Positions 1-64,000 of a DNA stretch of 64,000 bases are shown here, piece by piece; the stretch's first letter is position 1, and every line of letters starts with the position of its first letter. The notes below the pieces were generated by a model that was given only the letters and a program-made list of their open reading frames with translations, was not told the DNA's origin and did not search any database. Position numbers and translations under genes: made by a program. Origin of the DNA: Parasphingopyxis sp. CP4 (GTDB lineage: Bacteria > Pseudomonadota > Alphaproteobacteria > Sphingomonadales > Sphingomonadaceae); NCBI RefSeq assembly GCF_013378055.1, contig NZ_CP051130.1, positions 1,116,001-1,180,000 of the forward strand, given 5' to 3'.

Positions 1-197
1 ATCGAGCCGCTAAAGCCGCCCTCCAATAAGCCGACAGCTTGCAGCATTGTCGATTTGCCGGACCCTGACGGGCCGAGCAATGCAACAATCTGGCCCTGGT
101 TGATCGAAATATCGATGCCGCGCAGGACTTCGATCTTCACGCCACCCTGCTCAAAGCTCCGAGCCAGGTTACGGACTTCAAGAACGGCCTCACTCAT
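1..197 (-). CDS. lolD: Lipoprotein-releasing ABC transporter ATPase LolD (5' part only)
   Basis: Only the first 65 or so residues lie in the window; the gene runs off the left edge. The reading begins [19 protein letters not shown] and reaches a clear Walker A loop, GPSGSGKST, at about residues 42-50, as in ABC ATPases. LolD is the cytoplasmic ATPase that powers extraction of outer-membrane lipoproteins by the LolCE permease and hands them to LolA. The ATG overlaps the 3' end of the upstream permease gene by 8 bp, so the two are translationally coupled. The ATPase family is certain; the Lol assignment rests on the adjacent permease. Confidence 0.9.
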
Positions 198-1440
198 AGC
201 GCAACACCTGGACGGGATCAGTGCTTGCTGCCTTGAATGCCGGATAGAGGGTGAAGACAAACGCCGATCCCAGGGCGAGACCAACGATTGCCAATATTTC
301 GAACGGATCCGTGCGCGCTGGCAGTTCCGTGATAAACCGAACCGAAGGATCCCAGAGATTTTGCCCCGTCACGGTCTGTATGAAATTGACCACATTCTGC
401 CGGAAATGAAGCAGCAAGAAACCGAGCCCAAGCCCGGCCAGCGTGCCAAGAGTGCTGGTTGTCATGCCGATCGTCAGGAAAATCTTCATCATCGATCGGC
501 GCGACGCACCCATCGTCCGCAGAATCGCAATGTCACGCTTCTTGGCCCGGACCAGCATGATCAGGGAGGACAGGATATTGAATACCGCAACCAGGATGAT
601 CAGCGACAGGACCCAGAACATCACAACTCGCTCGATCGCCAGCGCGTCGAAAAGTTGCGTGTTCATCTCACGCCAATCGGTCAATATTCCTTCGGTCGCA
701 TAATTCGCCGCTATAGGCTCGAGGATCTCAGCCACATTATCAGGATCGGTCGTATCGAATTCGATCATCCCGACCGCACCATCGAGCATGAGTAGCGTTT
801 GCGCATCTTCCATCGGCATCAGCACGAACGCTTTGTCGAAATCATAGACGCCAACTTCGAAAATCGCCGCCACATTGTACGATACAATTCGCGGCACTGT
901 GCCAAATGGTGTGGATCGGCCTTGCGGAGATATCAGGCTAATCTGCCCGCCGGTAACCGCTCCCAAGGCAGTTGCCAGACGCGATCCGATGGCGACCGAA
1001 TTGCTCCCGGGCTGGAGGCGCGACATGTCTCCTGCAATGATATTGGAATTGATAAGCTCATTCGATCGAATGTCTTCGATCTGCATACCGCGAGCCAGCA
1101 CGCCTTCGACGCGGCCATCATAGCTCGCCATCAGCGGCTGTTCGATCAGCGGGGTCGCAGACACAACCCCTTCCACCTGCCGGCTCTCTTCGAGAATTTC
1201 TTCCCAACTGGGCAGGCGCCCGCCATAACCCTGCATCACTGCGTGACCGTTCAGTCCCACAATCTTGTCGAACAGATCGGCGCGAAACCCGTTCATCACG
1301 CTCATGACAACGACCAGCGCCATGACGCCAAGCATCACCGCAACAAAGCTGATCGAGGCTACGACAAAAATGAACCGCTCGCCTTTGCCGGGCAGCAGAT
1401 AGCGTTTGGCAATCATCCGCTCATGGCGGCTAAGCAGCAT
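190..1440 (-). CDS. lolC: Lipoprotein-releasing permease LolC/LolE family
   Basis: Inner-membrane permease of about 416 residues that, with LolD, releases lipoproteins from the inner membrane. It starts [20 protein letters not shown], has one N-terminal membrane segment ([20 protein letters not shown]), a large periplasmic MacB-like domain, and three membrane segments after about residue 270, the FtsX/LolC layout. The ATG at 1440 is preferred over one 12 codons upstream, because it follows an AGAAGGA ribosome site and the extra codons fall in a repeat element. Many alphaproteobacteria have one LolC/E-type permease that presumably homodimerises; I see only one here, but the operon continues outside the window. 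Confidence 0.92.
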
Positions 1441-1459
1441 TTGCCCATTCCTTCTTGCG

Positions 1460-1549
1460 GTCATTGCGAGGAGCAAGGCGACGAAGCAATCCAGAGCTGC
1501 AGGCGATGTCGCACGCGGCTCTGGATTGCTTCGCTATGCTCGCAATGAC
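1460..1549. repeat. Palindromic intergenic repeat between proS and lolC
   Basis: This is a 90-bp imperfect inverted repeat. GTCATTGCGAG at 1460-1470 is the exact reverse complement of 1539-1549, and GAAGCAATCCAGAG at 1483-1496 is the exact reverse complement of 1519-1532. It fills almost all of the gap between proS and lolC and would form a long hairpin in the shared transcript. It resembles the dispersed CATTGCGAG...GAAGCAATC repeats I recall from several bacterial genomes; that resemblance is from memory. No second copy is seen in this window. Confidence 0.8.
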
Positions 1550-1557
1550 ACTCTGAG

Positions 1558-2880
1558 TCATTTCGCCAATTTCTCCAAAGCAGCGTCCGGAGCCACTTCT
1601 ATACGCTCTCCGGTTGAACGTTGCTTTAACTCGACAACGCCGTTTTTCAGTCCGCGCGGACCGACAACCAGCTGCCAAGGCAATCCGATCACGTCCATTG
1701 TAGCGAATTTGGCGCCGCCGCGCTCGTCGCGATCATCGTAGAGTACTTCAACACCGGCGGCCTGCAGTTTGGCATAGAGATCATCGGCCGCCGCCACACA
1801 GGCATCGTCATCGGCGCGCATATTGATCAGGCCCACCTGGTACGGCGCGACAGCTTCGGGCCAGATAATGCCATTATCATCATGGCTCGCCTCGATGATC
1901 GCGCCAGCCAGCCGCGAGACGCCGACACCATAGCTGCCCATCACCGGGGTCACCATCGACCCGTCATTGCCGGAGACTTTGAGGCCCATGGCCTTTGAGT
2001 ATTTGTCACCGAAGAAGAAGATATGGCCAACTTCGACGCCGCGCGATTTGAGCAGGTCATCGCCCATTTCCGCTTCGCGCTCTTCGTCGCGTTTTTCATC
2101 CGTCGCGGCATATTCGGCCGTCATGGAATCTACGAAGCCCTGCAGCGCTCCGGTATCTTCGACATCGACGCCATAGTCATCCGCCGAACGCGCTTCTTCC
2201 CAGCTCTTGTGGAAGAAGACTTCACTTTCACCGGAGGGTGCAAGGATGATGAACTCATGACTGAGATCGCCGCCAATCGGACCAGTGTCTGCCTGCATCG
2301 GAATGGCGCGCAGCCCCATCCGCGCGAAGGTACGCAGATAGGCAACGAACTGCTTGTTATAGCTAATCCGCCCGCCAGCCTCATCAAGATCGAAGCTATA
2401 CGCATCCTTCATCAGGAATTCGCGGCCGCGCATCACACCGAAGCGCGGGCGGATCTCATCACGGAATTTCCATTGAATATGGTAGAGCATCTTCGGCAGG
2501 TCGCGATAACTACGCGCGCCATCCTTGAAGATCGAGGTGATCATCTCTTCATTGGTCGGTCCATAGAGCAGGTCGCGGCCATGCCGGTCTTCGATTCGCA
2601 GCATCTCGGGGCCATAGGCATCATATCGACCGCTCTCGCGCCACAGATCGGCGGACTGGAGCGTCGGCATCAGCATTTCGGCCGCACCGATCCGATCCTG
2701 TTCTTCGCGGACAATCTGTTCGATCTTCTTCAGGACGCGGAGGCCAAGCGGCAACCAGGCATAAATCCCCGACGAGGTCTGGCGCACCAGTCCTGCGCGC
2801 AACATCAGCTTGTGGCTAATGATCTCGGCATCGCTGGGCGTTTCTTTGGTAACGGGCAGAAAATAGCGGGATAGTCGCAT
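1558..2880 (-). CDS. proS: Prolyl-tRNA synthetase, short alphaproteobacterial type
   Basis: Charges tRNA-Pro with proline in the cytosol. The 440-residue product begins [20 protein letters not shown] and carries the class II synthetase signatures: motif 2 around the [20 protein letters not shown] region and motif 3 around [19 protein letters not shown], followed by the anticodon-binding domain. The length is that of the short form without the large editing insertion found in E. coli ProS (about 570 residues), as is usual in alphaproteobacteria. An upstream extension of 31 codons in the same frame is out of character for the family. It is followed by lolC-lolD on the same strand. Confidence 0.96.
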
Positions 2881-2917
2881 GTTAAGGGGTCCGATAAAGG
2901 GCCATTGAAAGATCGAG

Positions 2918-2946
2918 TCTCTAGGCGGGCCACGTGCCAGCCGCAA
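2918..2946 (-). promoter_or_regulatory. Possible sigma-70 promoter for proS
   Basis: On the minus strand TTGCGG (2946-2941) and TAGAGA (2923-2918) are separated by exactly 17 bp, and the -10-like box lies 37 bp before the proS start. Both boxes are only partial matches, so this is a weak prediction. Confidence 0.3.
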
Positions 2947-3045
2947 GCACCAACCCTGTTGCGCTATCGTCACAGGGCTAAACTTATTTCTGCCATAATC
3001 CGCCTAACCGCATGACAAGCAAGGCCGAGATGGCCTAGCAGCTGT

Positions 3046-3171
3046 TGTCAGAAGATCACGCGCCTTATGGCCGTGGTTCAGGGAGGCCTCCTCGCTGCAC
3101 ACCTTGAGGGGAAGGATCGTGCGCGAATTCGGGGGCTGACAAAAGGGGGCGAACTTAAGTTCGTCACGCTA
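3046..3171 (+). other. Gene-free structured stretch, possible small RNA
   Basis: The 491-bp gap 2881-3371 between proS and the transporter gene has no convincing reading frame. Its middle part contains pairing elements: TTGTCAG near 3046-3052 can pair with CTGACAA near 3136-3142, a TCAGGG/CCTTGA pair lies inside, and GAACTTAAGTTC at 3151-3162 is a perfect 12-bp palindrome. A terminator-like hairpin follows at 3172. This could be a small RNA or a structured leader of the downstream transporter gene. It does not match the 6S, SRP or tmRNA sequences I know. Confidence 0.25.
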
Positions 3172-3204
3172 GTGCCCGGGTCTAACGGCCCGGGCACTTT
3201 CGTG
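3172..3204 (+). terminator. Hairpin resembling a Rho-independent terminator
   Basis: GTGCCCGGG (3172-3180) and CCCGGGCAC (3189-3197) form a perfect 9-bp stem with an 8-nt loop, followed by TTTCGTGT. The T tract is short, so termination may be partial. It sits about 170 bp upstream of the transporter gene and could end a small transcript or act in its leader. Confidence 0.5.
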
Positions 3205-3371
3205 TCTGGAGCAGATTCTTCTCACAATGGGCGCGGTAGGTCGCGCGTCGACCCTCGCGTTTCGATGCGCCCGGATCCCCTTCTCCCGTCCGCATTGCCT
3301 CGAAAAGATGCAATTGCCAGCCTCCGATCAAGCCCCCATAAGCAAAGAAAAAGCCTTGAGGGGTTGCCTGT

Positions 3372-4883
3372 ATGAAAGAACCGCCCGCGTCGGAGCAATT
3401 GGCCGTCGAACGAGAGATCCTGCAAACCGCGCCAGGCGGAGGCGGGTCGGCCAAGATCCCAACGCGCACAAAGCTGGCTTATGGCTTTGGGTCTGTCGCC
3501 TATGGCGTCAAAGATGGCGGTCTCAAATATTTCCTGCTGTTATTCTATGGCCAGGTTATCGGCGTGGATCAGCTGCTGGTCGGCGCGGCGATCTTGCTTG
3601 CGCTGGTTTCCGATGCCTTTAGCGATCCGATCGTCGGCTACTGGTCCGACAATCTCCGATCGCGCTGGGGTCGCCGCCATCCCTTCATGTACGTCGCTGC
3701 CGTCCCGATTTCGGTCAGCTATTACTTCATCTGGAACCCGCCGCTCGGATGGAGCGACCAGGCGATGTTCTGGTATATTGCGATCCTCGCGATCATTATC
3801 CGGACCTTCATCACCTTTTTCGAAACACCGAATACCGCGCTCGCACCCGAACTTACCGATGATTATGACGAACGCAGTTCGCTGCTGAGCTTCCGCTATT
3901 ATTTCGGCTGGACCGGCGGCAATGCGATGACGGTCATCAATTTCGCGATGATCTTCCCGGCTTTCGCGACGCTGGCGATACCCAATGGGCAGTTCAATCC
4001 GGAAGCCTATTCCTTTTATGGGCTGATCGCGTCAATCCTCATCTTCACCGCGATCATGGTGTCATCAATCGGCACCCATTCGCGCATTCCCCATTTGAAA
4101 TCACCGCCGCCCAAGCGCGACATGACGCTGAAAAAGATCTTCAGCGAAATCTTTGAAACCCTTTCGAGCCGTTCTTTTGTTGCGCTTTTCTGCGCCGCGC
4201 TGGTTGCCTTTACCGCGAGTGGGCTAGCCGCCGGGCTCGCCTTTTACTTCGGCACATATTTCTGGGGGTTCGGCCCGGAGCAATTGGGCGCAATCACCTT
4301 CGGCGTCTTCATCTCAGCCATCATCGGCGCGGTGCTAGCCCCGATCGTGACCCGCAAGCTGGGGAAGAAGCGGGGTGCCATCATTGTCGGCCTGATCGCC
4401 TTTATCGGATCGCCGATGCCGATCTTCCTGCGCCTGCTCGGCGTGCTGCCGGAAAATGGCGATCCGTTCATTTTCTGGTTCTATCTGATCGCCAATACGA
4501 TCGATGTCGGTCTGATCATCTGTTACCAGATCCTCGCTGCATCGATGATTGCAGATCTCGTTGAACAATCGGAAGTCAAAACCGGCCGCCGGTCCGAAGG
4601 ATTGTTCTTCGCGGCATCCACCTTCATGCGTAAATGGGGTGAAGGTTTTGGCATTGTCGTCGCAACGGTCGTTCTGTCCGCAGTCGGATTGGCCGCAGGC
4701 GCCGCCCAAGGCGAAGTGCCCGATGATACCCTATGGCGGCTTGGCGCTGTTTATGTCCCGGTCATCTTGTCGCTTTGGATGATCATGATTTTCTTTATCT
4801 CGCGCTACGAACTTGATCGTGCGGGCCATGAGGATAATCTTCGCAAGCTCGCAGAACGGCGCGACACTGCTGCGGCAGAGTAA
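3372..4883 (+). CDS. GPH-family (MelB-like) sugar:cation symporter
   Basis: A 503-residue inner-membrane carrier of the major facilitator fold. After a polar N-terminus of about 30 residues it has about 12 hydrophobic segments. The loop after the second segment carries the family signature SDPIVGYWSDNLRSRWGRRH, typical of glycoside-pentoside-hexuronide:cation symporters. These couple sugar or similar uptake to Na+ or H+; the substrate cannot be told. The ATG at 3372 follows GAGGGG at a suitable distance. The glutathione transferase-like gene follows after 32 bp in the same direction. Confidence 0.88.
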   Translation: MKEPPASEQLAVEREILQTAPGGGGSAKIPTRTKLAYGFGSVAYGVKDGGLKYFLLLFYGQVIGVDQLLVGAAILLALVSDAFSDPIVGYWSDNLRSRWGRRHPFMYVAAVPISVSYYFIWNPPLGWSDQAMFWYIAILAIIIRTFITFFETPNTALAPELTDDYDERSSLLSFRYYFGWTGGNAMTVINFAMIFPAFATLAIPNGQFNPEAYSFYGLIASILIFTAIMVSSIGTHSRIPHLKSPPPKRDMTLKKIFSEIFETLSSRSFVALFCAALVAFTASGLAAGLAFYFGTYFWGFGPEQLGAITFGVFISAIIGAVLAPIVTRKLGKKRGAIIVGLIAFIGSPMPIFLRLLGVLPENGDPFIFWFYLIANTIDVGLIICYQILAASMIADLVEQSEVKTGRRSEGLFFAASTFMRKWGEGFGIVVATVVLSAVGLAAGAAQGEVPDDTLWRLGAVYVPVILSLWMIMIFFISRYELDRAGHEDNLRKLAERRDTAAAE

Positions 4884-4915
4884 GCGCTCGCGCGCACTGC
4901 AAGAGGAGGTTTGCG

Positions 4916-5953
4916 ATGGCTGTTGCTGACACGAATGATCGTATCGAATTGTTGGGCGCGCCAGGCTCGCCCTATACCCGCAAGATGCTCGCTTATCTGC
5001 GGTATCGCCATATTCCTTACGGGATGCGCTGGGGCGGTCAGCTGAACGCGCCAGATAATTTTCCGAAACCCAAAGTCCAGCTGATGCCGACTTTCTTCTT
5101 CAAGGATGCCGATGGTGAGCTGGAAGCGGTCGTCGATTCCACGCCGATCATCCGTCGACTTGAATCAGACTATGATGGCCGATCTGCACTCCCTGACGAT
5201 CCGGTCATGGGGTTCGTGAACTATCTGATCGAAGACTATGCCGATGAATGGCTGACCAAGGCGATGTTTCATTATCGCTGGGCGTATCAAGCCGATATCG
5301 ACAATGCCGGGCCGCTCCTCGTCTACTGGGCCAATCCAACACTGGCCCAGGACCAGGCCGAGCAGATGGCAGCGATGTTCTCACAACGCCAGATCGATCG
5401 CCTCTATGTCGTCGGATCCAACGCAGTCACCGGAGAAACCATCGAATCCAGCTATGTGCGCTTGCTCGATATCCTCGACACGCTGATCACCGACCAAGGC
5501 TATGTGCTCGGCACCCGCCCCTCTTCCGCAGATTTTGCGCTCTATGGCCAGCTGACTCAGCTGGCTCTGGTCGATCCGACGCCGGCGGGGATCATGAACA
5601 GCGAAAAGCAGCGCGTGCGCGCCTGGGTTGACCGGGTCGACGATCTGTCGGGCGTCGACATCGACAATGGTTGGCTCACTGTCGACGATGCGCAGACCGT
5701 GCTTAACCCGTTGCTATCAGAGATTGGTCGGGTCTATGCGCCCGTCCTCCTCGCTAACGCCAAGGCCGTGATGGCGGGTGAAGGCAGTTTCGAAGCGCAG
5801 GTCGATGGACGCGCCTGGTCACAACCCAGCTTTCCTTACCAGGCCAAATGCCTGCAGTGGATCAATGAGGCCTTCGGTGCGATGTCAGCCGAAGATCAAG
5901 CGCGCGCGCGGACGATTCTTGACGGCACTGGCTGTGAAACACTGCTCCTTTGA
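4916..5953 (+). CDS. Glutathione S-transferase family protein
   Basis: A 345-residue protein with an N-terminal thioredoxin-like GST domain (LLGAPGSPYTRKMLAYLRYR at about residues 11-30, then a beta strand and VVDSTPIIRRLE, the usual glutathione gamma-glutamyl contact region) and a long all-helical C-terminal part. It is longer than classical GSTs (about 210 residues). The start has a strong AGGAGG site. Members of this branch are poorly characterised; conjugation, isomerase or binding roles are all possible. It probably shares a transcript with the symporter just upstream. Confidence 0.82.
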   Translation: MAVADTNDRIELLGAPGSPYTRKMLAYLRYRHIPYGMRWGGQLNAPDNFPKPKVQLMPTFFFKDADGELEAVVDSTPIIRRLESDYDGRSALPDDPVMGFVNYLIEDYADEWLTKAMFHYRWAYQADIDNAGPLLVYWANPTLAQDQAEQMAAMFSQRQIDRLYVVGSNAVTGETIESSYVRLLDILDTLITDQGYVLGTRPSSADFALYGQLTQLALVDPTPAGIMNSEKQRVRAWVDRVDDLSGVDIDNGWLTVDDAQTVLNPLLSEIGRVYAPVLLANAKAVMAGEGSFEAQVDGRAWSQPSFPYQAKCLQWINEAFGAMSAEDQARARTILDGTGCETLLL

Positions 5954-5960
5954 GGAGCGG

Positions 5961-7040
5961 CTAGAGCGAGAGGATGAAACCGTCGCGCGGACTGGCCTTG
6001 CCGGGAAGCAGCACGCCATAGGTCTTGGCAACCGCATCGCTTCCTGAGCTTTCGATCACGTCGATCCAGCCCTTGGCTTCGCCAATGAATCCGCCCCAGG
6101 CCTTGCCGACTTCCATGCCAAAGCCTTCCGGTCCCAGCTCTTCCGTCATCGCGACCACGTGATCCGGCGCAAAAAACAGGATCGGCGCCGGACCGGCAAT
6201 ATCTTCGGTCATGCCGCGCGCGTCCCAATGGGTCGCGCCGACCAGGCAGCTATACTTTAAATGGTCCGCAAAGTGATTGTGAATCGCCGCCAGCGCTTTT
6301 CCGTTGCCTGCGAAATCGACAACTACCGATGCTTTGGCGCCGTCAAGTTCTCCGATCGCATCGTATGACACGACTTTATCATAGAGGCCCAAGCCCTCGA
6401 CAAATGCGATGTTGCCAGCACTGGTCAGCCCAATCCGCTCGATCTCGGGACTGCGCGCTTTCGCGACCTGTGCCAATGCCATCCCGGTCTTCGATGATGC
6501 ACTCGTCATGATCAGTGACTGTGCGCCATGATAATCATGCCGACGCATAAAGGCTTCGATCAGGAACGACGTCATGAACAGCGGTTCAAACAGCGCGCGA
6601 TGCGCTTCCAGCTCCGGATTATGCGCCGGGTCTGCGGCAAGCCGGCGATAGTTATTATAAACCGGATTCATCGGCTGACGATGGGCTGCCATGTCGGAGA
6701 AAGTTCCGGTCGCAACCTTGCCTGGCTCAACCACCAGATGCGACGACATGGGCAGATAGCCATAGACCCTTTCGCCCGCCGAGAAATCCGGATGGCGGGA
6801 TTCAGCCACGGTCGCAAATCCCCATACCGGGATGCGTCCCCAGCCCTCTTCGGCCGGGAAGAAATTCCAATAGGCCATCTGTTCGCCAACAACTGCATAG
6901 GTGATGTTGTTCGCAGTCAGCGCAAATTTCTCAATAGCCAGAAGAACTTGGCCTTCTGATAGATCGCCAAGATCGGTTTCAACGGTGCGGGTTTCTCCAA
7001 GGTCAGATTTGCTGACCTGAAAATCGGTGCTGATTGTCAT
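5961..7040 (-). CDS. DUF2855 family protein (MDR-like)
   Basis: A 359-residue protein of the DUF2855 family, whose members look like medium-chain dehydrogenase/reductases but lack much of the usual dinucleotide-binding signature. Visible here are an N-terminal GroES-like region (EGQVLLAIEKFALTANNITY, then WGRIPVWGFATV) and a weakly conserved Rossmann-type half (SLIMTSASSKTGMALAQVAK around residue 170). Function is unknown. It follows the Crp/Fnr regulator gene by 22 bp on the same strand, so they probably share a message. Confidence 0.8.
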   Translation of the reverse strand: MTISTDFQVSKSDLGETRTVETDLGDLSEGQVLLAIEKFALTANNITYAVVGEQMAYWNFFPAEEGWGRIPVWGFATVAESRHPDFSAGERVYGYLPMSSHLVVEPGKVATGTFSDMAAHRQPMNPVYNNYRRLAADPAHNPELEAHRALFEPLFMTSFLIEAFMRRHDYHGAQSLIMTSASSKTGMALAQVAKARSPEIERIGLTSAGNIAFVEGLGLYDKVVSYDAIGELDGAKASVVVDFAGNGKALAAIHNHFADHLKYSCLVGATHWDARGMTEDIAGPAPILFFAPDHVVAMTEELGPEGFGMEVGKAWGGFIGEAKGWIDVIESSGSDAVAKTYGVLLPGKASPRDGFILSL

Positions 7041-7062
7041 GGATATTCCTTGTTTAGTTTGA

Positions 7063-7764
7063 TCAGTCGCCCATCGAGGCGATTTCCCAAAGCGCTGCGC
7101 AATCTACAATTCTGATTTTGCCCTGTTCGAGCTCGATTAGTCCAGCGTCCGACCAGGCTGAGAGCTGGCGATTGATGTTTTCCCGGCTGATGCCGACAAA
7201 ATTGCCAAGCTCGCTCTGACTCACATTGATCTTGAGCTTCTGGCTCGCCGCTTCTTCGTCCGTTAGGCGCTGCAAATAGCGAGCAAGGCGCGGTCCAGCA
7301 GAAAAGGCACGATCACTTTCTACGGTAAGATTCATCTGCCGGAGTCGTCGCGCCATTTCCTGCAGCATTCGCAGGGCGACCGTCGGGTTGCTGGCGATAA
7401 AGTCTTCGCATTCGGTGCGGCTCAGCCGAATGACGCTTCCGTCTTCAACCATGGTGACAGTGGCAGTCCGCTCTCCGCCATCAAGCAATGCAATCTCACC
7501 GATCACTGTTCCTGGCGCGAGATAATCAAGGACAATCTCGCGGCCATTGGCGGACACCATGTTCACGCGCGCAGTGCCGGTAACGAGAATGACGGCTGAA
7601 TCGCCAGGATCGCCTTGGTGAATTAGCACTTCGCGGCGCGGGACGAACTCAACTTTGGACCGCGACAGGAGGTCATCGAGCTGATCAGGTTCGCACGCCG
7701 AAAGGAGTGATCCTTCGGGCAATATCCCTAACAAGTCCTGCGCATTCATGCGTTCCAAGGCCAT
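7063..7764 (-). CDS. Crp/Fnr family transcription regulator
   Basis: A 233-residue regulator. The N-terminal cyclic-nucleotide-binding beta barrel includes GEIALLDGGERTATV, close to the phosphate-binding cassette of cAMP-binding CRP; no Fnr-type cysteine cluster is seen. The C-terminal winged helix-turn-helix is QSELGNFVGISRENINRQL. The start at 7764 has a strong GGGAGGGG site; a longer reading to 7806 lacks one. It lies 51 bp after pyrG and 22 bp before the DUF2855 gene on the same strand. The ligand and targets are unknown. Confidence 0.9.
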   Translation of the reverse strand: MALERMNAQDLLGILPEGSLLSACEPDQLDDLLSRSKVEFVPRREVLIHQGDPGDSAVILVTGTARVNMVSANGREIVLDYLAPGTVIGEIALLDGGERTATVTMVEDGSVIRLSRTECEDFIASNPTVALRMLQEMARRLRQMNLTVESDRAFSAGPRLARYLQRLTDEEAASQKLKINVSQSELGNFVGISRENINRQLSAWSDAGLIELEQGKIRIVDCAALWEIASMGD

Positions 7765-7815
7765 AAACCCCTCCCTCGACGATGCTAATGCGCCAGTATG
7801 GCGCATTTCGGGAGA

Positions 7816-9453
7816 TCAGACCAGACGTGACTGATGGACGGCCGCCTCGATGAAACTGGCAAACAAAGGATGCGGATCGAACGGCCGCGATTTGAGCTCT
7901 GGATGGAATTGCACGCCAACAAACCAGTCATGATCCGGGCGCTCGACAATCTCCGGCAATTCGCCGTCTGGTGACATGCCGGAAAAGATCAAACCGCCCT
8001 TTTCAAGCGCTTCGACATAGCCGGTATTTACCTCATAGCGGTGCCGATGGCGTTCACTGATACACTCCGTGCCATCGTAGATGGATGCGACATGGCTGTT
8101 CCCGGCGAGCTTCGCATCATAGGCACCTAGCCGCATCGTCCCGCCAAGATCGCCGCCCTCTTCGCGCTTCTGCAAGCCTTCTTCGGACATCCATTCGGAA
8201 ATCAGGCCAACAACGGGCTCCGGTGTATCGCCAAATTCGGTCGATGAGGCTCCAGGAATTTCCGCCAGGTTACGCGCGCCTTCGATGCATGCCATCTGCA
8301 TGCCGAAGCAAATGCCGAAATAAGGAACATTGCGCTCGCGCGCGAAGCGTACGGCCTCGATCTTGCCCTCGGCGCCGCGCTCACCGAACGCACCCGGGAC
8401 CAATATTCCGTGGAGCGGCTCAAGCAGCGCCGCAATATCGGCATCCTCATCTTCGAACAGCTCGGCATCGATCCATTTCACATGGACCTTCACCCGATTC
8501 GCGATTCCACCATGGACCAACGCTTCATTGAGCGATTTATACGCGTCCTGCAGGCCAACATATTTGCCGACCACGCCGATCGTAACCTCGCCTTCCGGGT
8601 TCTCGAGACGGTCATTGATATCGACCCAGCGGCTGAGTTCAGGTTCGGATGCGTCTTCAATGCCAAAGGCCCGCAGGACTTCGTCATCCAGCCCGGCGGC
8701 ATGATAGGTAAGTGGCACGGCATAGATGCTGGGCGCGTCGAGCGCCGGGATAACCGCACTTTTGCGGACGTTACAAAAGGCTGCAATCTTGGCGCGCTCT
8801 TCTTCCGGTAGTGGCTGTTCGCACCGGCAGACCAACACTTCGGGCTGGATTCCCAGTGAGGTGAGCTCGCGCACGCTGTGCTGGGTCGGCTTGGTTTTCA
8901 GTTCCCCTGCAGCCGCAATATAGGGCACCAATGTCGTGTGGATCGAAACTGACTGACCACGACCCAGCTCATTCCTGAGCTGCCGGATCGCTTCCATGAA
9001 TGGCAGGCTTTCTATGTCCCCGACCGTGCCGCCAATCTCGCAAATGACAAAATCGAGGTCTCCCAGATCCGATTTGGCAAAATCCTTGATTGCGTCGGTG
9101 ACGTGCGGAATCACCTGAACGGTCGCCCCGAGATAATCTCCGCGCCGTTCCTTGGTGATGATCGTTTGATAGATTCGGCCCGAGGTTACATTGTCAGATT
9201 GCCGCGCTGAGACGCCCGTGAAGCGTTCATAGTGACCGAGATCTAGATCGGTTTCTGCCCCATCATCAGTGACATAGACTTCACCATGCTGATAGGGGGA
9301 CATCGTCCCTGGATCGACGTTTAGATAGGGGTCGAATTTGCGAATGCGGACGTTGTAGCCGCGTGCCTGAAGCAACGCAGCAAGGCTTGCCGCCATGAGA
9401 CCTTTACCGAGCGAGGAAACCACGCCGCCGGTGACAAAAATGAACCGCGCCAT
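7816..9453 (-). CDS. pyrG: CTP synthase
   Basis: Makes CTP from UTP, ATP and glutamine in the cytosol. The 545-residue protein has the N-terminal synthetase domain ([19 protein letters not shown], the P-loop-like start of the family) and a C-terminal class I glutamine amidotransferase domain with the nucleophile motif [10 protein letters not shown] and the catalytic His-Glu pair in [11 protein letters not shown]. Length and order are those of the family. The 15 bases before the ATG are pyrimidine-rich (CCTTTCCTCCC) with no Shine-Dalgarno match. It follows secG and tpiA on the same strand. Confidence 0.97.
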
Positions 9454-9541
9454 GGGAGGAAAGGCTTACGCAGGATTACCCCGATAGCGCAAGCCATCGA
9501 ATCCAATGCCAGCAAATATTGTGTGAATAACGCAGCCGGAT

Positions 9542-9940
9542 TTATTCAGCCGGAGCGTCTTCCTCTTCCGCGCCAGTGCTTTCGGCCTGGCCGGCAATCG
9601 TGCTCAGGATATCATTGTCGACGGAGTCTGTCGCAGGAGCATCGCCACCGATCGGAGCGATCGGAGTAACCGGTTCAGCCGGCTGCGTCAGGCTGGTGTC
9701 GATCGTCGAATCAGCCTGGCGGGTCGTTGCGAGACCGGCGAGTAGAATGCTGAGACCGACAAATGCGATTGCCACAAAGGCCGTCGCGCGCGTCAGAAAG
9801 TCTGCCTGGCCACGCGCTGTCATCAAGCCTGACGAAGATCCGCCGACACCGAGCCCGCCGCCTTCGGAACGCTGCATCAGGATCAGCGTAACGAGCAGTG
9901 CGGCAATAACGGCCTGTAGAACCAGCAGGAAAGTAAACAT
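9542..9940 (-). CDS. secG: Preprotein translocase subunit SecG
   Basis: A small inner-membrane subunit of the SecYEG channel, here 132 residues. The two membrane segments (FTFLLVLQAVIAALLVTLIL and the AFVAIAFVGLSILLAGLA stretch) flank the SecG loop MQRSEGGGLGVGGSSSGLM. The C-terminal tail after about residue 80 is acidic, low in complexity and longer than in E. coli SecG, as is common in alphaproteobacteria. It lies between tpiA and pyrG, a typical position in this group. Confidence 0.95.
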   Translation of the reverse strand: MFTFLLVLQAVIAALLVTLILMQRSEGGGLGVGGSSSGLMTARGQADFLTRATAFVAIAFVGLSILLAGLATTRQADSTIDTSLTQPAEPVTPIAPIGGDAPATDSVDNDILSTIAGQAESTGAEEEDAPAE

Positions 9941-10058
9941 GTCAGATCTCGATTATCTTTGAATTTTCGGGCGGGATGTTCCCGTTCCCATCAATATGGC
10001 GCGCGAAATAGGCCTTAATGCGCTCGGGTTCAAGCGCAGCGTCAGCAATTCCGCCAAA

Positions 10059-10808
10059 TCAGGCCAGCGCAGCACCCGCCTCAATGATCGGCACAAACTT
10101 GTCAGCGCTAAGGCTGGCCCCACCGACCAATCCGCCATCGACATTGTCGACCGCCAGCAACTCAGCCGCATTATCGCCATTCATTGAGCCACCATAGAGA
10201 ATCCGCACGCCAGGAGCTTCGTCGCCAATAATGTCCGAAAGCGTCGCCCGGATGGCCGCATGCATCGTCGCAACGTCATCGAGTGTCGGCACCCGTCCGG
10301 TGCCGATCGCCCATACCGGTTCATAGGCGACAACAAGCCAATCCGCCGTCGCGTCTGATGGAAGCGATGCAGAGACTTGTCCGGTCACCACCGCTTCTGC
10401 TTGCCCGGCATCGCGCTCTTCCTCGGTCTCACCGACACAGACGATCGCTGTCAGGCCATGGCGATGCGCGGCTTCTGCCTTGGCCTTCACGTCACTGTCG
10501 GTCTCGCCCTGATCGGCGCGCCGCTCGCTATGGCCGACAATCACATGATGCGCGCCGACTTCCTTAAGCATCGGCGCCGAGAGGCAGCCAGTATGCGCGC
10601 CTTTGTCTGCGGCGTGACAATCTTGCGCACCAATCGCCAAACCGGGAACGCGGGCCACTGCCGGGGCGATCAGCGTCGCCGGCGGGCAAATCGCGACGTC
10701 CACCTGCGGATGGGTTTTGGCGGCCTTTTCGATCCCGTGCAGCTCGCGCAGGTGATCGAGATGGCCGTTCATTTTCCAGTTGCCGGCGATCAGCTTACGT
10801 CGTGCCAT
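10059..10808 (-). CDS. tpiA: Triosephosphate isomerase
   Basis: Interconverts dihydroxyacetone phosphate and glyceraldehyde 3-phosphate. The 249-residue barrel has NWKMNG at the start, the catalytic histidine loop VIVGHSERR, the catalytic glutamate and flexible loop [13 protein letters not shown], and the phosphate-binding [10 protein letters not shown]. Length is normal. It is the first gene of a minus-strand run towards secG and pyrG and is divergent from the PPIase gene. Confidence 0.97.
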
Positions 10809-10966
10809 GATGTCCGGATCTCCCTCAGATGTTCGTCATTTCAACTTAGCGGTCTGATACCCGGATGATTTGCATCTGCCAATCGCGCGACAATGCTTGA
10901 AGCCGCGCGGCCACATCCGTAAAGCACGGGTGATATTGCCCTCAATCACGCAAAGACACTTCGATC

Positions 10967-12919
10967 ATGATCTCATTCTTCCGCCGCCTATTCGCCTCAA
11001 AGCTTGGCCTTGCCCTGGCAATGGGTCTGCTCATCCTGATCGGTACGGCCTTTGCGCTCGCGGACATCAGCGCGCCAGGTGGCGGAACCAGCTTGTTCGG
11101 CGGCAGCGGAAACGCCGTGGCCTCTGTCGAAGGTGCCGAAGTCACCGACGAGGAACTGCAGCGACTGTTGAACCGCGCGCTCCAAAACGCACGCGAAGAT
11201 CAGCCAGGCCTGGATATGGCCGCGATGATCGAAGGCGGTGCGCTCGATGAAACCATCGACCAATATATGCGCGGCGAGGCGCTGAGCAGCTTTGCGCGCG
11301 ATAATGGCCTGCTGATCAGCAAACGATTGATCGATGCATCGATTGCCGAAATTCCCGCCTTTCAGGGTCTCACCGGAAATTTCGACGAGCCGACATTTCG
11401 CCAGGTCCTTGCCCAGGAAGGCCTGACTGAAGACGAAGTCCGCACGGATCTGGGACGCCAAACCCTGTTGGGCCTGTTGCTCGGCCCGGTCAGTGCAGCA
11501 GCCGAAGTTCCGGCTGAGATTGCGGCGCCTTATGCGCGGCTATTGCTGGAGGAACGAACCGGGCAGGTTGCGGCCATACCGTCGGCTGCCATGCCTGAAG
11601 GCGAAGAGCCGACGGCGGAAGAACTGACAGCCTTTTATGACGACAATCTTGATCGCTACACGCTGCCAGAGCGGCGCTCCTTGCGTTACGCAGTCTTCGA
11701 TCTTGCTCAGCTGGAAGTACCAGCGCCGACCGAGGAACAGGTCCGCGAATATTATGAAGCGAACAGCGATACCTATGGCGGTAGCGCAACCCGCTCATTC
11801 CAGCAGATCATCCTGACAGATGAAGCCGATGCGCAGGCCTTTTTCGAGGCCGTGAATGGTGGGGCAGACTTTGGCGAGCAAGCCATTGAACGCGGCTTCT
11901 CCCTGCCCTCCATCCAGGTAAGCGGCGCCACAGAAGATAGTTTTGCGCGAGCCGCCTCTGAGGAGATTGCCGCCGCCGCATTCGCCGCAGCAGAAGGCGA
12001 CCTGCTTGAACCTTCACAATCGGGTTTGGGTTGGCACGTGATCCGCGTGGCCGATATCGTCGACCGAGACGCCACGCCACTCGGAACGGTCCGCCCGGAA
12101 ATTGTACAAGCCTTGACGGACCAGGCCGGCAATGAAGCGCTGGCGCAACTTTATCTCGACATTGAAAATGCAATTGATGACGGCGCATCCTTCGAGGAAG
12201 TGGTCGATGACAAAGGGCTGACCATTGTGTCGACGCCATTGGTCGCACCGAACGGATTATCACCGCAACAGCCAGACTTCCGCCCGTCGGCGGACCTCCT
12301 GCCAATGCTCCAACTCATTTTTACGCTGGATGATGATGAGGATGCGGTGATTGCACCTATCGTCGCTGATCAGCGTTTTGCTCTGGTGGATGTCACCGAA
12401 ATCGCTCGATCAGCGCCTCAGCCGCTCGAAACGATCCTGCCCTTTGTACAGCAGAATTTCCTGTCCGACCGTGCTGCGCGCCAAGCCCAAGCAGTCGCTG
12501 CCGAAATTGCGGAGAAGGTGAATGGCGGCATGCCGCTTGCGCAAGCCATGGCCGAGACCGAACTCACCCTGCCGCCGGTGCAACCCGCCCGGGCTTCGCG
12601 CCAGGCAATTTCGCAGCCAGGCGCCAATATTCCCGAGCCGGTGCGATTACTGTTCCGGATGGCCGAAGACACGGCAAAACTGGTGCGTCTGCCGCAAGAC
12701 CAGGGTTGGTTTGTTGTGGTGTTGAATTCGATTGTCAGCGATGCTGATGCCGTAACCGCCGAGCTGATTGAAGCCACGCGCCGAGAGTTCGCGAATGTCA
12801 CCGCTGACGAATATGCCGAACAGTTCGTCAATGCTGTGATTGCCGACTATCCGATTGAGCGTGACGAAGACGCAATCGAAGCATTGAGCCAGCGGCTGAT
12901 TACGGGTCGCAGCAACTAA
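10967..12919 (+). CDS. Membrane-anchored parvulin-type peptidyl-prolyl isomerase (PpiD-like)
   Basis: A 650-residue periplasmic folding factor tethered by one N-terminal membrane segment (about residues 12-33, LGLALAMGLLILIGTAFAL). It has a SurA/PpiD-type chaperone region and a parvulin domain at about 270-370, ending in GLGWHVIRVADI. A long C-terminal part follows, as in PpiD. It would assist proteins leaving the Sec channel. trpE starts one base after its stop codon, so the two genes are co-translated. A PPIase-trpE junction is a conserved alphaproteobacterial arrangement as I recall it. Confidence 0.88.
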   Translation: MISFFRRLFASKLGLALAMGLLILIGTAFALADISAPGGGTSLFGGSGNAVASVEGAEVTDEELQRLLNRALQNAREDQPGLDMAAMIEGGALDETIDQYMRGEALSSFARDNGLLISKRLIDASIAEIPAFQGLTGNFDEPTFRQVLAQEGLTEDEVRTDLGRQTLLGLLLGPVSAAAEVPAEIAAPYARLLLEERTGQVAAIPSAAMPEGEEPTAEELTAFYDDNLDRYTLPERRSLRYAVFDLAQLEVPAPTEEQVREYYEANSDTYGGSATRSFQQIILTDEADAQAFFEAVNGGADFGEQAIERGFSLPSIQVSGATEDSFARAASEEIAAAAFAAAEGDLLEPSQSGLGWHVIRVADIVDRDATPLGTVRPEIVQALTDQAGNEALAQLYLDIENAIDDGASFEEVVDDKGLTIVSTPLVAPNGLSPQQPDFRPSADLLPMLQLIFTLDDDEDAVIAPIVADQRFALVDVTEIARSAPQPLETILPFVQQNFLSDRAARQAQAVAAEIAEKVNGGMPLAQAMAETELTLPPVQPARASRQAISQPGANIPEPVRLLFRMAEDTAKLVRLPQDQGWFVVVLNSIVSDADAVTAELIEATRREFANVTADEYAEQFVNAVIADYPIERDEDAIEALSQRLITGRSN

Positions 12920-12920
12920 T

Positions 12921-14450
12921 ATGAATGAGCGCGCCGATGCCATCGCGGCGCTTGAGTCCGGCCGGCCGACGCTAATCTGGCGCCAGCAGCTGGCCGATCT
13001 CGATACGCCAATCGGCGCGGCACTTAAGCTTGTTGAACCAGGTCGCGGTGATTTTATCCTGGAGTCTGTCGAAGGCAGCAATGTCCGGGGTCGATATACC
13101 TATGTCGGCCTCGCTCCTGACCTCGTCTTTTGCGCCGAAGGCGCATCCGCTGCCATTAATCGCAGTTGGGAAGATGATCGCGAGGCATTTGCCCCTGCCG
13201 ATGGCGACAGTGTCGCCGCGCTACGCGCGCTCGTCGAAGAATGCCGGATGGATTTGCCGGAAGGCCTGCCACAATCGCTCGCCTGCCTTGTCGGTTATTT
13301 CGGCTACGAAACGATTGGCCTGATCGAAGACTTGCCCCGCCCAGCGGAGAACCCGCTGCAGCTTCCGGACATGCTGTTTGTCCGACCGACACTGATCCTG
13401 ATATTCGATCGCTTGGAAGATCGACTCCATCTGGTCGCTCCAGTCTGGGGCACCGGGGATCAATCTGGGGATCAATCTGGGGATCACGCTGCAGAAAAAG
13501 CTGTCGATAAGGCTGTGGAACGCATTGAAACGGCCGCGGCGCGCCTTGCCGCACCCTATCTGCCGCGCCACCGAAAGGTTACCGAGCTCCCTGAAGTCGC
13601 ACCGCAATCGATGGTGCCGGCTGACGACTATAAACGCATGGTGGAAGCTGCGAAGGAATACATCGCTGCCGGTGACATATTCCAGGTCGTCCTCGCCCAG
13701 CGATTTACCCAGCCATTCCCCTTGCCGCCGGTCGATCTGTATCGCGCGCTCAGACGCATCAATCCCTCGCCCTTTCTCTACTATCTCGATCTCCCAGGAT
13801 TTGCTTTGATCGGCTCAAGTCCCGAAATCCTGGTGCGCGAGCGCGATGGCGAAGTTACTATCCGGCCGATTGCAGGGACACGTCCGCGTGGACAAACCGC
13901 GAGCGAGGATGCCGCCAACCGGGAAAGCCTGCTCGCTGATCCCAAGGAACGCGCCGAGCATCTGATGCTGCTTGATCTGGGGCGCAACGATGTGGGTCGG
14001 GTTGCCGAAGCAGGAACCGTTACCGTCACGGACAGCTATGGCGTCGAATTCTACAGCCATGTCATGCACATCGTTTCAAACGTCACAGGCAAACTCGCGG
14101 CAGAGCATGATGCGATTGATGCACTGTTTGCGGGCTTCCCGGCCGGCACCGTATCCGGCGCGCCCAAGGTGCGCGCCTGTGAAATCATCGCCGAGCTCGA
14201 ACCGGAAACTCGCGGCGCCTATGCAGGCGGTGTCGGCTATTTTTCACCGGACGGAAGCATGGACAGCTGCATCGTTTTGCGTACGGCAGTTGTCAAAGAC
14301 GGCACCATGCATATTCAGGCAGGTGCCGGAATCGTAGCAGACAGCGACCCGGCCTATGAGCAGCGCGAGTGCGAGGCCAAGGCTGGCGCCCTGTTCGCGG
14401 CTGCCAAGGAAGCCGTCGAACGGGCTGATGAGCCCGGTTTTGGGCAATAA
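12921..14450 (+). CDS. trpE: Anthranilate synthase component I
   Basis: Converts chorismate to anthranilate, the first step of tryptophan synthesis, with ammonia from TrpG. The 509-residue protein has the N-terminal TrpE domain and the C-terminal chorismate-binding domain with GDIFQVVLAQRF, PSPFLYYLDL, IRPIAGTRPRG and AGIVADSDPAYEQRE. The linker near residues 178-200 contains short repeats (GDQSGDQSGDH, then KAVDKAVE) encoded by a 12-bp tandem repeat. trpG is about 4 kb downstream instead of adjacent. Confidence 0.97.
   Translation: MNERADAIAALESGRPTLIWRQQLADLDTPIGAALKLVEPGRGDFILESVEGSNVRGRYTYVGLAPDLVFCAEGASAAINRSWEDDREAFAPADGDSVAALRALVEECRMDLPEGLPQSLACLVGYFGYETIGLIEDLPRPAENPLQLPDMLFVRPTLILIFDRLEDRLHLVAPVWGTGDQSGDQSGDHAAEKAVDKAVERIETAAARLAAPYLPRHRKVTELPEVAPQSMVPADDYKRMVEAAKEYIAAGDIFQVVLAQRFTQPFPLPPVDLYRALRRINPSPFLYYLDLPGFALIGSSPEILVRERDGEVTIRPIAGTRPRGQTASEDAANRESLLADPKERAEHLMLLDLGRNDVGRVAEAGTVTVTDSYGVEFYSHVMHIVSNVTGKLAAEHDAIDALFAGFPAGTVSGAPKVRACEIIAELEPETRGAYAGGVGYFSPDGSMDSCIVLRTAVVKDGTMHIQAGAGIVADSDPAYEQRECEAKAGALFAAAKEAVERADEPGFGQ
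13455..13490 (+). repeat. 12-bp tandem repeat inside trpE
   Basis: GGGGATCAATCT occurs at 13455-13466 and 13467-13478, followed by a diverged copy, GGGGATCACGCT, at 13479-13490. The unit is a multiple of three, so copy-number change would add or remove GDQS-type tetrapeptides in the domain linker of TrpE without breaking the frame. Confidence 0.85.
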
Positions 14451-14466
14451 TTTGGGGGCAATCTAG

Positions 14467-15903
14467 ATGAGTGTGTTGATCGCCTTTGTCTGGGCCAATG
14501 CGCTGACCATCATCTCATGGGTTATTCGCATCGGCGCCCTTATCCTGGTGCCATTTCGCCGGTCTCCGGCAGCCGCCCGCGGTTGGCTCTTGCTGTTCTT
14601 TATTGCCCCGCTACCGGCCTTGCTGCTGTTCCTCATTCTCGGCTCGTCTCAGCACCCCAAGCGCCGCCGCAAGCTGTTTGAAAAACTGCCAGACATTTTG
14701 CGGCGTTCGGTTGCCGATGCAGGAATTGCGACCGGCGAGGCACGGGCCCAGCTGCCCAGCAATGTCGAGCCGATCAGCGCGTTGGCGAGCGGCCTTGCCG
14801 GACTGCCTCCGGTCGCAGGAAATGAAATCGAATTGCTCGAAGACTATGGCAATGCAATTGACGCACTGGTCACCGAAATCGATCGGGCCGAACATCATGT
14901 CCATCTCCAATATTATATCTTTGCCGACGATGCGACGGGCCGCAAAATAGCCGAAGCCGTCGAACGAGCCTGTAAGCGCGGCGTCACCTGTCGTGTATTG
15001 ATCGATGCCCTGGGATCGCTCAAATGGAGCAAGGCCGTTCTCGCCCGTCTCCATGCAGCAGGGATCGAAGCGCACCGTATCTTGCCCCTGGGCATGCGCA
15101 GAAATGCATCGCGACTGGACCTCAGAAATCACCGCAAGATTGCCGTTATCGATGGACACGTCGGGTTTACCGGATCGCAGAATATTGTGAACGCCCAGCC
15201 AAGCCCAGGCAGCCCGTCCAATGTTGAACTGGTGATACGGGTGACCGGGCCCGTGGTCAGCGAGCTCCAGGCGGTGTTTCTGGGTGATTGGTACCTTGAA
15301 AGCGGCGCAGTGCTGGAGGGAGACAAAATCTTCTCACCAGCAAGCGCTGAAGGTTCCATCTCCGCGCAATTTGTACCCAGCGGACCGGATTATCCGATAG
15401 GCGGGATCGACCTGTTGTTCGTCGCGGCGATGAACCTGGCGCGCGAAGAAATCGTGATTGTCACGCCCTATTTTATTCCCAACGGCGCATTGATCTCGGC
15501 AATGACAAGTGCGGCTTTACGTGGTGTGAAGGTTCGCATCATGGTCTCGCGCTATCTGGATGGATATCTCGTCGGCTTTGCGCAGCGATCCTATTATGCT
15601 GAGCTGTTGCGGTCGGGTGTCGAAATCCATCTCTATGAATCCGGCTTTGTGCACGCCAAGCATATGCGGATCGACCGGAACCTATCGGTCATCGGGTCCT
15701 GCAACATGGACGAGCGGTCGTTCCGGCTCAACGCAGAAGCCAGTATGCTGTGTTACGGACCGGAAATTGCTGATCGCGTTGCGTCGGTGGAGCAGCGCTA
15801 TTTTGATAGCGCCACACAACTTGAAAAGGGCGAATGGGCGCAACGATCGCTAATCACCAAGGCATTGGAAAACAGCGCGCGACTGCTCAGCGATTTGCTC
15901 TAA
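14467..15903 (+). CDS. cls: Cardiolipin synthase, phospholipase D type
   Basis: Joins two phosphatidylglycerol molecules into cardiolipin at the inner membrane. The 478-residue protein has two N-terminal membrane segments and two PLD catalytic motifs: NHRKIAVIDGHVGFTGSQN at about residue 220 and HAKHMRIDRNLSVIGSCN at about residue 395. The second keeps the HxK(x4)D pattern exactly. A GGGGG stretch precedes the ATG by 8 bases. It follows trpE by only 16 bp, between trpE and the rest of the trp genes. Confidence 0.93.
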   Translation: MSVLIAFVWANALTIISWVIRIGALILVPFRRSPAAARGWLLLFFIAPLPALLLFLILGSSQHPKRRRKLFEKLPDILRRSVADAGIATGEARAQLPSNVEPISALASGLAGLPPVAGNEIELLEDYGNAIDALVTEIDRAEHHVHLQYYIFADDATGRKIAEAVERACKRGVTCRVLIDALGSLKWSKAVLARLHAAGIEAHRILPLGMRRNASRLDLRNHRKIAVIDGHVGFTGSQNIVNAQPSPGSPSNVELVIRVTGPVVSELQAVFLGDWYLESGAVLEGDKIFSPASAEGSISAQFVPSGPDYPIGGIDLLFVAAMNLAREEIVIVTPYFIPNGALISAMTSAALRGVKVRIMVSRYLDGYLVGFAQRSYYAELLRSGVEIHLYESGFVHAKHMRIDRNLSVIGSCNMDERSFRLNAEASMLCYGPEIADRVASVEQRYFDSATQLEKGEWAQRSLITKALENSARLLSDLL

Positions 15904-15911
15904 TCAGCGGC

Positions 15912-16217
15912 TTAGGATTCCAACAGCCTCGGGCCATATTCCTCAAGCTTGGCTCGGATCGCGCCAGCAAAGGGTTGTAGCAAGGTTGGCAAATCGAACG
16001 TCGCGACAACCACATCGTCCATCACATCCAGACGGCAGCCCAGCCGCTGGCCGAGCGCCTCGATCGTGAAAAAGGCGACATCTTCTTCCCAGCGCTTTTC
16101 GCTGACCACACCGCCGGGAATGGCTTCGGCAAAGCCGTCCATTCCCTCAGCGATGCGGCGATGGGCTTCTACCCGCCCGAGTTGATGGGCGATATTTGCG
16201 GTTATCGTCTCGCTCAT
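15912..16217 (-). CDS. Polyhydroxyalkanoic acid system (PHA_gran_rgn) family protein
   Basis: A 101-residue soluble protein matching the small family annotated as polyhydroxyalkanoic acid system protein: an IAHQLGRVEAHRRIAEGMD start, a central GQRLGCRLDVMDDVVVATFD strand pair and an LPTLLQPFAGAIRAKLEEYG helix. Its molecular role is not established; the name comes from members near PHA granule genes, and no such genes are seen here. It lies 13 bp after the M13 peptidase gene on the same strand and converges on cls. Confidence 0.7.
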   Translation of the reverse strand: MSETITANIAHQLGRVEAHRRIAEGMDGFAEAIPGGVVSEKRWEEDVAFFTIEALGQRLGCRLDVMDDVVVATFDLPTLLQPFAGAIRAKLEEYGPRLLES

Positions 16218-16230
16218 CGCCCTTCCCTCG

Positions 16231-18303
16231 TTACCAGATCTTCACGCGATCTTCGGGTGCGATGTACATCGCATTGTCCGGACCGACATTGAACGCCTCG
16301 TACCAGGCGTCGATATTCGGAACCACGCCATTGGTGCGATATTCCATCGGGCTGTGCGGATCGGTGATGATACGCTCGCGCAGAGCATTCTCACGGATCA
16401 GCCCGCGCCACACTTGTGCCCAGCTGAGGAAGAAGCGCTGATCGCCGGTCAGGCCGTCGATAACTGGCGGTTCGCCATGTTCTGCGACATAGCGGCGATA
16501 AGCCGAGTAAGCCATTTCAAGCCCGCCCAGATCGCCGATATTCTCACCCATGGTCAGATCGCCGTTAACGTTCAGTCCGGGGATCGGTTCGAACCCGCTA
16601 TATTGCGTTCCGAGCCGGCCGGAGCGTTCTTCAAATGCCGTTGCCGTCGCCTCGGTCCACCAGTCGCGAATGCGACCCGTGCCATCAAACTGGCGACCTT
16701 GATCGTCAAAGCCATGGCCAATCTCATGGCCGATCACGCCGCCAATCGCGCCATAATTGACCGCCGGATCCGCATTGGGATCGAAGAAGGGCGGCTGCAG
16801 GATCGCGGCCGGGAAGGTGATCTGGTTCAACAGCGGATTGTAATAGGCATTCACCGTCTGCGGGTTCATTGCCCATAGCGAACGATCAACCGGATTGGGC
16901 AGCCGTTCCAGATCAAGGTCAAAGGCAAATTGCTGCGCGCGGATTGCATTGCCCAGCAGATCATCGCGCCGGACTTCCAGCGCGGAATAGTCGATCCAGT
17001 TTTCCGGATGACCGATCCGCGGTTCGAACGCTTCAAGCTTGGACAACGCCTCGGTGCGGGTCGCCTCATCCATCCAGTCGCTATTCTCGATCCGCTCCTG
17101 CAGGGCAGCGCGCAGGTTCACGATCAACTCGGACATCTGGCGCTGTGCTTCGGCTGGATAGTGGCGATCGACATAGATCTGACCGATTGCTTCGCCGACA
17201 TTGCCATTCACAAAGGACACACCGCGTTTCCAGCGTTCGCGCTGCTCCGGCGTATCGCGCAATGTGCGGCCGAAAAATTCGAACTGTGCCTGATCGAAGG
17301 CGCGCGGCAGGAATTGCGCATTATCGTTGATGAAGTGGAAGGTCAGATATTCCTTCCATGTATCAAGCGGAACGCTTTCGAGCATTTCACCAGCCGCCGT
17401 AATAGCCGTCGTTTCCGCTGCCACGACGGTATCGACGCTGGCAAAACCCATCCCGTCCAGCCAGTTCGCCCAGTCAAATTGCGGAGCGAGTTCGGCAAGC
17501 TGTTCCCGGCTCATCGGGTTGTAAATCTGCTGGATATCGCGCTGGCGAGCCGGCTCCCACTGGCTCTCGGCCATCTGGGTTTCGAGCGCCATGATCCGAT
17601 CGGCCCGCGCTTCGCCATCGGCAATTCCGGCAAGCTCGTGGAGCTGGATAATGTAAGCGCGATAGGCCGCGCGGAACGCGACATATTCTTCGTCTTCATT
17701 CAGATAATAATCGCGATTCGGCATGCCCAGCCCGCCTTGGCCGGCAAAGGCGATATAGCGCGAAGGATCGGCCGGATCCGGAATCGTGCCAACGCCGACC
17801 GGGCTTGAATAGCCGACCGAACCAAATAGTTCGAGCAGTCCGGCGCGATCTTCAACTGCATCGATCCGCGCCAGGTAAGGCGCGAGCGGCGCGGTGCCGC
17901 GTGCTTCTACAGCATCGACATCCATCCAGGACCCGTAGAAATCTCCAACCATCTGCCCGACTGGGCCAGCGGCGGCCGGATCGGCGGCAAGGTCGGTCAA
18001 AATGGCGAGAACCTGCTGTTCTGCGCTTTCCCGCAGGATATCGAACGATCCGTAACGTGAGCGATCGCCGGGCATCTCGGTATTGTCCATCCAGGTTCCG
18101 CCGGCATAGCGATAGAAATCGTCACCCGGATTGATGCTCAGGTTGCGCGCCTCGAGGTCGACACCCCAGCTTCCAATTTCAGCGCTGCCAGATGCGGGCG
18201 TTGCCGCTTCGGCCGTTTCGGCATGGTGATCGGCAAGGGCGGGTGTCGCGGTGGCAACGGCAAGTGCCGATGCGGCGGCAAGGACGAGAGAACGGGTGAG
18301 CAT
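16231..18303 (-). CDS. M13 family zinc metallopeptidase (PepO/neprilysin-like)
   Basis: A 690-residue exported peptidase. The N-terminus is a signal peptide (MLTRSLVLAAASALAVATA, with cleavage likely after PALA). The mature protein carries the M13 hallmarks: NAYYNPLLNQITFPAAILQ, the zinc site GHEIGHGFDDQG near residue 535, and the third ligand in MGENIGDLGGLE. It would cleave peptides in the periplasm or at the surface. An AGGAGT site precedes the ATG. Length is typical for the family. Confidence 0.95.
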   Translation of the reverse strand: MLTRSLVLAAASALAVATATPALADHHAETAEAATPASGSAEIGSWGVDLEARNLSINPGDDFYRYAGGTWMDNTEMPGDRSRYGSFDILRESAEQQVLAILTDLAADPAAAGPVGQMVGDFYGSWMDVDAVEARGTAPLAPYLARIDAVEDRAGLLELFGSVGYSSPVGVGTIPDPADPSRYIAFAGQGGLGMPNRDYYLNEDEEYVAFRAAYRAYIIQLHELAGIADGEARADRIMALETQMAESQWEPARQRDIQQIYNPMSREQLAELAPQFDWANWLDGMGFASVDTVVAAETTAITAAGEMLESVPLDTWKEYLTFHFINDNAQFLPRAFDQAQFEFFGRTLRDTPEQRERWKRGVSFVNGNVGEAIGQIYVDRHYPAEAQRQMSELIVNLRAALQERIENSDWMDEATRTEALSKLEAFEPRIGHPENWIDYSALEVRRDDLLGNAIRAQQFAFDLDLERLPNPVDRSLWAMNPQTVNAYYNPLLNQITFPAAILQPPFFDPNADPAVNYGAIGGVIGHEIGHGFDDQGRQFDGTGRIRDWWTEATATAFEERSGRLGTQYSGFEPIPGLNVNGDLTMGENIGDLGGLEMAYSAYRRYVAEHGEPPVIDGLTGDQRFFLSWAQVWRGLIRENALRERIITDPHSPMEYRTNGVVPNIDAWYEAFNVGPDNAMYIAPEDRVKIW

Positions 18304-18454
18304 AAATTACTCCTGAAAGTCTGAATGGTCAGCAAAATGAAATTTTCTTCTGGTGCATTACCTAACTAGTACAGCGGAGTTCTGCAAGCGAACGCCATCC
18401 ATCTGCGAATGACAGGTCTTGGCGGCACCGGACGAAGCGGATAGGCAGGCCCGC

Positions 18455-19054
18455 ATGATCCTGGTTATCGACAATTATGACAGCTTTACCTGGAACCTTG
18501 TCCATTATCTGCGCGAATTGGGCGCAGAAACCGATGTTGTACGCAATGATGCGATATCCGCCGGGCAAGCGATTTCCTCCGGGGCATCGGCGTTTTTGAT
18601 CTCGCCGGGTCCCTGCACTCCGAATGAGGCTGGCATCAGCCTGGATCTGGTCGCCGCCTGTGCTGAGGCTCAAAAACCCGTGCTGGGCGTGTGCCTAGGG
18701 CACCAATCGATCGGCCAGCATTTCGGTGGCCGGGTCATTCAAGGCGGATTGATGCACGGGAAAACTTCGGCCGTGGAGCATGATGGTTCTGGCGTGTTCA
18801 CCGATCTCCCCTCCCCGTTCACAGCGACCCGCTATCATTCATTGATTGTTCCGGAAGATGGCCTGCCGGAGTGCTTGAAGATCAATGCGCGCGGGCCGGA
18901 CGGCACCGTGATGGGCTTCCGCCACGAAAGCCTGCCGATCCATGGCGTCCAGTTTCACCCCGAAAGCATTGCGACAGAGCATGGCCATGCGCTGCTCGCC
19001 AATTTCATGCGGCTCGCGGGTTTGACACCCGCAAAGATCAGCGACGCCGCTTAA
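18455..19054 (+). CDS. trpG: Anthranilate synthase component II (glutamine amidotransferase)
   Basis: Supplies ammonia from glutamine to TrpE; related proteins also serve p-aminobenzoate synthase. The 199-residue product starts MILVIDNYDSFTWNLVHYL, has the oxyanion motif ISPGPCTPNEAG, the nucleophile elbow LGVCLGHQSIG, and the His-Glu pair in VQFHPESI. The start at 18455 fits the family; 12 extra upstream codons do not. The stop overlaps the 3' end of a convergent lipoprotein gene by 4 bp, which separates it from trpD. Confidence 0.95.
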   Translation: MILVIDNYDSFTWNLVHYLRELGAETDVVRNDAISAGQAISSGASAFLISPGPCTPNEAGISLDLVAACAEAQKPVLGVCLGHQSIGQHFGGRVIQGGLMHGKTSAVEHDGSGVFTDLPSPFTATRYHSLIVPEDGLPECLKINARGPDGTVMGFRHESLPIHGVQFHPESIATEHGHALLANFMRLAGLTPAKISDAA

Positions 19055-19785
19055 TCCTCCAAACAATCCGGCAGCGGCGCGCCGATCTGGCCCGATGGCC
19101 GCGCGACATCGAAATTCGGATGGAAACAGGTGGCAAGGGTCGCTCGCCCACCGGCTTGAAACACGGCATCCGCTGCCGCTTGCACCCGATCGAAACGCGT
19201 ATTGGCTGACGGCAAAAGGAACAAGGTGCCAGCTCCGCTAGTGGTGTCGCCCGGCACGGCGATTATCTCACTGCCCAAGTCTTCAAGCGGAACATCACGA
19301 CCCGATACTCGGATTTCGCCACTCTCGCCTAGCGCGGTAACGACGCGCTGGGGGTTGCCCTCAACATCGGGTATCTCGAACAAGAAATTCACTTCGATAT
19401 TCGAATCAATTGTGCGCAAAGTTCCGCCGGCAATACCGGTCGAGCGCGCAACGCCCACAGCGATCGACGTGCAATGAAAGGCAGCATCGGCCGCCGCTTC
19501 GAACCGAAGAATTGGAATATCATCTTCGACCATATTGTAGACGCCGCCATTTTGATCGATGGCATCACTCATCACGACGACAGCGCGAACGCCAATACCG
19601 TCAGAAGAGAGTGGCTGCCCATTCCAGGCAAAGGTGCAGTTGCCGGGCGTCCCCGACACGGTAATGGTCGCGGCCACGCCGCCAGTATCAACCGGTAACA
19701 CCTCTTCGGTTTGCGGCTCGATTTCACCGCCACATCCAGAGGTCACCAATAGCGCCGCCAGACCCAGAAATGTGATTACCCTCAT
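19051..19785 (-). CDS. Lipoprotein with two ExbD/TolR-like domains, unknown function
   Basis: A 244-residue protein with a lipoprotein signal (LLVTSGC, lipidated Cys18). The second half resembles the periplasmic domain of ExbD/TolR: GEIRVSGRDVPLEDL, then RFDRVQAAADAVFQAGG and a final strand. The first half looks like a diverged copy (CTFAWNGQPLSSDGI, then RFEAAADAAFHC), so there seems to be an internal duplication. No membrane helix with the proton-channel aspartate is present. ATG 19785 has GGAGA at good spacing; the GTG one codon earlier is too close. It sits antisense between trpG and trpD. Confidence 0.7.
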   Translation of the reverse strand: MRVITFLGLAALLVTSGCGGEIEPQTEEVLPVDTGGVAATITVSGTPGNCTFAWNGQPLSSDGIGVRAVVVMSDAIDQNGGVYNMVEDDIPILRFEAAADAAFHCTSIAVGVARSTGIAGGTLRTIDSNIEVNFLFEIPDVEGNPQRVVTALGESGEIRVSGRDVPLEDLGSEIIAVPGDTTSGAGTLFLLPSANTRFDRVQAAADAVFQAGGRATLATCFHPNFDVARPSGQIGAPLPDCLED

Positions 19786-19923
19786 CACTTGTCTCCATGA
19801 TTGCCATGCCAGCGACCTGATGCATGGTCATAGCATATCTGCCCGCCGCTGTGTGCGGGACCTTTCACTCGAGCAGATTTTCTATCTGGCCTTTCCGGTC
19901 GCCCCATGCTTTGAGGCCGCCCC

Positions 19924-20910
19924 ATGACCATTTTGCCCGATCCCACCAAGCCGCTCTCCGAAGACGATGCTTACCAGGCCTTTGCAGACATGCTGGATGG
20001 CAAGCCAAGCGAAGAGGAAATCGAGCATTTCCTCACCACGATGACCGAGCGCGATGAAACCGCGATTGAGATTGCGGCGGCTGCGACCGCGATGCGCGAG
20101 CGCCTGATTGCGATCAACGCACCGCCAGGCGCAATCGATGTGTGCGGTACCGGCGGTGATGGCCAGCATACGTTGAACGTTTCTACTGCCGTATCGATCT
20201 TGGTCGCGTCGCTCGGCGTGCCGGTAGCAAAGCACGGCAATCGCGCTGCATCAAGCAAGGCGGGTGCATCCGACACGCTGGAGGCCCTCGGCATCGATCT
20301 CGATCATGCCGGTAAGGTCGCAGAGCGCAGTCTTGCCGATCTAGGCATCTGCTTTCTCCATGCGGCGAACCATCATCCGGCGATGGGCCGAATTACTCCG
20401 ATCCGCAAACGCATTGGCAAGCGCACGATTTTCAACCTTATGGGTCCGATCTCCAATCCGGCTGGCGTGAAACGACAGCTAATCGGTATTGCCCGCCCTA
20501 ACTATGTCACGGTTTACTGGGCAGCGTTGCGCCAACTGGGCGCTGAATGCGCGATGGTAGTGTCCGGCGAAGAAGGTTTGGACGAGCTTTCCATCTCGGG
20601 CCCGAGCCGGATCCGCAGCTTTGGCGGGGTCGATGTTGGAGACAGCGTCACGCCCGACATTGCGGGACTCGCCGAATATCCAATCGAAGCCATTCGCGGC
20701 GGCGATCCCGAGTTTAACGCGGCGGCCCTGCGTCGATTGCTGGATGGTGAAGATGGCGGTTATCGGAGCGCTGTACTCCTGAACACAGCAGGCGCATTGC
20801 TCGTGGCCGGACAGGTAGGTGGCTGGGAACATGGTGTCGCAAAAGCGGCGACGGCCATCGACGATGGTGCCGCCAAAGATTTGCTCGACCGCTGGATCGA
20901 CTATCGATGA
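19924..20910 (+). CDS. trpD: Anthranilate phosphoribosyltransferase
   Basis: Transfers phosphoribose from PRPP to anthranilate. The 328-residue protein has the PRPP-binding [17 protein letters not shown], the [15 protein letters not shown] loop and the [15 protein letters not shown] region. Length and motifs are canonical. Its last codons overlap trpC by 4 bp (ATGA). The 135-bp gap to the upstream lipoprotein gene must hold its promoter, since trpG reads into an opposing gene. Confidence 0.97.
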
Positions 20911-21701
20911 GCGACAAGCTAGCCGAAATCTGCGCCGTGAAGCGGGATGAGGTTGCGCGCCGTAAATCCGCAGTTTCGCTCGCGGATATGGAACGGCAAG
21001 CGGCTGGGCAGGATAGCCCCCGTGGTTTCTTGCTAGCACTCAAGGCCAAGGCTGATACTGGCTATGCGTTGATCGCGGAAGTGAAGAAGGCGAGCCCGTC
21101 CAAAGGGCTCATCCGCGAAGATTTCGATCCGCCGTCCCATGCTGCTGCCTATGAAGCCGGTGGTGCGGCCTGTCTCTCCGTGCTGACAGACGAAGCCTAT
21201 TTCCAGGGATCGGATGCCTATCTGATTGCTGCACGATCGGCTTGCACCCTCCCTGCCCTGCGCAAGGATTTCATGGTCGATCCCTGGCAAGTTACCGAAG
21301 CACGCGCGCTTGGTGCCGATGCGATCCTGATCATTGTGGCCGCTCTTGATGATGCGGCCATGGCTGAGATCGAAGATGCCGCTCTGGATCTTGGCATGGA
21401 TGTGCTGGTGGAAGTGCATAACGAATCCGAACTTGATCGCGCTCTGGCCCTGCAATCGACGTTGATCGGCATCAACAATCGCGACCTCAAACAGTTCACC
21501 ACCGATCTCTCGACGAGCGAACGGCTGGCCGCCCGCGTTCCGGATACGCATTTCCTCGTGTCCGAAAGCGGCATTGCGACGAAGGAGGATTGCGATCGGC
21601 TGGCCGAGAGCGGCATTCGCGCTTTCCTGGTTGGTGAATCATTGATGCGACAGGCGGATGTCGAAAGTGCCACTCGCATGCTATTGACCGGCCATGGCTG
21701 A
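20907..21701 (+). CDS. trpC: Indole-3-glycerol phosphate synthase
   Basis: Converts carboxyphenylamino-deoxyribulose phosphate to indole-3-glycerol phosphate. The 264-residue barrel has [12 protein letters not shown] near the start, [12 protein letters not shown], the [11 protein letters not shown] motif and [12 protein letters not shown]. It is a single-function TrpC without a fused TrpF. The start overlaps trpD by 4 bp and the end overlaps moaC by 8 bp. Confidence 0.97.
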
Positions 21702-22164
21702 TCTGACGCATATTGATGAAAGCGGCGCGGCTCGCATGGTGGACGTGTCCGACAAGTCCGGCACGGCGCGCGAAGCGACGGCGACCGGGCGTATCACCAT
21801 GTCGAGCGAGGCGGTGTCTGCCATTCGCGACGGCAATGTAAAGAAAGGCGATGTTCTCGGTACGGCACGCGTGGCCGGGATCATGGCCGCCAAAAAGACG
21901 AGCGAATTGATCCCGCTCTGCCATCCTTTGGCACTGTCTGGCGTCACGCTTGATCTGGCGCTCGACGAGGCCAGCGTCACAGCCACCGCCACGGTCAAAA
22001 CAACCGACCGAACCGGCGTCGAGATGGAAGCACTTACCGCCGTGTCGGTCGCGCTCCTCACAGTATATGACATGGCCAAGGCATTGGATCGGGGCATGGT
22101 GATCGGCGAAACGCGGCTGCTCGCCAAGTCCGGAGGCCGATCGGGCGACTGGACGGCCGAATGA
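21694..22164 (+). CDS. moaC: Cyclic pyranopterin monophosphate synthase
   Basis: Second enzyme of molybdenum cofactor synthesis, making cyclic pyranopterin monophosphate. The 156-residue product keeps [18 protein letters not shown], the [12 protein letters not shown] substrate loop and [20 protein letters not shown]. It overlaps trpC (8 bp) and moeA (4 bp), so one message covers tryptophan and molybdopterin genes. Confidence 0.97.
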
Positions 22165-23348
22165 GCGGCCTGCTTCCCGTTGAGGACGCACAAAAGCGCC
22201 TGCTTGCGCTGGCCGCACCTGTAGAGACCGAAACTGTGCCGATTGCCGCTGCTGCGGGCCGCTGGCTAGCGGAAAGTATTGTCGCTCGGCGGACGCAGCC
22301 GGCGGTCAATCTGTCAGCCATGGACGGCTATGCGATCCGCTTTGATGAACGCCCGGGTCCATGGACAGTCGTCGGTGAGAGCGCGGCAGGCCGGCCGTTC
22401 GACCAGACATTGGAGCCGGGAGAAGCTGCCCGCATCTTTACTGGCGCGGCCATGCCCGCGGGGGCTGACACTGTGCTCGTGCAAGAAGAAGCCGACCGCG
22501 ATGGCGACACTCTCCGCATGACCGGCGAAGGTCCGTCTGGACAGGGCGGCAATGTGCGGTGTGCGGGTCGCGATTTCGCCGATGGCGACATATTGCTCCA
22601 ACAGGGTGTCAGGCTGACATCTCCGGCGCTCGCATTGGCGATTGCCGGCGGGCATGGGGAACTCGCCGTTCGCCGCCCTATTAGCGTGGCGTTGATTTCG
22701 ACTGGCGATGAGCTGGTTCCCGCTGGCGTATCCACCAGTGCCGCCCAGCTGCCCGCATCGAACGGACCGATGCTCGTCGCGCAGCTCGGCGGTCTGCCTG
22801 TAACAATCAATGATCTCGGTATCGTCGCTGATACGCGTGAGGCACTATCGGACGCGCTGGACGCGGCATCCGGTTCGGACATCATCGTGACCATCGGCGG
22901 GGCATCGGTTGGCGATCATGATCTGGTCCGGCCCGTTCTTGAAGCAGCAGACGCATCGATCGATTTCTGGCGCATCGCGATGAAGCCCGGGAAGCCGCTC
23001 ATGGCCGGCACGCTAAATGGTTCGGTTGTACTTGGCCTGCCCGGCAACCCCGCCTCGGCATTTGTCACGGCCAAGCTCTTCCTTGAGCCAATGATTGCGC
23101 ATCTGTCTGGTGCGTCCAGTCCGCTTCCCCAGCTTCAGTCGGCAACGCTGGGTGCAGCCATGCCGGCGGTGGGAAAGCGAACGGAATTCGTCCGCGGTCG
23201 CTGGGATGGTGGGCGGGTACGCCCGCTCGATCAGCAAAGTAGCGCAGCGTTGAATGCGCTCGCCCAGGCCGAACTGTTGATCCGCCGCCCTGCGGACGGT
23301 GAAGCTGCCGAGCCAGGTCATCCAGTGGACATCCTTCCGCTCGCTTGA
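22161..23348 (+). CDS. moeA: Molybdopterin molybdenumtransferase
   Basis: Inserts molybdenum into adenylylated molybdopterin. The 395-residue protein has the MoeA start ([19 protein letters not shown]), the [11 protein letters not shown] motif, [19 protein letters not shown], the central [12 protein letters not shown] and [13 protein letters not shown], and [19 protein letters not shown] near the C-terminus. Domain order and length match MoeA. It is coupled to moaC and followed after 72 bp by lexA. Confidence 0.96.
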
Positions 23349-23372
23349 CAGCGAATCTTTTGTTTCCTACAC

Positions 23373-23398
23373 GTTCCCCGTTCGTTCCATAATGGAAC
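23373..23398 (+). promoter_or_regulatory. LexA (SOS) box upstream of lexA, with an overlapping palindrome
   Basis: GTTC at 23373-23376, seven bases, then GTTC at 23384-23387 is a perfect alphaproteobacterial LexA operator (GTTC-N7-GTTC). The second GTTC also begins a perfect 15-bp palindrome, GTTCCATAATGGAAC (23384-23398). The site lies 23-48 bp before the lexA start, as expected for autoregulation. Confidence 0.85.
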
Positions 23399-23420
23399 AA
23401 AAATGGAGGAGACGAAGGCA

Positions 23421-24077
23421 ATGCTGACAAAGAAACAGCATGAGCTGCTGATGTTTATCCACGACCGTTTGGCCGAAACCGGCATTTCTCCCTCATTCGA
23501 GGAAATGAAGGATGCGCTTGATCTCAAATCAAAATCGGGTGTCCATCGGCTAATTTCGGCGCTTGAGGAACGAGAGTTTATTCGTCGTCTTCCCAATCGC
23601 GCGCGCGCCCTTGAAATTGTCCGCATGCCGGATCAATCGGGTGCTGCTGTCACGCCAATTTCCGCCGCTCCGAAGCTCATGCCGGTCGCGGCGAATGACG
23701 TGCTCGATCTGCCCCTCCATGGACGGATCGCTGCCGGTCAGCCGATCGAAGCCATTGAAGGCCAGGAAAGCTTGAGTGTACCGGCCGCCTTTCTCGGTAG
23801 CGGGGAGCATTATGCCCTCGAAGTTGCCGGAGACTCGATGGTCGACGAAGGCATTCTAGACGGCGATTATGCGCTGATCCGCAAGGTGAGCACGGCGCGC
23901 GAGGGCGAGATTGTTGTCGCCCTGATCGACCAGAGCGAAGCCACGTTGAAAACCTTCCGTCACGAAGGTTCGATGGTGCGGCTCGATCCTGCCAACCGCA
24001 ACTACGAACCGCAGCGTTATGCGCCGGAACAGGTTGCGATTCAGGGAACTCTCGCGGGCTTGCTGCGCCGCTACTGA
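23421..24077 (+). CDS. lexA: SOS-response repressor LexA
   Basis: Represses DNA-damage genes and self-cleaves on activated RecA. The 218-residue protein has an N-terminal winged helix ([17 protein letters not shown] to about 65) and a C-terminal S24 peptidase domain. The cleavage site is Ala105-Gly106 in [10 protein letters not shown], the nucleophile Ser139 is in AGDSMVDEG, and the general base is Lys177 in EATLKTF. The start at 23421 fits the family and follows GGAGGA; an ATG at 23403 overlaps that site. The SOS box upstream indicates autoregulation. Confidence 0.97.
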
Positions 24078-26203
24078 GATCTCCGCCACGGCCGATCGTC
24101 GCCGGGCGTAAGGACGGTTTCAATATGTGCCGGCGAAAGCCGGATCGCGAGGCCTCCTGCCTCCTGCAGAAAGCCCCTGTCGGCGAGCAGCCAGCGCGGC
24201 GTGCACCCGTCCGGCATACGCCGATCGCTCACCACGATATCCGCAGCTGAACATTCCGCCATGAGTTCGGGATAGGGCAGATAATAGCTGCTGCGCGTGG
24301 CAAAGATCCTCCACTGGCGTCCGCCTGACCATATCGTGGTACGGCAGCTATCGGGATTGCACCAGGCGGTCGGTAGATCGTCGAGCGCTCCAGCCTCGCT
24401 CTCCAGACCCGATGTTTCGTTGAAGATGTCGCGCACATAATCGCCAGCGCGCGGCCTCAATAGTGCAAGACGCCCATCCGCTTGCCGTATCGCCATATGC
24501 TGACCATCGCCGGTGACGAGAATGTCCGGTGCTGGCGAAACTAACGCCCAAGCGCCGCCGAACATAACTATAGGCAACCCCCAGTACCGCCACGCACTCT
24601 TCCAGAGCAGGAACCAGAGCCCGCCAATGATCATCGCCACATAGGCAGTGATGGGCATCGACGGGAGCAGAGCCACTGCGCCGGGCGTCTCGGATACTGA
24701 ATGGGCCAGGGTCATGAGCAGGCTGAGCGCTTGTCCCACGATCCACCAAACCGGCGCGCCAAGGCCAAACATATCGAGGAACAGCGCGAGAGCCTCCAAT
24801 GGTATGATCACGAAGCTCGTCAATGGAATGGCGATGATATTGGCGAGCGCGCCATACAGGCCAGCCTTGTTGAAATGATACAAGGCGATCGGCATCAGAG
24901 CGATCTCAACGACAATGCCGGTCAGCAACAGGCCGAGCGTGAAACGCCCCACTTTGGCGAAAAACCGTTCATCACGCCGCGACAGGAGCCGTTTTACACG
25001 CGGATGCTCGTGCAAAGCGACAATCGCAGTCACGGCCGCAAAACTCAGCTGGAAACTTGGCCCAACTAACGTCTCCGGCCAAAGCAACAGCACAATCAGC
25101 GCGCCCGTCGCCACCAGGCGCAAGGTAATCGCATCCCGCCCCATCGCCACCCCGATGAGTATCAGCATGGCTGCGATGCAGGCGCGAACGGTCGGCACCT
25201 GAGACCCGGTGAACAGAGTGTAGGCAAGGCCTGCCAAGGCTCCTGCCCCCGCCGCGATGACGATAAGAGGTAGATTCAGCGCCAGTCTTGGGCTGAGAGC
25301 CAATGTCTTGAGCACCAACAACATCGCCACACCGATCACCGCCGTCACATGCAGTCCGCTGATCGCCAGAAGATGCGCGAGGCCACTGCGCCGCATCGCA
25401 TCCGCATCCTCTTCGGCAATCCGTCCGCGATCGCCGGTGGCCAGTGTCGCGGCGATTGCACCTTCTCGCCCCCCAACGCGGTCCGCAACATGCGCAGCGA
25501 GCCGCGTGCGTTGCGCTTCCAACCAACCGCGCCAGCTGCCGCCCTCGGCTTCCCGGACGATCCGCACGTCGCCCCATGCGCGGCCCGTCGCGCCGATCCC
25601 ATCAAACCAGGCGCGCTGGGAAAAATCATAGGCTCCGGGAACTGCCGCGCGCGGAGGCGGCATCAAGCGCGCCTCAAGCGCAACCCATGCGCCCGCCGCC
25701 AGCCCGTCCGGTGCTGCATCTTCATCAATATTCACGCGAAACTGCACCGGTAGGGATGTGTCGCTCGGAGATCTAAGTCGCAGGCGTATGCTCTGGCGCG
25801 CGGGCAGATGCTCGACGGAAACAACCTGGGCGGTGAAGTCGCTCGCCACTGGCCGGCCAAGCGTTTCGGTGTCGGTCCGTTCAGCGCGTATCCAGATGAG
25901 GATACAGCCCAGCGCCATCATCATCGCCGCAATCCCGGCGATCCGCACAATCCGCAATCCCTGTCCCAACGCAAAGCAAGCGCAGGCAACAGCCAATGCG
26001 AGCATGATGAATGCAATCCAGGCCGAACGGTCAGCCAGCGCGAACCAGCTGGCAATTCCACACCCTAAAGCCACTGGCAGCCAAAGCGGTATCTGGTCGC
26101 GCTCAAGCTGCAATCGATCTTCTATTCCGGACACCAGACGCACCAGCGCCGATTGTCGCCCGGCAGGGGCTATGCTAGTCCGCGCTCCCAATATTCCCCG
26201 CAT
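24071..26203 (-). CDS. comEC: ComEC/Rec2 family membrane protein
   Basis: A roughly 710-residue inner-membrane protein related to the DNA-uptake channel ComEC. It has an N-terminal DUF4131-type region with membrane segments and an OB-like part, then the Competence domain with many helices ([40 protein letters not shown]). The C-terminal domain keeps a beta-rich pattern, but I see no HxHxDH site, so the usual metallo-beta-lactamase nuclease activity is probably absent. The start at 26203 avoids overlap with divergent gltX. It converges with lexA, overlapping by 7 bp. Confidence 0.88.
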
Positions 26204-26228
26204 AATAGCAGTCTTGGAGATCGCGCCC

Positions 26229-27662
26229 ATGAGCGCAATAGAAAAAGCCGTTAATAATGAAGGTGTTGTGACCCGTTTCGCCCCTTCACCAACCGGATAT
26301 TTGCATATTGGCGGTGCGCGAACCGCCCTTTTCAACTGGCTTTTTGCCCGCCACCATGGCGGTCAGTTCAAGCTGCGCATTGAAGATACGGACCAGGCAC
26401 GCTCTACCGATGATGCGATCGAGAAGATTCTCGATGGTATGCGTTGGCTCGGCCTCGATTGGGACGGCGACGAGATCTATCAATTCTCCCGCGCGGACCG
26501 GCATGTCGAAGTTGCCAACGCGCTGCTCGAAAGCGGCAATGCCTATCGCTGCTATGCGACGCCGGAAGAACTGGCGGAGATGCGCGAGCAACAGCGCGCG
26601 GCGAAACAACCGATCCGATATGATAATCGTTGGCGGGATCGCGATCCATCGGAAGCCCCTGACGGCGCGCCGTTCGTTATTCGCCTCAAGACGCCGATCG
26701 AAGGCGAAACGATAATCGAAGACGCGGTGCAAGGCCGGGTGAAAGTCCGCAACCAGGAGATCGACGATTTCGTCATGCTACGCGGCGACGGAACGCCAAC
26801 TTATATGCTCGCGGTTGCCGTTGATGATCATGACATGGGCGTCACCCATGTGATCCGTGGTGACGATCATCTCAACAATGCATTCCGTCAACGCGCGCTG
26901 ATCGATGCGATGGGCTGGCCCCAAAAGATCTACGCCCATGTGCCGCTGATCCACGGTCCCGATGGCGCCAAGCTATCCAAGCGCCACGGCGCTCTGGGTG
27001 TTGAAGCCTATCGCGATGAGATGGGAATGCTGCCAGAAGCCGTTTTCAACTATCTCCTGCGCCTCGGGTGGGGCCATGGCGATGACGAGATAATCAGTCA
27101 GGAACAGGCTATCGAATGGTTTGATCTTGATGGGGTCGGCAAGTCTGCAGCGCGGTTTGACGTAAAGAAGCTAACGAACCTCAACGGCCACTATATTCGA
27201 GAGTCCGACAATGCCCGGCTTGCTGATCTGGCAACACCGGCAATTGCCGCCGATTTGGGCCGTGATATTACCGATGAAGAGCTTGAATTGCTGCAACGCA
27301 GCATGGAAAGCATCAAGCCTCGGGCCAAGTCTGTCGCCGATTTGGGTGCCAGTGCGACATTTTTATTTCGCACTCGCCCCCTAAATCTGGACGAGAAGGC
27401 TCAAATGCTGCTACAGGATGAGGCGCCGGCGTTGCTCGCCGATCTATTGCCACATCTTGAAGGGGTGGCGGAATGGTCGGAAGACAGGCTGGATACCGCC
27501 GTCAGGGACTTTGCCGACGCCCGCGAACTCAAGCTGGGCAAGGTTGCGCAACCCCTGCGCGCGGCGCTGACCGGAAGTGCGACATCGCCGGGAATTTTCG
27601 ATGTGCTTTTGCTCCTCGGTCGTGAGGAGTCATTGGCGCGGATCGCCGATCAGGCGGCATAG
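26229..27662 (+). CDS. gltX: Glutamyl-tRNA synthetase
   Basis: Charges tRNA-Glu, and in many alphaproteobacteria also tRNA-Gln for later amidation. The 477-residue class I enzyme has [20 protein letters not shown] with the HIGH-type motif at residues 26-29 and the KMSKS-type loop [11 protein letters not shown] near residue 250, followed by the helical anticodon-binding part. The ATG at 26229 follows GGAG; the longer upstream reading is antisense to comEC and not real. gltA follows after 13 bp. Confidence 0.97.
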
Positions 27663-27675
27663 CAGGAGCGAATAT

Positions 27676-28962
27676 ATGGGTGACAACAGCGCTAAACTCT
27701 CGGTTAATGGCAATGAGCATGAATATAGCGTGGATTCGGGCACGGTCGGCCCGGACGTCGTCGATATTCGCAAGCTTTACGCCGAGACAGGCCTGTTCAC
27801 CTTCGATCCCGGCTTCAAATCGACTGCCAGTTGTGAATCCGGTCTGACCTATATCGATGGTGGCAAGGGTATCCTGCTCCATCGCGGCTATCCGATCGAA
27901 CAGCTCGCCGAACAGTCGAGCTTCATGGAAGTCGCCTATCTGCTCCTCAACGGCGAGCTTCCCGGACAGCAAGAATTTGTCGATTTCGAGCGGACGATCA
28001 CGCTGCACACGATGGTGCATGAGCAATTGAAGACGCTCTATAACGGCTTCCGCCGCGATGCTCACCCGATGGCCATCATGTGCGGTGTCGTTGGTGCGCT
28101 ATCTGCATTTTATCACGATTCGACAGATATTTCCGACCCTGAGCAGCGCACTATAGCCTCGCATCGGATGATCGCAAAAATGCCGACGATTGCGGCGATG
28201 GCCTATAAATATGCGATCGGTCAGCCATTCCTCTATCCGGATAATGACCTGTCCTACACCGGCAATTTCCTGCGCATGACGTTCGGCGTTCCGGCTGAAG
28301 AATATGAGGTCAATCCGATCATCGAAGATGCGATGGACAAGATCTTCATCCTGCATGCCGATCACGAGCAGAATGCATCCACCTCGACAGTCCGCCTGGC
28401 CGGATCGTCAGGTGCCAATCCCTTCGCGTGTATTGCTGCCGGCATCGCTTGCCTCTGGGGTCCCGCTCATGGCGGTGCCAATGAAGCGGCGCTCAACATG
28501 CTCCGCGAAATCGGCACGCCAGACCGTATTCCGGAATATATCAAGCGCGCCAAGGACAAAGACGATCCGTTCCGCCTGATGGGCTTTGGCCACCGCGTCT
28601 ATAAGAATTTCGATCCGCGCGCGAAGGTCATGAAGAAGACGGCCACTGAAGTGCTCGACACTTTGGGCGTCGACGATCCGATCTTCGATGTAGCGCGCGA
28701 GCTTGAGAAAATCGCGCTTGAAGATGATTATTTCATCGAGAAGAAGCTGTACCCGAATGTCGATTTCTATTCGGGTGTAATCCTGTCAGCCATCGGCTTC
28801 CCGACGACGATGTTCACGGTGCTGTTTGCACTTGCCCGCACGGTTGGCTGGGTAGCGCAGTGGAACGAGATGATCTCGGATCCCGCACAAACCATCGGTC
28901 GCCCGCGTCAGCTGTATACCGGCCCGGAACAGCGCGACTATGTGCCGATTGGCAGCCGCTAA
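27676..28962 (+). CDS. gltA: Citrate synthase (type I)
   Basis: Condenses acetyl-CoA and oxaloacetate into citrate. The 428-residue product has the long N-terminal domain of type I (NADH-sensitive-type) enzymes and the catalytic signatures [15 protein letters not shown] and [15 protein letters not shown]. The start is [16 protein letters not shown] with an AGGAG site; a longer reading from 27577 lies inside gltX. It converges on the histidine-kinase-like gene with a 3-bp gap. Confidence 0.97.
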
Positions 28963-28965
28963 ACT

Positions 28966-30339
28966 CTAAGCGTCGACTGGCAGGGTCAGCACAAAGCGGG
29001 CGCCCTGTCCGCGGGCACTATCGACATCGATATCGCCGCCCATTGCGCGCGCAAGTCGCCGCGCAATGTAAAGACCGAGCCCGGTGCCCGGTTCACTGGC
29101 CGATAGCCGTTCGAATTTCTCAAAAATGCGAGGCTGATCCTCAGCCGATATTCCGCGTCCCTGATCAGCAACGATCACCGCTGCAAGATCGCCCTCGCTC
29201 TCGCATCGGATCCAGACCTGGCTATCCTCCGGGGCAAAGCGCACAGCATTGCCCACCAGGTTCACCAAAATCTGGAGCACCCGCTTATAGTCAGCGCGTG
29301 CCGGCAAAGATTCGTCATCTGCCGGTTGGTCGATACGGATTTTCTTTTCGCTGGCGCGCACCGAAAGCAAGCCGGCGGCATCACGAGCGATATCGGCGAG
29401 ATCGATATCTTGCACTTCGGGCGTAAAATCTGGTCGCTCAACAGCCTGGAGATCGACAAGGTCATCGATCAGCCCAAGCAAGTGGCGTCCGGCGCGCGAG
29501 ATATCGCCCGCATATTCGGCATAGTCGCCACGGATCGGCCCCTCGAGCTGCGCCTCGATACTGTGTGCACTGGCCACGATCCGGTCGAGCGGCGCCCGCA
29601 GCGCGCGGTCGATCTGGCGCCCGAAGGCATCCGGAATTTCGGCATCATTTGCGGCAGGTTGAACGGCAACAGCCTCTGCAGCCTGCGCAGTTGCGGTACC
29701 GCGAAATCCTCCAAAGCGTCCAGCTCCGTCAATCAAGGGAACCGCCGTCAGCTCAACCCGCTGATCTCCATCGGGGCGAAGCACTGCCTCTTGCCGCGCA
29801 AACCGACGATGCTCAGCCAGGGCGTTGAGAATCGGGAGCGCGCCATCAACGCCTTCGACAAAGCGAAACAGCCCGGTAAGCGGTTGGCCAATATAGGGAT
29901 CGAGCGACCCTAATGCGGCCTCGGCATCCGGTGACAACGCCGTCAGTCGCAACGCATGGTCGGTCTCCCAAAGCCAATCTGCATCTGCCCGCAAAAAATC
30001 ATGGTCTCGCAAGCCGTCATTGCCGCCCTCAGGTGAGATTGGGTCCCGCTCGACCCATCCGCCAATCGCGAGCTTAACCCCTTCGCTATCGGGCTCGGCT
30101 TGAATGTGTAGCTCAACATCGCGATCACCCTTCGCCGCAATGACGCTGCGCGACACGGCGACGCCCAGCCTTTCCGCTAGTTTTGCAAGAGCCGCAATTT
30201 GCGGAATTGCGAGGCTGCCACCCGGCACTCCGCCTGCACCCTCGTGAAGATCTTCCAACAGGGGATCAGCAGCAACAAGGCATCCCTGATTGTCGACCCG
30301 TCCAACGGACACGGCATTTGAGGCTCCGAAATCCGTCAT
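28966..30339 (-). CDS. Histidine-kinase-like protein lacking the phospho-acceptor histidine
   Basis: A 457-residue soluble protein with a PAS-like region (about 115-218), a HisKA-type dimerisation helix (about 237-300) and a complete HATPase domain. The ATPase has the N box (N360-LVGN364), G1 (DQGRG, 392-396), an F box (IFEKFERL) and G2 (GTGLGL, 418-423). In the HisKA helix the usual SHELRTPL reads DRALRAPL, so Arg245 occupies the histidine site. It may bind ATP but cannot autophosphorylate there. It overlaps the upstream DUF2336 gene by 4 bp. No membrane segment is seen. Confidence 0.85.
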   Translation of the reverse strand: MTDFGASNAVSVGRVDNQGCLVAADPLLEDLHEGAGGVPGGSLAIPQIAALAKLAERLGVAVSRSVIAAKGDRDVELHIQAEPDSEGVKLAIGGWVERDPISPEGGNDGLRDHDFLRADADWLWETDHALRLTALSPDAEAALGSLDPYIGQPLTGLFRFVEGVDGALPILNALAEHRRFARQEAVLRPDGDQRVELTAVPLIDGAGRFGGFRGTATAQAAEAVAVQPAANDAEIPDAFGRQIDRALRAPLDRIVASAHSIEAQLEGPIRGDYAEYAGDISRAGRHLLGLIDDLVDLQAVERPDFTPEVQDIDLADIARDAAGLLSVRASEKKIRIDQPADDESLPARADYKRVLQILVNLVGNAVRFAPEDSQVWIRCESEGDLAAVIVADQGRGISAEDQPRIFEKFERLSASEPGTGLGLYIARRLARAMGGDIDVDSARGQGARFVLTLPVDA

Positions 30340-31466
30340 GACGATGCGCCTCGATTGGCGGACGAGAGGTACGACAGGGCACTGCGATAGGCCGGATCTA
30401 CCCGCCATGCCCGCATCGCCTCCTCAACATTCGTCGCGTCCAGCGTATCATATGTTTCGATCCACGCCGCGGCGTGATTGTCGGCCGTAGCTTCGTCTTG
30501 CGAAACTGCCCTGCTTATCATGGTCACTAACTGGGAAGCGGTATCGCGATCGACACCGATGGATTTGAGCAAAACCATATGCGTCGCCACATCGGGCATG
30601 GATATCATGTCCCAGGCCGCTTCGAACTCAATCTCAGCACGCACGGCCACCATCGCGACATAGAGATGCAGCCGCGCCCCGTGCACGGCTTCAACCCATA
30701 GTGAGGGATCGACAGATCCAGCATCTTGCAACGCAGTCGCAAGTGTTTCGGCAGCGACGGCAAGCGCTGAAGTGTCATCATGCTCGGCAACCATTGCGCC
30801 CGCCACCAAGGTAACAACGGTTTCAAGCCGCGCCTGATCGAGCTCGTCAAACCGCTTTCCATAATCGCGAATTGCCGCAGCGATTGTCCATATCAACCGA
30901 CGGGCAACAGGCTCAGGTAAATCAGCCCGGCCAAGACGCGGGTCATCGAAGCGATCATTGGATCGACTCTCAGCAATCAATAGATTCATTGCGCTTGCCG
31001 AGATTGCAGGTTCGGTGTGTTCGGTCAGCTGCTCGATTACTGAGTCTTCGGCGACACTCCCGAAGCGTCGCAAGTAACGGATGATCGTATAGGCTCGGGC
31101 ACGCTGCACCAGTAGCTTGGCCAGTTCGGTGTCATCAGGCAGCTCGGCGGCCGAAAGCGCCGGCCAGGCAATTGCGATATGGGGTGCGCTCAACGATGCG
31201 GTGAATTCTTCAACGGTCTCCAAATCGGGTGAGGCCAAGATACGGGCGCGCAGCTCTTGCTCGATCTGTTCGACCAAGCCGAGCAGCATCTCCCGAATTA
31301 CCCGGCGTTCGACTTCGCTGAGCCGCACAACCTCTGGCCGCATCAGGGCCGCAATGGACAAATACCCACTAAATGATCGGCCATAGGACGCGCGCGCGGC
31401 CGCCGCGAGCAACGCAGCAGCGCGCTCGTCGGCAGTTTCCGGGGCAGAATTGGCCGGATCAGACAT
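30336..31466 (-). CDS. DUF2336 domain-containing protein
   Basis: A 376-residue, nearly all-helical, acidic cytosolic protein of the DUF2336 type, recognised by the LLAAAARASYGRSFSGYLSI and EVERRVIREMLLGLVEQIEQ segments and a long alpha-helical remainder. The family is common in alphaproteobacteria; its role is unknown, though members often lie near signalling genes. The stop codon overlaps the ATG of the histidine-kinase-like gene (ATGA), so the two proteins are made together and may interact. Confidence 0.78.
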   Translation of the reverse strand: MSDPANSAPETADERAAALLAAAARASYGRSFSGYLSIAALMRPEVVRLSEVERRVIREMLLGLVEQIEQELRARILASPDLETVEEFTASLSAPHIAIAWPALSAAELPDDTELAKLLVQRARAYTIIRYLRRFGSVAEDSVIEQLTEHTEPAISASAMNLLIAESRSNDRFDDPRLGRADLPEPVARRLIWTIAAAIRDYGKRFDELDQARLETVVTLVAGAMVAEHDDTSALAVAAETLATALQDAGSVDPSLWVEAVHGARLHLYVAMVAVRAEIEFEAAWDMISMPDVATHMVLLKSIGVDRDTASQLVTMISRAVSQDEATADNHAAAWIETYDTLDATNVEEAMRAWRVDPAYRSALSYLSSANRGASS

Positions 31467-31520
31467 GGCAGAGACATAGCCGAAACGTCGTTAAGACCGT
31501 GCTAATCTTGTTTCAGGAGC

Positions 31521-32759
31521 TCAGTCTCGGTTGCGAACGCCCTCTCTGATGATATTTTGCTGTAATATCAGTGTGATATAGGCATAAATTACGACCGCGA
31601 TAGGCCAGTAATACCAGAGAGCAGCTGCGGCAAATGGAATTATCAGCCAAATCGCCGCGTTTCCGTCGGCCAGCCAGGGCATCAAACGGCTCTCAAAATT
31701 GGGAAATTTGCGGATCTGAACGCTCGCACGTCGTGCCAGAACGAGCAGCAAGATCGCCATGATTGCCATCACTGGATAGGCTGCTTCTCCTGTTTCGGCC
31801 CAAGCAAGACTGCCCATGGCCAACATCGCGGTCGCCTGGGCAAAGCCGCGCACCGCTCGCAGCTCCCAGCTGCCCTCATAATCGCGCAGCTGGGCGAGAT
31901 CGATACGGCCAGCAATGGCATCAATCGGACCGGCGAGCAGCAGCAAGATCAGCCCGGTCCAAAGCCACGTCATCCAGATTGCCGCTGCCCCTGCCGCGGT
32001 AAGAAGGATCGCGAAGCCGCGAAGCCAAATCGCGTCCAACCGACGATCGAGAAGCATCGGCGCAACGCGTATCGCAATCGGGCCATAGAGAAACCGCTCG
32101 GGCCAACTTTCAACCTGGACGCTGTTTCGCCGCAACATGGTATGCCCGGCATCGCGGCTATCATCCTTGCCCTCGGCCAGCAGGACGGCTTCACTCGCGT
32201 CGACGACAACACCGGCATCGCCATCTACTGGCAGAAAGTCTGCTCCGCCCTGAACAATCCTCCGCATCAGGGTTGATTGCAGATCCCACTCACCGAGCAT
32301 CTGCGCCGTCGCGGCAACGCTCTCGACCGTCGTCAGCGCAAGTCCCGCCCATCGGTGGCTGGCATCGACGCGCTCAAACTCCGTATTGTCTGGTGTGTCG
32401 GCGACAACCAAAATGGTCGGCGCTGTCCGCGCTGCCATCGCCTCAAAACAATCTGGTGCCGCCACCAACCCGTCAGCGACCAGCAGCACAGCTTCCTCGG
32501 GATGAAAATGATCGGCGGCATCCATTGGATCGCGGGCGAGCCGGACCGCAATTCCATCGCGCTTCAATCGATCAAGTGCGGCACTGAGTTCGGCGGGTAC
32601 CCGCTCAACAAGCACGACAGCATGGCTCGCGCCCGCTTCAATCGCCCGGCGAACCTGATGCTCCAAAAGGCTGCGACCAGCCATTGGCAGCATTGCCCGA
32701 AGCCCGGCAGCGCCGTCTTCTGCTTCCTGATAGGCCGCGATTAGCGCCGCAAAAGCCAT
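31521..32759 (-). CDS. Membrane protein resembling a degenerate nucleotidyltransferase/CDP-alcohol phosphotransferase fusion
   Basis: A 412-residue protein. Residues 1-200 look like a sugar-nucleotidyltransferase Rossmann fold (LPMAGRSLLEHQVRRAIEAG at 24-43; LLVADGLVA at 92-100), but the glycine-rich nucleotide loop before it is missing. Residues 205-412 hold several membrane segments in the pattern of CDP-alcohol phosphotransferases; the expected DxxDG..AR site reads GPIDAIAGRI (277-286), with only one Asp and the Arg kept. Both activities are therefore doubtful. ATG 32759 is chosen; a start 21 codons upstream is possible. Confidence 0.6.
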   Translation of the reverse strand: MAFAALIAAYQEAEDGAAGLRAMLPMAGRSLLEHQVRRAIEAGASHAVVLVERVPAELSAALDRLKRDGIAVRLARDPMDAADHFHPEEAVLLVADGLVAAPDCFEAMAARTAPTILVVADTPDNTEFERVDASHRWAGLALTTVESVAATAQMLGEWDLQSTLMRRIVQGGADFLPVDGDAGVVVDASEAVLLAEGKDDSRDAGHTMLRRNSVQVESWPERFLYGPIAIRVAPMLLDRRLDAIWLRGFAILLTAAGAAAIWMTWLWTGLILLLLAGPIDAIAGRIDLAQLRDYEGSWELRAVRGFAQATAMLAMGSLAWAETGEAAYPVMAIMAILLLVLARRASVQIRKFPNFESRLMPWLADGNAAIWLIIPFAAAALWYYWPIAVVIYAYITLILQQNIIREGVRNRD

Positions 32760-32868
32760 AAGTTCCGTTCCGCTGCCATCCGCCCACGGAATAGGCTTAC
32801 AAAGCCTTGCTTGGAAAGGCATCTGGACTGCAAATCGGGGGATTTTTCGCCTGCGCGGCGAACGTCAA

Positions 32869-33195
32869 TTATTCGCTTTCGTCGCCAAAATCGAAGCTGT
32901 TCGAAAAGCCGGCAAGCGACTTATCGATGCGATGAAGCAGCATTTGATCAAATGGGGCGCCCTCTGCGGCCTGATTGGCGAGGACCATCAAATCGGTCAC
33001 ACCAAAGCTTGCAGCAAGGCCTTTAAGCCGCCATGCGGCCACCTGCCATTGCTGATCGTTAACAGCGTTGTGAAGCGCAGAAACCTGCCGTTGCGCGCTT
33101 TGAACAAACGCAGAACGAAGTTCCGAAATCAGCGTCGGATCGTCGCCGACAGCGGCGGCGAGCGTTTTATCAAGGGCGCCTGGATCATATGCCAT
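32869..33195 (-). CDS. Hpt-like protein lacking the phospho-acceptor histidine
   Basis: A 108-residue helical protein with the histidine phosphotransfer (Hpt) fold signature AAWRLKGLAASFG at 53-65. In active Hpt domains this reads A-H-x-L-K-G; here Trp55 stands at the histidine and Leu57-Lys58-Gly59 are kept. The codon is TGG, with no sign of a frameshift. It probably works by binding rather than phosphotransfer. It shares strand and neighbourhood with the histidine-kinase-like gene that also lacks its histidine. Confidence 0.8.
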   Translation of the reverse strand: MAYDPGALDKTLAAAVGDDPTLISELRSAFVQSAQRQVSALHNAVNDQQWQVAAWRLKGLAASFGVTDLMVLANQAAEGAPFDQMLLHRIDKSLAGFSNSFDFGDESE

Positions 33196-33294
33196 AGTGT
33201 GGCCCTAACGCATCGCCGTTAACGCTCCGTTGCCAAACCGGGCTTCCGACGGGCCTAAAACATGGTAAATACGCCCAACCGAGAGGGAAATGCG

Positions 33295-35586
33295 ATGGCC
33301 GAACCTGCAAATGACGTGACGGATCTCGAACGTAATGCCGAGGCGCTGTCCGCGCATATCAGCACAAACGCCGGTACCAGCGAATGGATCGACGAAGAGG
33401 AATGGGATTTTGATCTCGAGGCGCCTTCTTTTGCGGAACGGGTGCCGACAATCATCATCGCATTGCTTGCTCTTGCCTGGACAGGATTTGTCGGTTGGGC
33501 CGCTTATTCGAGCATTGCCGACGAAGCACCGACTTTGACACAGATCGCAAACTGGGTTGCCATTGCAAGCGTGCCGCTGGCGCTCCTTGGTGTCGCTTGG
33601 CTGCTAACCCAACGCACAAGCCGCCGCGAAGCGATCCGCTTTGGGCGCACGTCAGAGGCCCTTCGTGCTGAGGCTCGTCGGCTCGACAATGCAATGGCCG
33701 TCATATCTGCCCAGCTAGCAGAAGTTCGCGAAGGCGTTTCGGGTGAAACCGATCGCCTGCTGACGCTTGGCGATGATGCTGCAGGTCGTATGCGCGCCGT
33801 AAGCGACATGATTGGCGAGGCCAGTCAGTCGATCGAGCAAAAATCCAGCGTCATGGAAAAGGCAACGAAAACGGCACGCGAAGATGTCGAAGTCCTGATG
33901 AACGATCTTCCACGTGCTGAACAACAGGCCCGGGCGGTTAGCACTGGACTGCGCGAAGCCGGCATTAATGCGCATGAGCAAGCAGCCGCACTTGATACGC
34001 AGATGCTGACCCTCAAATCTCGCGGAGAGCAGGCCAATGAGGTGGCGAACGGCGCGGCCCAATCATTGGCTGCAAATCTCGCGCGCATTGAAGGTGTTGC
34101 AGAAGTTGCCGCGGCAAAACTGACAAGCACCGGAGATCTGATCAATTCAACCGTCGATGCGGCCCTCGATCGTTCCAGTGGCGCAGTAGAAGACACCCGT
34201 ACAGTCGTCGACGAAATCGGCACTGCCTTAACCGCAATGATCGAAAATGCCCGCACCAGCTTTAGCAAGGAAGGCGAAGAGGCAGCCGCCGCGCTTGATG
34301 AGCGCATCGCGTCAACGGATGCCGCACTTTCAGCATTCAGCAATCGCTTGGACGAACACCGGACAGCGACATCCGCGACGCTCGGTGATCTGGGCACAGG
34401 GCTTGGCGATATTGAAGGTCGCATCTCCAGCCTATCTGAAGATGGTGCAACCCATGCCCGGGCACTCGGCGAAGAACTAGATAGCCTGGGTCGGGAGATG
34501 GCCGCATTAGGCGAGAGCATTGGCGGCAATGATGAGGCAACAGAACGCCTGATCGCCCGCGCCGCAGAGGTGAAGGCAGCGCTGGACCTCAGTGCGTCCT
34601 CGCTAAGCGATGCGCTTCCGGAGGCGTTTGCAGCCACCGAAGAACGCGCTGTGCACCTGAAAGAGGCGATCACCGATCTGGCCCCCGAACTCGAGACGCT
34701 GCAGAAACTTGCAGACGATACAAGCAGCTTCATCAGCGTGACCGGCGAAAGTTTGGAAGATCAGCGGAGTCAGGTCGGCGTATTTGTCGAAAGGGTCGGT
34801 GATCGTATTACCGCCATGCGGACAGATATTGATAGCATCGAGGCCGCTCTCACCCATTCGTCGGAACAGGCCGAAAGTATTGCCGATGGCGCTGCGCCTC
34901 GGTTGATCGAAACACTGATGCAGGTTCGTGAAACCGCTGATCAGGCAGCCGAGAAAGCACGGGCCGCATTTGGCGAAGTTATCCCACAAAGTGCGGCGGC
35001 TCTGACCGAGGCCACTCAGGCAGCGATGACGGATGCTCTTGGTGAAAATGTCGAAGCGCGCATTGCCGAGCTAACAGCCGCTTCCGAACGGGCAGCCGAA
35101 ACTGCGACTACTGCAATCGCAAATCTCGACAGAAAGATTGCCGAGATTGAGAGCAGGAATTCGTCGGTCCAGCAGCAACTCAGAGAAACGGAGGCAAGCG
35201 CTGAAGAGGCGACGCTCGACGGTTTCGCTCGCAGCGTGACGCTGTTGATTGAATCACTGAACTCAACAGCAATCGATGTCAGCAAGATCCTCTCCAATGA
35301 GGTCACCGACACCGCTTGGGCCGCTTATCTCAAAGGCGATCGCGGTATCTTTTCGCGCCGCGCTGTACGCTTACTGGATACGGGTGAAGCCCGTGAAATC
35401 GTTGCTGAATATGAAAATAACAGCGATTTCCGCGAGCAGGTCAATCGCTATGTGCACGACTTTGAAGCGATGCTCCGCCGGGTTCTGACTGCACGCGATG
35501 GGGCGCCGCTCGCTGTGACACTGTTATCCTCGGATAATGGCAAGCTCTATGTTGCGCTCGCCCAGGCGATCGAACGCCTGCGCTAA
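33295..35586 (+). CDS. Large membrane-anchored coiled-coil protein (TipN-like)
   Basis: A 763-residue protein with an acidic N-terminus, two membrane segments (about 50-72 and 84-105), then about 550 residues of Ala/Glu/Ser/Thr-rich coiled coil. A conserved-looking C-terminal domain follows, with DVSKILSNEVTDTAWAAYLK, GIFSRRAVRLLD and VNRYVHDFEAMLRRVL. The layout recalls the Caulobacter polarity factor TipN, and I recall a similar C-terminal segment there, but this is not verified. The ATG at 33295 has a GAGAGGG site 7 bases away; another ATG at 33262 lacks one. It is divergent from the Hpt-like gene. Confidence 0.72.
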   Translation: MAEPANDVTDLERNAEALSAHISTNAGTSEWIDEEEWDFDLEAPSFAERVPTIIIALLALAWTGFVGWAAYSSIADEAPTLTQIANWVAIASVPLALLGVAWLLTQRTSRREAIRFGRTSEALRAEARRLDNAMAVISAQLAEVREGVSGETDRLLTLGDDAAGRMRAVSDMIGEASQSIEQKSSVMEKATKTAREDVEVLMNDLPRAEQQARAVSTGLREAGINAHEQAAALDTQMLTLKSRGEQANEVANGAAQSLAANLARIEGVAEVAAAKLTSTGDLINSTVDAALDRSSGAVEDTRTVVDEIGTALTAMIENARTSFSKEGEEAAAALDERIASTDAALSAFSNRLDEHRTATSATLGDLGTGLGDIEGRISSLSEDGATHARALGEELDSLGREMAALGESIGGNDEATERLIARAAEVKAALDLSASSLSDALPEAFAATEERAVHLKEAITDLAPELETLQKLADDTSSFISVTGESLEDQRSQVGVFVERVGDRITAMRTDIDSIEAALTHSSEQAESIADGAAPRLIETLMQVRETADQAAEKARAAFGEVIPQSAAALTEATQAAMTDALGENVEARIAELTAASERAAETATTAIANLDRKIAEIESRNSSVQQQLRETEASAEEATLDGFARSVTLLIESLNSTAIDVSKILSNEVTDTAWAAYLKGDRGIFSRRAVRLLDTGEAREIVAEYENNSDFREQVNRYVHDFEAMLRRVLTARDGAPLAVTLLSSDNGKLYVALAQAIERLR

Positions 35587-35867
35587 GAGCTGTTGCGCAT
35601 CGACTCCGGTTTTAGAAAATCGAGAAAGTCCGTGCCAATCCAGCCATAGCTGTAATTTGCATAGAATAACGCGAACAAAATAGTCGCAACCAAGGTTGTG
35701 CGCACCACTATCCGGCCAGCACGAAATCGATGCGGGGCGCTTTCTGCGTGACCCGGTTCCGGTTCCACACCCATTTCTCGATCCGTTTGCACACCAAAGG
35801 GCAGAACGATGAAAAGCGAGAGAAACCAGAAAAGAAAATAGATCGCCAGAGCAGAAATTGGCTCCAT
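35583..35867 (-). CDS. DUF1467 family membrane protein
   Basis: A 94-residue protein with two membrane segments (SALAIYFLFWFLSLFIVLPF and the TTLVATILFALFYANYSY region). The conserved PFGVQTDREMG between them marks the DUF1467 family. Function is unknown. The ATG at 35867 has a GGAGG site and lies just after the rnj stop codon, so it is read from the rnj transcript. Its 3' end overlaps the convergent coiled-coil gene by 4 bp. Confidence 0.85.
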   Translation of the reverse strand: MEPISALAIYFLFWFLSLFIVLPFGVQTDREMGVEPEPGHAESAPHRFRAGRIVVRTTLVATILFALFYANYSYGWIGTDFLDFLKPESMRNSS

Positions 35868-35869
35868 GG

Positions 35870-37507
35870 CTAAACCTCCATCAGGGACACATTGACCACC
35901 GGTTTCTTGCCGGTCCAATGCGTGGCCATTCTCCGCACGGCCAATCGAATAGCCTCACGCAGTTTTTCGGGATCGCTAGCGCCGGCGCGCGCCGCATTGG
36001 CAGCGGCCTCAATCGCCTCATCGATAAATGTCTCACGATCTTCCTCGACCGGAATGCCGGCCATTGAGAAGGATGGACTGCCGCGCATCTTGCCATCTGC
36101 GCCAAAGGCCACGGTCACGGCGATCAAGCCACGTTGGCCGATCCGGCGTCGCTCGTTCATCGCCTCGCCGTCCGCCGCAACAATCGTATCCCCGTCGAGC
36201 ACGAGACGCCCCACTCGCTCATGGCTGATTATTTTGGGGCCGTCGGGCGCAAGACGGACCACATCGCCATTCTGCTGAACAATGGTCTTGGGAATCCCCT
36301 GCGACGCGCCGAACCGCGCTTGCTCCGCCATATGGCGCATTTCGCCATGTACGGGCACCAATATCTCCGGCCGAATCCACTCGTACATTTTTGCGAGCTC
36401 GGGACGACCCGGATGCCCGGATACATGCACCATGGCCTGGCGATCCGTGATGATCGGTATCTGTTTCTCTGCCAGCGCATTCTGAATGCGGCCGATGGCG
36501 AGCTCGTTGCCGGGTATCTGCTTGGAGCTGAAAATGATCAAATCTCCGCTGTCCAGGGTCAACGGATGATTATCTTCGGCAATCCGCCCCAGCGCGGCAC
36601 GGGATTCCCCCTGCCCACCTGTGGCAATGATCAGCAGCTCGCGCGCCGGAATGCGCATGGCTTCGTCAAAATCGATGGTCGGCGGAAAATCCTTCAGATA
36701 GCCGACTGCCTTGGCGGTATCGATAATCCGATTGAGCGAGCGCCCGGCGACGCAGACTTTGCGCCCGGTTTCGTTCGCGATCCGCCCCAGCGTCTGCAGT
36801 CGCGCTGCATTGGATGCAAAGGTTGTTACGAGTACGCGGCCGGTTGCCTCGCTGATAATCTCGCCAAGTCCAGCCTTGACCGCGCCTTCGCTGCCAGAGT
36901 CTTTCTGATTGAAAACATTGGTCGAATCGCAGACCAGCGCCAAAATTCCAGTATCACCAATCGCCTTCATTTCTTCCGGGCTGGTCGGCGTGCCGGTTTG
37001 TGGATCGGGATCGAGCTTCCAATCGCCGGTATGGAACACACGCCCATGGTCTGTCTCAATGACCAGCGCATTGCCCTCAAGTATCGAGTGAGCAAGCGGG
37101 ATGTACCGAAAACCAAAGGGGCCAAGCTCAAAATCAGTTTCCGGCTCGATAACGTTCAGTTCGACCTGTTCCGTGAGACTCGCCTCTTCGAGTTTCCGAT
37201 AGATCAGACCCGCCGTGAATGCGGTCGCATAAAGCGGAACGCCCAAATCGGCTGCCAGATAGGGAATCGCACCGATATGATCTTCATGGCCATGGGTCAG
37301 CACGATGCCGAGCAGATCATCCGCGCGGTCTTCGATAAACTCCAGCTCAGGCAGGACGAGTTCGATGCCGGGATAATAGGGATCGCCAAAGGTCATGCCA
37401 CAATCAACCATGACCCATTTGCCCTGGGTACCGTAGAGATTGACGTTCATGCCAATCTCGCCCGACCCGCCGAGCGCGAGGAAAAGCAATTCGTTTTTGG
37501 GTGTCAT
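35870..37507 (-). CDS. rnj: Ribonuclease J
   Basis: A 545-residue RNase J family protein: a metallo-beta-lactamase nuclease with the THGHEDHIGAIPYL zinc motif near residue 73, the beta-CASP insert with VLVTTFASNAARLQ, and a C-terminal domain. The family has 5' exonuclease and endonuclease activity in mRNA turnover and rRNA maturation. It lies between coaX and the DUF1467 gene on the same strand; 6 bp separate it from coaX. Confidence 0.95.
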   Translation of the reverse strand: MTPKNELLFLALGGSGEIGMNVNLYGTQGKWVMVDCGMTFGDPYYPGIELVLPELEFIEDRADDLLGIVLTHGHEDHIGAIPYLAADLGVPLYATAFTAGLIYRKLEEASLTEQVELNVIEPETDFELGPFGFRYIPLAHSILEGNALVIETDHGRVFHTGDWKLDPDPQTGTPTSPEEMKAIGDTGILALVCDSTNVFNQKDSGSEGAVKAGLGEIISEATGRVLVTTFASNAARLQTLGRIANETGRKVCVAGRSLNRIIDTAKAVGYLKDFPPTIDFDEAMRIPARELLIIATGGQGESRAALGRIAEDNHPLTLDSGDLIIFSSKQIPGNELAIGRIQNALAEKQIPIITDRQAMVHVSGHPGRPELAKMYEWIRPEILVPVHGEMRHMAEQARFGASQGIPKTIVQQNGDVVRLAPDGPKIISHERVGRLVLDGDTIVAADGEAMNERRRIGQRGLIAVTVAFGADGKMRGSPSFSMAGIPVEEDRETFIDEAIEAAANAARAGASDPEKLREAIRLAVRRMATHWTGKKPVVNVSLMEV

Positions 37508-37513
37508 GCTGGT

Positions 37514-38287
37514 CTATCTAGACCTTTGGTAGAGCATCGCCAGCCCCTGAATCGTCAGATCGGGCTCAATAATGTCGAATATGTCCGTATGCTCATCAAA
37601 AAGGCTGGCCAGCCCGCCCGTGGACACCACTTTCGCGGGTCGACCGATTTCAGCGCGGGTCCGCTCAACCAGCCCCTCGATCATCGCGATATAGCCCCAA
37701 TAGACGCCGATATGCATCTGATCTTCGGTATTGGTGCCGATCACCGAGTTATCGCGCGGTGCTTCGATTGCGATGCGCGGGAGTTTGGCCGCAGCTCCGA
37801 CCAACGCATCGAGCGACAAGTTGATACCGGGAGCAATCACACCGCCTTTGTACGCACCCTTATAGTCGGCGACATCGAAGGTGGTTGCCGTACCGAAATC
37901 GATAATGATCAGATCTTCGGGGTGCAGCGCGTGGGCAGCGATAACGTTGATTGCGCGGTCTGCGCCCAGGCTGGTGGGCTCATCAATATCGAGTGCGATC
38001 CCCCATTCGACGGGCGCCTCTCCAGCAACCAATGGCTCAACATCGAAATATTTTGATGCCAGAACCTGCAGATTATGGAGCGCGCGCGGTACCACGGTAG
38101 AGATGATCACCGCTTCTACGTCGCCGGGATCAAATCCTTGAAGCGCCATGAGATTGTGCAGCCAAACAGCATATTCATCGCCGGTACGCCGCGGATCGGT
38201 CGCGATCCGCCAGCGCGCGACGATCTCACTCTCCTTGACGAGAGCGAAGACAACATTGGTATTACCGGCATCGACAGCGAGCAGCAT
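37514..38287 (-). CDS. coaX: Type III pantothenate kinase
   Basis: Phosphorylates pantothenate, the first step of coenzyme A synthesis. The 257-residue ASKHA-fold enzyme has the phosphate loop [16 protein letters not shown], the pantothenate-side [14 protein letters not shown], and [12 protein letters not shown]. The start at 38287 fits the family exactly. It sits between birA and rnj, 11 bp from the former. Confidence 0.96.
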
Positions 38288-38298
38288 CGCATCAGTCC

Positions 38299-39018
38299 TC
38301 AAACAAGGAAAACATCGCCCGCATGCATGACACGGACAGACCCATCCGCCAAGCGCAGGCATAGCGCACCATCGCGGGTGATATCGTCAAAACTCCCGTC
38401 GATACGCTCGCCCGACGGGTCGTGCACACTCAATGCAGTGCCCTTAGCATGCGCACGCTTCAGCCAGCTGGTGCGGATATGATCGAGCCCGTCTGCGCGC
38501 CAACTAACAACCCAGTCGGCAAAGCGGTCCGCAAGTTCGATTAAGAAAATATCCGGAGCCGGCGGCGGTCCATAGGCTGACAGGCTGATAGTCACTCGAT
38601 CCAGACTGTCCGGATGGCTGGCGAGATTGACGCCGATGCCGATGACGATTGCATCATCCTTACGTTCCAAAAGGATGCCGGAAAGCTTTGCCAGTCGAAG
38701 GAGCAAGTCATTCGGCCATTTGAGGCTCAACTCATCATGAGCATCCGTTGGAAGAAATGCTGACACGGCCTCGTAGAGCGCCAGCGATGCCACGAGGGCC
38801 AAGGTCGCTGGCGGTGGATCATCAGGCCGCAGCCGCACCAATGTGCTCGCAAAGAGATTGCCGCTGGGAGAGTCCCATGCCCTGCCCTGGCGTCCGCGCC
38901 CACTGGTCTGGCGTTCGGCGCGCAGCCAGCTGCCTTCCTCTGCGCCGGACTGGGCAAGCGCCATCATGTCATCATTGGTGGAGCCGGTTTCGGCGACGGT
39001 CTGGATGCGGATAGCCAG
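38299..39018 (-). CDS. birA: Biotin--[acetyl-CoA-carboxylase] ligase, probable CTG start
   Basis: Attaches biotin to the carboxyl carrier protein. The catalytic domain is clear: [20 protein letters not shown], then [12 protein letters not shown] and [14 protein letters not shown]. There is no N-terminal DNA-binding domain. The first ATG (38967) would cut off the biotin-binding segment TGSTNDD directly before it. That segment is in frame, and the only common alternative start before the nuoN stop is CTG at 39018, giving 239 residues, the usual length for the short type. Translation may depend on coupling to nuoN. Confidence 0.9.
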
Positions 39019-39030
39019 GGGGTGCTCGGC

Positions 39031-40473
39031 CTAGAACAAGGCGGCCGCGGCATTGCCCGCGGTAAGCGCCAGAAACGGCACCAGCAGGTAACCGAGCGGC
39101 GATACGGCAACCGCGGTTACCGCGATCAACCCATTCTCGACGACCGAATTGGCGGGCGCATATGCCGGTGCCGGATCGTCAAAATACATCGTCTTGATGA
39201 TGCGCAGATAATAATAGGCGCCGATTACCGACAGCGCGATACCGATCACCGCGAGCGGGAACAGGCCGGCAGCCACAGCCGCATCGAAGACCAGGAACTT
39301 GCCCCAGAAACCCAATAGCGGCGGGATACCCGCCAGGCTGAACATGAAGATTGCGAACGCTGCGGCGAGTCCCGGTCGTGATTTGGACAATCCCGCCAAG
39401 CTTTCGATATCCTCGACCGCGCGGTCATTCTCATCGCGCATCTGCAAGACGCACAGGAAGCTACCCAAGGTCATCGCGACGTAGATCGCCATATAGGACA
39501 GGGTGGCAGCAACGCCTGCTTGGGTGCCGGCCGCTACGCCGATCAAGGCAAAGCCGATATTGTTAATCGAGCTGTACGCCAGCAGGCGTTTGATATTGGA
39601 TTGGCCGATTGCCGCGACCGCACCCAGTGCGATTGACGCCAAGGCCACGAAGATCACGATCTGCTGCCAGGCATCGGTGGCCGGTGCGAGCGCTTCAAAC
39701 ATCACGCGCATCGACAAGGCGATGGCGGCGATTTTCGGTGCAGAGGCGAAGAATGCGGTCACCGGTGTCGGCGCGCCTTCGTAGACATCCGGCGTCCACA
39801 TATGGAACGGCACCGCGCTGATCTTGAAGGCCAAGCCAGCCAGCACGAATACGAGGCCAAACAGTTCGCCGGTCGACATGCCAGTGGCCATCGCGATCGC
39901 GATGCCGTCATAGGTGGTCGTGCCGGTAAAACCGTAGAGCAGCGAGATACCGTAAAGCAGGATCCCGCTCGCCAGAGCGCCCAACACATAATATTTGAGA
40001 CCCGCTTCAGCCGAGCGCAGATCCTTGCGCATGAAGCTTGCCAACACATAAGCCGCAAGGCTCTGCATCTCGAGGCCGATATACAGCATCATCAGGTCAT
40101 TGGATGAGACCATGAAGCCCATGCCCAGCACGGCGAACAGGATCAGGACAGGATATTCCGCGCGCATTTCCCCGGCTTTGTCGAAAAAGCGCGGTGCCAT
40201 GAGGATCGCGATCGCGGCCGCGGCGTAGATCAGCACTTTGGTAAAGGTCGAGAAGGCATCGGCGACATATAATCCGCCAAAGACAGCGCCGCCGTCACTC
40301 GCCGGACCCAGCAAGGCAAGTCCACACCCAATCAGCATCAGCACCGCATAGACGCTGACACGGCGTGCCTTGTCCACTTTCTTGCTGAACGCGGCGACTA
40401 GCAACAGATCCGTCGCGCCGAGCGTCAGGATCAGCTCCGGCAATACGACGAGGAGGCTCTCAAGCGTAGTCAT
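39031..40473 (-). CDS. nuoN: NADH-quinone oxidoreductase subunit N
   Basis: Proton-pumping antiporter-like membrane subunit of complex I, 480 residues with about 14 membrane segments. LLAYSSINNIGFALIGVAAG and the conserved lysine-bearing segment FLASAPKIAAIAL-type region near residue 235 are visible. It is the last nuo gene; its ATG shares a base with the nuoM stop (TGATG). birA follows. Confidence 0.96.
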   Translation of the reverse strand: MTTLESLLVVLPELILTLGATDLLLVAAFSKKVDKARRVSVYAVLMLIGCGLALLGPASDGGAVFGGLYVADAFSTFTKVLIYAAAAIAILMAPRFFDKAGEMRAEYPVLILFAVLGMGFMVSSNDLMMLYIGLEMQSLAAYVLASFMRKDLRSAEAGLKYYVLGALASGILLYGISLLYGFTGTTTYDGIAIAMATGMSTGELFGLVFVLAGLAFKISAVPFHMWTPDVYEGAPTPVTAFFASAPKIAAIALSMRVMFEALAPATDAWQQIVIFVALASIALGAVAAIGQSNIKRLLAYSSINNIGFALIGVAAGTQAGVAATLSYMAIYVAMTLGSFLCVLQMRDENDRAVEDIESLAGLSKSRPGLAAAFAIFMFSLAGIPPLLGFWGKFLVFDAAVAAGLFPLAVIGIALSVIGAYYYLRIIKTMYFDDPAPAYAPANSVVENGLIAVTAVAVSPLGYLLVPFLALTAGNAAAALF

Positions 40474-42053
40474 CAGTGCGTGCCCTCCCCGTCATGGCCG
40501 CCACCATGGGCATCGCCATGATCGGTACCTTCTGCCATGCCTGCACCCATAATAAGCTGTGCATCACCCGGTGGGTTGGCGCGCTCGATCCGTTCGAGCA
40601 GCGTACCGACATCGTCGCGGATCGGGGCGAGGAAGCTTTCTGGATAGACACCCATCCACAGAACAACAGCAGCGATTGGACCGAGTGTCGCAAATTCGCG
40701 GATCGAAAGATCAGGCATTGCCTTCACATCTTCTTTCTCAAGTTCGCCGTAGCAAATCCGCCAATAGAGATAGAGCATATAGGCCGCACCAAGGATGATG
40801 CCGGTGGTGCAGACAAAGGCAACCCAGCTATTGGCTTCATAGGCGCCAACCAGAGCCAGGAACTCACCGACAAATCCGCTCGTGCCTGGGAGGCCAACCG
40901 ATGCCATGGTGAACAGCATGAACAGTATCGCATAGCGCGGCATGTTGGTGCTGAGCCCGCCATAGCGGTCAATCTCACGCGTATGGAGGCGATCATAGAT
41001 CACGCCGACGCACAGGAAGAGCGCGCCGGAGACAAGGCCATGCGAGAGCATGACGATCATCGCACCTTCGATGCCCTGGCGGTTGAACGCGAAGAGACCG
41101 ATCGTAACAAAGGCCATATGCGCAACCGAAGAATAAGCGATCAGCTTCTTCATATCCTGCTGCACCAGGGCGACGAGTGAGGTGTAAACAACCGCGACCA
41201 TTGAGAGGCCGAAGACAATCCAAACCAGTTCCGCCGAGGCTTCCGGGAACATTGGAAGCGAGAAGCGGATGAAGCCATAGCCACCCATCTTCAGTAGCAC
41301 CCCGGCGAGGATCACGGATCCCGCCGTGGGTGCCTGAACGTGCGCATCGGGCAGCCAGGTGTGCACCGGCCACATCGGCATCTTCACCGCAAAGCTCGCA
41401 AAGAAGGCGAGCCATAACCAATTCTGGATATTGGCCGGGAAATCATAGGCCATCAGCGAGGGGATGTCTGACGTGCCGGCTTCCTGCACCATCCACAGCA
41501 TCGCGATCAGCATCAGCACCGATCCGAGCAATGTGTAGAGGAAGAATTTGTAGCTTGCGTAGATCCGATCCTGACCGCCCCAGATGCCGATAATCAAATA
41601 CATCGGGATCAGGCCAGCCTCGAAGAATATGTAGAACAGGAAGATATCCTGCGCCGTAAACACGCCGATCATAAGCGATTCCATCAGCAGGAATGCCGCC
41701 ATATATTCGGGCACGCGCGTCTTGATCGATTGCCAGCTGGCGATAATGCAGATCGGCATCAGGAATACCGACAGCATGATCAGCATCAGGGCGATGCCAT
41801 CGATGCCAAGCGCCCAGGCGAAGCGGCCAAAGATCGGATAACTTTCAACAAATTGCCACTGCGCACCGCCAATTTCATAGGTCAGCCACAGCAGGACACC
41901 GAGGGCGAACGTTCCCAGGGTGGTCACAAGCGCCAGCACCCGAGCCATCTGCGCCTTGTCGTCACCTTTGCCCGGCCAGACGAGACACAGCAGCGCACCG
42001 ATCAGCGGCAAGGCGACCATCAGCGAGAGTATGGGGAAATCGAGCTGGTTCAC
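40473..42053 (-). CDS. nuoM: NADH-quinone oxidoreductase subunit M
   Basis: Second antiporter-like membrane subunit of complex I, 526 residues and about 14 helices. [20 protein letters not shown] and the [20 protein letters not shown] segment identify the NuoM/L/N group, and length and position fit NuoM. The C-terminal tail is rich in His, Gly and Asp ([14 protein letters not shown]). It starts with GTG, overlapping the nuoL stop by 4 bp. Confidence 0.96.
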
Positions 42054-44053
42054 CGCGTGATCGCCCAGGTTGTCGCCGCTGCAATGCCGATCAGCATCAC
42101 CAGCGCATAGCTATAGAGATATCCGCTCTGGAACCGCCGCGCGAAACCGCTGCCGACAGCAACGAGCCCCGATACGCCGTCCGGCCCGAACCGGTCGATA
42201 AAGCCCTTGTCGCCGCGCTTCCACAAGAAGCGACCGATCGCAAAGGACGGGCGCACAAAGATCACATCGTACAGCTCATCAATATACCATTTATTGTAGA
42301 GGAACGCGTGCAGCACGCGGAACTGATCGACAAAGCGGCGCGGCCAATCCGTGTAGCGAATGTAAGCGAGCCAGGCGATTGCGAGGCCTGTTAGCATCAC
42401 AGCGCCCGGCGCATATTTCACCCAGGTTGGCACTTCATGGATCGCGTGCAGCAGATGCGTGTCGAGCGCGATACTGCCAGCCCAGAAGATCTCGCCCTGC
42501 TCGGCATAGCCAAACGGATAGTAGAACAGATAACCGGCAAAGATCGCACCAATCGACAGCACGGCGAGCGGAATCAGCATCGACCATGGGCTCTCATGCG
42601 GATGATAGCCGCCCGTACCTTCGGGCGCGTCATCATGACTGTCATCGCCATGATCATGCACGGCATGCTGAATATGCTCGGACGTGATCCAGCGCGCCTT
42701 GCCGAAGAAGGTCATGAAAATGAGCCGCCAGCTATAGAAGCTGGTTAGCAGCGCAGCGAATACCAGCGTGAAGAAGGCCACGCCGCCCAGCGAAGAATCG
42801 GACACAAATGCCGCTTCGATGATCAGGTCCTTCGAATAAAAGCCGGCAAATCCGAACACGCCAACAATGCCAACCCCGGTGATCGCCAAGGTGCCGATGA
42901 CCATCGCCCAGAAGGTGAACGGGATCTCTTTTCTCAACGCGCCATAATGCTGCATGTCCTGCTCATGATGCATGGCGTGGATGACCGAACCCGCGCCGAG
43001 GAACAGCAGCGCCTTGAAGAAGGCGTGGGTGAAAAGATGGAACATGGCGATGCCATAGGCACCCAGCCCTGCGGCCACGAACATATAGCCGAGCTGTGAA
43101 CAGGTCGAATAGGCAATCACCCGCTTGATATCCATCTGAGCGGTACCAACCGTCGCTGCGAAGAAGGCCGTCAGCATTCCGAAGAACACCACAACCGTTA
43201 GCGCGACGTCGCTCGTCTCGAACATTGGCGAGAGGCGGCAGACCATGAAAACGCCAGCGGTTACCATCGTTGCCGCATGGATCAGCGCGGAAACCGGTGT
43301 CGGACCTTCCATGGCATCGGGCAGCCAAGTGTGGAGGCCAAACTGTGCTGATTTGCCCATGGCGCCCACAAACAACAGCAGGCAGAGCAAGGTCATCGTA
43401 TCGACGCGATAACCGAGGAAACCGATCGTCGATCCCGCCATGGCGGGTGCGGCTTCGAGGATTTCCGGAATCGACACCGTGCCGAACACCACGAAGGTTC
43501 CGAAGATACCGAGCGAGAAGCCGAAATCGCCGACCCGGTTGACGACAAAGGCCTTGATCGCCGCCGCATTGGCGCTTGGCTTTTTGTACCAGAAACCGAT
43601 CAGCAGATAGGAAGCGAGGCCCACGCCTTCCCAACCGAAGAACATCTGCACTAGATTGTTCGACGTTACGAGCATCAGCATCGCGAAGGTGAAGAGCGAG
43701 AGATAGGCGAAGAAGCGCGGCTGATCCGGGTCTTCGGCCATATAGCCCCAGCTATAAAGGTGCACGAGCGCCGATACTGTAGTCACCACGACCAGCATGA
43801 CCGCGGTCAGTGTGTCGACACGCAGGCTCCAGGCGACATCCATATCGCCAGACCGGATCCAGTCGAACACCGGCGCGACATAGGCTTCCTGCCCACCGGC
43901 CATGAATTGCATGAAGATGATCCAGCTGAGCGCGCAGCCCGCAAACAGCACGCCCGTCGTGAGGATCTTCGCGGTGAAATTGCCAAGCGCGCGATTGCCC
44001 AAACCGGCAATGATCGCCGCGAGTAACGGCAGAAAGACGATGAGCTGGATCAT
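42050..44053 (-). CDS. nuoL: NADH-quinone oxidoreductase subunit L
   Basis: Largest antiporter-like subunit of complex I (667 residues), with about 16 helices including the long lateral helix towards the C-terminus. [40 protein letters not shown] and the [20 protein letters not shown] helix are canonical. A histidine/aspartate-rich loop ([19 protein letters not shown]) lies near residue 465. Four bases separate it from nuoK. Confidence 0.97.
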
Positions 44054-44057
44054 GGTG

Positions 44058-44363
44058 TCAGCCCTTCATCCGGTTGGCGTCGTCAACAGCAATATTGCCG
44101 CGACCACGGAAGAAGATAACTAGGATGGCAAGCCCGATCGCAGCTTCACCGGCTGCAACTGTCAGCACGAACATCGCAAAGACCTGGCCGACAACATCGC
44201 CAAGATAGGCGCTGAAGGCGACGAGATTGATGTTCACCGCGAGCAGGATCAGCTCGATCGCCATCATGATGATGATGATGTTGCGCCGATTGATGAAGAT
44301 CCCCAGCACGCCGATCACAAACAGGATCGCGCTGACGACGAGATAATGGCCCAGGCCGATCAT
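44058..44363 (-). CDS. nuoK: NADH-quinone oxidoreductase subunit K
   Basis: Small three-helix membrane subunit of complex I (101 residues). The conserved glutamates sit in [15 protein letters not shown] and in the third-helix motif [14 protein letters not shown]. It overlaps nuoJ by 4 bp. Confidence 0.96.
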
Positions 44364-44971
44364 AGCTCGACCCCCTTGCCGATTTCAGGATTGGTTTTGC
44401 GCACCGCATCTTCCGGGCGACGCTTAATCTGTTGCGACACATTTTGCGGTCGTGTCCCGCTGCGTTCGCGATGGGTCAGCACGATCGCACCGACCATGGC
44501 GATCAGCAGGACGATGCCAGCCCCTTCAAAGACCAGCAGATAGCGATCATAGAGCGCGCGGCCGATGGCTTCGACATTGGGAACATCGGGATTGATCGTC
44601 GCCATGCGCGTGTCCGGGCCAAGATCGGCAAAGGACCAAGCCCCAACCGCAAGGATCATCTCGGCCAACAGGATTGCGGCAATCAGTAAGCCAAATGGCA
44701 GGTTGCGCGCGAGACCGGTGCGCAAGGATGCAAAATCGATATTCAGCATCATCACGACAAAGAGGAACAACACCGCGACCGCGCCAACATAAACGAGGAT
44801 CAGCAGCATCGCGATAAATTCAGCCCCGATGATGACCATCAGGCCGGCAGCGTTGAAGAATGCCAGGATCAGCCAGAGGACCGAATGAACCGGATTGCGC
44901 GACAGGATCGTCAGCACGCCAGAGGCGATGACGACGGTTGCGAACATATAAAAGGCGAAGGCCTGAATCAC
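44360..44971 (-). CDS. nuoJ: NADH-quinone oxidoreductase subunit J
   Basis: Five-helix membrane subunit of complex I (203 residues). The pi-bulge helix region is seen as [20 protein letters not shown]. It begins with GTG. The charged C-terminal tail is longer than in E. coli. A 35-bp gap separates it from nuoI. Confidence 0.95.
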
Positions 44972-45006
44972 GTTATCTTGGGACCCCTGTAGAAATCGGC
45001 TGCGGC

Positions 45007-45495
45007 TTAACGATAGGGCGCATCGGCGGCAAGGTTAGCGGCAATTGCCCGCTCCCATTTGTCGCCATTGGCCAGCAATTTATCCTTGTCGTAGAGAAGC
45101 TCCTCCCGCGTCTCTGTTGCATATTCGAAATTTGGACCTTCGACGACAGCATCGACCGGGCATGCTTCCTGGCACAGCCCGCAATAGATGCACTTCGTCA
45201 TATCGATATCGTAGCGCGTCGTGCGGCGACTGCCGTCTTCGCGCGGCTCGGCCTCGATCGTGATCGCCTGGGCCGGGCAAACGGCTTCGCAAAGCTTACA
45301 GGCGATGCAGCGCTCTTCACCATTGGGATAACGGCGCAGCGCATGCTCCCCGCGGAAGCGCGGCGAGATCGGGTTCTTCTCATAGGGATAGTTGATCGTC
45401 GCCTTGGGCTTGAAGAAATATTTGAGCGTCAGGACATGCGCCTTGACGATTTCCCAGAGCGTGAAGGATTTGATGTAATGGGCAATGCTGCTCAT
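45007..45495 (-). CDS. nuoI: NADH-quinone oxidoreductase subunit I (two 4Fe-4S clusters)
   Basis: Peripheral ferredoxin-like subunit of complex I (162 residues) carrying clusters N6a and N6b. Both cysteine motifs are intact: [12 protein letters not shown] and [12 protein letters not shown]. The start [11 protein letters not shown] at 45495 matches the family; an upstream in-frame ATG lies 23 codons earlier in the 58-bp nuoH-nuoI gap and is unlikely. Confidence 0.97.
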
Positions 45496-45553
45496 GACGG
45501 CATCCCTCCCTCGGCAGGCGAAGCTGCGATCGAATTGATGATGATTGCGGGGA

Positions 45554-46597
45554 TCACAGGCCATACCTCGTCAGCATGAGATAGCCGGAGATCAGCACGA
45601 CCCAGATGAGTGACAGCGGCAGGAAGACTTTCCAGCCCAGCCGCATCAACTGGTCATAGCGGTAGCGCGGCACGGTCGCCTTCACCCAGCTGAAGATGAA
45701 GAAGAAGATCAGTATCTTCATGGACAGCCAGACAATGCCGGGCACCGCATAGAGCGGCTCCCAATCCACCGGCGGGAGCCAGCCACCCCAGAACAGAATG
45801 GCATTCAGTGCGCACATCAGGATGACATTGGCATATTCACCCAGCCAGTAGAGCGCGAAGCTCATCGATGAATATTCGGTCTGGTAGCCGGCAACGAGCT
45901 CGGATTCCGCCTCGGTAAGGTCAAAGGGTGCGCGCGCCGTTTCGGCCAAGGCGGAAATCAGGAACACCACGGCCATCGGGAAAAGCAACGGATTAAAGGC
46001 AAAGCCGTTGATGAAACCCAGCACATGCGCTTGTTGCGCAAGGATAATATCCTGCAGGTTAAACGTATCCGCCCACATCACAACGGCGAGCAGCACAAAG
46101 CCGATCGAGACCTCGTAGCTCACCATCTGGGCTGCGGCGCGCATCGCCGAATAGAAGGGATATTTGGAGTTGGATGCCCAGCCGGCAATCACGACACCGT
46201 AAACGCCCAGCGAACTGATCGCGAGAATATAGAGCAGACCGACATTGATATTGGCCAACACCATGTCCGGCCCGAACGGGATCACCGCCCATGAGATCAG
46301 CGCGACCGTGAATGTGATGATCGGCGCAATCAGGAACAGGCCCCTGTTCGCCGATGTCGGAATGATCGTTTCCTTGAGGAAGACTTTCAATCCATCCGCA
46401 AAGCTTTGCAGCACGCCCCATGGCCCGACCACATTGGGCCCGCGACGCAGCGCAATCGCCGCCCAGATCTTGCGATCCGCATAGACGATCATTGCGACGA
46501 CCAGCAGCAGCGGCAACGCGATCAGCAGGATCAGGATGGTCGTCCCGACAAACCAGCCAAAGCCAAGGCCGAGTAGTTCCTGGAACCAAGCGGTCAT
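45554..46597 (-). CDS. nuoH: NADH-quinone oxidoreductase subunit H
   Basis: Membrane subunit at the quinone-binding junction of complex I, 347 residues with eight helices. [20 protein letters not shown] and the [20 protein letters not shown] loop are the classic signatures. It overlaps nuoG by 4 bp. Confidence 0.97.
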
Positions 46598-48609
46598 TCG
46601 GCGGCCTCCGCGAATGTTTCGCCATGGATCAGTTCCGCCGAGCAGCGCTGCATCGTCTCGCTTGCGCGGCAGATAGCGTTGGTCAGGTAGAAATCAGAAA
46701 TCGGCAGAGCGATGGTACCGCTTGGTGCATCTGCGGACAGCTTGGGCGGTGCCCATTCATAGTCCGCCAGGCCTTCGTCGGCGAGCGCCGGGAAATCGGC
46801 CGCAATCGCATCGCGCAATTCGTCCAGCGTATCGAACGGCAGCGCTTCCCCGAGCGCATCGGACAGCGCCCGGAAGATCGTCCAATCCTCGCGCGCATCG
46901 CCCGGCGGGAATATGGCGCGATTGCCACGTTGCACGCGACCTTCAAGATTGACCCAGGTGCCGCTTTTCTCAGCATAAGACGCACCCGGAAGGATGACAT
47001 CGGCATGCGCGGCGCCCTGTTCACCATGATGGCCAACATAGACAGTGAACGCGCTGTCGAACGCACCGAAATCAACGCCATCCGCACCCAGCAACAACAG
47101 TAGTTCCGGCTTGGCAGCAGCAAGATCAGCAACACCGCCGGGCTGTGCCCAGCCAAGCATCAACCCGCCCATCCGTGCGGCTGAGAAGTGCAGCACATTA
47201 TATCCGTTCCAACCGTCTCGTACGAGATTGAGCGTATCGGCAAGCGCCAGCGATGTGGCATGGACGCCCGGCACCATCAGCGCACCGCCACCCAGGATCA
47301 TTGCGGGACGCTCGGCATTTTTCAGCGCATCAGCGGCTTCGCTTGGAAGATTCGACAAAAGCGCCGCATCATCGCCAAGCCAGGTGACCGGATAGGTCAA
47401 ATCGATTTCCGGGCCGATCGCGAAGACCTTCGCGCCGGCCTTGATGGCCTTGCGGATCCGCGTGTTGACCAGCGGGGCCTCCCAGCGCGGATTGGTTCCG
47501 ACCAACAGGATCGCATCAGCGGTTTCGATGCCAGCGATCGTCGTGTTGAAATTCACCGCGGCAAGATTACTCGCGTCGTAATCCATGCCGGTCTGGCGGC
47601 CCTCGATCAGCTTGGAGCCAAGACCTTCGAGAAGCTTCTGCGCGGCATAAAGCGCTTCGATTTCAACGAGATCGCCACCAATTGCAGCAACCTTGCTGCC
47701 GGCTTTCTGCGCCGCATCGGCGATAGCCGCAAAGGCTTCGCTCCAGCTCGCTTTTTCGAGCGTGCCGTCCTTGCGAATCCAGGGCGTATCGAGGCGGTTC
47801 TTGTAAAGACCGTCGACTGCGTGGCGCGTCTTGTTACTCGCCCATTCCTCATTCACGTCTTCATTGATGCGCGGGAGGGCGCGGAGCACTTCCCTGCCCC
47901 GGCTATCGAGCCGGATATTGGTGCCCACGGCATCCATCACATCAATCGACGGCGTCTTCTGCAATTCCCAGGGCCGGGCTTCAAACGCATAGGGCCGTGC
48001 GGTCAGCGCACCAACCGGACAGAGATCCACGACATTGCCAGAGAGCTCACTCTCGGCGGCATGTTCGAGATAGGTAGTGATCTCCATATTCTCGCCGCGG
48101 CCCACCGCACCGATTTCTTCGACGCCGGCAACCTCCTGCGCAAAGCGGACACAGCGCGTGCAATGGATGCATCGCGTCATGATCGTCTTGACCACCGGCC
48201 CCATATATTTCTCAGTCACCGCGCGCTTGTTCATTTCATAGCGGGTATGGCCTTTGCCATAGGCCATGGCCTGATCCTGCAAGTCGCATTCGCCACCCTG
48301 ATCGCAAATCGGACAATCGAGCGGATGGTTGATGAGGAGAAACTCCATCACCCCTTCGCGCGCGGTTTTAACCATTTCGCTCTGCGTCGAGATTTCCTGA
48401 CCCTCTGCGGCCGGCAGCGCACAGCTCGCCTGCGGCTTGGGTGGTCCGGGTTTCACTTCAACGAGGCACATGCGGCAATTGCCGGCAATCGACAGTCGCT
48501 CATGATAGCAGAAACGCGGGATTTCCTTACCGGCAAGCTCGCACGCCTGAAGGACGGTTGCGCCCTCGGGAACCTCGATCTCGGTGCCGTCTACGGTGAC
48601 CTTAGGCAT
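46594..48609 (-). CDS. nuoG: NADH-quinone oxidoreductase subunit G
   Basis: Large peripheral iron-sulfur subunit of complex I (671 residues). The N-terminus holds the 2Fe-2S site ([15 protein letters not shown]), the His-Cys3 4Fe-4S site ([18 protein letters not shown]) and the N5/N4-type cysteines ([15 protein letters not shown]), followed by a molybdopterin-oxidoreductase-like domain without cofactor. The length is that of the mitochondrial/alphaproteobacterial type. It overlaps the preceding small membrane gene by 8 bp. Confidence 0.97.
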
Positions 48610-48973
48610 CGCCGCTCCCCAGATGTTTCCACGCCGGTATCACGGCAATGAGATAGACCCCGAGCAGCGCCAGATAGCCCCAGTCCATGGTGAAAGGCAG
48701 GTCCAGAGTGCCTTGCATAAAGGGTGTCAGCACCAATGCGAGACTGGCGAGCAAATAGACAAGGACAGCCCATTTCTTGCGCAAATAGGTGAAGATCGCG
48801 CCGACCATCGCCGCCAAACCACAGATAAAGGCATAGAAGGACGCCGTATCCTCCATCCAATCGCCCTTCTCGTTCATGGCGAGAAAGAAGGCGATCATCA
48901 CCACGACCCATGCGAGCGCAATTATCCCGACAATCACTTTCAGGTTCCGGATCGGTGTTGGTGTTGCGCTCAT
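48602..48973 (-). CDS. Small membrane protein between nuoF and nuoG, unknown function
   Basis: A 123-residue protein with four predicted membrane helices (for example [20 protein letters not shown] and [20 protein letters not shown]). It is not a known complex I subunit. The ATG overlaps the nuoF stop by 4 bp and its 3' end overlaps nuoG by 8 bp, so it is made with the complex. A longer reading to 49102 is inside nuoF and is not credible. It could be an assembly factor or a neutral passenger; I do not recognise the family. Confidence 0.75.
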
Positions 48974-50277
48974 TCTGCCGCCTCCATCATTTCGCCACCA
49001 TCGCTGCGGCTTGCATATTCGCGGATGCGGCGTTCGAGTTCGGGGCGGAAGTGGCGGATCAGGCCCTGGATCGGCCATGCGGCTGCGTCGCCCAGCGCGC
49101 AAATCGTATGGCCTTCGACCTGTTTCGTAACCTCTTGAAGCATGTCGATATCGGAGAAATCGGCTTTACCTTCGCGCAGCCGCTCCATCATGCGCCACAT
49201 CCAGCCGGTCCCTTCGCGGCACGGCGTGCACTGACCGCAGCTTTCATGCTTGTAGAAATAGGAGATGCGGCTGATCGCGCGGACAATATCCGTCGACTTG
49301 TCCATGACGATTACCGCTGCCGTGCCGAGACCCGAGCCAAGATCCTTGAGCCCGTCGAAATCCATCGGCGCGTCCATAATTTCTTCGGCTGGCACCAAAG
49401 GCACGGACGAGCCGCCCGGAATCACGGCGAGCAGATTGTCCCAACCGCCAGTAATGCCGCCCGCATGCTTTTCGATCAGATCGCGAAACGGAACGCTCAT
49501 TGCCTCTTCGACAACGCACGGCTTTTCGACATGGCCGGAAATCTGGAACAGCTTGGTACCCTGATTGCCTTCGCGACCTATGCCGGCAAACCAGCCCGGA
49601 CCGCGGCGCAGGATCGTCGGCACCACCGCAATGCTCTCGACATTGTTGACGGTCGTCGGGCAGCCATAGAGGCCCGCACCAGCCGGGAATGGCGGCTTCA
49701 GACGCGGCTGGCCCTTCTTGCCTTCGAGACTTTCGAGCAGCGCGGTTTCCTCGCCGCAGATATATGCGCCCGCGCCGCGATGGACGAAAACGTCGAAATC
49801 ATAACCGGAACCACAGGCATTCTTACCGATAAAGCCCTTGTCATAGGCCTGTTTCACAGCCGCAAAGAGGGTTTCGGCTTCGCGGATAAATTCGCCGCGA
49901 ATATAGATATAGGCGGCGCGCGCGCGCATCGCGTAACCGGCGATCAGCGCACCTTCGATCAGCTTTTGCGGATCATGCCGCATGATCTCGCGATCCTTGC
50001 AACTGCCCGGCTCGGATTCATCGGCATTGATGACGAGGAAGCTCGGCCGGCCGTCCTTGGATTCCTTCGGCATGAAGGACCATTTGAGGCCTGTCGGGAA
50101 GCCCGCGCCGCCGCGACCGCGCAAGCCCGATGCCTTCACCTCTTCGATGATATCGTCTTGCGATTTTTCCAGCAGCTTCTTCGTGCCGTCCCAATCGCCA
50201 CGCTTGATCGCCGCGTCGATTTCCCATGGCTGGAAGCCATAGATATTGGTGAAGATGCGATCCTTGTCGTCAAGCAT
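48970..50277 (-). CDS. nuoF: NADH-quinone oxidoreductase subunit F (NADH- and FMN-binding)
   Basis: Complex I subunit that binds NADH and FMN and carries cluster N3 (435 residues). [20 protein letters not shown], the FMN-side [19 protein letters not shown] and the cluster motif [12 protein letters not shown] are all present. It overlaps a small membrane-protein gene upstream by 8 bp. Confidence 0.97.
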
Positions 50278-50479
50278 TGCGCGACCTCATCCAACGAATG
50301 AACAGATACCAGATTGGCGCCGCGATCATCGCAGCGACGACATGGCGCACAATATTGCGGGTCGGTTCGAAACCGAAGGCAAAGACATCGATCAGAATAT
50401 TGATCGCCATGAAGGCAACCACAAAGGTGATTGTCGCCTGGACAAGCGTCATCGAGGAAAAGGGTCCGCGCGTCGCCAT
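50270..50479 (-). CDS. Small membrane protein between nuoE and nuoF, unknown function
   Basis: A 69-residue protein with two membrane segments ([20 protein letters not shown] and [20 protein letters not shown]) and a basic C-terminus. The ATG shares one base with the nuoE stop (TGATG); a GTG one codon earlier is also possible. Tight overlap on both sides supports it being real. No family is recognised. Confidence 0.65.
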
Positions 50480-51156
50480 CACTCGGTCGCCTCGGCCATG
50501 TCTTTGAGAGTTGTCGGTCCGCCTTCTGGACAGCTGGTCTGGCGATCGATCTGCGGCCCCGGCGTCACTGCTTCGTCATTGCTGAGCTTGTCGAGGATAT
50601 CGGTCATGCTGTCATAATCGAGATCTTCGAAATTATCGTCGTTGATCTGGACCATCGGCGCATTGGCACAGGCGCCCAGACATTCGACTTCGGTCAGCGT
50701 AAACATGCCGTCCGGGGTCGTCTTTCCTTTCACCAGGCCCTTGTTCTTGCACGCGGCCATGACATCGTCAGACCCGCGCAACAGGCATGGCGTGGTACCG
50801 CATAGCTGCACATGATGCCGACCGACGGGCACCAGATTATACATGGTGTAGAAGGTCGCTACCTCATAGGCGCGCATATAGGGCATGTCGCATTGCGCCG
50901 CGACAAATTCGATCACCGGTACCGGCAGCCAGCCTTGCGTATTGGTATCCGCACCCACCTGGCGCTGCGCCAGATCAAGGAGCGGCATCACCGCCGAAGC
51001 CTGGCGTCCATCGGGATAGCGCGCAATGATTTCTTTCGCCTTCTCCGCATTTTCATCAGTCCAGGCGAAGTTGCCCCACCGTTCACGGATCTCGGCATTT
51101 TCGAGAGCCGTGTCCGTGGAGGACTGGGAGAGTTTATCGTCGGGAAGGATCGTCAT
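50479..51156 (-). CDS. nuoE: NADH-quinone oxidoreductase subunit E
   Basis: Thioredoxin-fold subunit of complex I with the 2Fe-2S cluster N1a (225 residues). The cluster cysteines are in CGTTPCLLRGSDDVMAAC and CLGACANAP. The C-terminal extension is longer than in E. coli, as in mitochondrial-type NuoE. Its ATG shares a base with the stop codon of the cupin gene. Confidence 0.97.
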   Translation of the reverse strand: MTILPDDKLSQSSTDTALENAEIRERWGNFAWTDENAEKAKEIIARYPDGRQASAVMPLLDLAQRQVGADTNTQGWLPVPVIEFVAAQCDMPYMRAYEVATFYTMYNLVPVGRHHVQLCGTTPCLLRGSDDVMAACKNKGLVKGKTTPDGMFTLTEVECLGACANAPMVQINDDNFEDLDYDSMTDILDKLSNDEAVTPGPQIDRQTSCPEGGPTTLKDMAEATE

Positions 51157-51536
51157 CAGATCGCCTCCAATGTTTCGCGGGTCCGTGCGGACGGATTGAC
51201 GCCTGTATTGGGCTCGCCTTCACGATCCATGATCATCACATGCACCTCATTCTCGCAGAACGGTCGATGCTCGACGCCCTTGGGCACAACAATCATTTCG
51301 CCGCGCTCCAGGTGCTGGACGCCATCGCGAAACTCGATGCCCAGTGCGCCTTCGATCACGAGGAACAGCTCATCGGTGTCCGCATGGCTATGCCAATCGA
51401 AATCGCCCTTAAGCTTGGCGAGGCGGACTTCATTGTCATTGTAGCTGGCCGCAATCCGCGGATTCCAATGGTCTGAAAACTGCGAGAGCTTGTCGGCGAG
51501 GTTGATGGGGCAACAATCAGCCACGAGCAGCCCCAT
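51156..51536 (-). CDS. Cupin domain protein within the nuo operon
   Basis: A 126-residue single-domain cupin of the YdbB-like type. The metal-site residues appear in FDWHSHADTDELFLVIEG and GVEHRPFCENEV, with the typical GEMIVVPKG turn. No substrate is known for this group. It overlaps the preceding 78-codon membrane gene by 20 bp and touches the nuoE start, so it is embedded in the complex I message although not a complex I subunit. Confidence 0.85.
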   Translation of the reverse strand: MGLLVADCCPINLADKLSQFSDHWNPRIAASYNDNEVRLAKLKGDFDWHSHADTDELFLVIEGALGIEFRDGVQHLERGEMIVVPKGVEHRPFCENEVHVMIMDREGEPNTGVNPSARTRETLEAI

Positions 51537-51753
51537 TCCGCCAAGACTTTACAACCGGCCACAACCGTATGGTGATTGCCACTGCGGCAAAAAGCACAGT
51601 CATCGCTAGCAAGCCCATAAAGATCAGCCCAAGCAACAAATGAATGCTCTTGCTGACGTCACTCCAGAAAAAGCTCTCGATTATGAACAAGATCGCCCCA
51701 TTTATCAACGTGGCCGCCGAGAGGCACAATATCGCGAACCGTAACTGCCTCAC
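51517..51753 (-). CDS. Small membrane protein after nuoD, unknown function
   Basis: A 78-residue protein with two membrane segments ([20 protein letters not shown] and [20 protein letters not shown]). It begins with GTG, which overlaps the nuoD stop by 4 bp (GTGA), and ends 20 bp inside the cupin gene. The overlap pattern supports translation; the family is not recognised. Confidence 0.6.
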
Positions 51754-52982
51754 CGGTCACACTCCCCGAAAACGACGTCGATCGCGCCGAGGATTGCGGT
51801 GGAGTCGGCGAGCATATGGCCCTTGCACATGAAATCCATCGCCTGGAGATGGCTGAACGCTGTCGGGCGGATCTTGCAACGATACGGCTTGTTGGTGCCG
51901 TCACTGACCAGATAGACGCCAAACTCACCCTTGGGGCTTTCGGTGGCGACATAGACTTCGCCCGCCGGGACGTGGAAACCTTCGGTATAGAGTTTGAAGT
52001 GATGGATGAGCGCTTCCATCGACTGCTTCATTTCGCCGCGCTTCGGCGGGACAATCTTGCGATCAAGACTGGCAATCGGCCCTTCTGGCATATCGTTGAT
52101 ACATTGGCGCATGATGCGCGCGGACTGACGAACTTCTTCGACCCGGACCATGAAGCGATCATAGCAATCGCCCTTGGTGCCCACGGGTACGTCAAACTCC
52201 ATCCGATCATAAACATCGTAAGGCTGCGACTTGCGCAGGTCCCAGGGAATGCCCGAGCCGCGGATCATCGGGCCGGAAAAGCCCCATTTTACCGCATCAT
52301 CCTTGGAAACGACCGCGATATCGACATTGCGCTGCTTGAAAATGCGATTGTCGACGACAAGGCTCATCGCGTCTTCGTAGAGCGTCGGAAACGTATCGAG
52401 CCAGTCGGCCATATCGGCGATCAGCTTGGGTGGCAGGTCCTGGTGTACGCCACCGGGCCGGAAATAGGCCGCATGCATGCGCGCGCCGGATGCGCGCTCA
52501 TAAAAGGCCATCGCCTGTTCACGGATTTCGAAGAGCCAGATATTCGGCGTCATCGCGCCAACATCCATCACATGGGCGCCCAGGTTCAGGCAGTGATTGA
52601 GGATGCGAGTGAGCTCGGCAAATAGCACGCGGATATATTGGGCGCGGAGCGGCACTTCGAGATCGAGCAGCTTCTCGATCGCCAGCACATAGCTATGCTC
52701 CATGCACATCGGCGAGACATAATCGAGCCGATCGAAATAGGGCAGCGCCTGTAAATAGGTTTTGTGCTCGATCAGCTTTTCGGTGCCGCGATGGAGCAGC
52801 CCGATATGCGGATCGACGCGTTCAACAATCTCGCCGTCCAGCTCCATGACCATGCGCAGCACACCATGGGCTGCAGGATGCTGCGGACCAAAGTTGATCG
52901 TGTAGTTGGAAATCTCGACATCGCCGATGGTCGGATCAACCTCGTCAGTCTTGCCCTGAATTTCTTCGAGATAATTAGCCAT
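51750..52982 (-). CDS. nuoD: NADH-quinone oxidoreductase subunit D
   Basis: 49-kDa-type subunit that forms the quinone pocket with NuoB (410 residues). The quinone-side loop [20 protein letters not shown] and the C-terminal SVVFGECDR-like end are canonical for the family (here [10 protein letters not shown]). NuoC and NuoD are separate genes, unlike the E. coli fusion. The start MANYLEEIQ at 52982 overlaps nuoC by 8 bp; 11 more upstream codons are possible but unlikely. Confidence 0.97.
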
Positions 52983-53613
52983 TGGGAGCCTCCTCCCCAT
53001 CCGCTTTCTCATCACCCGGAAGAATATAGTCGGCCCCTTCCCATGGGCTCATGAAATCGAATGTCCGGAAATCCTGAGCGAGCTCGACGGGCTCATAGAT
53101 CACCCGCTTATGCTCTTCGGAATAGCGCATCTCGACATAGCCCGTGAGCGGGAAATCCTTGCGGAACGGATGGCCGCGAAACCCATAATCGGTGAGGATA
53201 CGGCGAAGGTCAGGATTGCCGTCAAACAATACGCCATACATGTCGAACAATTCGCGCTCGAGCCAGCCGGCCACCGGCCAGATATCGGTGATCGTCGGAA
53301 CCGGCGTTTCTTCGTCGGTCGTCACGCGGACGCGGATGCGATGATTGCGGGTCAAAGACAGCAGGTGATAGCAGACATCGAAGCGTTCGGGCCGCTCCGG
53401 ATAGTCGACACCGGCGATCTCCATCAGCTGCTGGTAATGCAGGCCTTCAGTATCGCGCAGCGTAACCATCACAGCGTTAATCGCCTCCCGACGCACCGTT
53501 ACCGAAATCTCGTCTACGGCCTCTTCAGCATGCAGCAGATCATCGCCAAGCGCGGCGCTGATCGCGTCAATCACGCCTTCATTTGAGGCGATTACAGGAG
53601 CCGGCGATGCCAT
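52975..53613 (-). CDS. nuoC: NADH-quinone oxidoreductase subunit C
   Basis: 30-kDa-type peripheral subunit (212 residues). The family signature [22 protein letters not shown]-type region is seen with [20 protein letters not shown]. The acidic C-terminal tail is variable in the family. Three bases separate it from nuoB. Confidence 0.97.
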
Positions 53614-53616
53614 CGA

Positions 53617-54159
53617 TCAACGCTCCACCGTGCCAACGCGGCGAATTTTCCGCTGGAGCTGCATCACGCCATAGAGCAGAGCTTCTGCGGTAGGCGGGCA
53701 CCCCGGGACGTAGATATCGACGGGCACAATGCGATCGCATCCGCGAACCACTGAATAGCTGTAATGATAATAGCCGCCGCCATTGGCGCAGCTGCCCATC
53801 GAAATCACATAACGTGGTTCGGCCATCTGGTCATAAACGCGGCGCAGAGCCGGTGCCATCTTGTTGCACAGCGTGCCGGCAACGATCATCACATCGGACT
53901 GGCGCGGGCTTGCGCGCGGCGCGGCGCCGAACCGTTCCATGTCATAACGCGGCATATTCACCTGGATCATCTCGACCGCGCAACAGGCCAAGCCGAACGT
54001 CATCCACCAGAGCGAACCAGTCCGCGCCCATTGAAACAGTTCTTCGGTCGAGGTGACGAGAAAGCCTTTGTCGGCCACCTCGGCATTGATGTCCTTCAAA
54101 AAGTCCGGGTCCGGAAGCGTGCCGGGTGGTGGCGGTGTCGTGTTGAGATCTACTCCCAT
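53617..54159 (-). CDS. nuoB: NADH-quinone oxidoreductase subunit B
   Basis: Complex I subunit with terminal cluster N2 (180 residues). The tandem cysteines of [10 protein letters not shown], the cysteine of [13 protein letters not shown], and those of [12 protein letters not shown] and [15 protein letters not shown] are all present. It overlaps nuoA by 10 bp. Confidence 0.98.
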
Positions 54160-54539
54160 TCGAGTGCCCCCACTTTCCAGGCATAGGCCAGGCCGATCGC
54201 CAGCTCGATCAGGAAAATCATCATCGCGATCCAGGCCACCCAGCCAAGGTCAAACACCGTGACGGCCCAGGGAAACAGGAATGCCGCTTCCAGGTCGAAG
54301 ATGATGAACAGGATCGCCACCAGATAGAAGCGTACGTCGAACTGGCTTCGTGAATCTTCAAACGCGGGAAAGCCGCATTCATATTCGGTGAGCTTGTTCG
54401 GATATGGATTGGCAGCGCCAGTGAATTTTGCCGCGATCATCGGCAAAACGACAAAGGCCAGTGACATCAGCAGCGCTATCCCGAGAAACAACAGGATCGG
54501 CAGATATTGGGTCAGATCGACGGCAATCGTCTCGGGCAC
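54150..54539 (-). CDS. nuoA: NADH-quinone oxidoreductase subunit A
   Basis: Three-helix membrane subunit (about 129 residues). The conserved loop [20 protein letters not shown] and the second helix [20 protein letters not shown] identify it. There is no ATG in a suitable place: GTG at 54539 gives the usual length, while GTG at 54593 and TTG at 54596 give a longer, Pro-rich N-terminus. None has a clear ribosome site. It is the first gene of the nuo run. Confidence 0.92.
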
Positions 54540-54612
54540 AGGAAGGACTCGCGGTCTGCGTGGAATCTGGGGCGCTTTTAGGAGGATGCGCACCAAGGGG
54601 CAAGGCCGGAAG

Positions 54613-54628
54613 CCCGCCTATTTGCGGG
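54613..54628 (-). terminator. Short hairpin after the inositol monophosphatase gene
   Basis: CCCGC (minus strand 54628-54624) pairs with GCGGG (54617-54613) around a 6-nt loop, starting 6 bp past the stop codon. The stem is only 5 bp and no T run follows, so termination is uncertain; the 94-bp gap to nuoA may also carry the nuo promoter. Confidence 0.25.
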
Positions 54629-54633
54629 TTATT

Positions 54634-55452
54634 CTATCCGCGCAGCGCGCTTGCAACGATCTTGTGCAGCTTGGAATGGACCGCATCATTGGCCGCAAGA
54701 AATTCGCTGCGCTCCATCGGCTGGCTTCCACCGCGAAAATCGGTGACGAAACCCTTGGCTTCGCGGACGATCAAAATACCGGCGGCGACGTCCCAGGGCT
54801 GGAGATCGGCTTCCCAAAATCCATCGTAACGCCCGGCGGCCAGCCAAGCGAGATCGAGAGCTGCAGAGCCGTAGCGCCGGATCCCTGCGACTTTCGGAGC
54901 AATCGCATTGAAAATCGTGTTGAACTGATCGATATCCCCATGCCCTTTGAACGGCACACCTGTCGCAATCAGGCATTCGCTCAGATCGCGACGTCCCGAC
55001 ACAAGCAGCCGGCGGTCATGCAGAAACGCCCCGCGATGTCGTTCGGCCCAGAACAGGTCATCGGTTATCGGCTGATACACCATCGCCGCACTGATCTCGC
55101 CCCAGCCGCCGTCGAGCCTGGGTTCCTGGACTGCAATCGAGATTGCAAAATGCGGAATGCCATGGAGGAAGTTCGTCGTGCCATCGAGCGGATCGACCAC
55201 CCAGCGCGGCATGCCTTCTTCACCTTCAATCTCGCCACCCTCTTCCAGCAAGAATCCCCAACCCGGTCGAACTGCCAACAGCTCGTCGTACAGGATGCGC
55301 TCGGCCCGCATATCGGCTTTCGAGACAAAGTCGGCCGGGCCTTTGCGCGCGACTTGCAGATGCTCGACCTCAGAAAAGTCACGAGCGAGGCTGCGTCCGG
55401 CCTTGCGGGCGGCGCGATCCATAACGGTAATGATGGCGGAACGGGATGGCAT
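54634..55452 (-). CDS. suhB: Inositol monophosphatase family protein
   Basis: A 272-residue Mg-dependent phosphatase of the IMPase fold. Metal site residues are in LLEEGGEIEG, the signature WVVDPLDGTTNFLHGIPHFA, and the last in LQPWDVAAGILIVREAKG. Substrates in bacteria include inositol-1-phosphate and related sugar phosphates; E. coli SuhB also works in ribosomal antitermination, which cannot be inferred here. A GCAGGA site precedes the ATG. Confidence 0.9.
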   Translation of the reverse strand: MPSRSAIITVMDRAARKAGRSLARDFSEVEHLQVARKGPADFVSKADMRAERILYDELLAVRPGWGFLLEEGGEIEGEEGMPRWVVDPLDGTTNFLHGIPHFAISIAVQEPRLDGGWGEISAAMVYQPITDDLFWAERHRGAFLHDRRLLVSGRRDLSECLIATGVPFKGHGDIDQFNTIFNAIAPKVAGIRRYGSAALDLAWLAAGRYDGFWEADLQPWDVAAGILIVREAKGFVTDFRGGSQPMERSEFLAANDAVHSKLHKIVASALRG

Positions 55453-55496
55453 GATGGTTTCCTGCGCCCTAACCGAGCGCGCAAATCGAGGGGAGC

Positions 55497-56060
55497 CTAA
55501 TCGGCCTTTTTCACATATTCCTGCGCATAGACGTCAACGATGATCCGGGTACCGGCGCTGATATGCGGCGGCACCATGACGCGTACGCCATTATCGAGGA
55601 TTGCAGGCTTGTAGGAGGAGGATGCCGTCTGGCCTTTGACGACCGCATCGGCTTCGACAATTTCAGCTTCGACATGATCAGGAAGCTGAACCGAGATCGG
55701 TTTCTCTTCATACAGTTCGAGCATTACATCCATGCCGTCCTGGAGAAAAGCGGCGGCTTCGCCCAACATGTCCTTGGACAGCGCGATCTGCTCGTAATTT
55801 TCCTTGTCCATGAACGTCAGCATTTCATCGTCGGCGAACAGGAATTGATAGTCCCGCGTATCGAGCCGGACCTTTTCCACGGTCTCGGCTGACCGGAAGC
55901 GGACATTGTTCTTGCGCCCATCGACGAGGTTCTTGAGTTCGACCTGCATATAGGCCCCGCCCTTGCCCGGCTGGGTATGCTGGATCTTCACAGCCTTCCA
56001 AAGGCCGCCCTCATATTCGATGATATTGCCGGGACGAATATCCACGCCGCTGATCTTCAT
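55497..56060 (-). CDS. efp: Elongation factor P
   Basis: Relieves ribosome stalling at proline runs. The 187-residue protein has the KOW-like N-terminal domain ([20 protein letters not shown]), the tip loop [15 protein letters not shown] with modifiable Lys33, and two OB domains ending in [16 protein letters not shown]-type sequence. The start at 56060 fits; a longer reading from 56123 does not. No epmA/epmB-like modification gene is seen nearby. Confidence 0.97.
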
Positions 56061-56205
56061 GGGTGTCTCACTTGTTTTGAAAGAGCCGGCGCGGCCTCTA
56101 ACAGCCAAGCGCCCGGGCCACAAGCGGCGAAGCCCTGTCGCTTCCGTCCAATACAGCGAATCGCGGAACCGGTATCTCTCCCATCACCAGCGAGAGGCAC
56201 AGAAA

Positions 56206-56400
56206 ATGGTACCGAGCAAAGGTCATTTCCCACGCGCCGCCGGTCTTTTCGGCCGGATCGTGCGAATTCCAAATCGCAAGGGCGAAACAGCGCATGGCGC
56301 GGCGGACGTTCCCAGCGCCGAAAGCTATCGCAAGATGCTGCTCAAAAACGCCGTGAACTTCACCGTGGGCCGCCGCACGCGGCGCGACACTGAAGCTTAG
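56206..56400 (+). CDS. Possible small basic protein, unknown function
   Basis: A 64-codon reading frame with a GAGAGG site 8 bases before the ATG and codon choice like its neighbours (many G/C third positions). The product is basic and soluble, MVPSKGHFPRAAGLFGRIVR at the start and VNFTVGRRTRRDTEA at the end. It lies divergent from efp and its stop overlaps thiE tail-to-tail by 4 bp, a spacing typical of real genes in this window. I know no homologue. Confidence 0.45.
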   Translation: MVPSKGHFPRAAGLFGRIVRIPNRKGETAHGAADVPSAESYRKMLLKNAVNFTVGRRTRRDTEA

Positions 56401-57029
56401 ACAGCCAGCAGCTCCCCAAACGCCTTAACAGCAGCCACTTCGCCTTCCGGATGGTTCCAGACGGCACCACTTACCGCAATAAAGTCTGCCCCCGCTTCGA
56501 TTAGCGGCGTGGCATTGTCCGGCGTGATCCCGCCAATCGCAACGCATGGCAGAACGAACATTGTCGACCACCAGGAGAGTATCTCAGGATCAGGCCGATG
56601 GGTCGTTTCCTTTGTGTTGCTGCCGAAGAATGCGCCAAAGGCGACATAGTCGGCGCCCGCCTCCCCCGCCTCCATCGCGAGATGGCGACTGTCATGGCAG
56701 GTCGCACCGATCTGGACGTCACGTCCCAGTTGCGCCCGCGCATCCGCAATATCCCCATCTCGCTGCCCCAGATGCACGCCATCTGCGCCCAACTCGCCGC
56801 AGAGATCCGCGCGATCGTTTATTATGAAGGCGCAGTCATGCTCCGCACAGATCGGCATCAATTGCTCGGCCATTGCCACGATTGCGGCATCCTCCGCATC
56901 CTTCATCCGAAGCTGGAAAGCGGCAACCGGACCGGCGGCCAAAGCGCGCGACAGTCGCTCTGGAAAATCATCGCCGAGTTCGGGCGGTGAGATCAGGTAG
57001 AGCTGACAATCGGTTTCGGCCTCGGCCAT
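56397..57029 (-). CDS. thiE: Thiamine phosphate synthase
   Basis: Joins the pyrimidine and thiazole halves of thiamine phosphate. The 210-residue barrel has FIINDRADLCGELGADGVHL, the LGRDVQIGATCHDSRHLAME stretch in place of the usual IG.S.H motif, DYVAFGAFFGSNTKE, and VAIGGITPDNATPL. The family is clear, though a regulatory TenI-type role is possible because the sequence is somewhat divergent. It follows fba by 12 bp on the same strand. Confidence 0.85.
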   Translation of the reverse strand: MAEAETDCQLYLISPPELGDDFPERLSRALAAGPVAAFQLRMKDAEDAAIVAMAEQLMPICAEHDCAFIINDRADLCGELGADGVHLGQRDGDIADARAQLGRDVQIGATCHDSRHLAMEAGEAGADYVAFGAFFGSNTKETTHRPDPEILSWWSTMFVLPCVAIGGITPDNATPLIEAGADFIAVSGAVWNHPEGEVAAVKAFGELLAV

Positions 57030-57041
57030 GATGTTTGCAGA

Positions 57042-57935
57042 TCAGACTTTGGCAGTCGATGCCTGGTGGATCTTGTCGATCGCCGCTGAAAGCGTGCCGT
57101 CGAATGTGGCATCGTCCATGTCATGCCGCAGATCCTGCAGCAGCGCGCGCGAGAAGCTGGCAATCATGCCGTGGTTCTTGGCGAGTTCTGTGCAGGCATC
57201 ATCTTGCGAATACCCGCCGGACAGGGCGACCACTCGGGCAACGCGTGGATGCGCAACAATGGAATCATAGAGCCCCGGCTGGACCGGTATCGAGAGTTTC
57301 AACATCACCTGGCGATCATCGGGCAGCGCATCGAGCGCTTTGGTGAGTTCTTGCTGCAAGATTGCGTCCGCTTCGGCGCGTTCCGGGCTTTTGAGTGAAA
57401 CCTCCGGCTCAACGATCGGCATCAGGCCATGATCGATGATCTGGTTTGCGACCTTGAATTGCTGGGTCACATTGGCCGCAATGCCGGTTGGTGAAGCCAT
57501 GTTGATGACCGACCGCATCTTGGTGCCGAAGATACCCTTGCCCACCGCGCGTTTGCACAGGGCATCGAGCTCCGGCATCGGTTTCATGACCTGCACGCCG
57601 TCGGCATCGTCTTCCAAGCCCTTGTCGACCTTGAGGAACGGCACCACGCCGCGTTCCCAAAGCAATGTCGGAACCGGCTTGCCATCCGCATCGCCGTCCA
57701 TCGTCATTTCGAACAGGATCGCACCGAGCACTTTGCCATTACCAAAGGATGGTGCCGTGATGATCCGCTGGCGCATCTGGTGGATGAGGGCGAACATCTC
57801 GTCCTCATTGGAATAGGCGTCCTCTCCGATACCGAAACCCTTGAGTGCTTTCGGGGTTGAGCCACCGCTCTGATCCAGCGCTGCAATAAAGCCCTCGCCA
57901 GTCTTGATCTTTTGCATCATCTCGGGATTAGCCAT
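57042..57935 (-). CDS. Fructose-bisphosphate aldolase, class I
   Basis: Cleaves fructose 1,6-bisphosphate by a Schiff-base mechanism. The 297-residue protein has the class I start FIAALDQSGGSTPKALKGFG, the VQVMKPMPELD lysine, EPEVSLKSPERAEAD and the Schiff-base lysine in MLKLSIPVQPGLY. No class II zinc ligands are seen. It is the last glycolytic gene of the minus-strand series tkt, gap, pgk, hotdog, fba. Confidence 0.94.
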   Translation of the reverse strand: MANPEMMQKIKTGEGFIAALDQSGGSTPKALKGFGIGEDAYSNEDEMFALIHQMRQRIITAPSFGNGKVLGAILFEMTMDGDADGKPVPTLLWERGVVPFLKVDKGLEDDADGVQVMKPMPELDALCKRAVGKGIFGTKMRSVINMASPTGIAANVTQQFKVANQIIDHGLMPIVEPEVSLKSPERAEADAILQQELTKALDALPDDRQVMLKLSIPVQPGLYDSIVAHPRVARVVALSGGYSQDDACTELAKNHGMIASFSRALLQDLRHDMDDATFDGTLSAAIDKIHQASTAKV

Positions 57936-58047
57936 CGCCTCTGGGTTCCTCTTTGGTTCGCGCGAATCTCACGCGTCTGATAATCAAGGCCGTTGGTATC
58001 GGCAACGGTCAGCCGCCGCGCATCGTGCATAGTCGGGCGCGCAGTCT

Positions 58048-58500
58048 TCAACTTCGAATTTTGCGAATGATCGCGTTAAAGCGGAGCGCCGGTTTGCCGT
58101 CGGCGGTAATCAGGCCCTGGATAAATATCGTCTTGCCGCCAGCTCGCACAACCTCACCACGAGCTTCAAGAAACTGGCCTTCGCTGACGGGATCCAGAAA
58201 GTCTCCGGTGAGACTGAGCGTGACGCCATGGCTGTCGCCCATCGCTTCATGGGCAATCGTGAAGATCGCGCTATCGGCGAAAGTCATCAGGCAACCGCCA
58301 TGCATAAAGCCGGCGCCGTTCATATGACGGTCCTCAGCGCGGAAAGCGGCTACCGGCCGACCGTCATCACCAATACGTTCGTAAAATGGTCCGCTCGATT
58401 GCTCGAAAGAATCACCGGGCCATGTAGACCAGCCGGCCCATTCGCCCTCGATGATCGGAACTAGCCCGCTATCGGATCCGACGCCGTCATTCTCGCTCAT
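58048..58500 (-). CDS. Hotdog-fold thioesterase (PaaI-like)
   Basis: A 150-residue PaaI-type hotdog protein: AEDRHMNGAGFMHGGCLMTFAD-type helix with the expected HGG, then VTLSLTGDFLDPVSEGQFLE and GGKTIFIQGLI strands. These hydrolyse acyl-CoA thioesters; the substrate is unknown. Its ATG overlaps the pgk stop by 4 bp, so it is co-translated with a glycolytic enzyme. The gap to fba is 112 bp, enough for a separate fba promoter. Confidence 0.85.
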   Translation of the reverse strand: MSENDGVGSDSGLVPIIEGEWAGWSTWPGDSFEQSSGPFYERIGDDGRPVAAFRAEDRHMNGAGFMHGGCLMTFADSAIFTIAHEAMGDSHGVTLSLTGDFLDPVSEGQFLEARGEVVRAGGKTIFIQGLITADGKPALRFNAIIRKIRS

Positions 58501-59681
58501 GTGCTAAGCGCCGCAACGCCTGGCAATTCCTTGCCTTCCATCCATTCGAGGAAGGCGCCGCCTGCGGTGGACACAAAGGTGAAATCACCGGCGACGCCCG
58601 CATGGTTGAGCGCGGCAACGGTGTCCCCGCCCCCCGCGACAGATGTCAGCGAACCTTCGCGGGTGAGCGCAGCAGCAGTCTGCGCCAGCGCCACTGTAGC
58701 GGTGTCAAAGGGCGGCGTTTCAAAGGCACCCAACGGTCCATTCCACACCAACGTCCGGCAGGTCTTTAGTGCGTCGGCTAACGCCTCAACGGCTGCGGGG
58801 CCGATATCGAGGATCATCTCGTCTTCCGCGACTTCATGGACATTTACCGTGCGCGTCGGCGGATTGGGTGCGAATTCCTTCGCCACGACTACGTCATAGG
58901 GCAAATGCACCGTACAATCGGCACGATCAGCGGCCTCGAGGATAGCAAGCGCGGTATCTGTCAATTCATGCTCGCACAGCGATTTCCCGACATCCACACC
59001 CCGTGCGGCGAGAAAGGTGTTCGCCATACCGCCGCCAATAATCAGATGATCGACCTTGGTGACGAGATGCTCGAGCACAGCAAGCTTTGTGGAGACTTTC
59101 GCGCCCCCGACGACTGCGGCAACCGGATGCTCCGGGTTGCCGAGCGCAGCTTCCAGGGCGTCGAGTTCTGCCTGCATTGCACGCCCAGCATATGCCGGGA
59201 GATGATGCGCTATCCCTTCGGTCGACATATGCGCACGATGCGACACCGAAAACGCGTCGCTGACAAAGGCATTGCCGAACGAGGCGATCGCCTTGGCCAT
59301 ACCTGGATCATTCTTTTCTTCACCCCCGGCAAAGCGTGTATTTTCGATCACGACGATCGCGCCGTCGGGAAGAGCATCGATCGCATCATTGTCTGGTCGC
59401 TGCATGAATATTACGTCTCGGCCGAGCACATCTGCCAGCACCGGCACGACAGGTTCGAGCGAGAATTCGGGGCGATATTCTCCCTTGGGCCGGCCGAAAT
59501 GCGCGAGCAGCAGAACCTTGGCACCGGCATCCGACAATTCGGTAATCGTCGGGACATGTGCACGCAGCCGCGTATCGTCTGTCACCGCGCCATCCGCCAT
59601 CGGTACATTCATATCGACGCGGACCAACACGCGCTGGCCGCGAACCGCTTCGATATCGTCCAACGTGCGAAATGACGTCAT
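58497..59681 (-). CDS. pgk: Phosphoglycerate kinase
   Basis: Makes ATP from 1,3-bisphosphoglycerate. The 394-residue protein has VLVRVDMNVPMADGAVTDDT, LLLAHFGRPKGEYRPEFSLE, the hinge region VVGGAKVSTKLAVLEHLV and the C-terminal SVAGGGDTVAALNHAG. Length is normal. It lies 36 bp after gap. Confidence 0.97.
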   Translation of the reverse strand: MTSFRTLDDIEAVRGQRVLVRVDMNVPMADGAVTDDTRLRAHVPTITELSDAGAKVLLLAHFGRPKGEYRPEFSLEPVVPVLADVLGRDVIFMQRPDNDAIDALPDGAIVVIENTRFAGGEEKNDPGMAKAIASFGNAFVSDAFSVSHRAHMSTEGIAHHLPAYAGRAMQAELDALEAALGNPEHPVAAVVGGAKVSTKLAVLEHLVTKVDHLIIGGGMANTFLAARGVDVGKSLCEHELTDTALAILEAADRADCTVHLPYDVVVAKEFAPNPPTRTVNVHEVAEDEMILDIGPAAVEALADALKTCRTLVWNGPLGAFETPPFDTATVALAQTAAALTREGSLTSVAGGGDTVAALNHAGVAGDFTFVSTAGGAFLEWMEGKELPGVAALST

Positions 59682-59717
59682 GACGCCAACCCTTTCTTAT
59701 CCGCTGAAATCTGCGGC

Positions 59718-60725
59718 CTAGAGCAAGCCTGCCATAACGGTTGCCGTGTCGATCATACGGTTCGAAAAGCCCCACTCATTGTCATACCAGCTAACCACAC
59801 GGGCGAGCTTGCCTTCGAGCACAGCTGTCTCGAGGCTGTCGATCGTGGAGCTTGCCGGATAGTGATTGAAGTCCGAAGAAACCAGCGGCTGATCGGTATA
59901 GTAAAGCACACCGTTCATCGGGCCATCAGCGGCCGCCTTGAGCGCTGCGTTCATTTCTTCAGCCGAGGTATCGCGTCCCGGCGTAAAGACGAGATCGATC
60001 AGCGAAACATTCGGCGTCGGAACGCGAACCGAACTGCCGTCGAGCTTGCCGTTCAGCTCCGGCAATACCAGGCCGACGGCACGAGCTGCGCCCGTCGTAG
60101 TCGGGATCATATTTTGCGCACCGCCGCGGGCCCGGCGCATATCCGAATGCATTTGATCGAGCATGCGCTGATCATTGGTGTAGCTGTGGATCGTGGTCAT
60201 GAACCCGCGCTCAATGCCCACCGTATCGTTCAGCACCTTGGCAACGGGAGCCAGACAGTTGGTTGTGCAGCTCGCATTTGAGACGATGACATCTTCGGCC
60301 GTCAGGCTGTCATGATTGACGCCGTAAACGACTGTCTTCGACACATTCTTGGCCGGCGCTGAAATCAGCACGCGCTTGGCGCCCGCATTGAGATGCGGCT
60401 CAGAGGCTTCGTGCGACTGGAAAAAGCCCGTGCACTCCAACACCATATCGACGCCCATCTCGGCATGCGGCAGATTGCCAGGATCGCGCTCTGACGTCGC
60501 GGCAATCGTCTTGCCGTTCACAGTAATACTGTCATCACCCGCTGAGACTGTGCCCGGGAAACGGCCATGCGTTGAATCATATTGAAACAACAAGGCGTTA
60601 GCCTTCGCATCGGCGAGATCGTTAATCGCAACCAGTTCGAAATCATGATCGTCGCGTTCGAGCATTGCCCGGGCAACCAGGCGTCCAATCCGTCCGAAAC
60701 CATTAATCGCTACTTTGACAGCCAT
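59718..60725 (-). CDS. gap: Glyceraldehyde-3-phosphate dehydrogenase, type I
   Basis: Oxidises glyceraldehyde 3-phosphate with NAD+ and phosphate. The 335-residue protein has the Rossmann start VAINGFGRIGRLVARAM and the catalytic cysteine in SNASCTTNCLAPVAKVL. SWYDNEWGFSNRMIDT is at the C-terminus. 13 bp separate it from tkt. Confidence 0.98.
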   Translation of the reverse strand: MAVKVAINGFGRIGRLVARAMLERDDHDFELVAINDLADAKANALLFQYDSTHGRFPGTVSAGDDSITVNGKTIAATSERDPGNLPHAEMGVDMVLECTGFFQSHEASEPHLNAGAKRVLISAPAKNVSKTVVYGVNHDSLTAEDVIVSNASCTTNCLAPVAKVLNDTVGIERGFMTTIHSYTNDQRMLDQMHSDMRRARGGAQNMIPTTTGAARAVGLVLPELNGKLDGSSVRVPTPNVSLIDLVFTPGRDTSAEEMNAALKAAADGPMNGVLYYTDQPLVSSDFNHYPASSTIDSLETAVLEGKLARVVSWYDNEWGFSNRMIDTATVMAGLL

Positions 60726-60738
60726 GGGGTCAGTCTCC

Positions 60739-62709
60739 TTAATTCTTGAGTGCTGACAGGATCTGCGGAGTGATTGCCGCTTCTGTCAGCCCGAAATATT
60801 CGAACAATTTATTCGCCGGCGCCGAACCGCCAAAGCGATCGATACCAAAATTCAGTCCATCAGTGCCGGTATAGCGTTCCCAACCGAAAGTCGCGCCAGC
60901 TTCGATAGAAACGCGCAAAATATCGTCTCCACCAAGAATATCGGCTCTGTAGGCCGCGTCCTGAGCGTCAAACAGCTCCCAGCACGGGACAGAGACCAGA
61001 TCGGTGCCAAAGCCCTTGGCCTCGAGCTTCTCAGCAACCTCTGCCGCGAGGTGAACCTCAGATCCGGTTGCCATGAGGACGACGCGCCGATCATTTTCTG
61101 CCGTTTTCAAACGATATGCGCCCTTGGCGCATTGATTTTCGGCAACATCGCTGCGCATGGGCGGCAGGCCCTGCCGGGTGAGCGCCAGCAGTGATGGCCC
61201 ATCCTTACGTTTGAGCGATAAAGCCCAACATTCTGCGGTTTCTATTGCATCACACGGTCGGTAAACAGCAAGATTGGGCATGGCGCGCAGGCTGGCCAGC
61301 TGCTCAATCGGCTGATGCGTCGGCCCATCTTCGCCCAGGCCGATCGAGTCATGCGTCATTACATAGACGGCGCGCACTTGTTGAAGCGCCGAAAGCCGGA
61401 TCGCCGGGCGGCAATAGTCTGAAAAGATAAGGAATGTTCCGCCATAGGGGATCACGCCGCCATGCAAGGCCATGCCGTTCATCGCGGCCGCCATGCCGAA
61501 CTCACGTATTCCGTAGTAAATATAGCGCCCGCCATAATTGTCGCTGGTCAGCGGATCGGTCGCTGGCGTCTTCGTATTGTTGGAGCCGGTCAGGTCGGCT
61601 GAGCCACCAATTGTCTCTGGAATAGCCTTGTTGATTGCGGTCAGGGCCATTTCCGAAGACTTACGCGTGGCGACCTTGGGCGGGTCGCTGGCGAGCGTCT
61701 CAAGATAGGATTGCATGGCGGTTCCTTCCGGCAGATCGCCAGCCATGCGCCGTTTAAATTCATCTTTTTCTGAGTGACTTGTAAGCCGTTGCGTCCATTC
61801 ACTATAAGGTTCAGCGCCGCGCGCACCCGCCTCTGCCCACACTTCACCAATCTCCGGCGGGATGACAAATGGCGCAGCGTCCCAGCCCAGCTCTTCGCGC
61901 GTAGCTGCGATCTCTTCATCTCCGAGCGGCGCGCCATGGGTAGCGGAGGTTCCCTGCTTGTTCGGAGCGCCAAAACCAATCACCGTCTTGCACGCAATCA
62001 GCGACGGTCGCGGATCGGCCAACGCCTCTTCAATGGCAAAGCGGATCGCATCCGGATCATGGCCATCACAGCTGGTTACGTGCCAACCCGAAGCCTCGTA
62101 ACGGGCGCGGATATCCTCGCTCGACGACAGATCGGTTCCGCCATCGATCGTGATCGCGTTATCGTCCCAGAACGTAATCAGCCGACCGAGCTTAAGATGG
62201 CCAGCCAGCCCTATCGCTTCGTGATTGATGCCTTCCATAAGACAGCCATCACCCGCAATCGCCCAGGTGCGGTGATCAACCAGATCATCGCCGAAATGCG
62301 CATTCAAATGGCGTTCGGCAATCGCCATGCCGACCGCCATTGCAAGGCCCTGGCCAAGCGGCCCGGTCGTCGCCTCGACACCCGGCAGAAGGAAGTTTTC
62401 GGGGTGGCCCGCACAGGGGCTGCCCAACTGACGAAAATGCTTGATTTCGTCCATTGTCGGCTGCGCATATCCGGTGAGGTGAAGCAGCGAATAGATCAGC
62501 ATCGAGCCATGGCCGGCAGAAAGAACGAAACGATCTCTGTCAAACCAATCAGGGGCCTGCGGATTATATTTAAGATATTTTGTAAACAGAACCGTCGCGA
62601 CGTCCGCCATACCCATTGGCATTCCTGGATGGCCAGAATTGGCCTCCTGCACAGCGTCCATCGAAAGGGCGCGGATGGCGTTTGCAAGCTGAATATGGGT
62701 GACGGTCAT
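60739..62709 (-). CDS. tkt: Transketolase
   Basis: Thiamine-diphosphate enzyme of the pentose phosphate pathway (656 residues). The first domain has NSGHPGMPMGMADVATVLFT, GPLGQGLAMAVGMAIAERHL and the ThDP motif from GDGCLMEGINHEA to its closing Asn. The second has REFGMAAAMNGMALHGGVIP and VMTHDSIGLGEDGPTHQPIE. It is first in the tkt-gap-pgk-hotdog series. Confidence 0.97.
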   Translation of the reverse strand: MTVTHIQLANAIRALSMDAVQEANSGHPGMPMGMADVATVLFTKYLKYNPQAPDWFDRDRFVLSAGHGSMLIYSLLHLTGYAQPTMDEIKHFRQLGSPCAGHPENFLLPGVEATTGPLGQGLAMAVGMAIAERHLNAHFGDDLVDHRTWAIAGDGCLMEGINHEAIGLAGHLKLGRLITFWDDNAITIDGGTDLSSSEDIRARYEASGWHVTSCDGHDPDAIRFAIEEALADPRPSLIACKTVIGFGAPNKQGTSATHGAPLGDEEIAATREELGWDAAPFVIPPEIGEVWAEAGARGAEPYSEWTQRLTSHSEKDEFKRRMAGDLPEGTAMQSYLETLASDPPKVATRKSSEMALTAINKAIPETIGGSADLTGSNNTKTPATDPLTSDNYGGRYIYYGIREFGMAAAMNGMALHGGVIPYGGTFLIFSDYCRPAIRLSALQQVRAVYVMTHDSIGLGEDGPTHQPIEQLASLRAMPNLAVYRPCDAIETAECWALSLKRKDGPSLLALTRQGLPPMRSDVAENQCAKGAYRLKTAENDRRVVLMATGSEVHLAAEVAEKLEAKGFGTDLVSVPCWELFDAQDAAYRADILGGDDILRVSIEAGATFGWERYTGTDGLNFGIDRFGGSAPANKLFEYFGLTEAAITPQILSALKN

Positions 62710-62864
62710 ACGGTTTCCCCTGTCCGGCTCGGCATGCTCCAGGCTGCCTGTGGGACAGCCCTACGAGTCGCGAGCGCGCGCGACCACTTGGAATGTCATG
62801 CCGTTATCGTCAACCGCAGCGCCCACAGTCTTGCCGAGAAGCGCTTTCCTGCTATGCAAAGAGC

Positions 62865-63284
62865 ATGGAAAATGACCGCCTTTCCCTGGTAATCGCTCGG
62901 ATCGATGCTGCGGCCGTGCGGATCGCCAAAGCACAGCCGGGCGCTTCCGCGGCTACAGATCAGGACGCCGAGAAAAAGCTGCGGCAAGAAATTGCAGCGC
63001 TTAACAGCGCACACGCGGCTGCGCTCGATGAACGCGATCGCGCAATCGCCAAGCTGCGCGCGGATGCCGCTGACATCGACAAGCTAAAAGATCAGGAAAT
63101 TGAGCGACTTAGGTCTGAGCTACAGGCAAAGAGCGATGAAACTGGTGCGATCGATACCGCAGCGCACGATGCCGAATTGCATGCTATTCAGCAAAAATAC
63201 GACCGTCTGTATGCGGCAGCATCAACCGTGCTTAGCGATCTCGACATCATCATCGAACAAGCGGAGCAGGCGAATAATGGCTGA
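62865..63284 (+). CDS. Coiled-coil protein upstream of zapA
   Basis: A 139-residue, mostly charged, helical protein. Residues 30-90 form a heptad-like coiled coil (EKKLRQEIAALNSAHAAALD, then IERLRSELQAK), and the end is acidic (VLSDLDIIIEQAEQ). It overlaps zapA by 8 bp. Short coiled-coil proteins often precede zapA in alphaproteobacteria, which suggests a role in division, but this is inferred from position only. Confidence 0.8.
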   Translation: MENDRLSLVIARIDAAAVRIAKAQPGASAATDQDAEKKLRQEIAALNSAHAAALDERDRAIAKLRADAADIDKLKDQEIERLRSELQAKSDETGAIDTAAHDAELHAIQQKYDRLYAAASTVLSDLDIIIEQAEQANNG

Positions 63285-63582
63285 AGTAACGCTCACTATC
63301 GCGGGCCATAGCTATACCGTTGCATGCCGCGATGGCGAAGAAGATCGACTGCAGAAGCTTGGTGCCATGGTTGACGCAAAAACCATCGATGCGCAGGCTG
63401 CTGTCGGCGGAAATCTTGGTGAAGCGCGGGTTTTGCTGTTCGCGGCCCTTTTGCTTGCCGACGAGGCGGACGAGCTGCGAACCACAGATGTTCCAGATCA
63501 GTCGCTCGATCATCTCGAAGAACTGGCTGATCGCTTATCTGCACTTGGCGACCAGCTTGCCACTGGCGGCCAGGCTTCCTAA
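63277..63582 (+). CDS. zapA: Cell division protein ZapA
   Basis: A 101-residue FtsZ-associated protein that bundles FtsZ filaments. The N-terminal domain (VTLTIAGHSYTVACRDGEED, then LQKLGAMVDAK) and C-terminal helix (LLFAALLLADEADELR) match the family. A GGAGCAGG site precedes the ATG. The 6S RNA and the fau gene follow, the usual zapA-ssrS-fau order. Confidence 0.93.
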   Translation: MAEVTLTIAGHSYTVACRDGEEDRLQKLGAMVDAKTIDAQAAVGGNLGEARVLLFAALLLADEADELRTTDVPDQSLDHLEELADRLSALGDQLATGGQAS

Positions 63583-63587
63583 GTCAT

Positions 63588-63755
63588 CCGTGGCGGGCGC
63601 TGCCCGGTACGCGCCTTTACGAATATCCCTGAGGCGATACAACATCCAAGGGAGCTGTCCCTGCCCGGATCTTGGTCCGACGCATATGGCGCCCACCTGA
63701 CGTTATTGGCGTCAGAGGATTTTCGGGCAAACGGCCATGGCGGCCCCGCCACCCG
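63588..63755 (+). ncRNA. ssrS: 6S RNA
   Basis: The RNA lies in the conserved gap between zapA and the 5-formyltetrahydrofolate cyclo-ligase gene. Its ends close by a perfect 8-bp stem: GTGGCGGG (63590-63597) with CCCGCCAC (63745-63752). TCCCTGAGGCGATA resembles the E. coli 6S segment CCCCTGAGCCGATA, and GGTCCG is shared too. A 3'-strand hairpin, CTGACG/CGTCAG (63697-63702 with 63710-63715), matches the small hairpin near the central bubble. 6S RNA mimics an open promoter and binds housekeeping RNA polymerase. Exact ends are approximate. Confidence 0.88.
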
Positions 63756-63768
63756 AGCAGGCGAAATC

Positions 63769-64000
63769 ATGACCAAGCCAGAGTTAAGAGCATATTTTAG
63801 AAAAGTTCGGGAAGAATATGTTTTTAATGCAAATTCTATACAATTGGAGCCCGCGAATACCGCTCTATTTCGCCAACTAGAAGCGGCCGGGCTACTCGCT
63901 GGAATCATCGGTGGGTATGCCGCCATGACGTCAGAAATTGACCCTCTCGAGACGCAGAAATCCTACGTCGAAAAAGGCGGCCAAGTCGCCCTTCCCTTTT
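63769..64000 (+). CDS. fau: 5-formyltetrahydrofolate cyclo-ligase (3' end outside window)
   Basis: The first 77 codons are present with no stop. The reading MTKPELRAYFRKVREEYVFN, then GLLAGIIGGYAAMTSEIDP and a later KGGQVALPF, fits the 5-FTHF cyclo-ligase (YgfA) family, which recycles 5-formyltetrahydrofolate. Position right after 6S RNA supports this. The first 35 codons are unusually AT-rich for the window, with TTA, AGA, ATA and CTA codons. Confidence 0.85.
   Translation, partial: MTKPELRAYFRKVREEYVFNANSIQLEPANTALFRQLEAAGLLAGIIGGYAAMTSEIDPLETQKSYVEKGGQVALPF

Follow-up and report, generated by a model that had tools for sequence, protein, structure and literature searches.

The window analysed here, a stretch of 64,000 nucleotides from Parasphingopyxis sp. 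CP4 (contig NZ_CP051130.1, positions 1,116,001 to 1,180,000), encodes a histidine kinase-like protein, HKL, that has lost its phospho-acceptor histidine and kept its ATPase domain. A homologue with the opposite losses, HisP, lies outside the window (G000:C1:957092-958768) and is unlinked to the HKL operon; its recognition as the mirror-image counterpart of HKL is new here. We propose, tentatively, that the HPTL-NTPM-DUF2336-HKL operon and the divergent COIL gene form a signalling complex associated with the membrane or the cell pole, in which HKL and HisP would constitute a split histidine kinase. From the sequences, we regard this reading as a serious possibility, short of an even chance.

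Organization of the locus

The features of the locus are listed in Table 1. Each of the five reading frames is open where it was reported earlier, with two refinements: the HKL frame can be opened at 30408 and the COIL start had been placed at 33262, but starts at 30339 and 33295, respectively, are more likely because the frames of relatives begin there. The stop of the DUF2336 gene and the start of HKL overlap as ATGA (30339-30336), in agreement with the translational coupling proposed by the first-pass annotation.

Table 1. Features of the HKL locus (positions in the window)
Feature	Position	Strand	Description
HKL	28966..30339	-	PAS - DHp with Arg replacing the phospho-acceptor His - intact HATPase_c
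DUF2336 protein	30336..31466	-	Weak match to the SpbR model; ATGA overlap with HKL
NTPM	31521..32822	-	Degenerate nucleotidyltransferase fused to degenerate CDP-alcohol phosphotransferase; IPCT-DIPPS fold; membrane protein
HPTL	32869..33195	-	Hpt-like; Trp replaces His
CtrA-box-like site TTAA-N7-TT	33219..33233	+	Conserved; divergent HPTL/COIL promoter region
COIL	33295..35586	+	Two hydrophobic segments, coiled-coil-like body, conserved C-terminal domain; GPR/RgsE-like
COIL C-terminal domain	35191..35583	+	Found in other sampled Alphaproteobacteria

The gene order gltA–HKL–DUF2336–NTPM–HPTL, followed divergently by COIL–rnj, is widely conserved across the family, taken here as Sphingomonadaceae. 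HKL, DUF2336, NTPM and COIL occur in the same order and on the same strands in 20 of the 29 loci fetched from a set of 60 genomes, and in 46 of 80 named loci located via COIL. The first-pass annotation had described a cluster of intact but catalytically disabled proteins; this description stands, as the neighbourhood is conserved and the homologues do not usually carry the catalytic residues. The co-occurrence of all five genes, which that annotation proposed as a check, does not hold throughout: HKL at 200 bits or more is found in only 49 of the 80 COIL-located loci (flanks of up to 10 kb, some ended by contig ends), and at a good part of the 80 only HPTL-COIL(-rnj) is in view. Two genomes (G012 = L044 and G022 = L058) carry NTPM and COIL with no HKL or HisP found, and the kinase and the scaffold are therefore separable.

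HKL and its mirror-image homologue

The HATPase_c domain of HKL is intact (Pfam 1.2e-28) and its HisKA match is weak (Pfam 0.014, under the cut-off), the H-box reading D-R-A-L-R-A-P-L with Arg at the position of the histidine. As first described, HKL is thus a kinase-like protein without its histidine, and this residue is missing from 67 of 71 aligned HKL sequences, a census that excludes matches below 200 bits (L054, L065, L067, L104) and in which three rows repeat a genome (L060, L061 and L063 repeat L034, L033 and L039). The prediction that relatives keep the same substitutions holds for this loss and fails for the four sequences that retain the histidine, two of them in a canonical SHELRTP, and for the five of 20 family members that retain it (SHELRTP) in a separate reading. 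Lys, Arg, Gln, Pro and other residues occupy the position, and Tyr in none of the 71. The N-box Asn, the Asp and Gly of the G1 box and two Gly of the G2 box are retained in 71/71; the second Gly of the DxGxG box is altered in two family HKLs (G147; L055). A 208-bit kinase of genome G031 (L227) is a different histidine kinase.

HisP is a PAS-DHp protein with a His-Glu-x-x-Thr motif and a dead ATPase domain, in which Pfam recognizes HisKA only. An hhalign comparison (probability 99.7, E 2.4e-26) aligns HKL with HisP across PAS-DHp-CA, over 328 columns, and marks the two as homologues. Among 30 HisP loci, one of them a fragment, the histidine is retained in all 29 that are readable and HExx[TN] in 26; the N-box Asn and DxGxG are absent from every one of the 29. 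The HisP profile matches ten DUF2336-type proteins from other families (E 1.6e-6 to 2.8e-12). Its N-terminus shows no significant match to the family's own DUF2336 profile, and is therefore called DUF2336-related only via the proteins of other families.

Judged by eye, the ATPase boxes are already gone from HisP relatives in other families (L259-L262). Other families with a match to the HKL profile comprise 23 genomes, of which 17 were fetched; their DUF2336-HK pair retains SHELRTP in 16 of the 17 loci (one unread), as it does in five family genomes. The H-box pattern did not read G040 and G034. The loss of the ATPase in HisP seems, from these sequences, to have preceded that of the histidine in HKL, and the phosphate of HisP may therefore come from another kinase.

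Co-occurrence of HKL and HisP

Of 149 family genomes, 121 carry both HKL and HisP, 20 neither, one HKL only and seven HisP only (Fisher 6e-18, not corrected for the tree); thus 7 of the 128 genomes that have HisP carry no HKL. The HKL of the single HKL-only genome (G085) retains its own histidine. On a gyrA tree of 60, five of eight HisP losses fall on a branch of HKL loss (null 0.75, p 2.5e-4). An independent-pairs sign test was not significant for HKL and HisP (p 0.0625-0.375; too few pairs), and partial distance correlation (mirror-tree) did not discriminate among HisP-HKL (0.72), HisP-NTPM (0.70) and HKL-rnj (0.71).

Proteins encoded with HKL

Two further proteins had been described as having lost their active residues, and both are indeed degenerate. 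HPTL matches the Hpt family of Pfam below the cut-off (E 6.6e-4, 20.3 bits against 24.6) and carries Trp in place of His in the motif A-W-R-L-K-G; the histidine is absent in 75 of 76 HPTL sequences and present in one. In NTPM, the match to NTP_transf_3 is weak (Pfam 0.026), and the CDP-alcohol phosphotransferase motif has lost D2, A-R and the last acids. No listed row fell below the floor of 60 bits for HPTL or of 100 bits for NTPM. The best fold for NTPM is that of the IPCT-DIPPS 4MND, which it matches over its full length (Foldseek E 2.2e-12, TM 0.60/0.63; profile 1.1e-14). It thus shares the two-domain fold of this enzyme, but in the window it has lost the catalytic residues of both domains. 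DxxDGxxAR is intact only in L040, L044, L053 and L057 among 84 NTPM rows (three blank there), and the CDP-alcohol motif is kept by two family members, one of them next to inositol-synthesis genes.

The DUF2336 protein of the window is the sole DUF2336 match in this genome. We compared it with the model of SpbR (NCBIfam NF052659), which we take to be a pole protein of Caulobacter. HK-paired DUF2336 proteins of other families belong to the same superfamily and reach 2e-45 to 6e-51 against the model, whereas the protein in the window matches it weakly (E 2e-6, 27.2 bits, cut-off 400) and eight DUF2336 relatives score 156-187 bits. Searched against PDB sequences, the DUF2336 profile had no noteworthy match (best E 0.48).

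Hydropathy along COIL peaks at residues 52-70 and 87-105, marking two hydrophobic segments, and the protein also has a long body resembling a coiled coil. The first-pass annotation had compared it to TipN, a likeness in architecture; the conserved domain pointed to the GPR/RgsE proteins instead. By hhalign, the C-terminal domain of COIL aligns with the one in a Sinorhizobium meliloti protein of 2,089 aa (99.25, E 5.7e-20, 120 columns), next to which an Hpt that retains its histidine lies divergently. The S. meliloti protein is most likely the polar-growth protein RgsE of the GPR family; RgsE has 2,089 aa and two TM helices (PMC7327166). COIL resembles GPR of Agrobacterium and RgsE of Sinorhizobium (PMC8262873, PMC7327166) in its two N-terminal membrane segments and long helical body, and resembles the S. 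meliloti protein in its homologous C-terminal domain and divergent Hpt neighbour. By contrast, COIL has 763 residues instead of about 2,100, its Hpt neighbour lacks the histidine, and it adjoins the HKL operon. HPTL itself showed no significant similarity to the S. meliloti Hpt by hhalign (probability 4.8) and no match by BLASTP. The C-terminal domain of COIL has one match each in 74 of 192 sampled Alphaproteobacteria, and none among PDB folds at E <= 0.001. The link to cell poles that had been surmised gains support from this probable membership of COIL in the GPR/RgsE family.

The HPTL/COIL gap carries TTAA at a fixed place in 69/75 cases, with TT at N7 in 65 of these 69; where the CtrA site would read TTAA-N7-TTAA(C), most sequences have TTTC or TTGC as the second half. 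A full CtrA-like box was found upstream of HisP in none of 20 loci, with a TTAACCA half-site only, in seven loci of the same genus. CcrM sites (GANTC) are rarer in the HPTL/COIL gap than in shuffles (13/75 against 19.8).

A putative split histidine kinase

In the proposed complex, HKL would be the ATP-binding half and HisP the phospho-acceptor half of the kinase. HKL, together with the DUF2336 protein, would pair with HisP via the common DHp fold and phosphorylate it in trans, and the phosphate might pass from HisP to a receiver or from a receiver to HisP. COIL and NTPM could anchor or position the complex at the membrane, HPTL, as a dead Hpt, could serve as a docking protein, and expression may be timed by a CtrA-like regulator. 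It is in their residues only, through opposite losses in homologous proteins, that HKL and HisP point to a split kinase. Weighing against this reading are the apparently earlier ATPase loss in HisP, the seven genomes with HisP only, the sign test and the distance correlation given above, the genomes with NTPM and COIL only, the altered DxGxG Gly of two HKLs and the result for the CtrA-like box upstream of HisP. The precedent is CheA3/CheA4 of Rhodobacter sphaeroides, and that work mentions the motif HE/DxxN/T, used in a search for further split kinases and kept by HisP in 26/29 (PMC3591291). The likeness would lie in the division of ATP-binding and phospho-acceptor functions over two proteins; the difference is that HKL and HisP are both PAS-DHp-CA proteins with opposite active sites lost, and not chemotaxis CheA.

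The main alternative, close to the scaffold idea of the first-pass annotation, is that HKL is a DivL-like pseudokinase that binds ATP and transfers no phosphate, and that with the DUF2336 protein, NTPM and HPTL it forms a scaffold through which a different kinase or a receiver is controlled at the pole, HisP being an independent phosphotransfer protein. We consider this possible, if somewhat less likely than the split kinase. DivL of Alphaproteobacteria is a pseudokinase that is enriched at the poles (PMC8116508), and HKL resembles it as a HisKA-like protein with no catalytic histidine and a retained ATPase domain. HKL keeps its ATP site, and the residue in place of its histidine varies. HPTL and NTPM are also dead, fitting a purely structural complex, and the ATPase loss in HisP is apparently the older. 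However, DivL has Tyr where HKL has Lys, Arg, Gln, Pro and others, a distinct DivL-type protein with this Tyr (ISYELRTPL; L141) exists in the same genome, and HKL and HisP are lost jointly above chance on the tree. A pure scaffold alone would also leave unexplained an invariant ATP site beside a variable His position, and the original idea of a scaffold or ATP-sensing module leaves out the second, mirror-image gene that keeps its histidine.

It is quite unlikely that HKL instead phosphorylates an acceptor other than HisP, or a residue other than His. Other families have both HisP and the DUF2336-HK pair with the histidine of HKL still in place, so the joint losses might come from a common pathway and not from a complex; yet HisP is homologous to HKL, and a reading by eye of the 17 HKL-like matches in G000 turned up no further DHp protein that keeps the His with a dead ATPase. 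CcsA of Sphingomonas melonis, described as a kinase acting through ChpT (PMC7232146), was considered as HKL or HisP by its description only.

Purifying selection

The operon and COIL are kept by purifying selection. Genus medians of dN/dS are 0.105 for HKL, 0.12 for NTPM, 0.093 for HPTL, 0.134 for COIL and 0.28 for DUF2336, as compared with 0.094 for gltA, 0.097 for rnj and 0.11 for coaX; these values come from the window and five relatives, with 13-15 of the 15 pairs usable for each gene and pS close to saturation. The earlier argument that intact frames speak against decay is thus strengthened, since HKL, NTPM and HPTL evolve about as gltA and rnj do and their residue losses hold across the family. 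That the conserved gltA-rnj neighbourhood holds unrelated genes, with HKL, NTPM and HPTL slowly decaying, would fit the fast evolution of DUF2336 and the loci reduced to HPTL-COIL(-rnj), but is very improbable given dN/dS of 0.09-0.12 for these three genes, the HKL ATP-site residues invariant in 71/71, the ATGA overlap and the conserved divergent promoter box.

Implications

The locus shows the conversion of enzymes into pseudoenzymes with living comparisons at hand: kinases with the histidine against those that have lost it and kept the ATPase, a lipid-enzyme motif intact or dead, and Hpt proteins with and without the histidine. It is also tied to GPR/RgsE in an order that is said to be without most of the Caulobacter polarity module (PMC8116508). 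Should HKL and HisP form a split kinase, they would offer a natural, non-chemotaxis system in which to test the bistability predicted for such kinases (PMC3591291). An unlikely but conceivable outcome is a cell-pole kinase of Sphingomonadaceae in which HKL, with the ATPase, and HisP, with the histidine and a phosphatase motif, both derive from PAS-DHp-CA kinases and work only together. A polar protein of the GPR/RgsE type would carry this kinase, along with a dead synthase of the inositol-lipid type as membrane sensor or anchor. If true, such a split kinase/phosphatase could make polar growth or division switch in a bistable manner, timed by CtrA.

Organization and conservation of the locus

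Five open frames lie between gltA and rnj in the window, which is part of the 2.96-Mb genome G000. Gene order suggests that HPTL (Hpt-like), NTPM (a degenerate nucleotidyltransferase/CDP-alcohol phosphotransferase-like membrane protein), DUF2336 and HKL (kinase-like) may form one operon divergent from COIL, which encodes a membrane coiled coil. DUF2336 and HKL, for which translational coupling was proposed, overlap as ATGA. The best named COIL relatives of the window protein are from Parasphingopyxis MAGs (77% and 75% identical).

Coordinates of the genes and related loci
Feature	Coordinates	Strand	Basis
gltA (citrate synthase)	window, ends 28962		named from sequence and a relative's annotation
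HKL	window	minus	open frame
DUF2336	window	minus	open frame
NTPM	window	minus	open frame
HPTL	window	minus	open frame
COIL	window	plus	open frame
rnj (ribonuclease J)	window, 35870-37507		named from sequence and a relative's annotation
HisP	G000, 957092-958768 (~157 kb outside the window)		match in HKL search
Intact-motif CDP-alcohol phosphotransferase locus, family member	L040:6560-10720		
Intact-motif CDP-alcohol phosphotransferase locus, family member	L044:8496-10837		

A single-sequence search found NTPM in 30 of 60 genomes (27/36 from the same family, taken to be Sphingomonadaceae, and 3/24 from other families of the order), and a profile search gave further matches, e.g., in G011, G023 and G035. 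In loci fetched around the NTPM matches outside G000, HKL-DUF2336-NTPM-COIL is kept in order and strands in 20 of 29, with HPTL recognised between them in 15. The same holds for 46 of 80 named loci (27 with HPTL), in which COIL is present by construction because the set was found through it. HKL adjoins gltA in 18 loci of the first set and 45 of the second. Only HPTL-COIL(-rnj) is in view in a good part of the 80 loci, so the five genes are not always together. In Sphingomonas parapaucimobilis YK209 the whole set, annotated as a histidine kinase, two hypothetical proteins, an "Hpt domain-containing protein" and a hypothetical protein, lies on an 880-kb record labelled plasmid. This record also holds gltX, gltA, rnj and nuoLMN, and may be either a second chromosome or a chromosome given the wrong label.

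Loss of the phospho-acceptor histidine in HKL

The phospho-acceptor position of HKL was read in a 71-row alignment (window and three repeats included, rows below 200 bits dropped) and is occupied by K 19, R 16, Q 10, P 7, T 5, H 4, A 4, N 2, G 2, V 1 and D 1. The histidine is therefore missing from 67 of 71 rows, and the canonical SHELRTP occurs in two (L043 and L056). By contrast with this loss, five ATP-site residues (Asn of the N-box, Asp and Gly of G1, two glycines of G2) are kept in 71/71. The histidine is also absent from all seven readable extra family loci and from 15 of 20 further family sequences; SHELRTP is kept in the other five (G085, G089, G073, G116 and G175). A gyrA tree places these five apart from the main His-less group (41), on the other side of a midpoint root with weak support. 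Among the rows scored, the trait needs two changes on this tree. Isolated histidines at the lost position of HKL (L095, L045) and HPTL (L064), where the rest of the canonical motif is absent, are possibly reversions.

In other families of the order, DUF2336 stands beside the kinase gene in 16 of 17 fetched loci, the exception being a 3.7-kb contig, and SHELRTP is present in 16 of 17, with one not read. The pair hence started out as an ordinary kinase, whose histidine was lost within Sphingomonadaceae. In L228, L233, L236 and L237, also from other families of the order, a second, SpbR-like DUF2336 gene (E 1e-46 to 7e-55) lies near the pair on the opposite strand.

HisP, a homologue with the opposite loss

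A search of G000 with HKL gave 17 matches, among them HisP, which comprises a PAS-like region, a DHp domain with LIHELRTPLNAI and an ATPase-type domain that lacks the N-box Asn and DxGxG. The two proteins align over 328 columns (E 2.4e-26). The H-box of HisP was seen in 29 of 30 loci; the histidine is kept in 29/29 and the ATPase boxes in none. HExx[TN], described as a phosphatase motif in PMC3591291, is found in 26/29. HisP relatives in other families (L259-L262) have the same histidine and, as judged by eye, the same dead ATPase, and three of the four share an Lrp-type neighbour. Because the DUF2336-associated kinases read in three of these four genomes (G050, G038 and G058) are canonical, it seems that HisP lost ATP binding first and HKL its histidine later. 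The HisP gene of L158 (6039-7178) overlaps a downstream polysaccharide-deacetylase-like gene (an identification by eye); divergent from HisP lies an AsnC/Lrp-type regulator, a neighbour common to other families.

Of 149 family genomes with a completeness of 95% or more, 122 have HKL (E <= 1e-80) and 128 have HisP (E <= 1e-40). The two occur together in 121, HKL alone in 1 and HisP alone in 7, and 20 have neither. The sole HKL-only genome, G085, has an HKL with the canonical histidine, and in six of the seven HisP-only genomes the HisP match begins beyond residue 150 or is interrupted by a stop. A midpoint-rooted gyrA tree covered 60 of these genomes, namely all 28 in which either gene or both are missing and 32 of the 121 that have the two. 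Of eight HisP losses on this tree, five coincide with a branch of HKL loss (0.75 expected, p 2.5e-4) and seven lie on an identical or nested branch (null 3.5, p 0.008). An independent-pairs test was not significant (p 0.0625-0.375), the pairs being too few; opposite directions occurred in only 1 of 400 random pairings. HKL did not stand out in a test by distance correlation.

The Hpt/coil pair

Hpt-like proteins without the histidine account for 75 of 76 HPTL sequences, in agreement with the first-pass annotation, and the exception is L064. COIL ends in a 130-residue domain that has one match each in 74 of 192 Alphaproteobacteria; the open frames that contain it span 517 to 2,491 residues, measured between stops. 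A tblastn search with a domain of this type (query from a G338 protein) led to a Sinorhizobium meliloti protein of 2,089 aa that bears the annotation "kinesin" and whose last 120 residues match the COIL profile (hhalign 99.25, E 5.7e-20, 33% identity). From its length and features we take it to be RgsE, in another strain's record, which is labelled pSymB although 3.7 Mb long. According to PMC7327166 and PMC8262873, RgsE has 2,089 aa, two transmembrane helices and homology to GPR of Agrobacterium; GPR assembles into a ring at the growth pole and depends on its C terminus.

The divergent neighbour of the S. meliloti gene is an Hpt with its histidine (EAHRLKG, Pfam 3.9e-9). The COIL domain is present in 20 of 36 class-level genomes that match this Hpt, and in 12 of the 20 the two genes are divergent and 105 to 1,228 bases apart (open-frame estimate); all 12 paired Hpts have the histidine, a type that the His-bearing query favours. 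Such pairs across the class suggest that the Hpt/coil pair is older than Sphingomonadaceae, in which its Hpt seems to have lost the histidine. Position and a weak Pfam match hint that HPTL may be related to the S. meliloti-type Hpts; an hhalign comparison of the two was not significant.

NTPM resembles an inositol-lipid enzyme

In a profile comparison NTPM matches IPCT-DIPPS (4MND), an inositol enzyme, at E 1.1e-14. The same entry is the best fold for the structure predicted for NTPM (mean pLDDT 86.5), with a full-length match at E 2.2e-12 and TM 0.60/0.63. In keeping with the absence of intact active sites noted in the window, DxxDGxxAR is intact in only four rows (L040 and L044 from the same family and L053 and L057 from others) of an 84-row alignment in which three rows are blank at this place. 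The nucleotidyltransferase signature is absent even in these. In L040, NTPM still lies between DUF2336 and COIL, and by Pfam its neighbours are an inositol-1-phosphate synthase (7.9e-36), a nucleotidyltransferase (1.4e-15) and, as the second of its kind here, a CDP-alcohol phosphotransferase (4.5e-11). We infer that in NTPM a relic of an inositol-phospholipid-type cluster has been retained.

A candidate CtrA promoter

We compared 79 HPTL/COIL gaps, 75 distinct, from loci in which the starts of the two genes could be located. In 69 of 75 there is a TTAA at 20-29 bases from the start of HPTL, followed after N7 by TT in 65 of 69 (50/54 without near-duplicates, null 4.8). According to PMC7200025 and PMC6180460, a CtrA site reads TTAA-N7-TTAA(C) or is a half-site, and it activates when placed near -35. 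CtrA is a likely candidate regulator, and not a firmer one because the second half of the box is mostly TTTC or TTGC. A full CtrA-like box precedes HisP in 0 of 20 loci, and TTAACCA in 7/7 same-genus loci. In many loci a second conserved block, TGGTAAA-like and seen by eye, immediately precedes COIL (33262-33330 in the window, and the orthologous gaps elsewhere) and is perhaps the -10 element of this gene.

A putative split kinase

The literature searched, with the original SpbR and CcsA papers outside that search, gave no published description of the cluster. A possible reading is that HKL is a DivL-like ATP-binding pseudokinase. This reading ranks close behind a kinase split between HKL and HisP on a membrane/polar scaffold, which we tentatively hold to be the most likely. 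What the analysis shows directly is the sequences and their homology, the order in which functions were lost, and the co-occurrence and synteny of the genes; a split kinase would further involve complex formation, phosphotransfer, localisation, a receiver and control by CtrA. The same genome also has a DivL-type kinase (L141, G000 1033937-1034746) that carries Tyr in place of the His. The sequential losses could plausibly have acted as a ratchet, by which HisP and HKL would have become mutually dependent.
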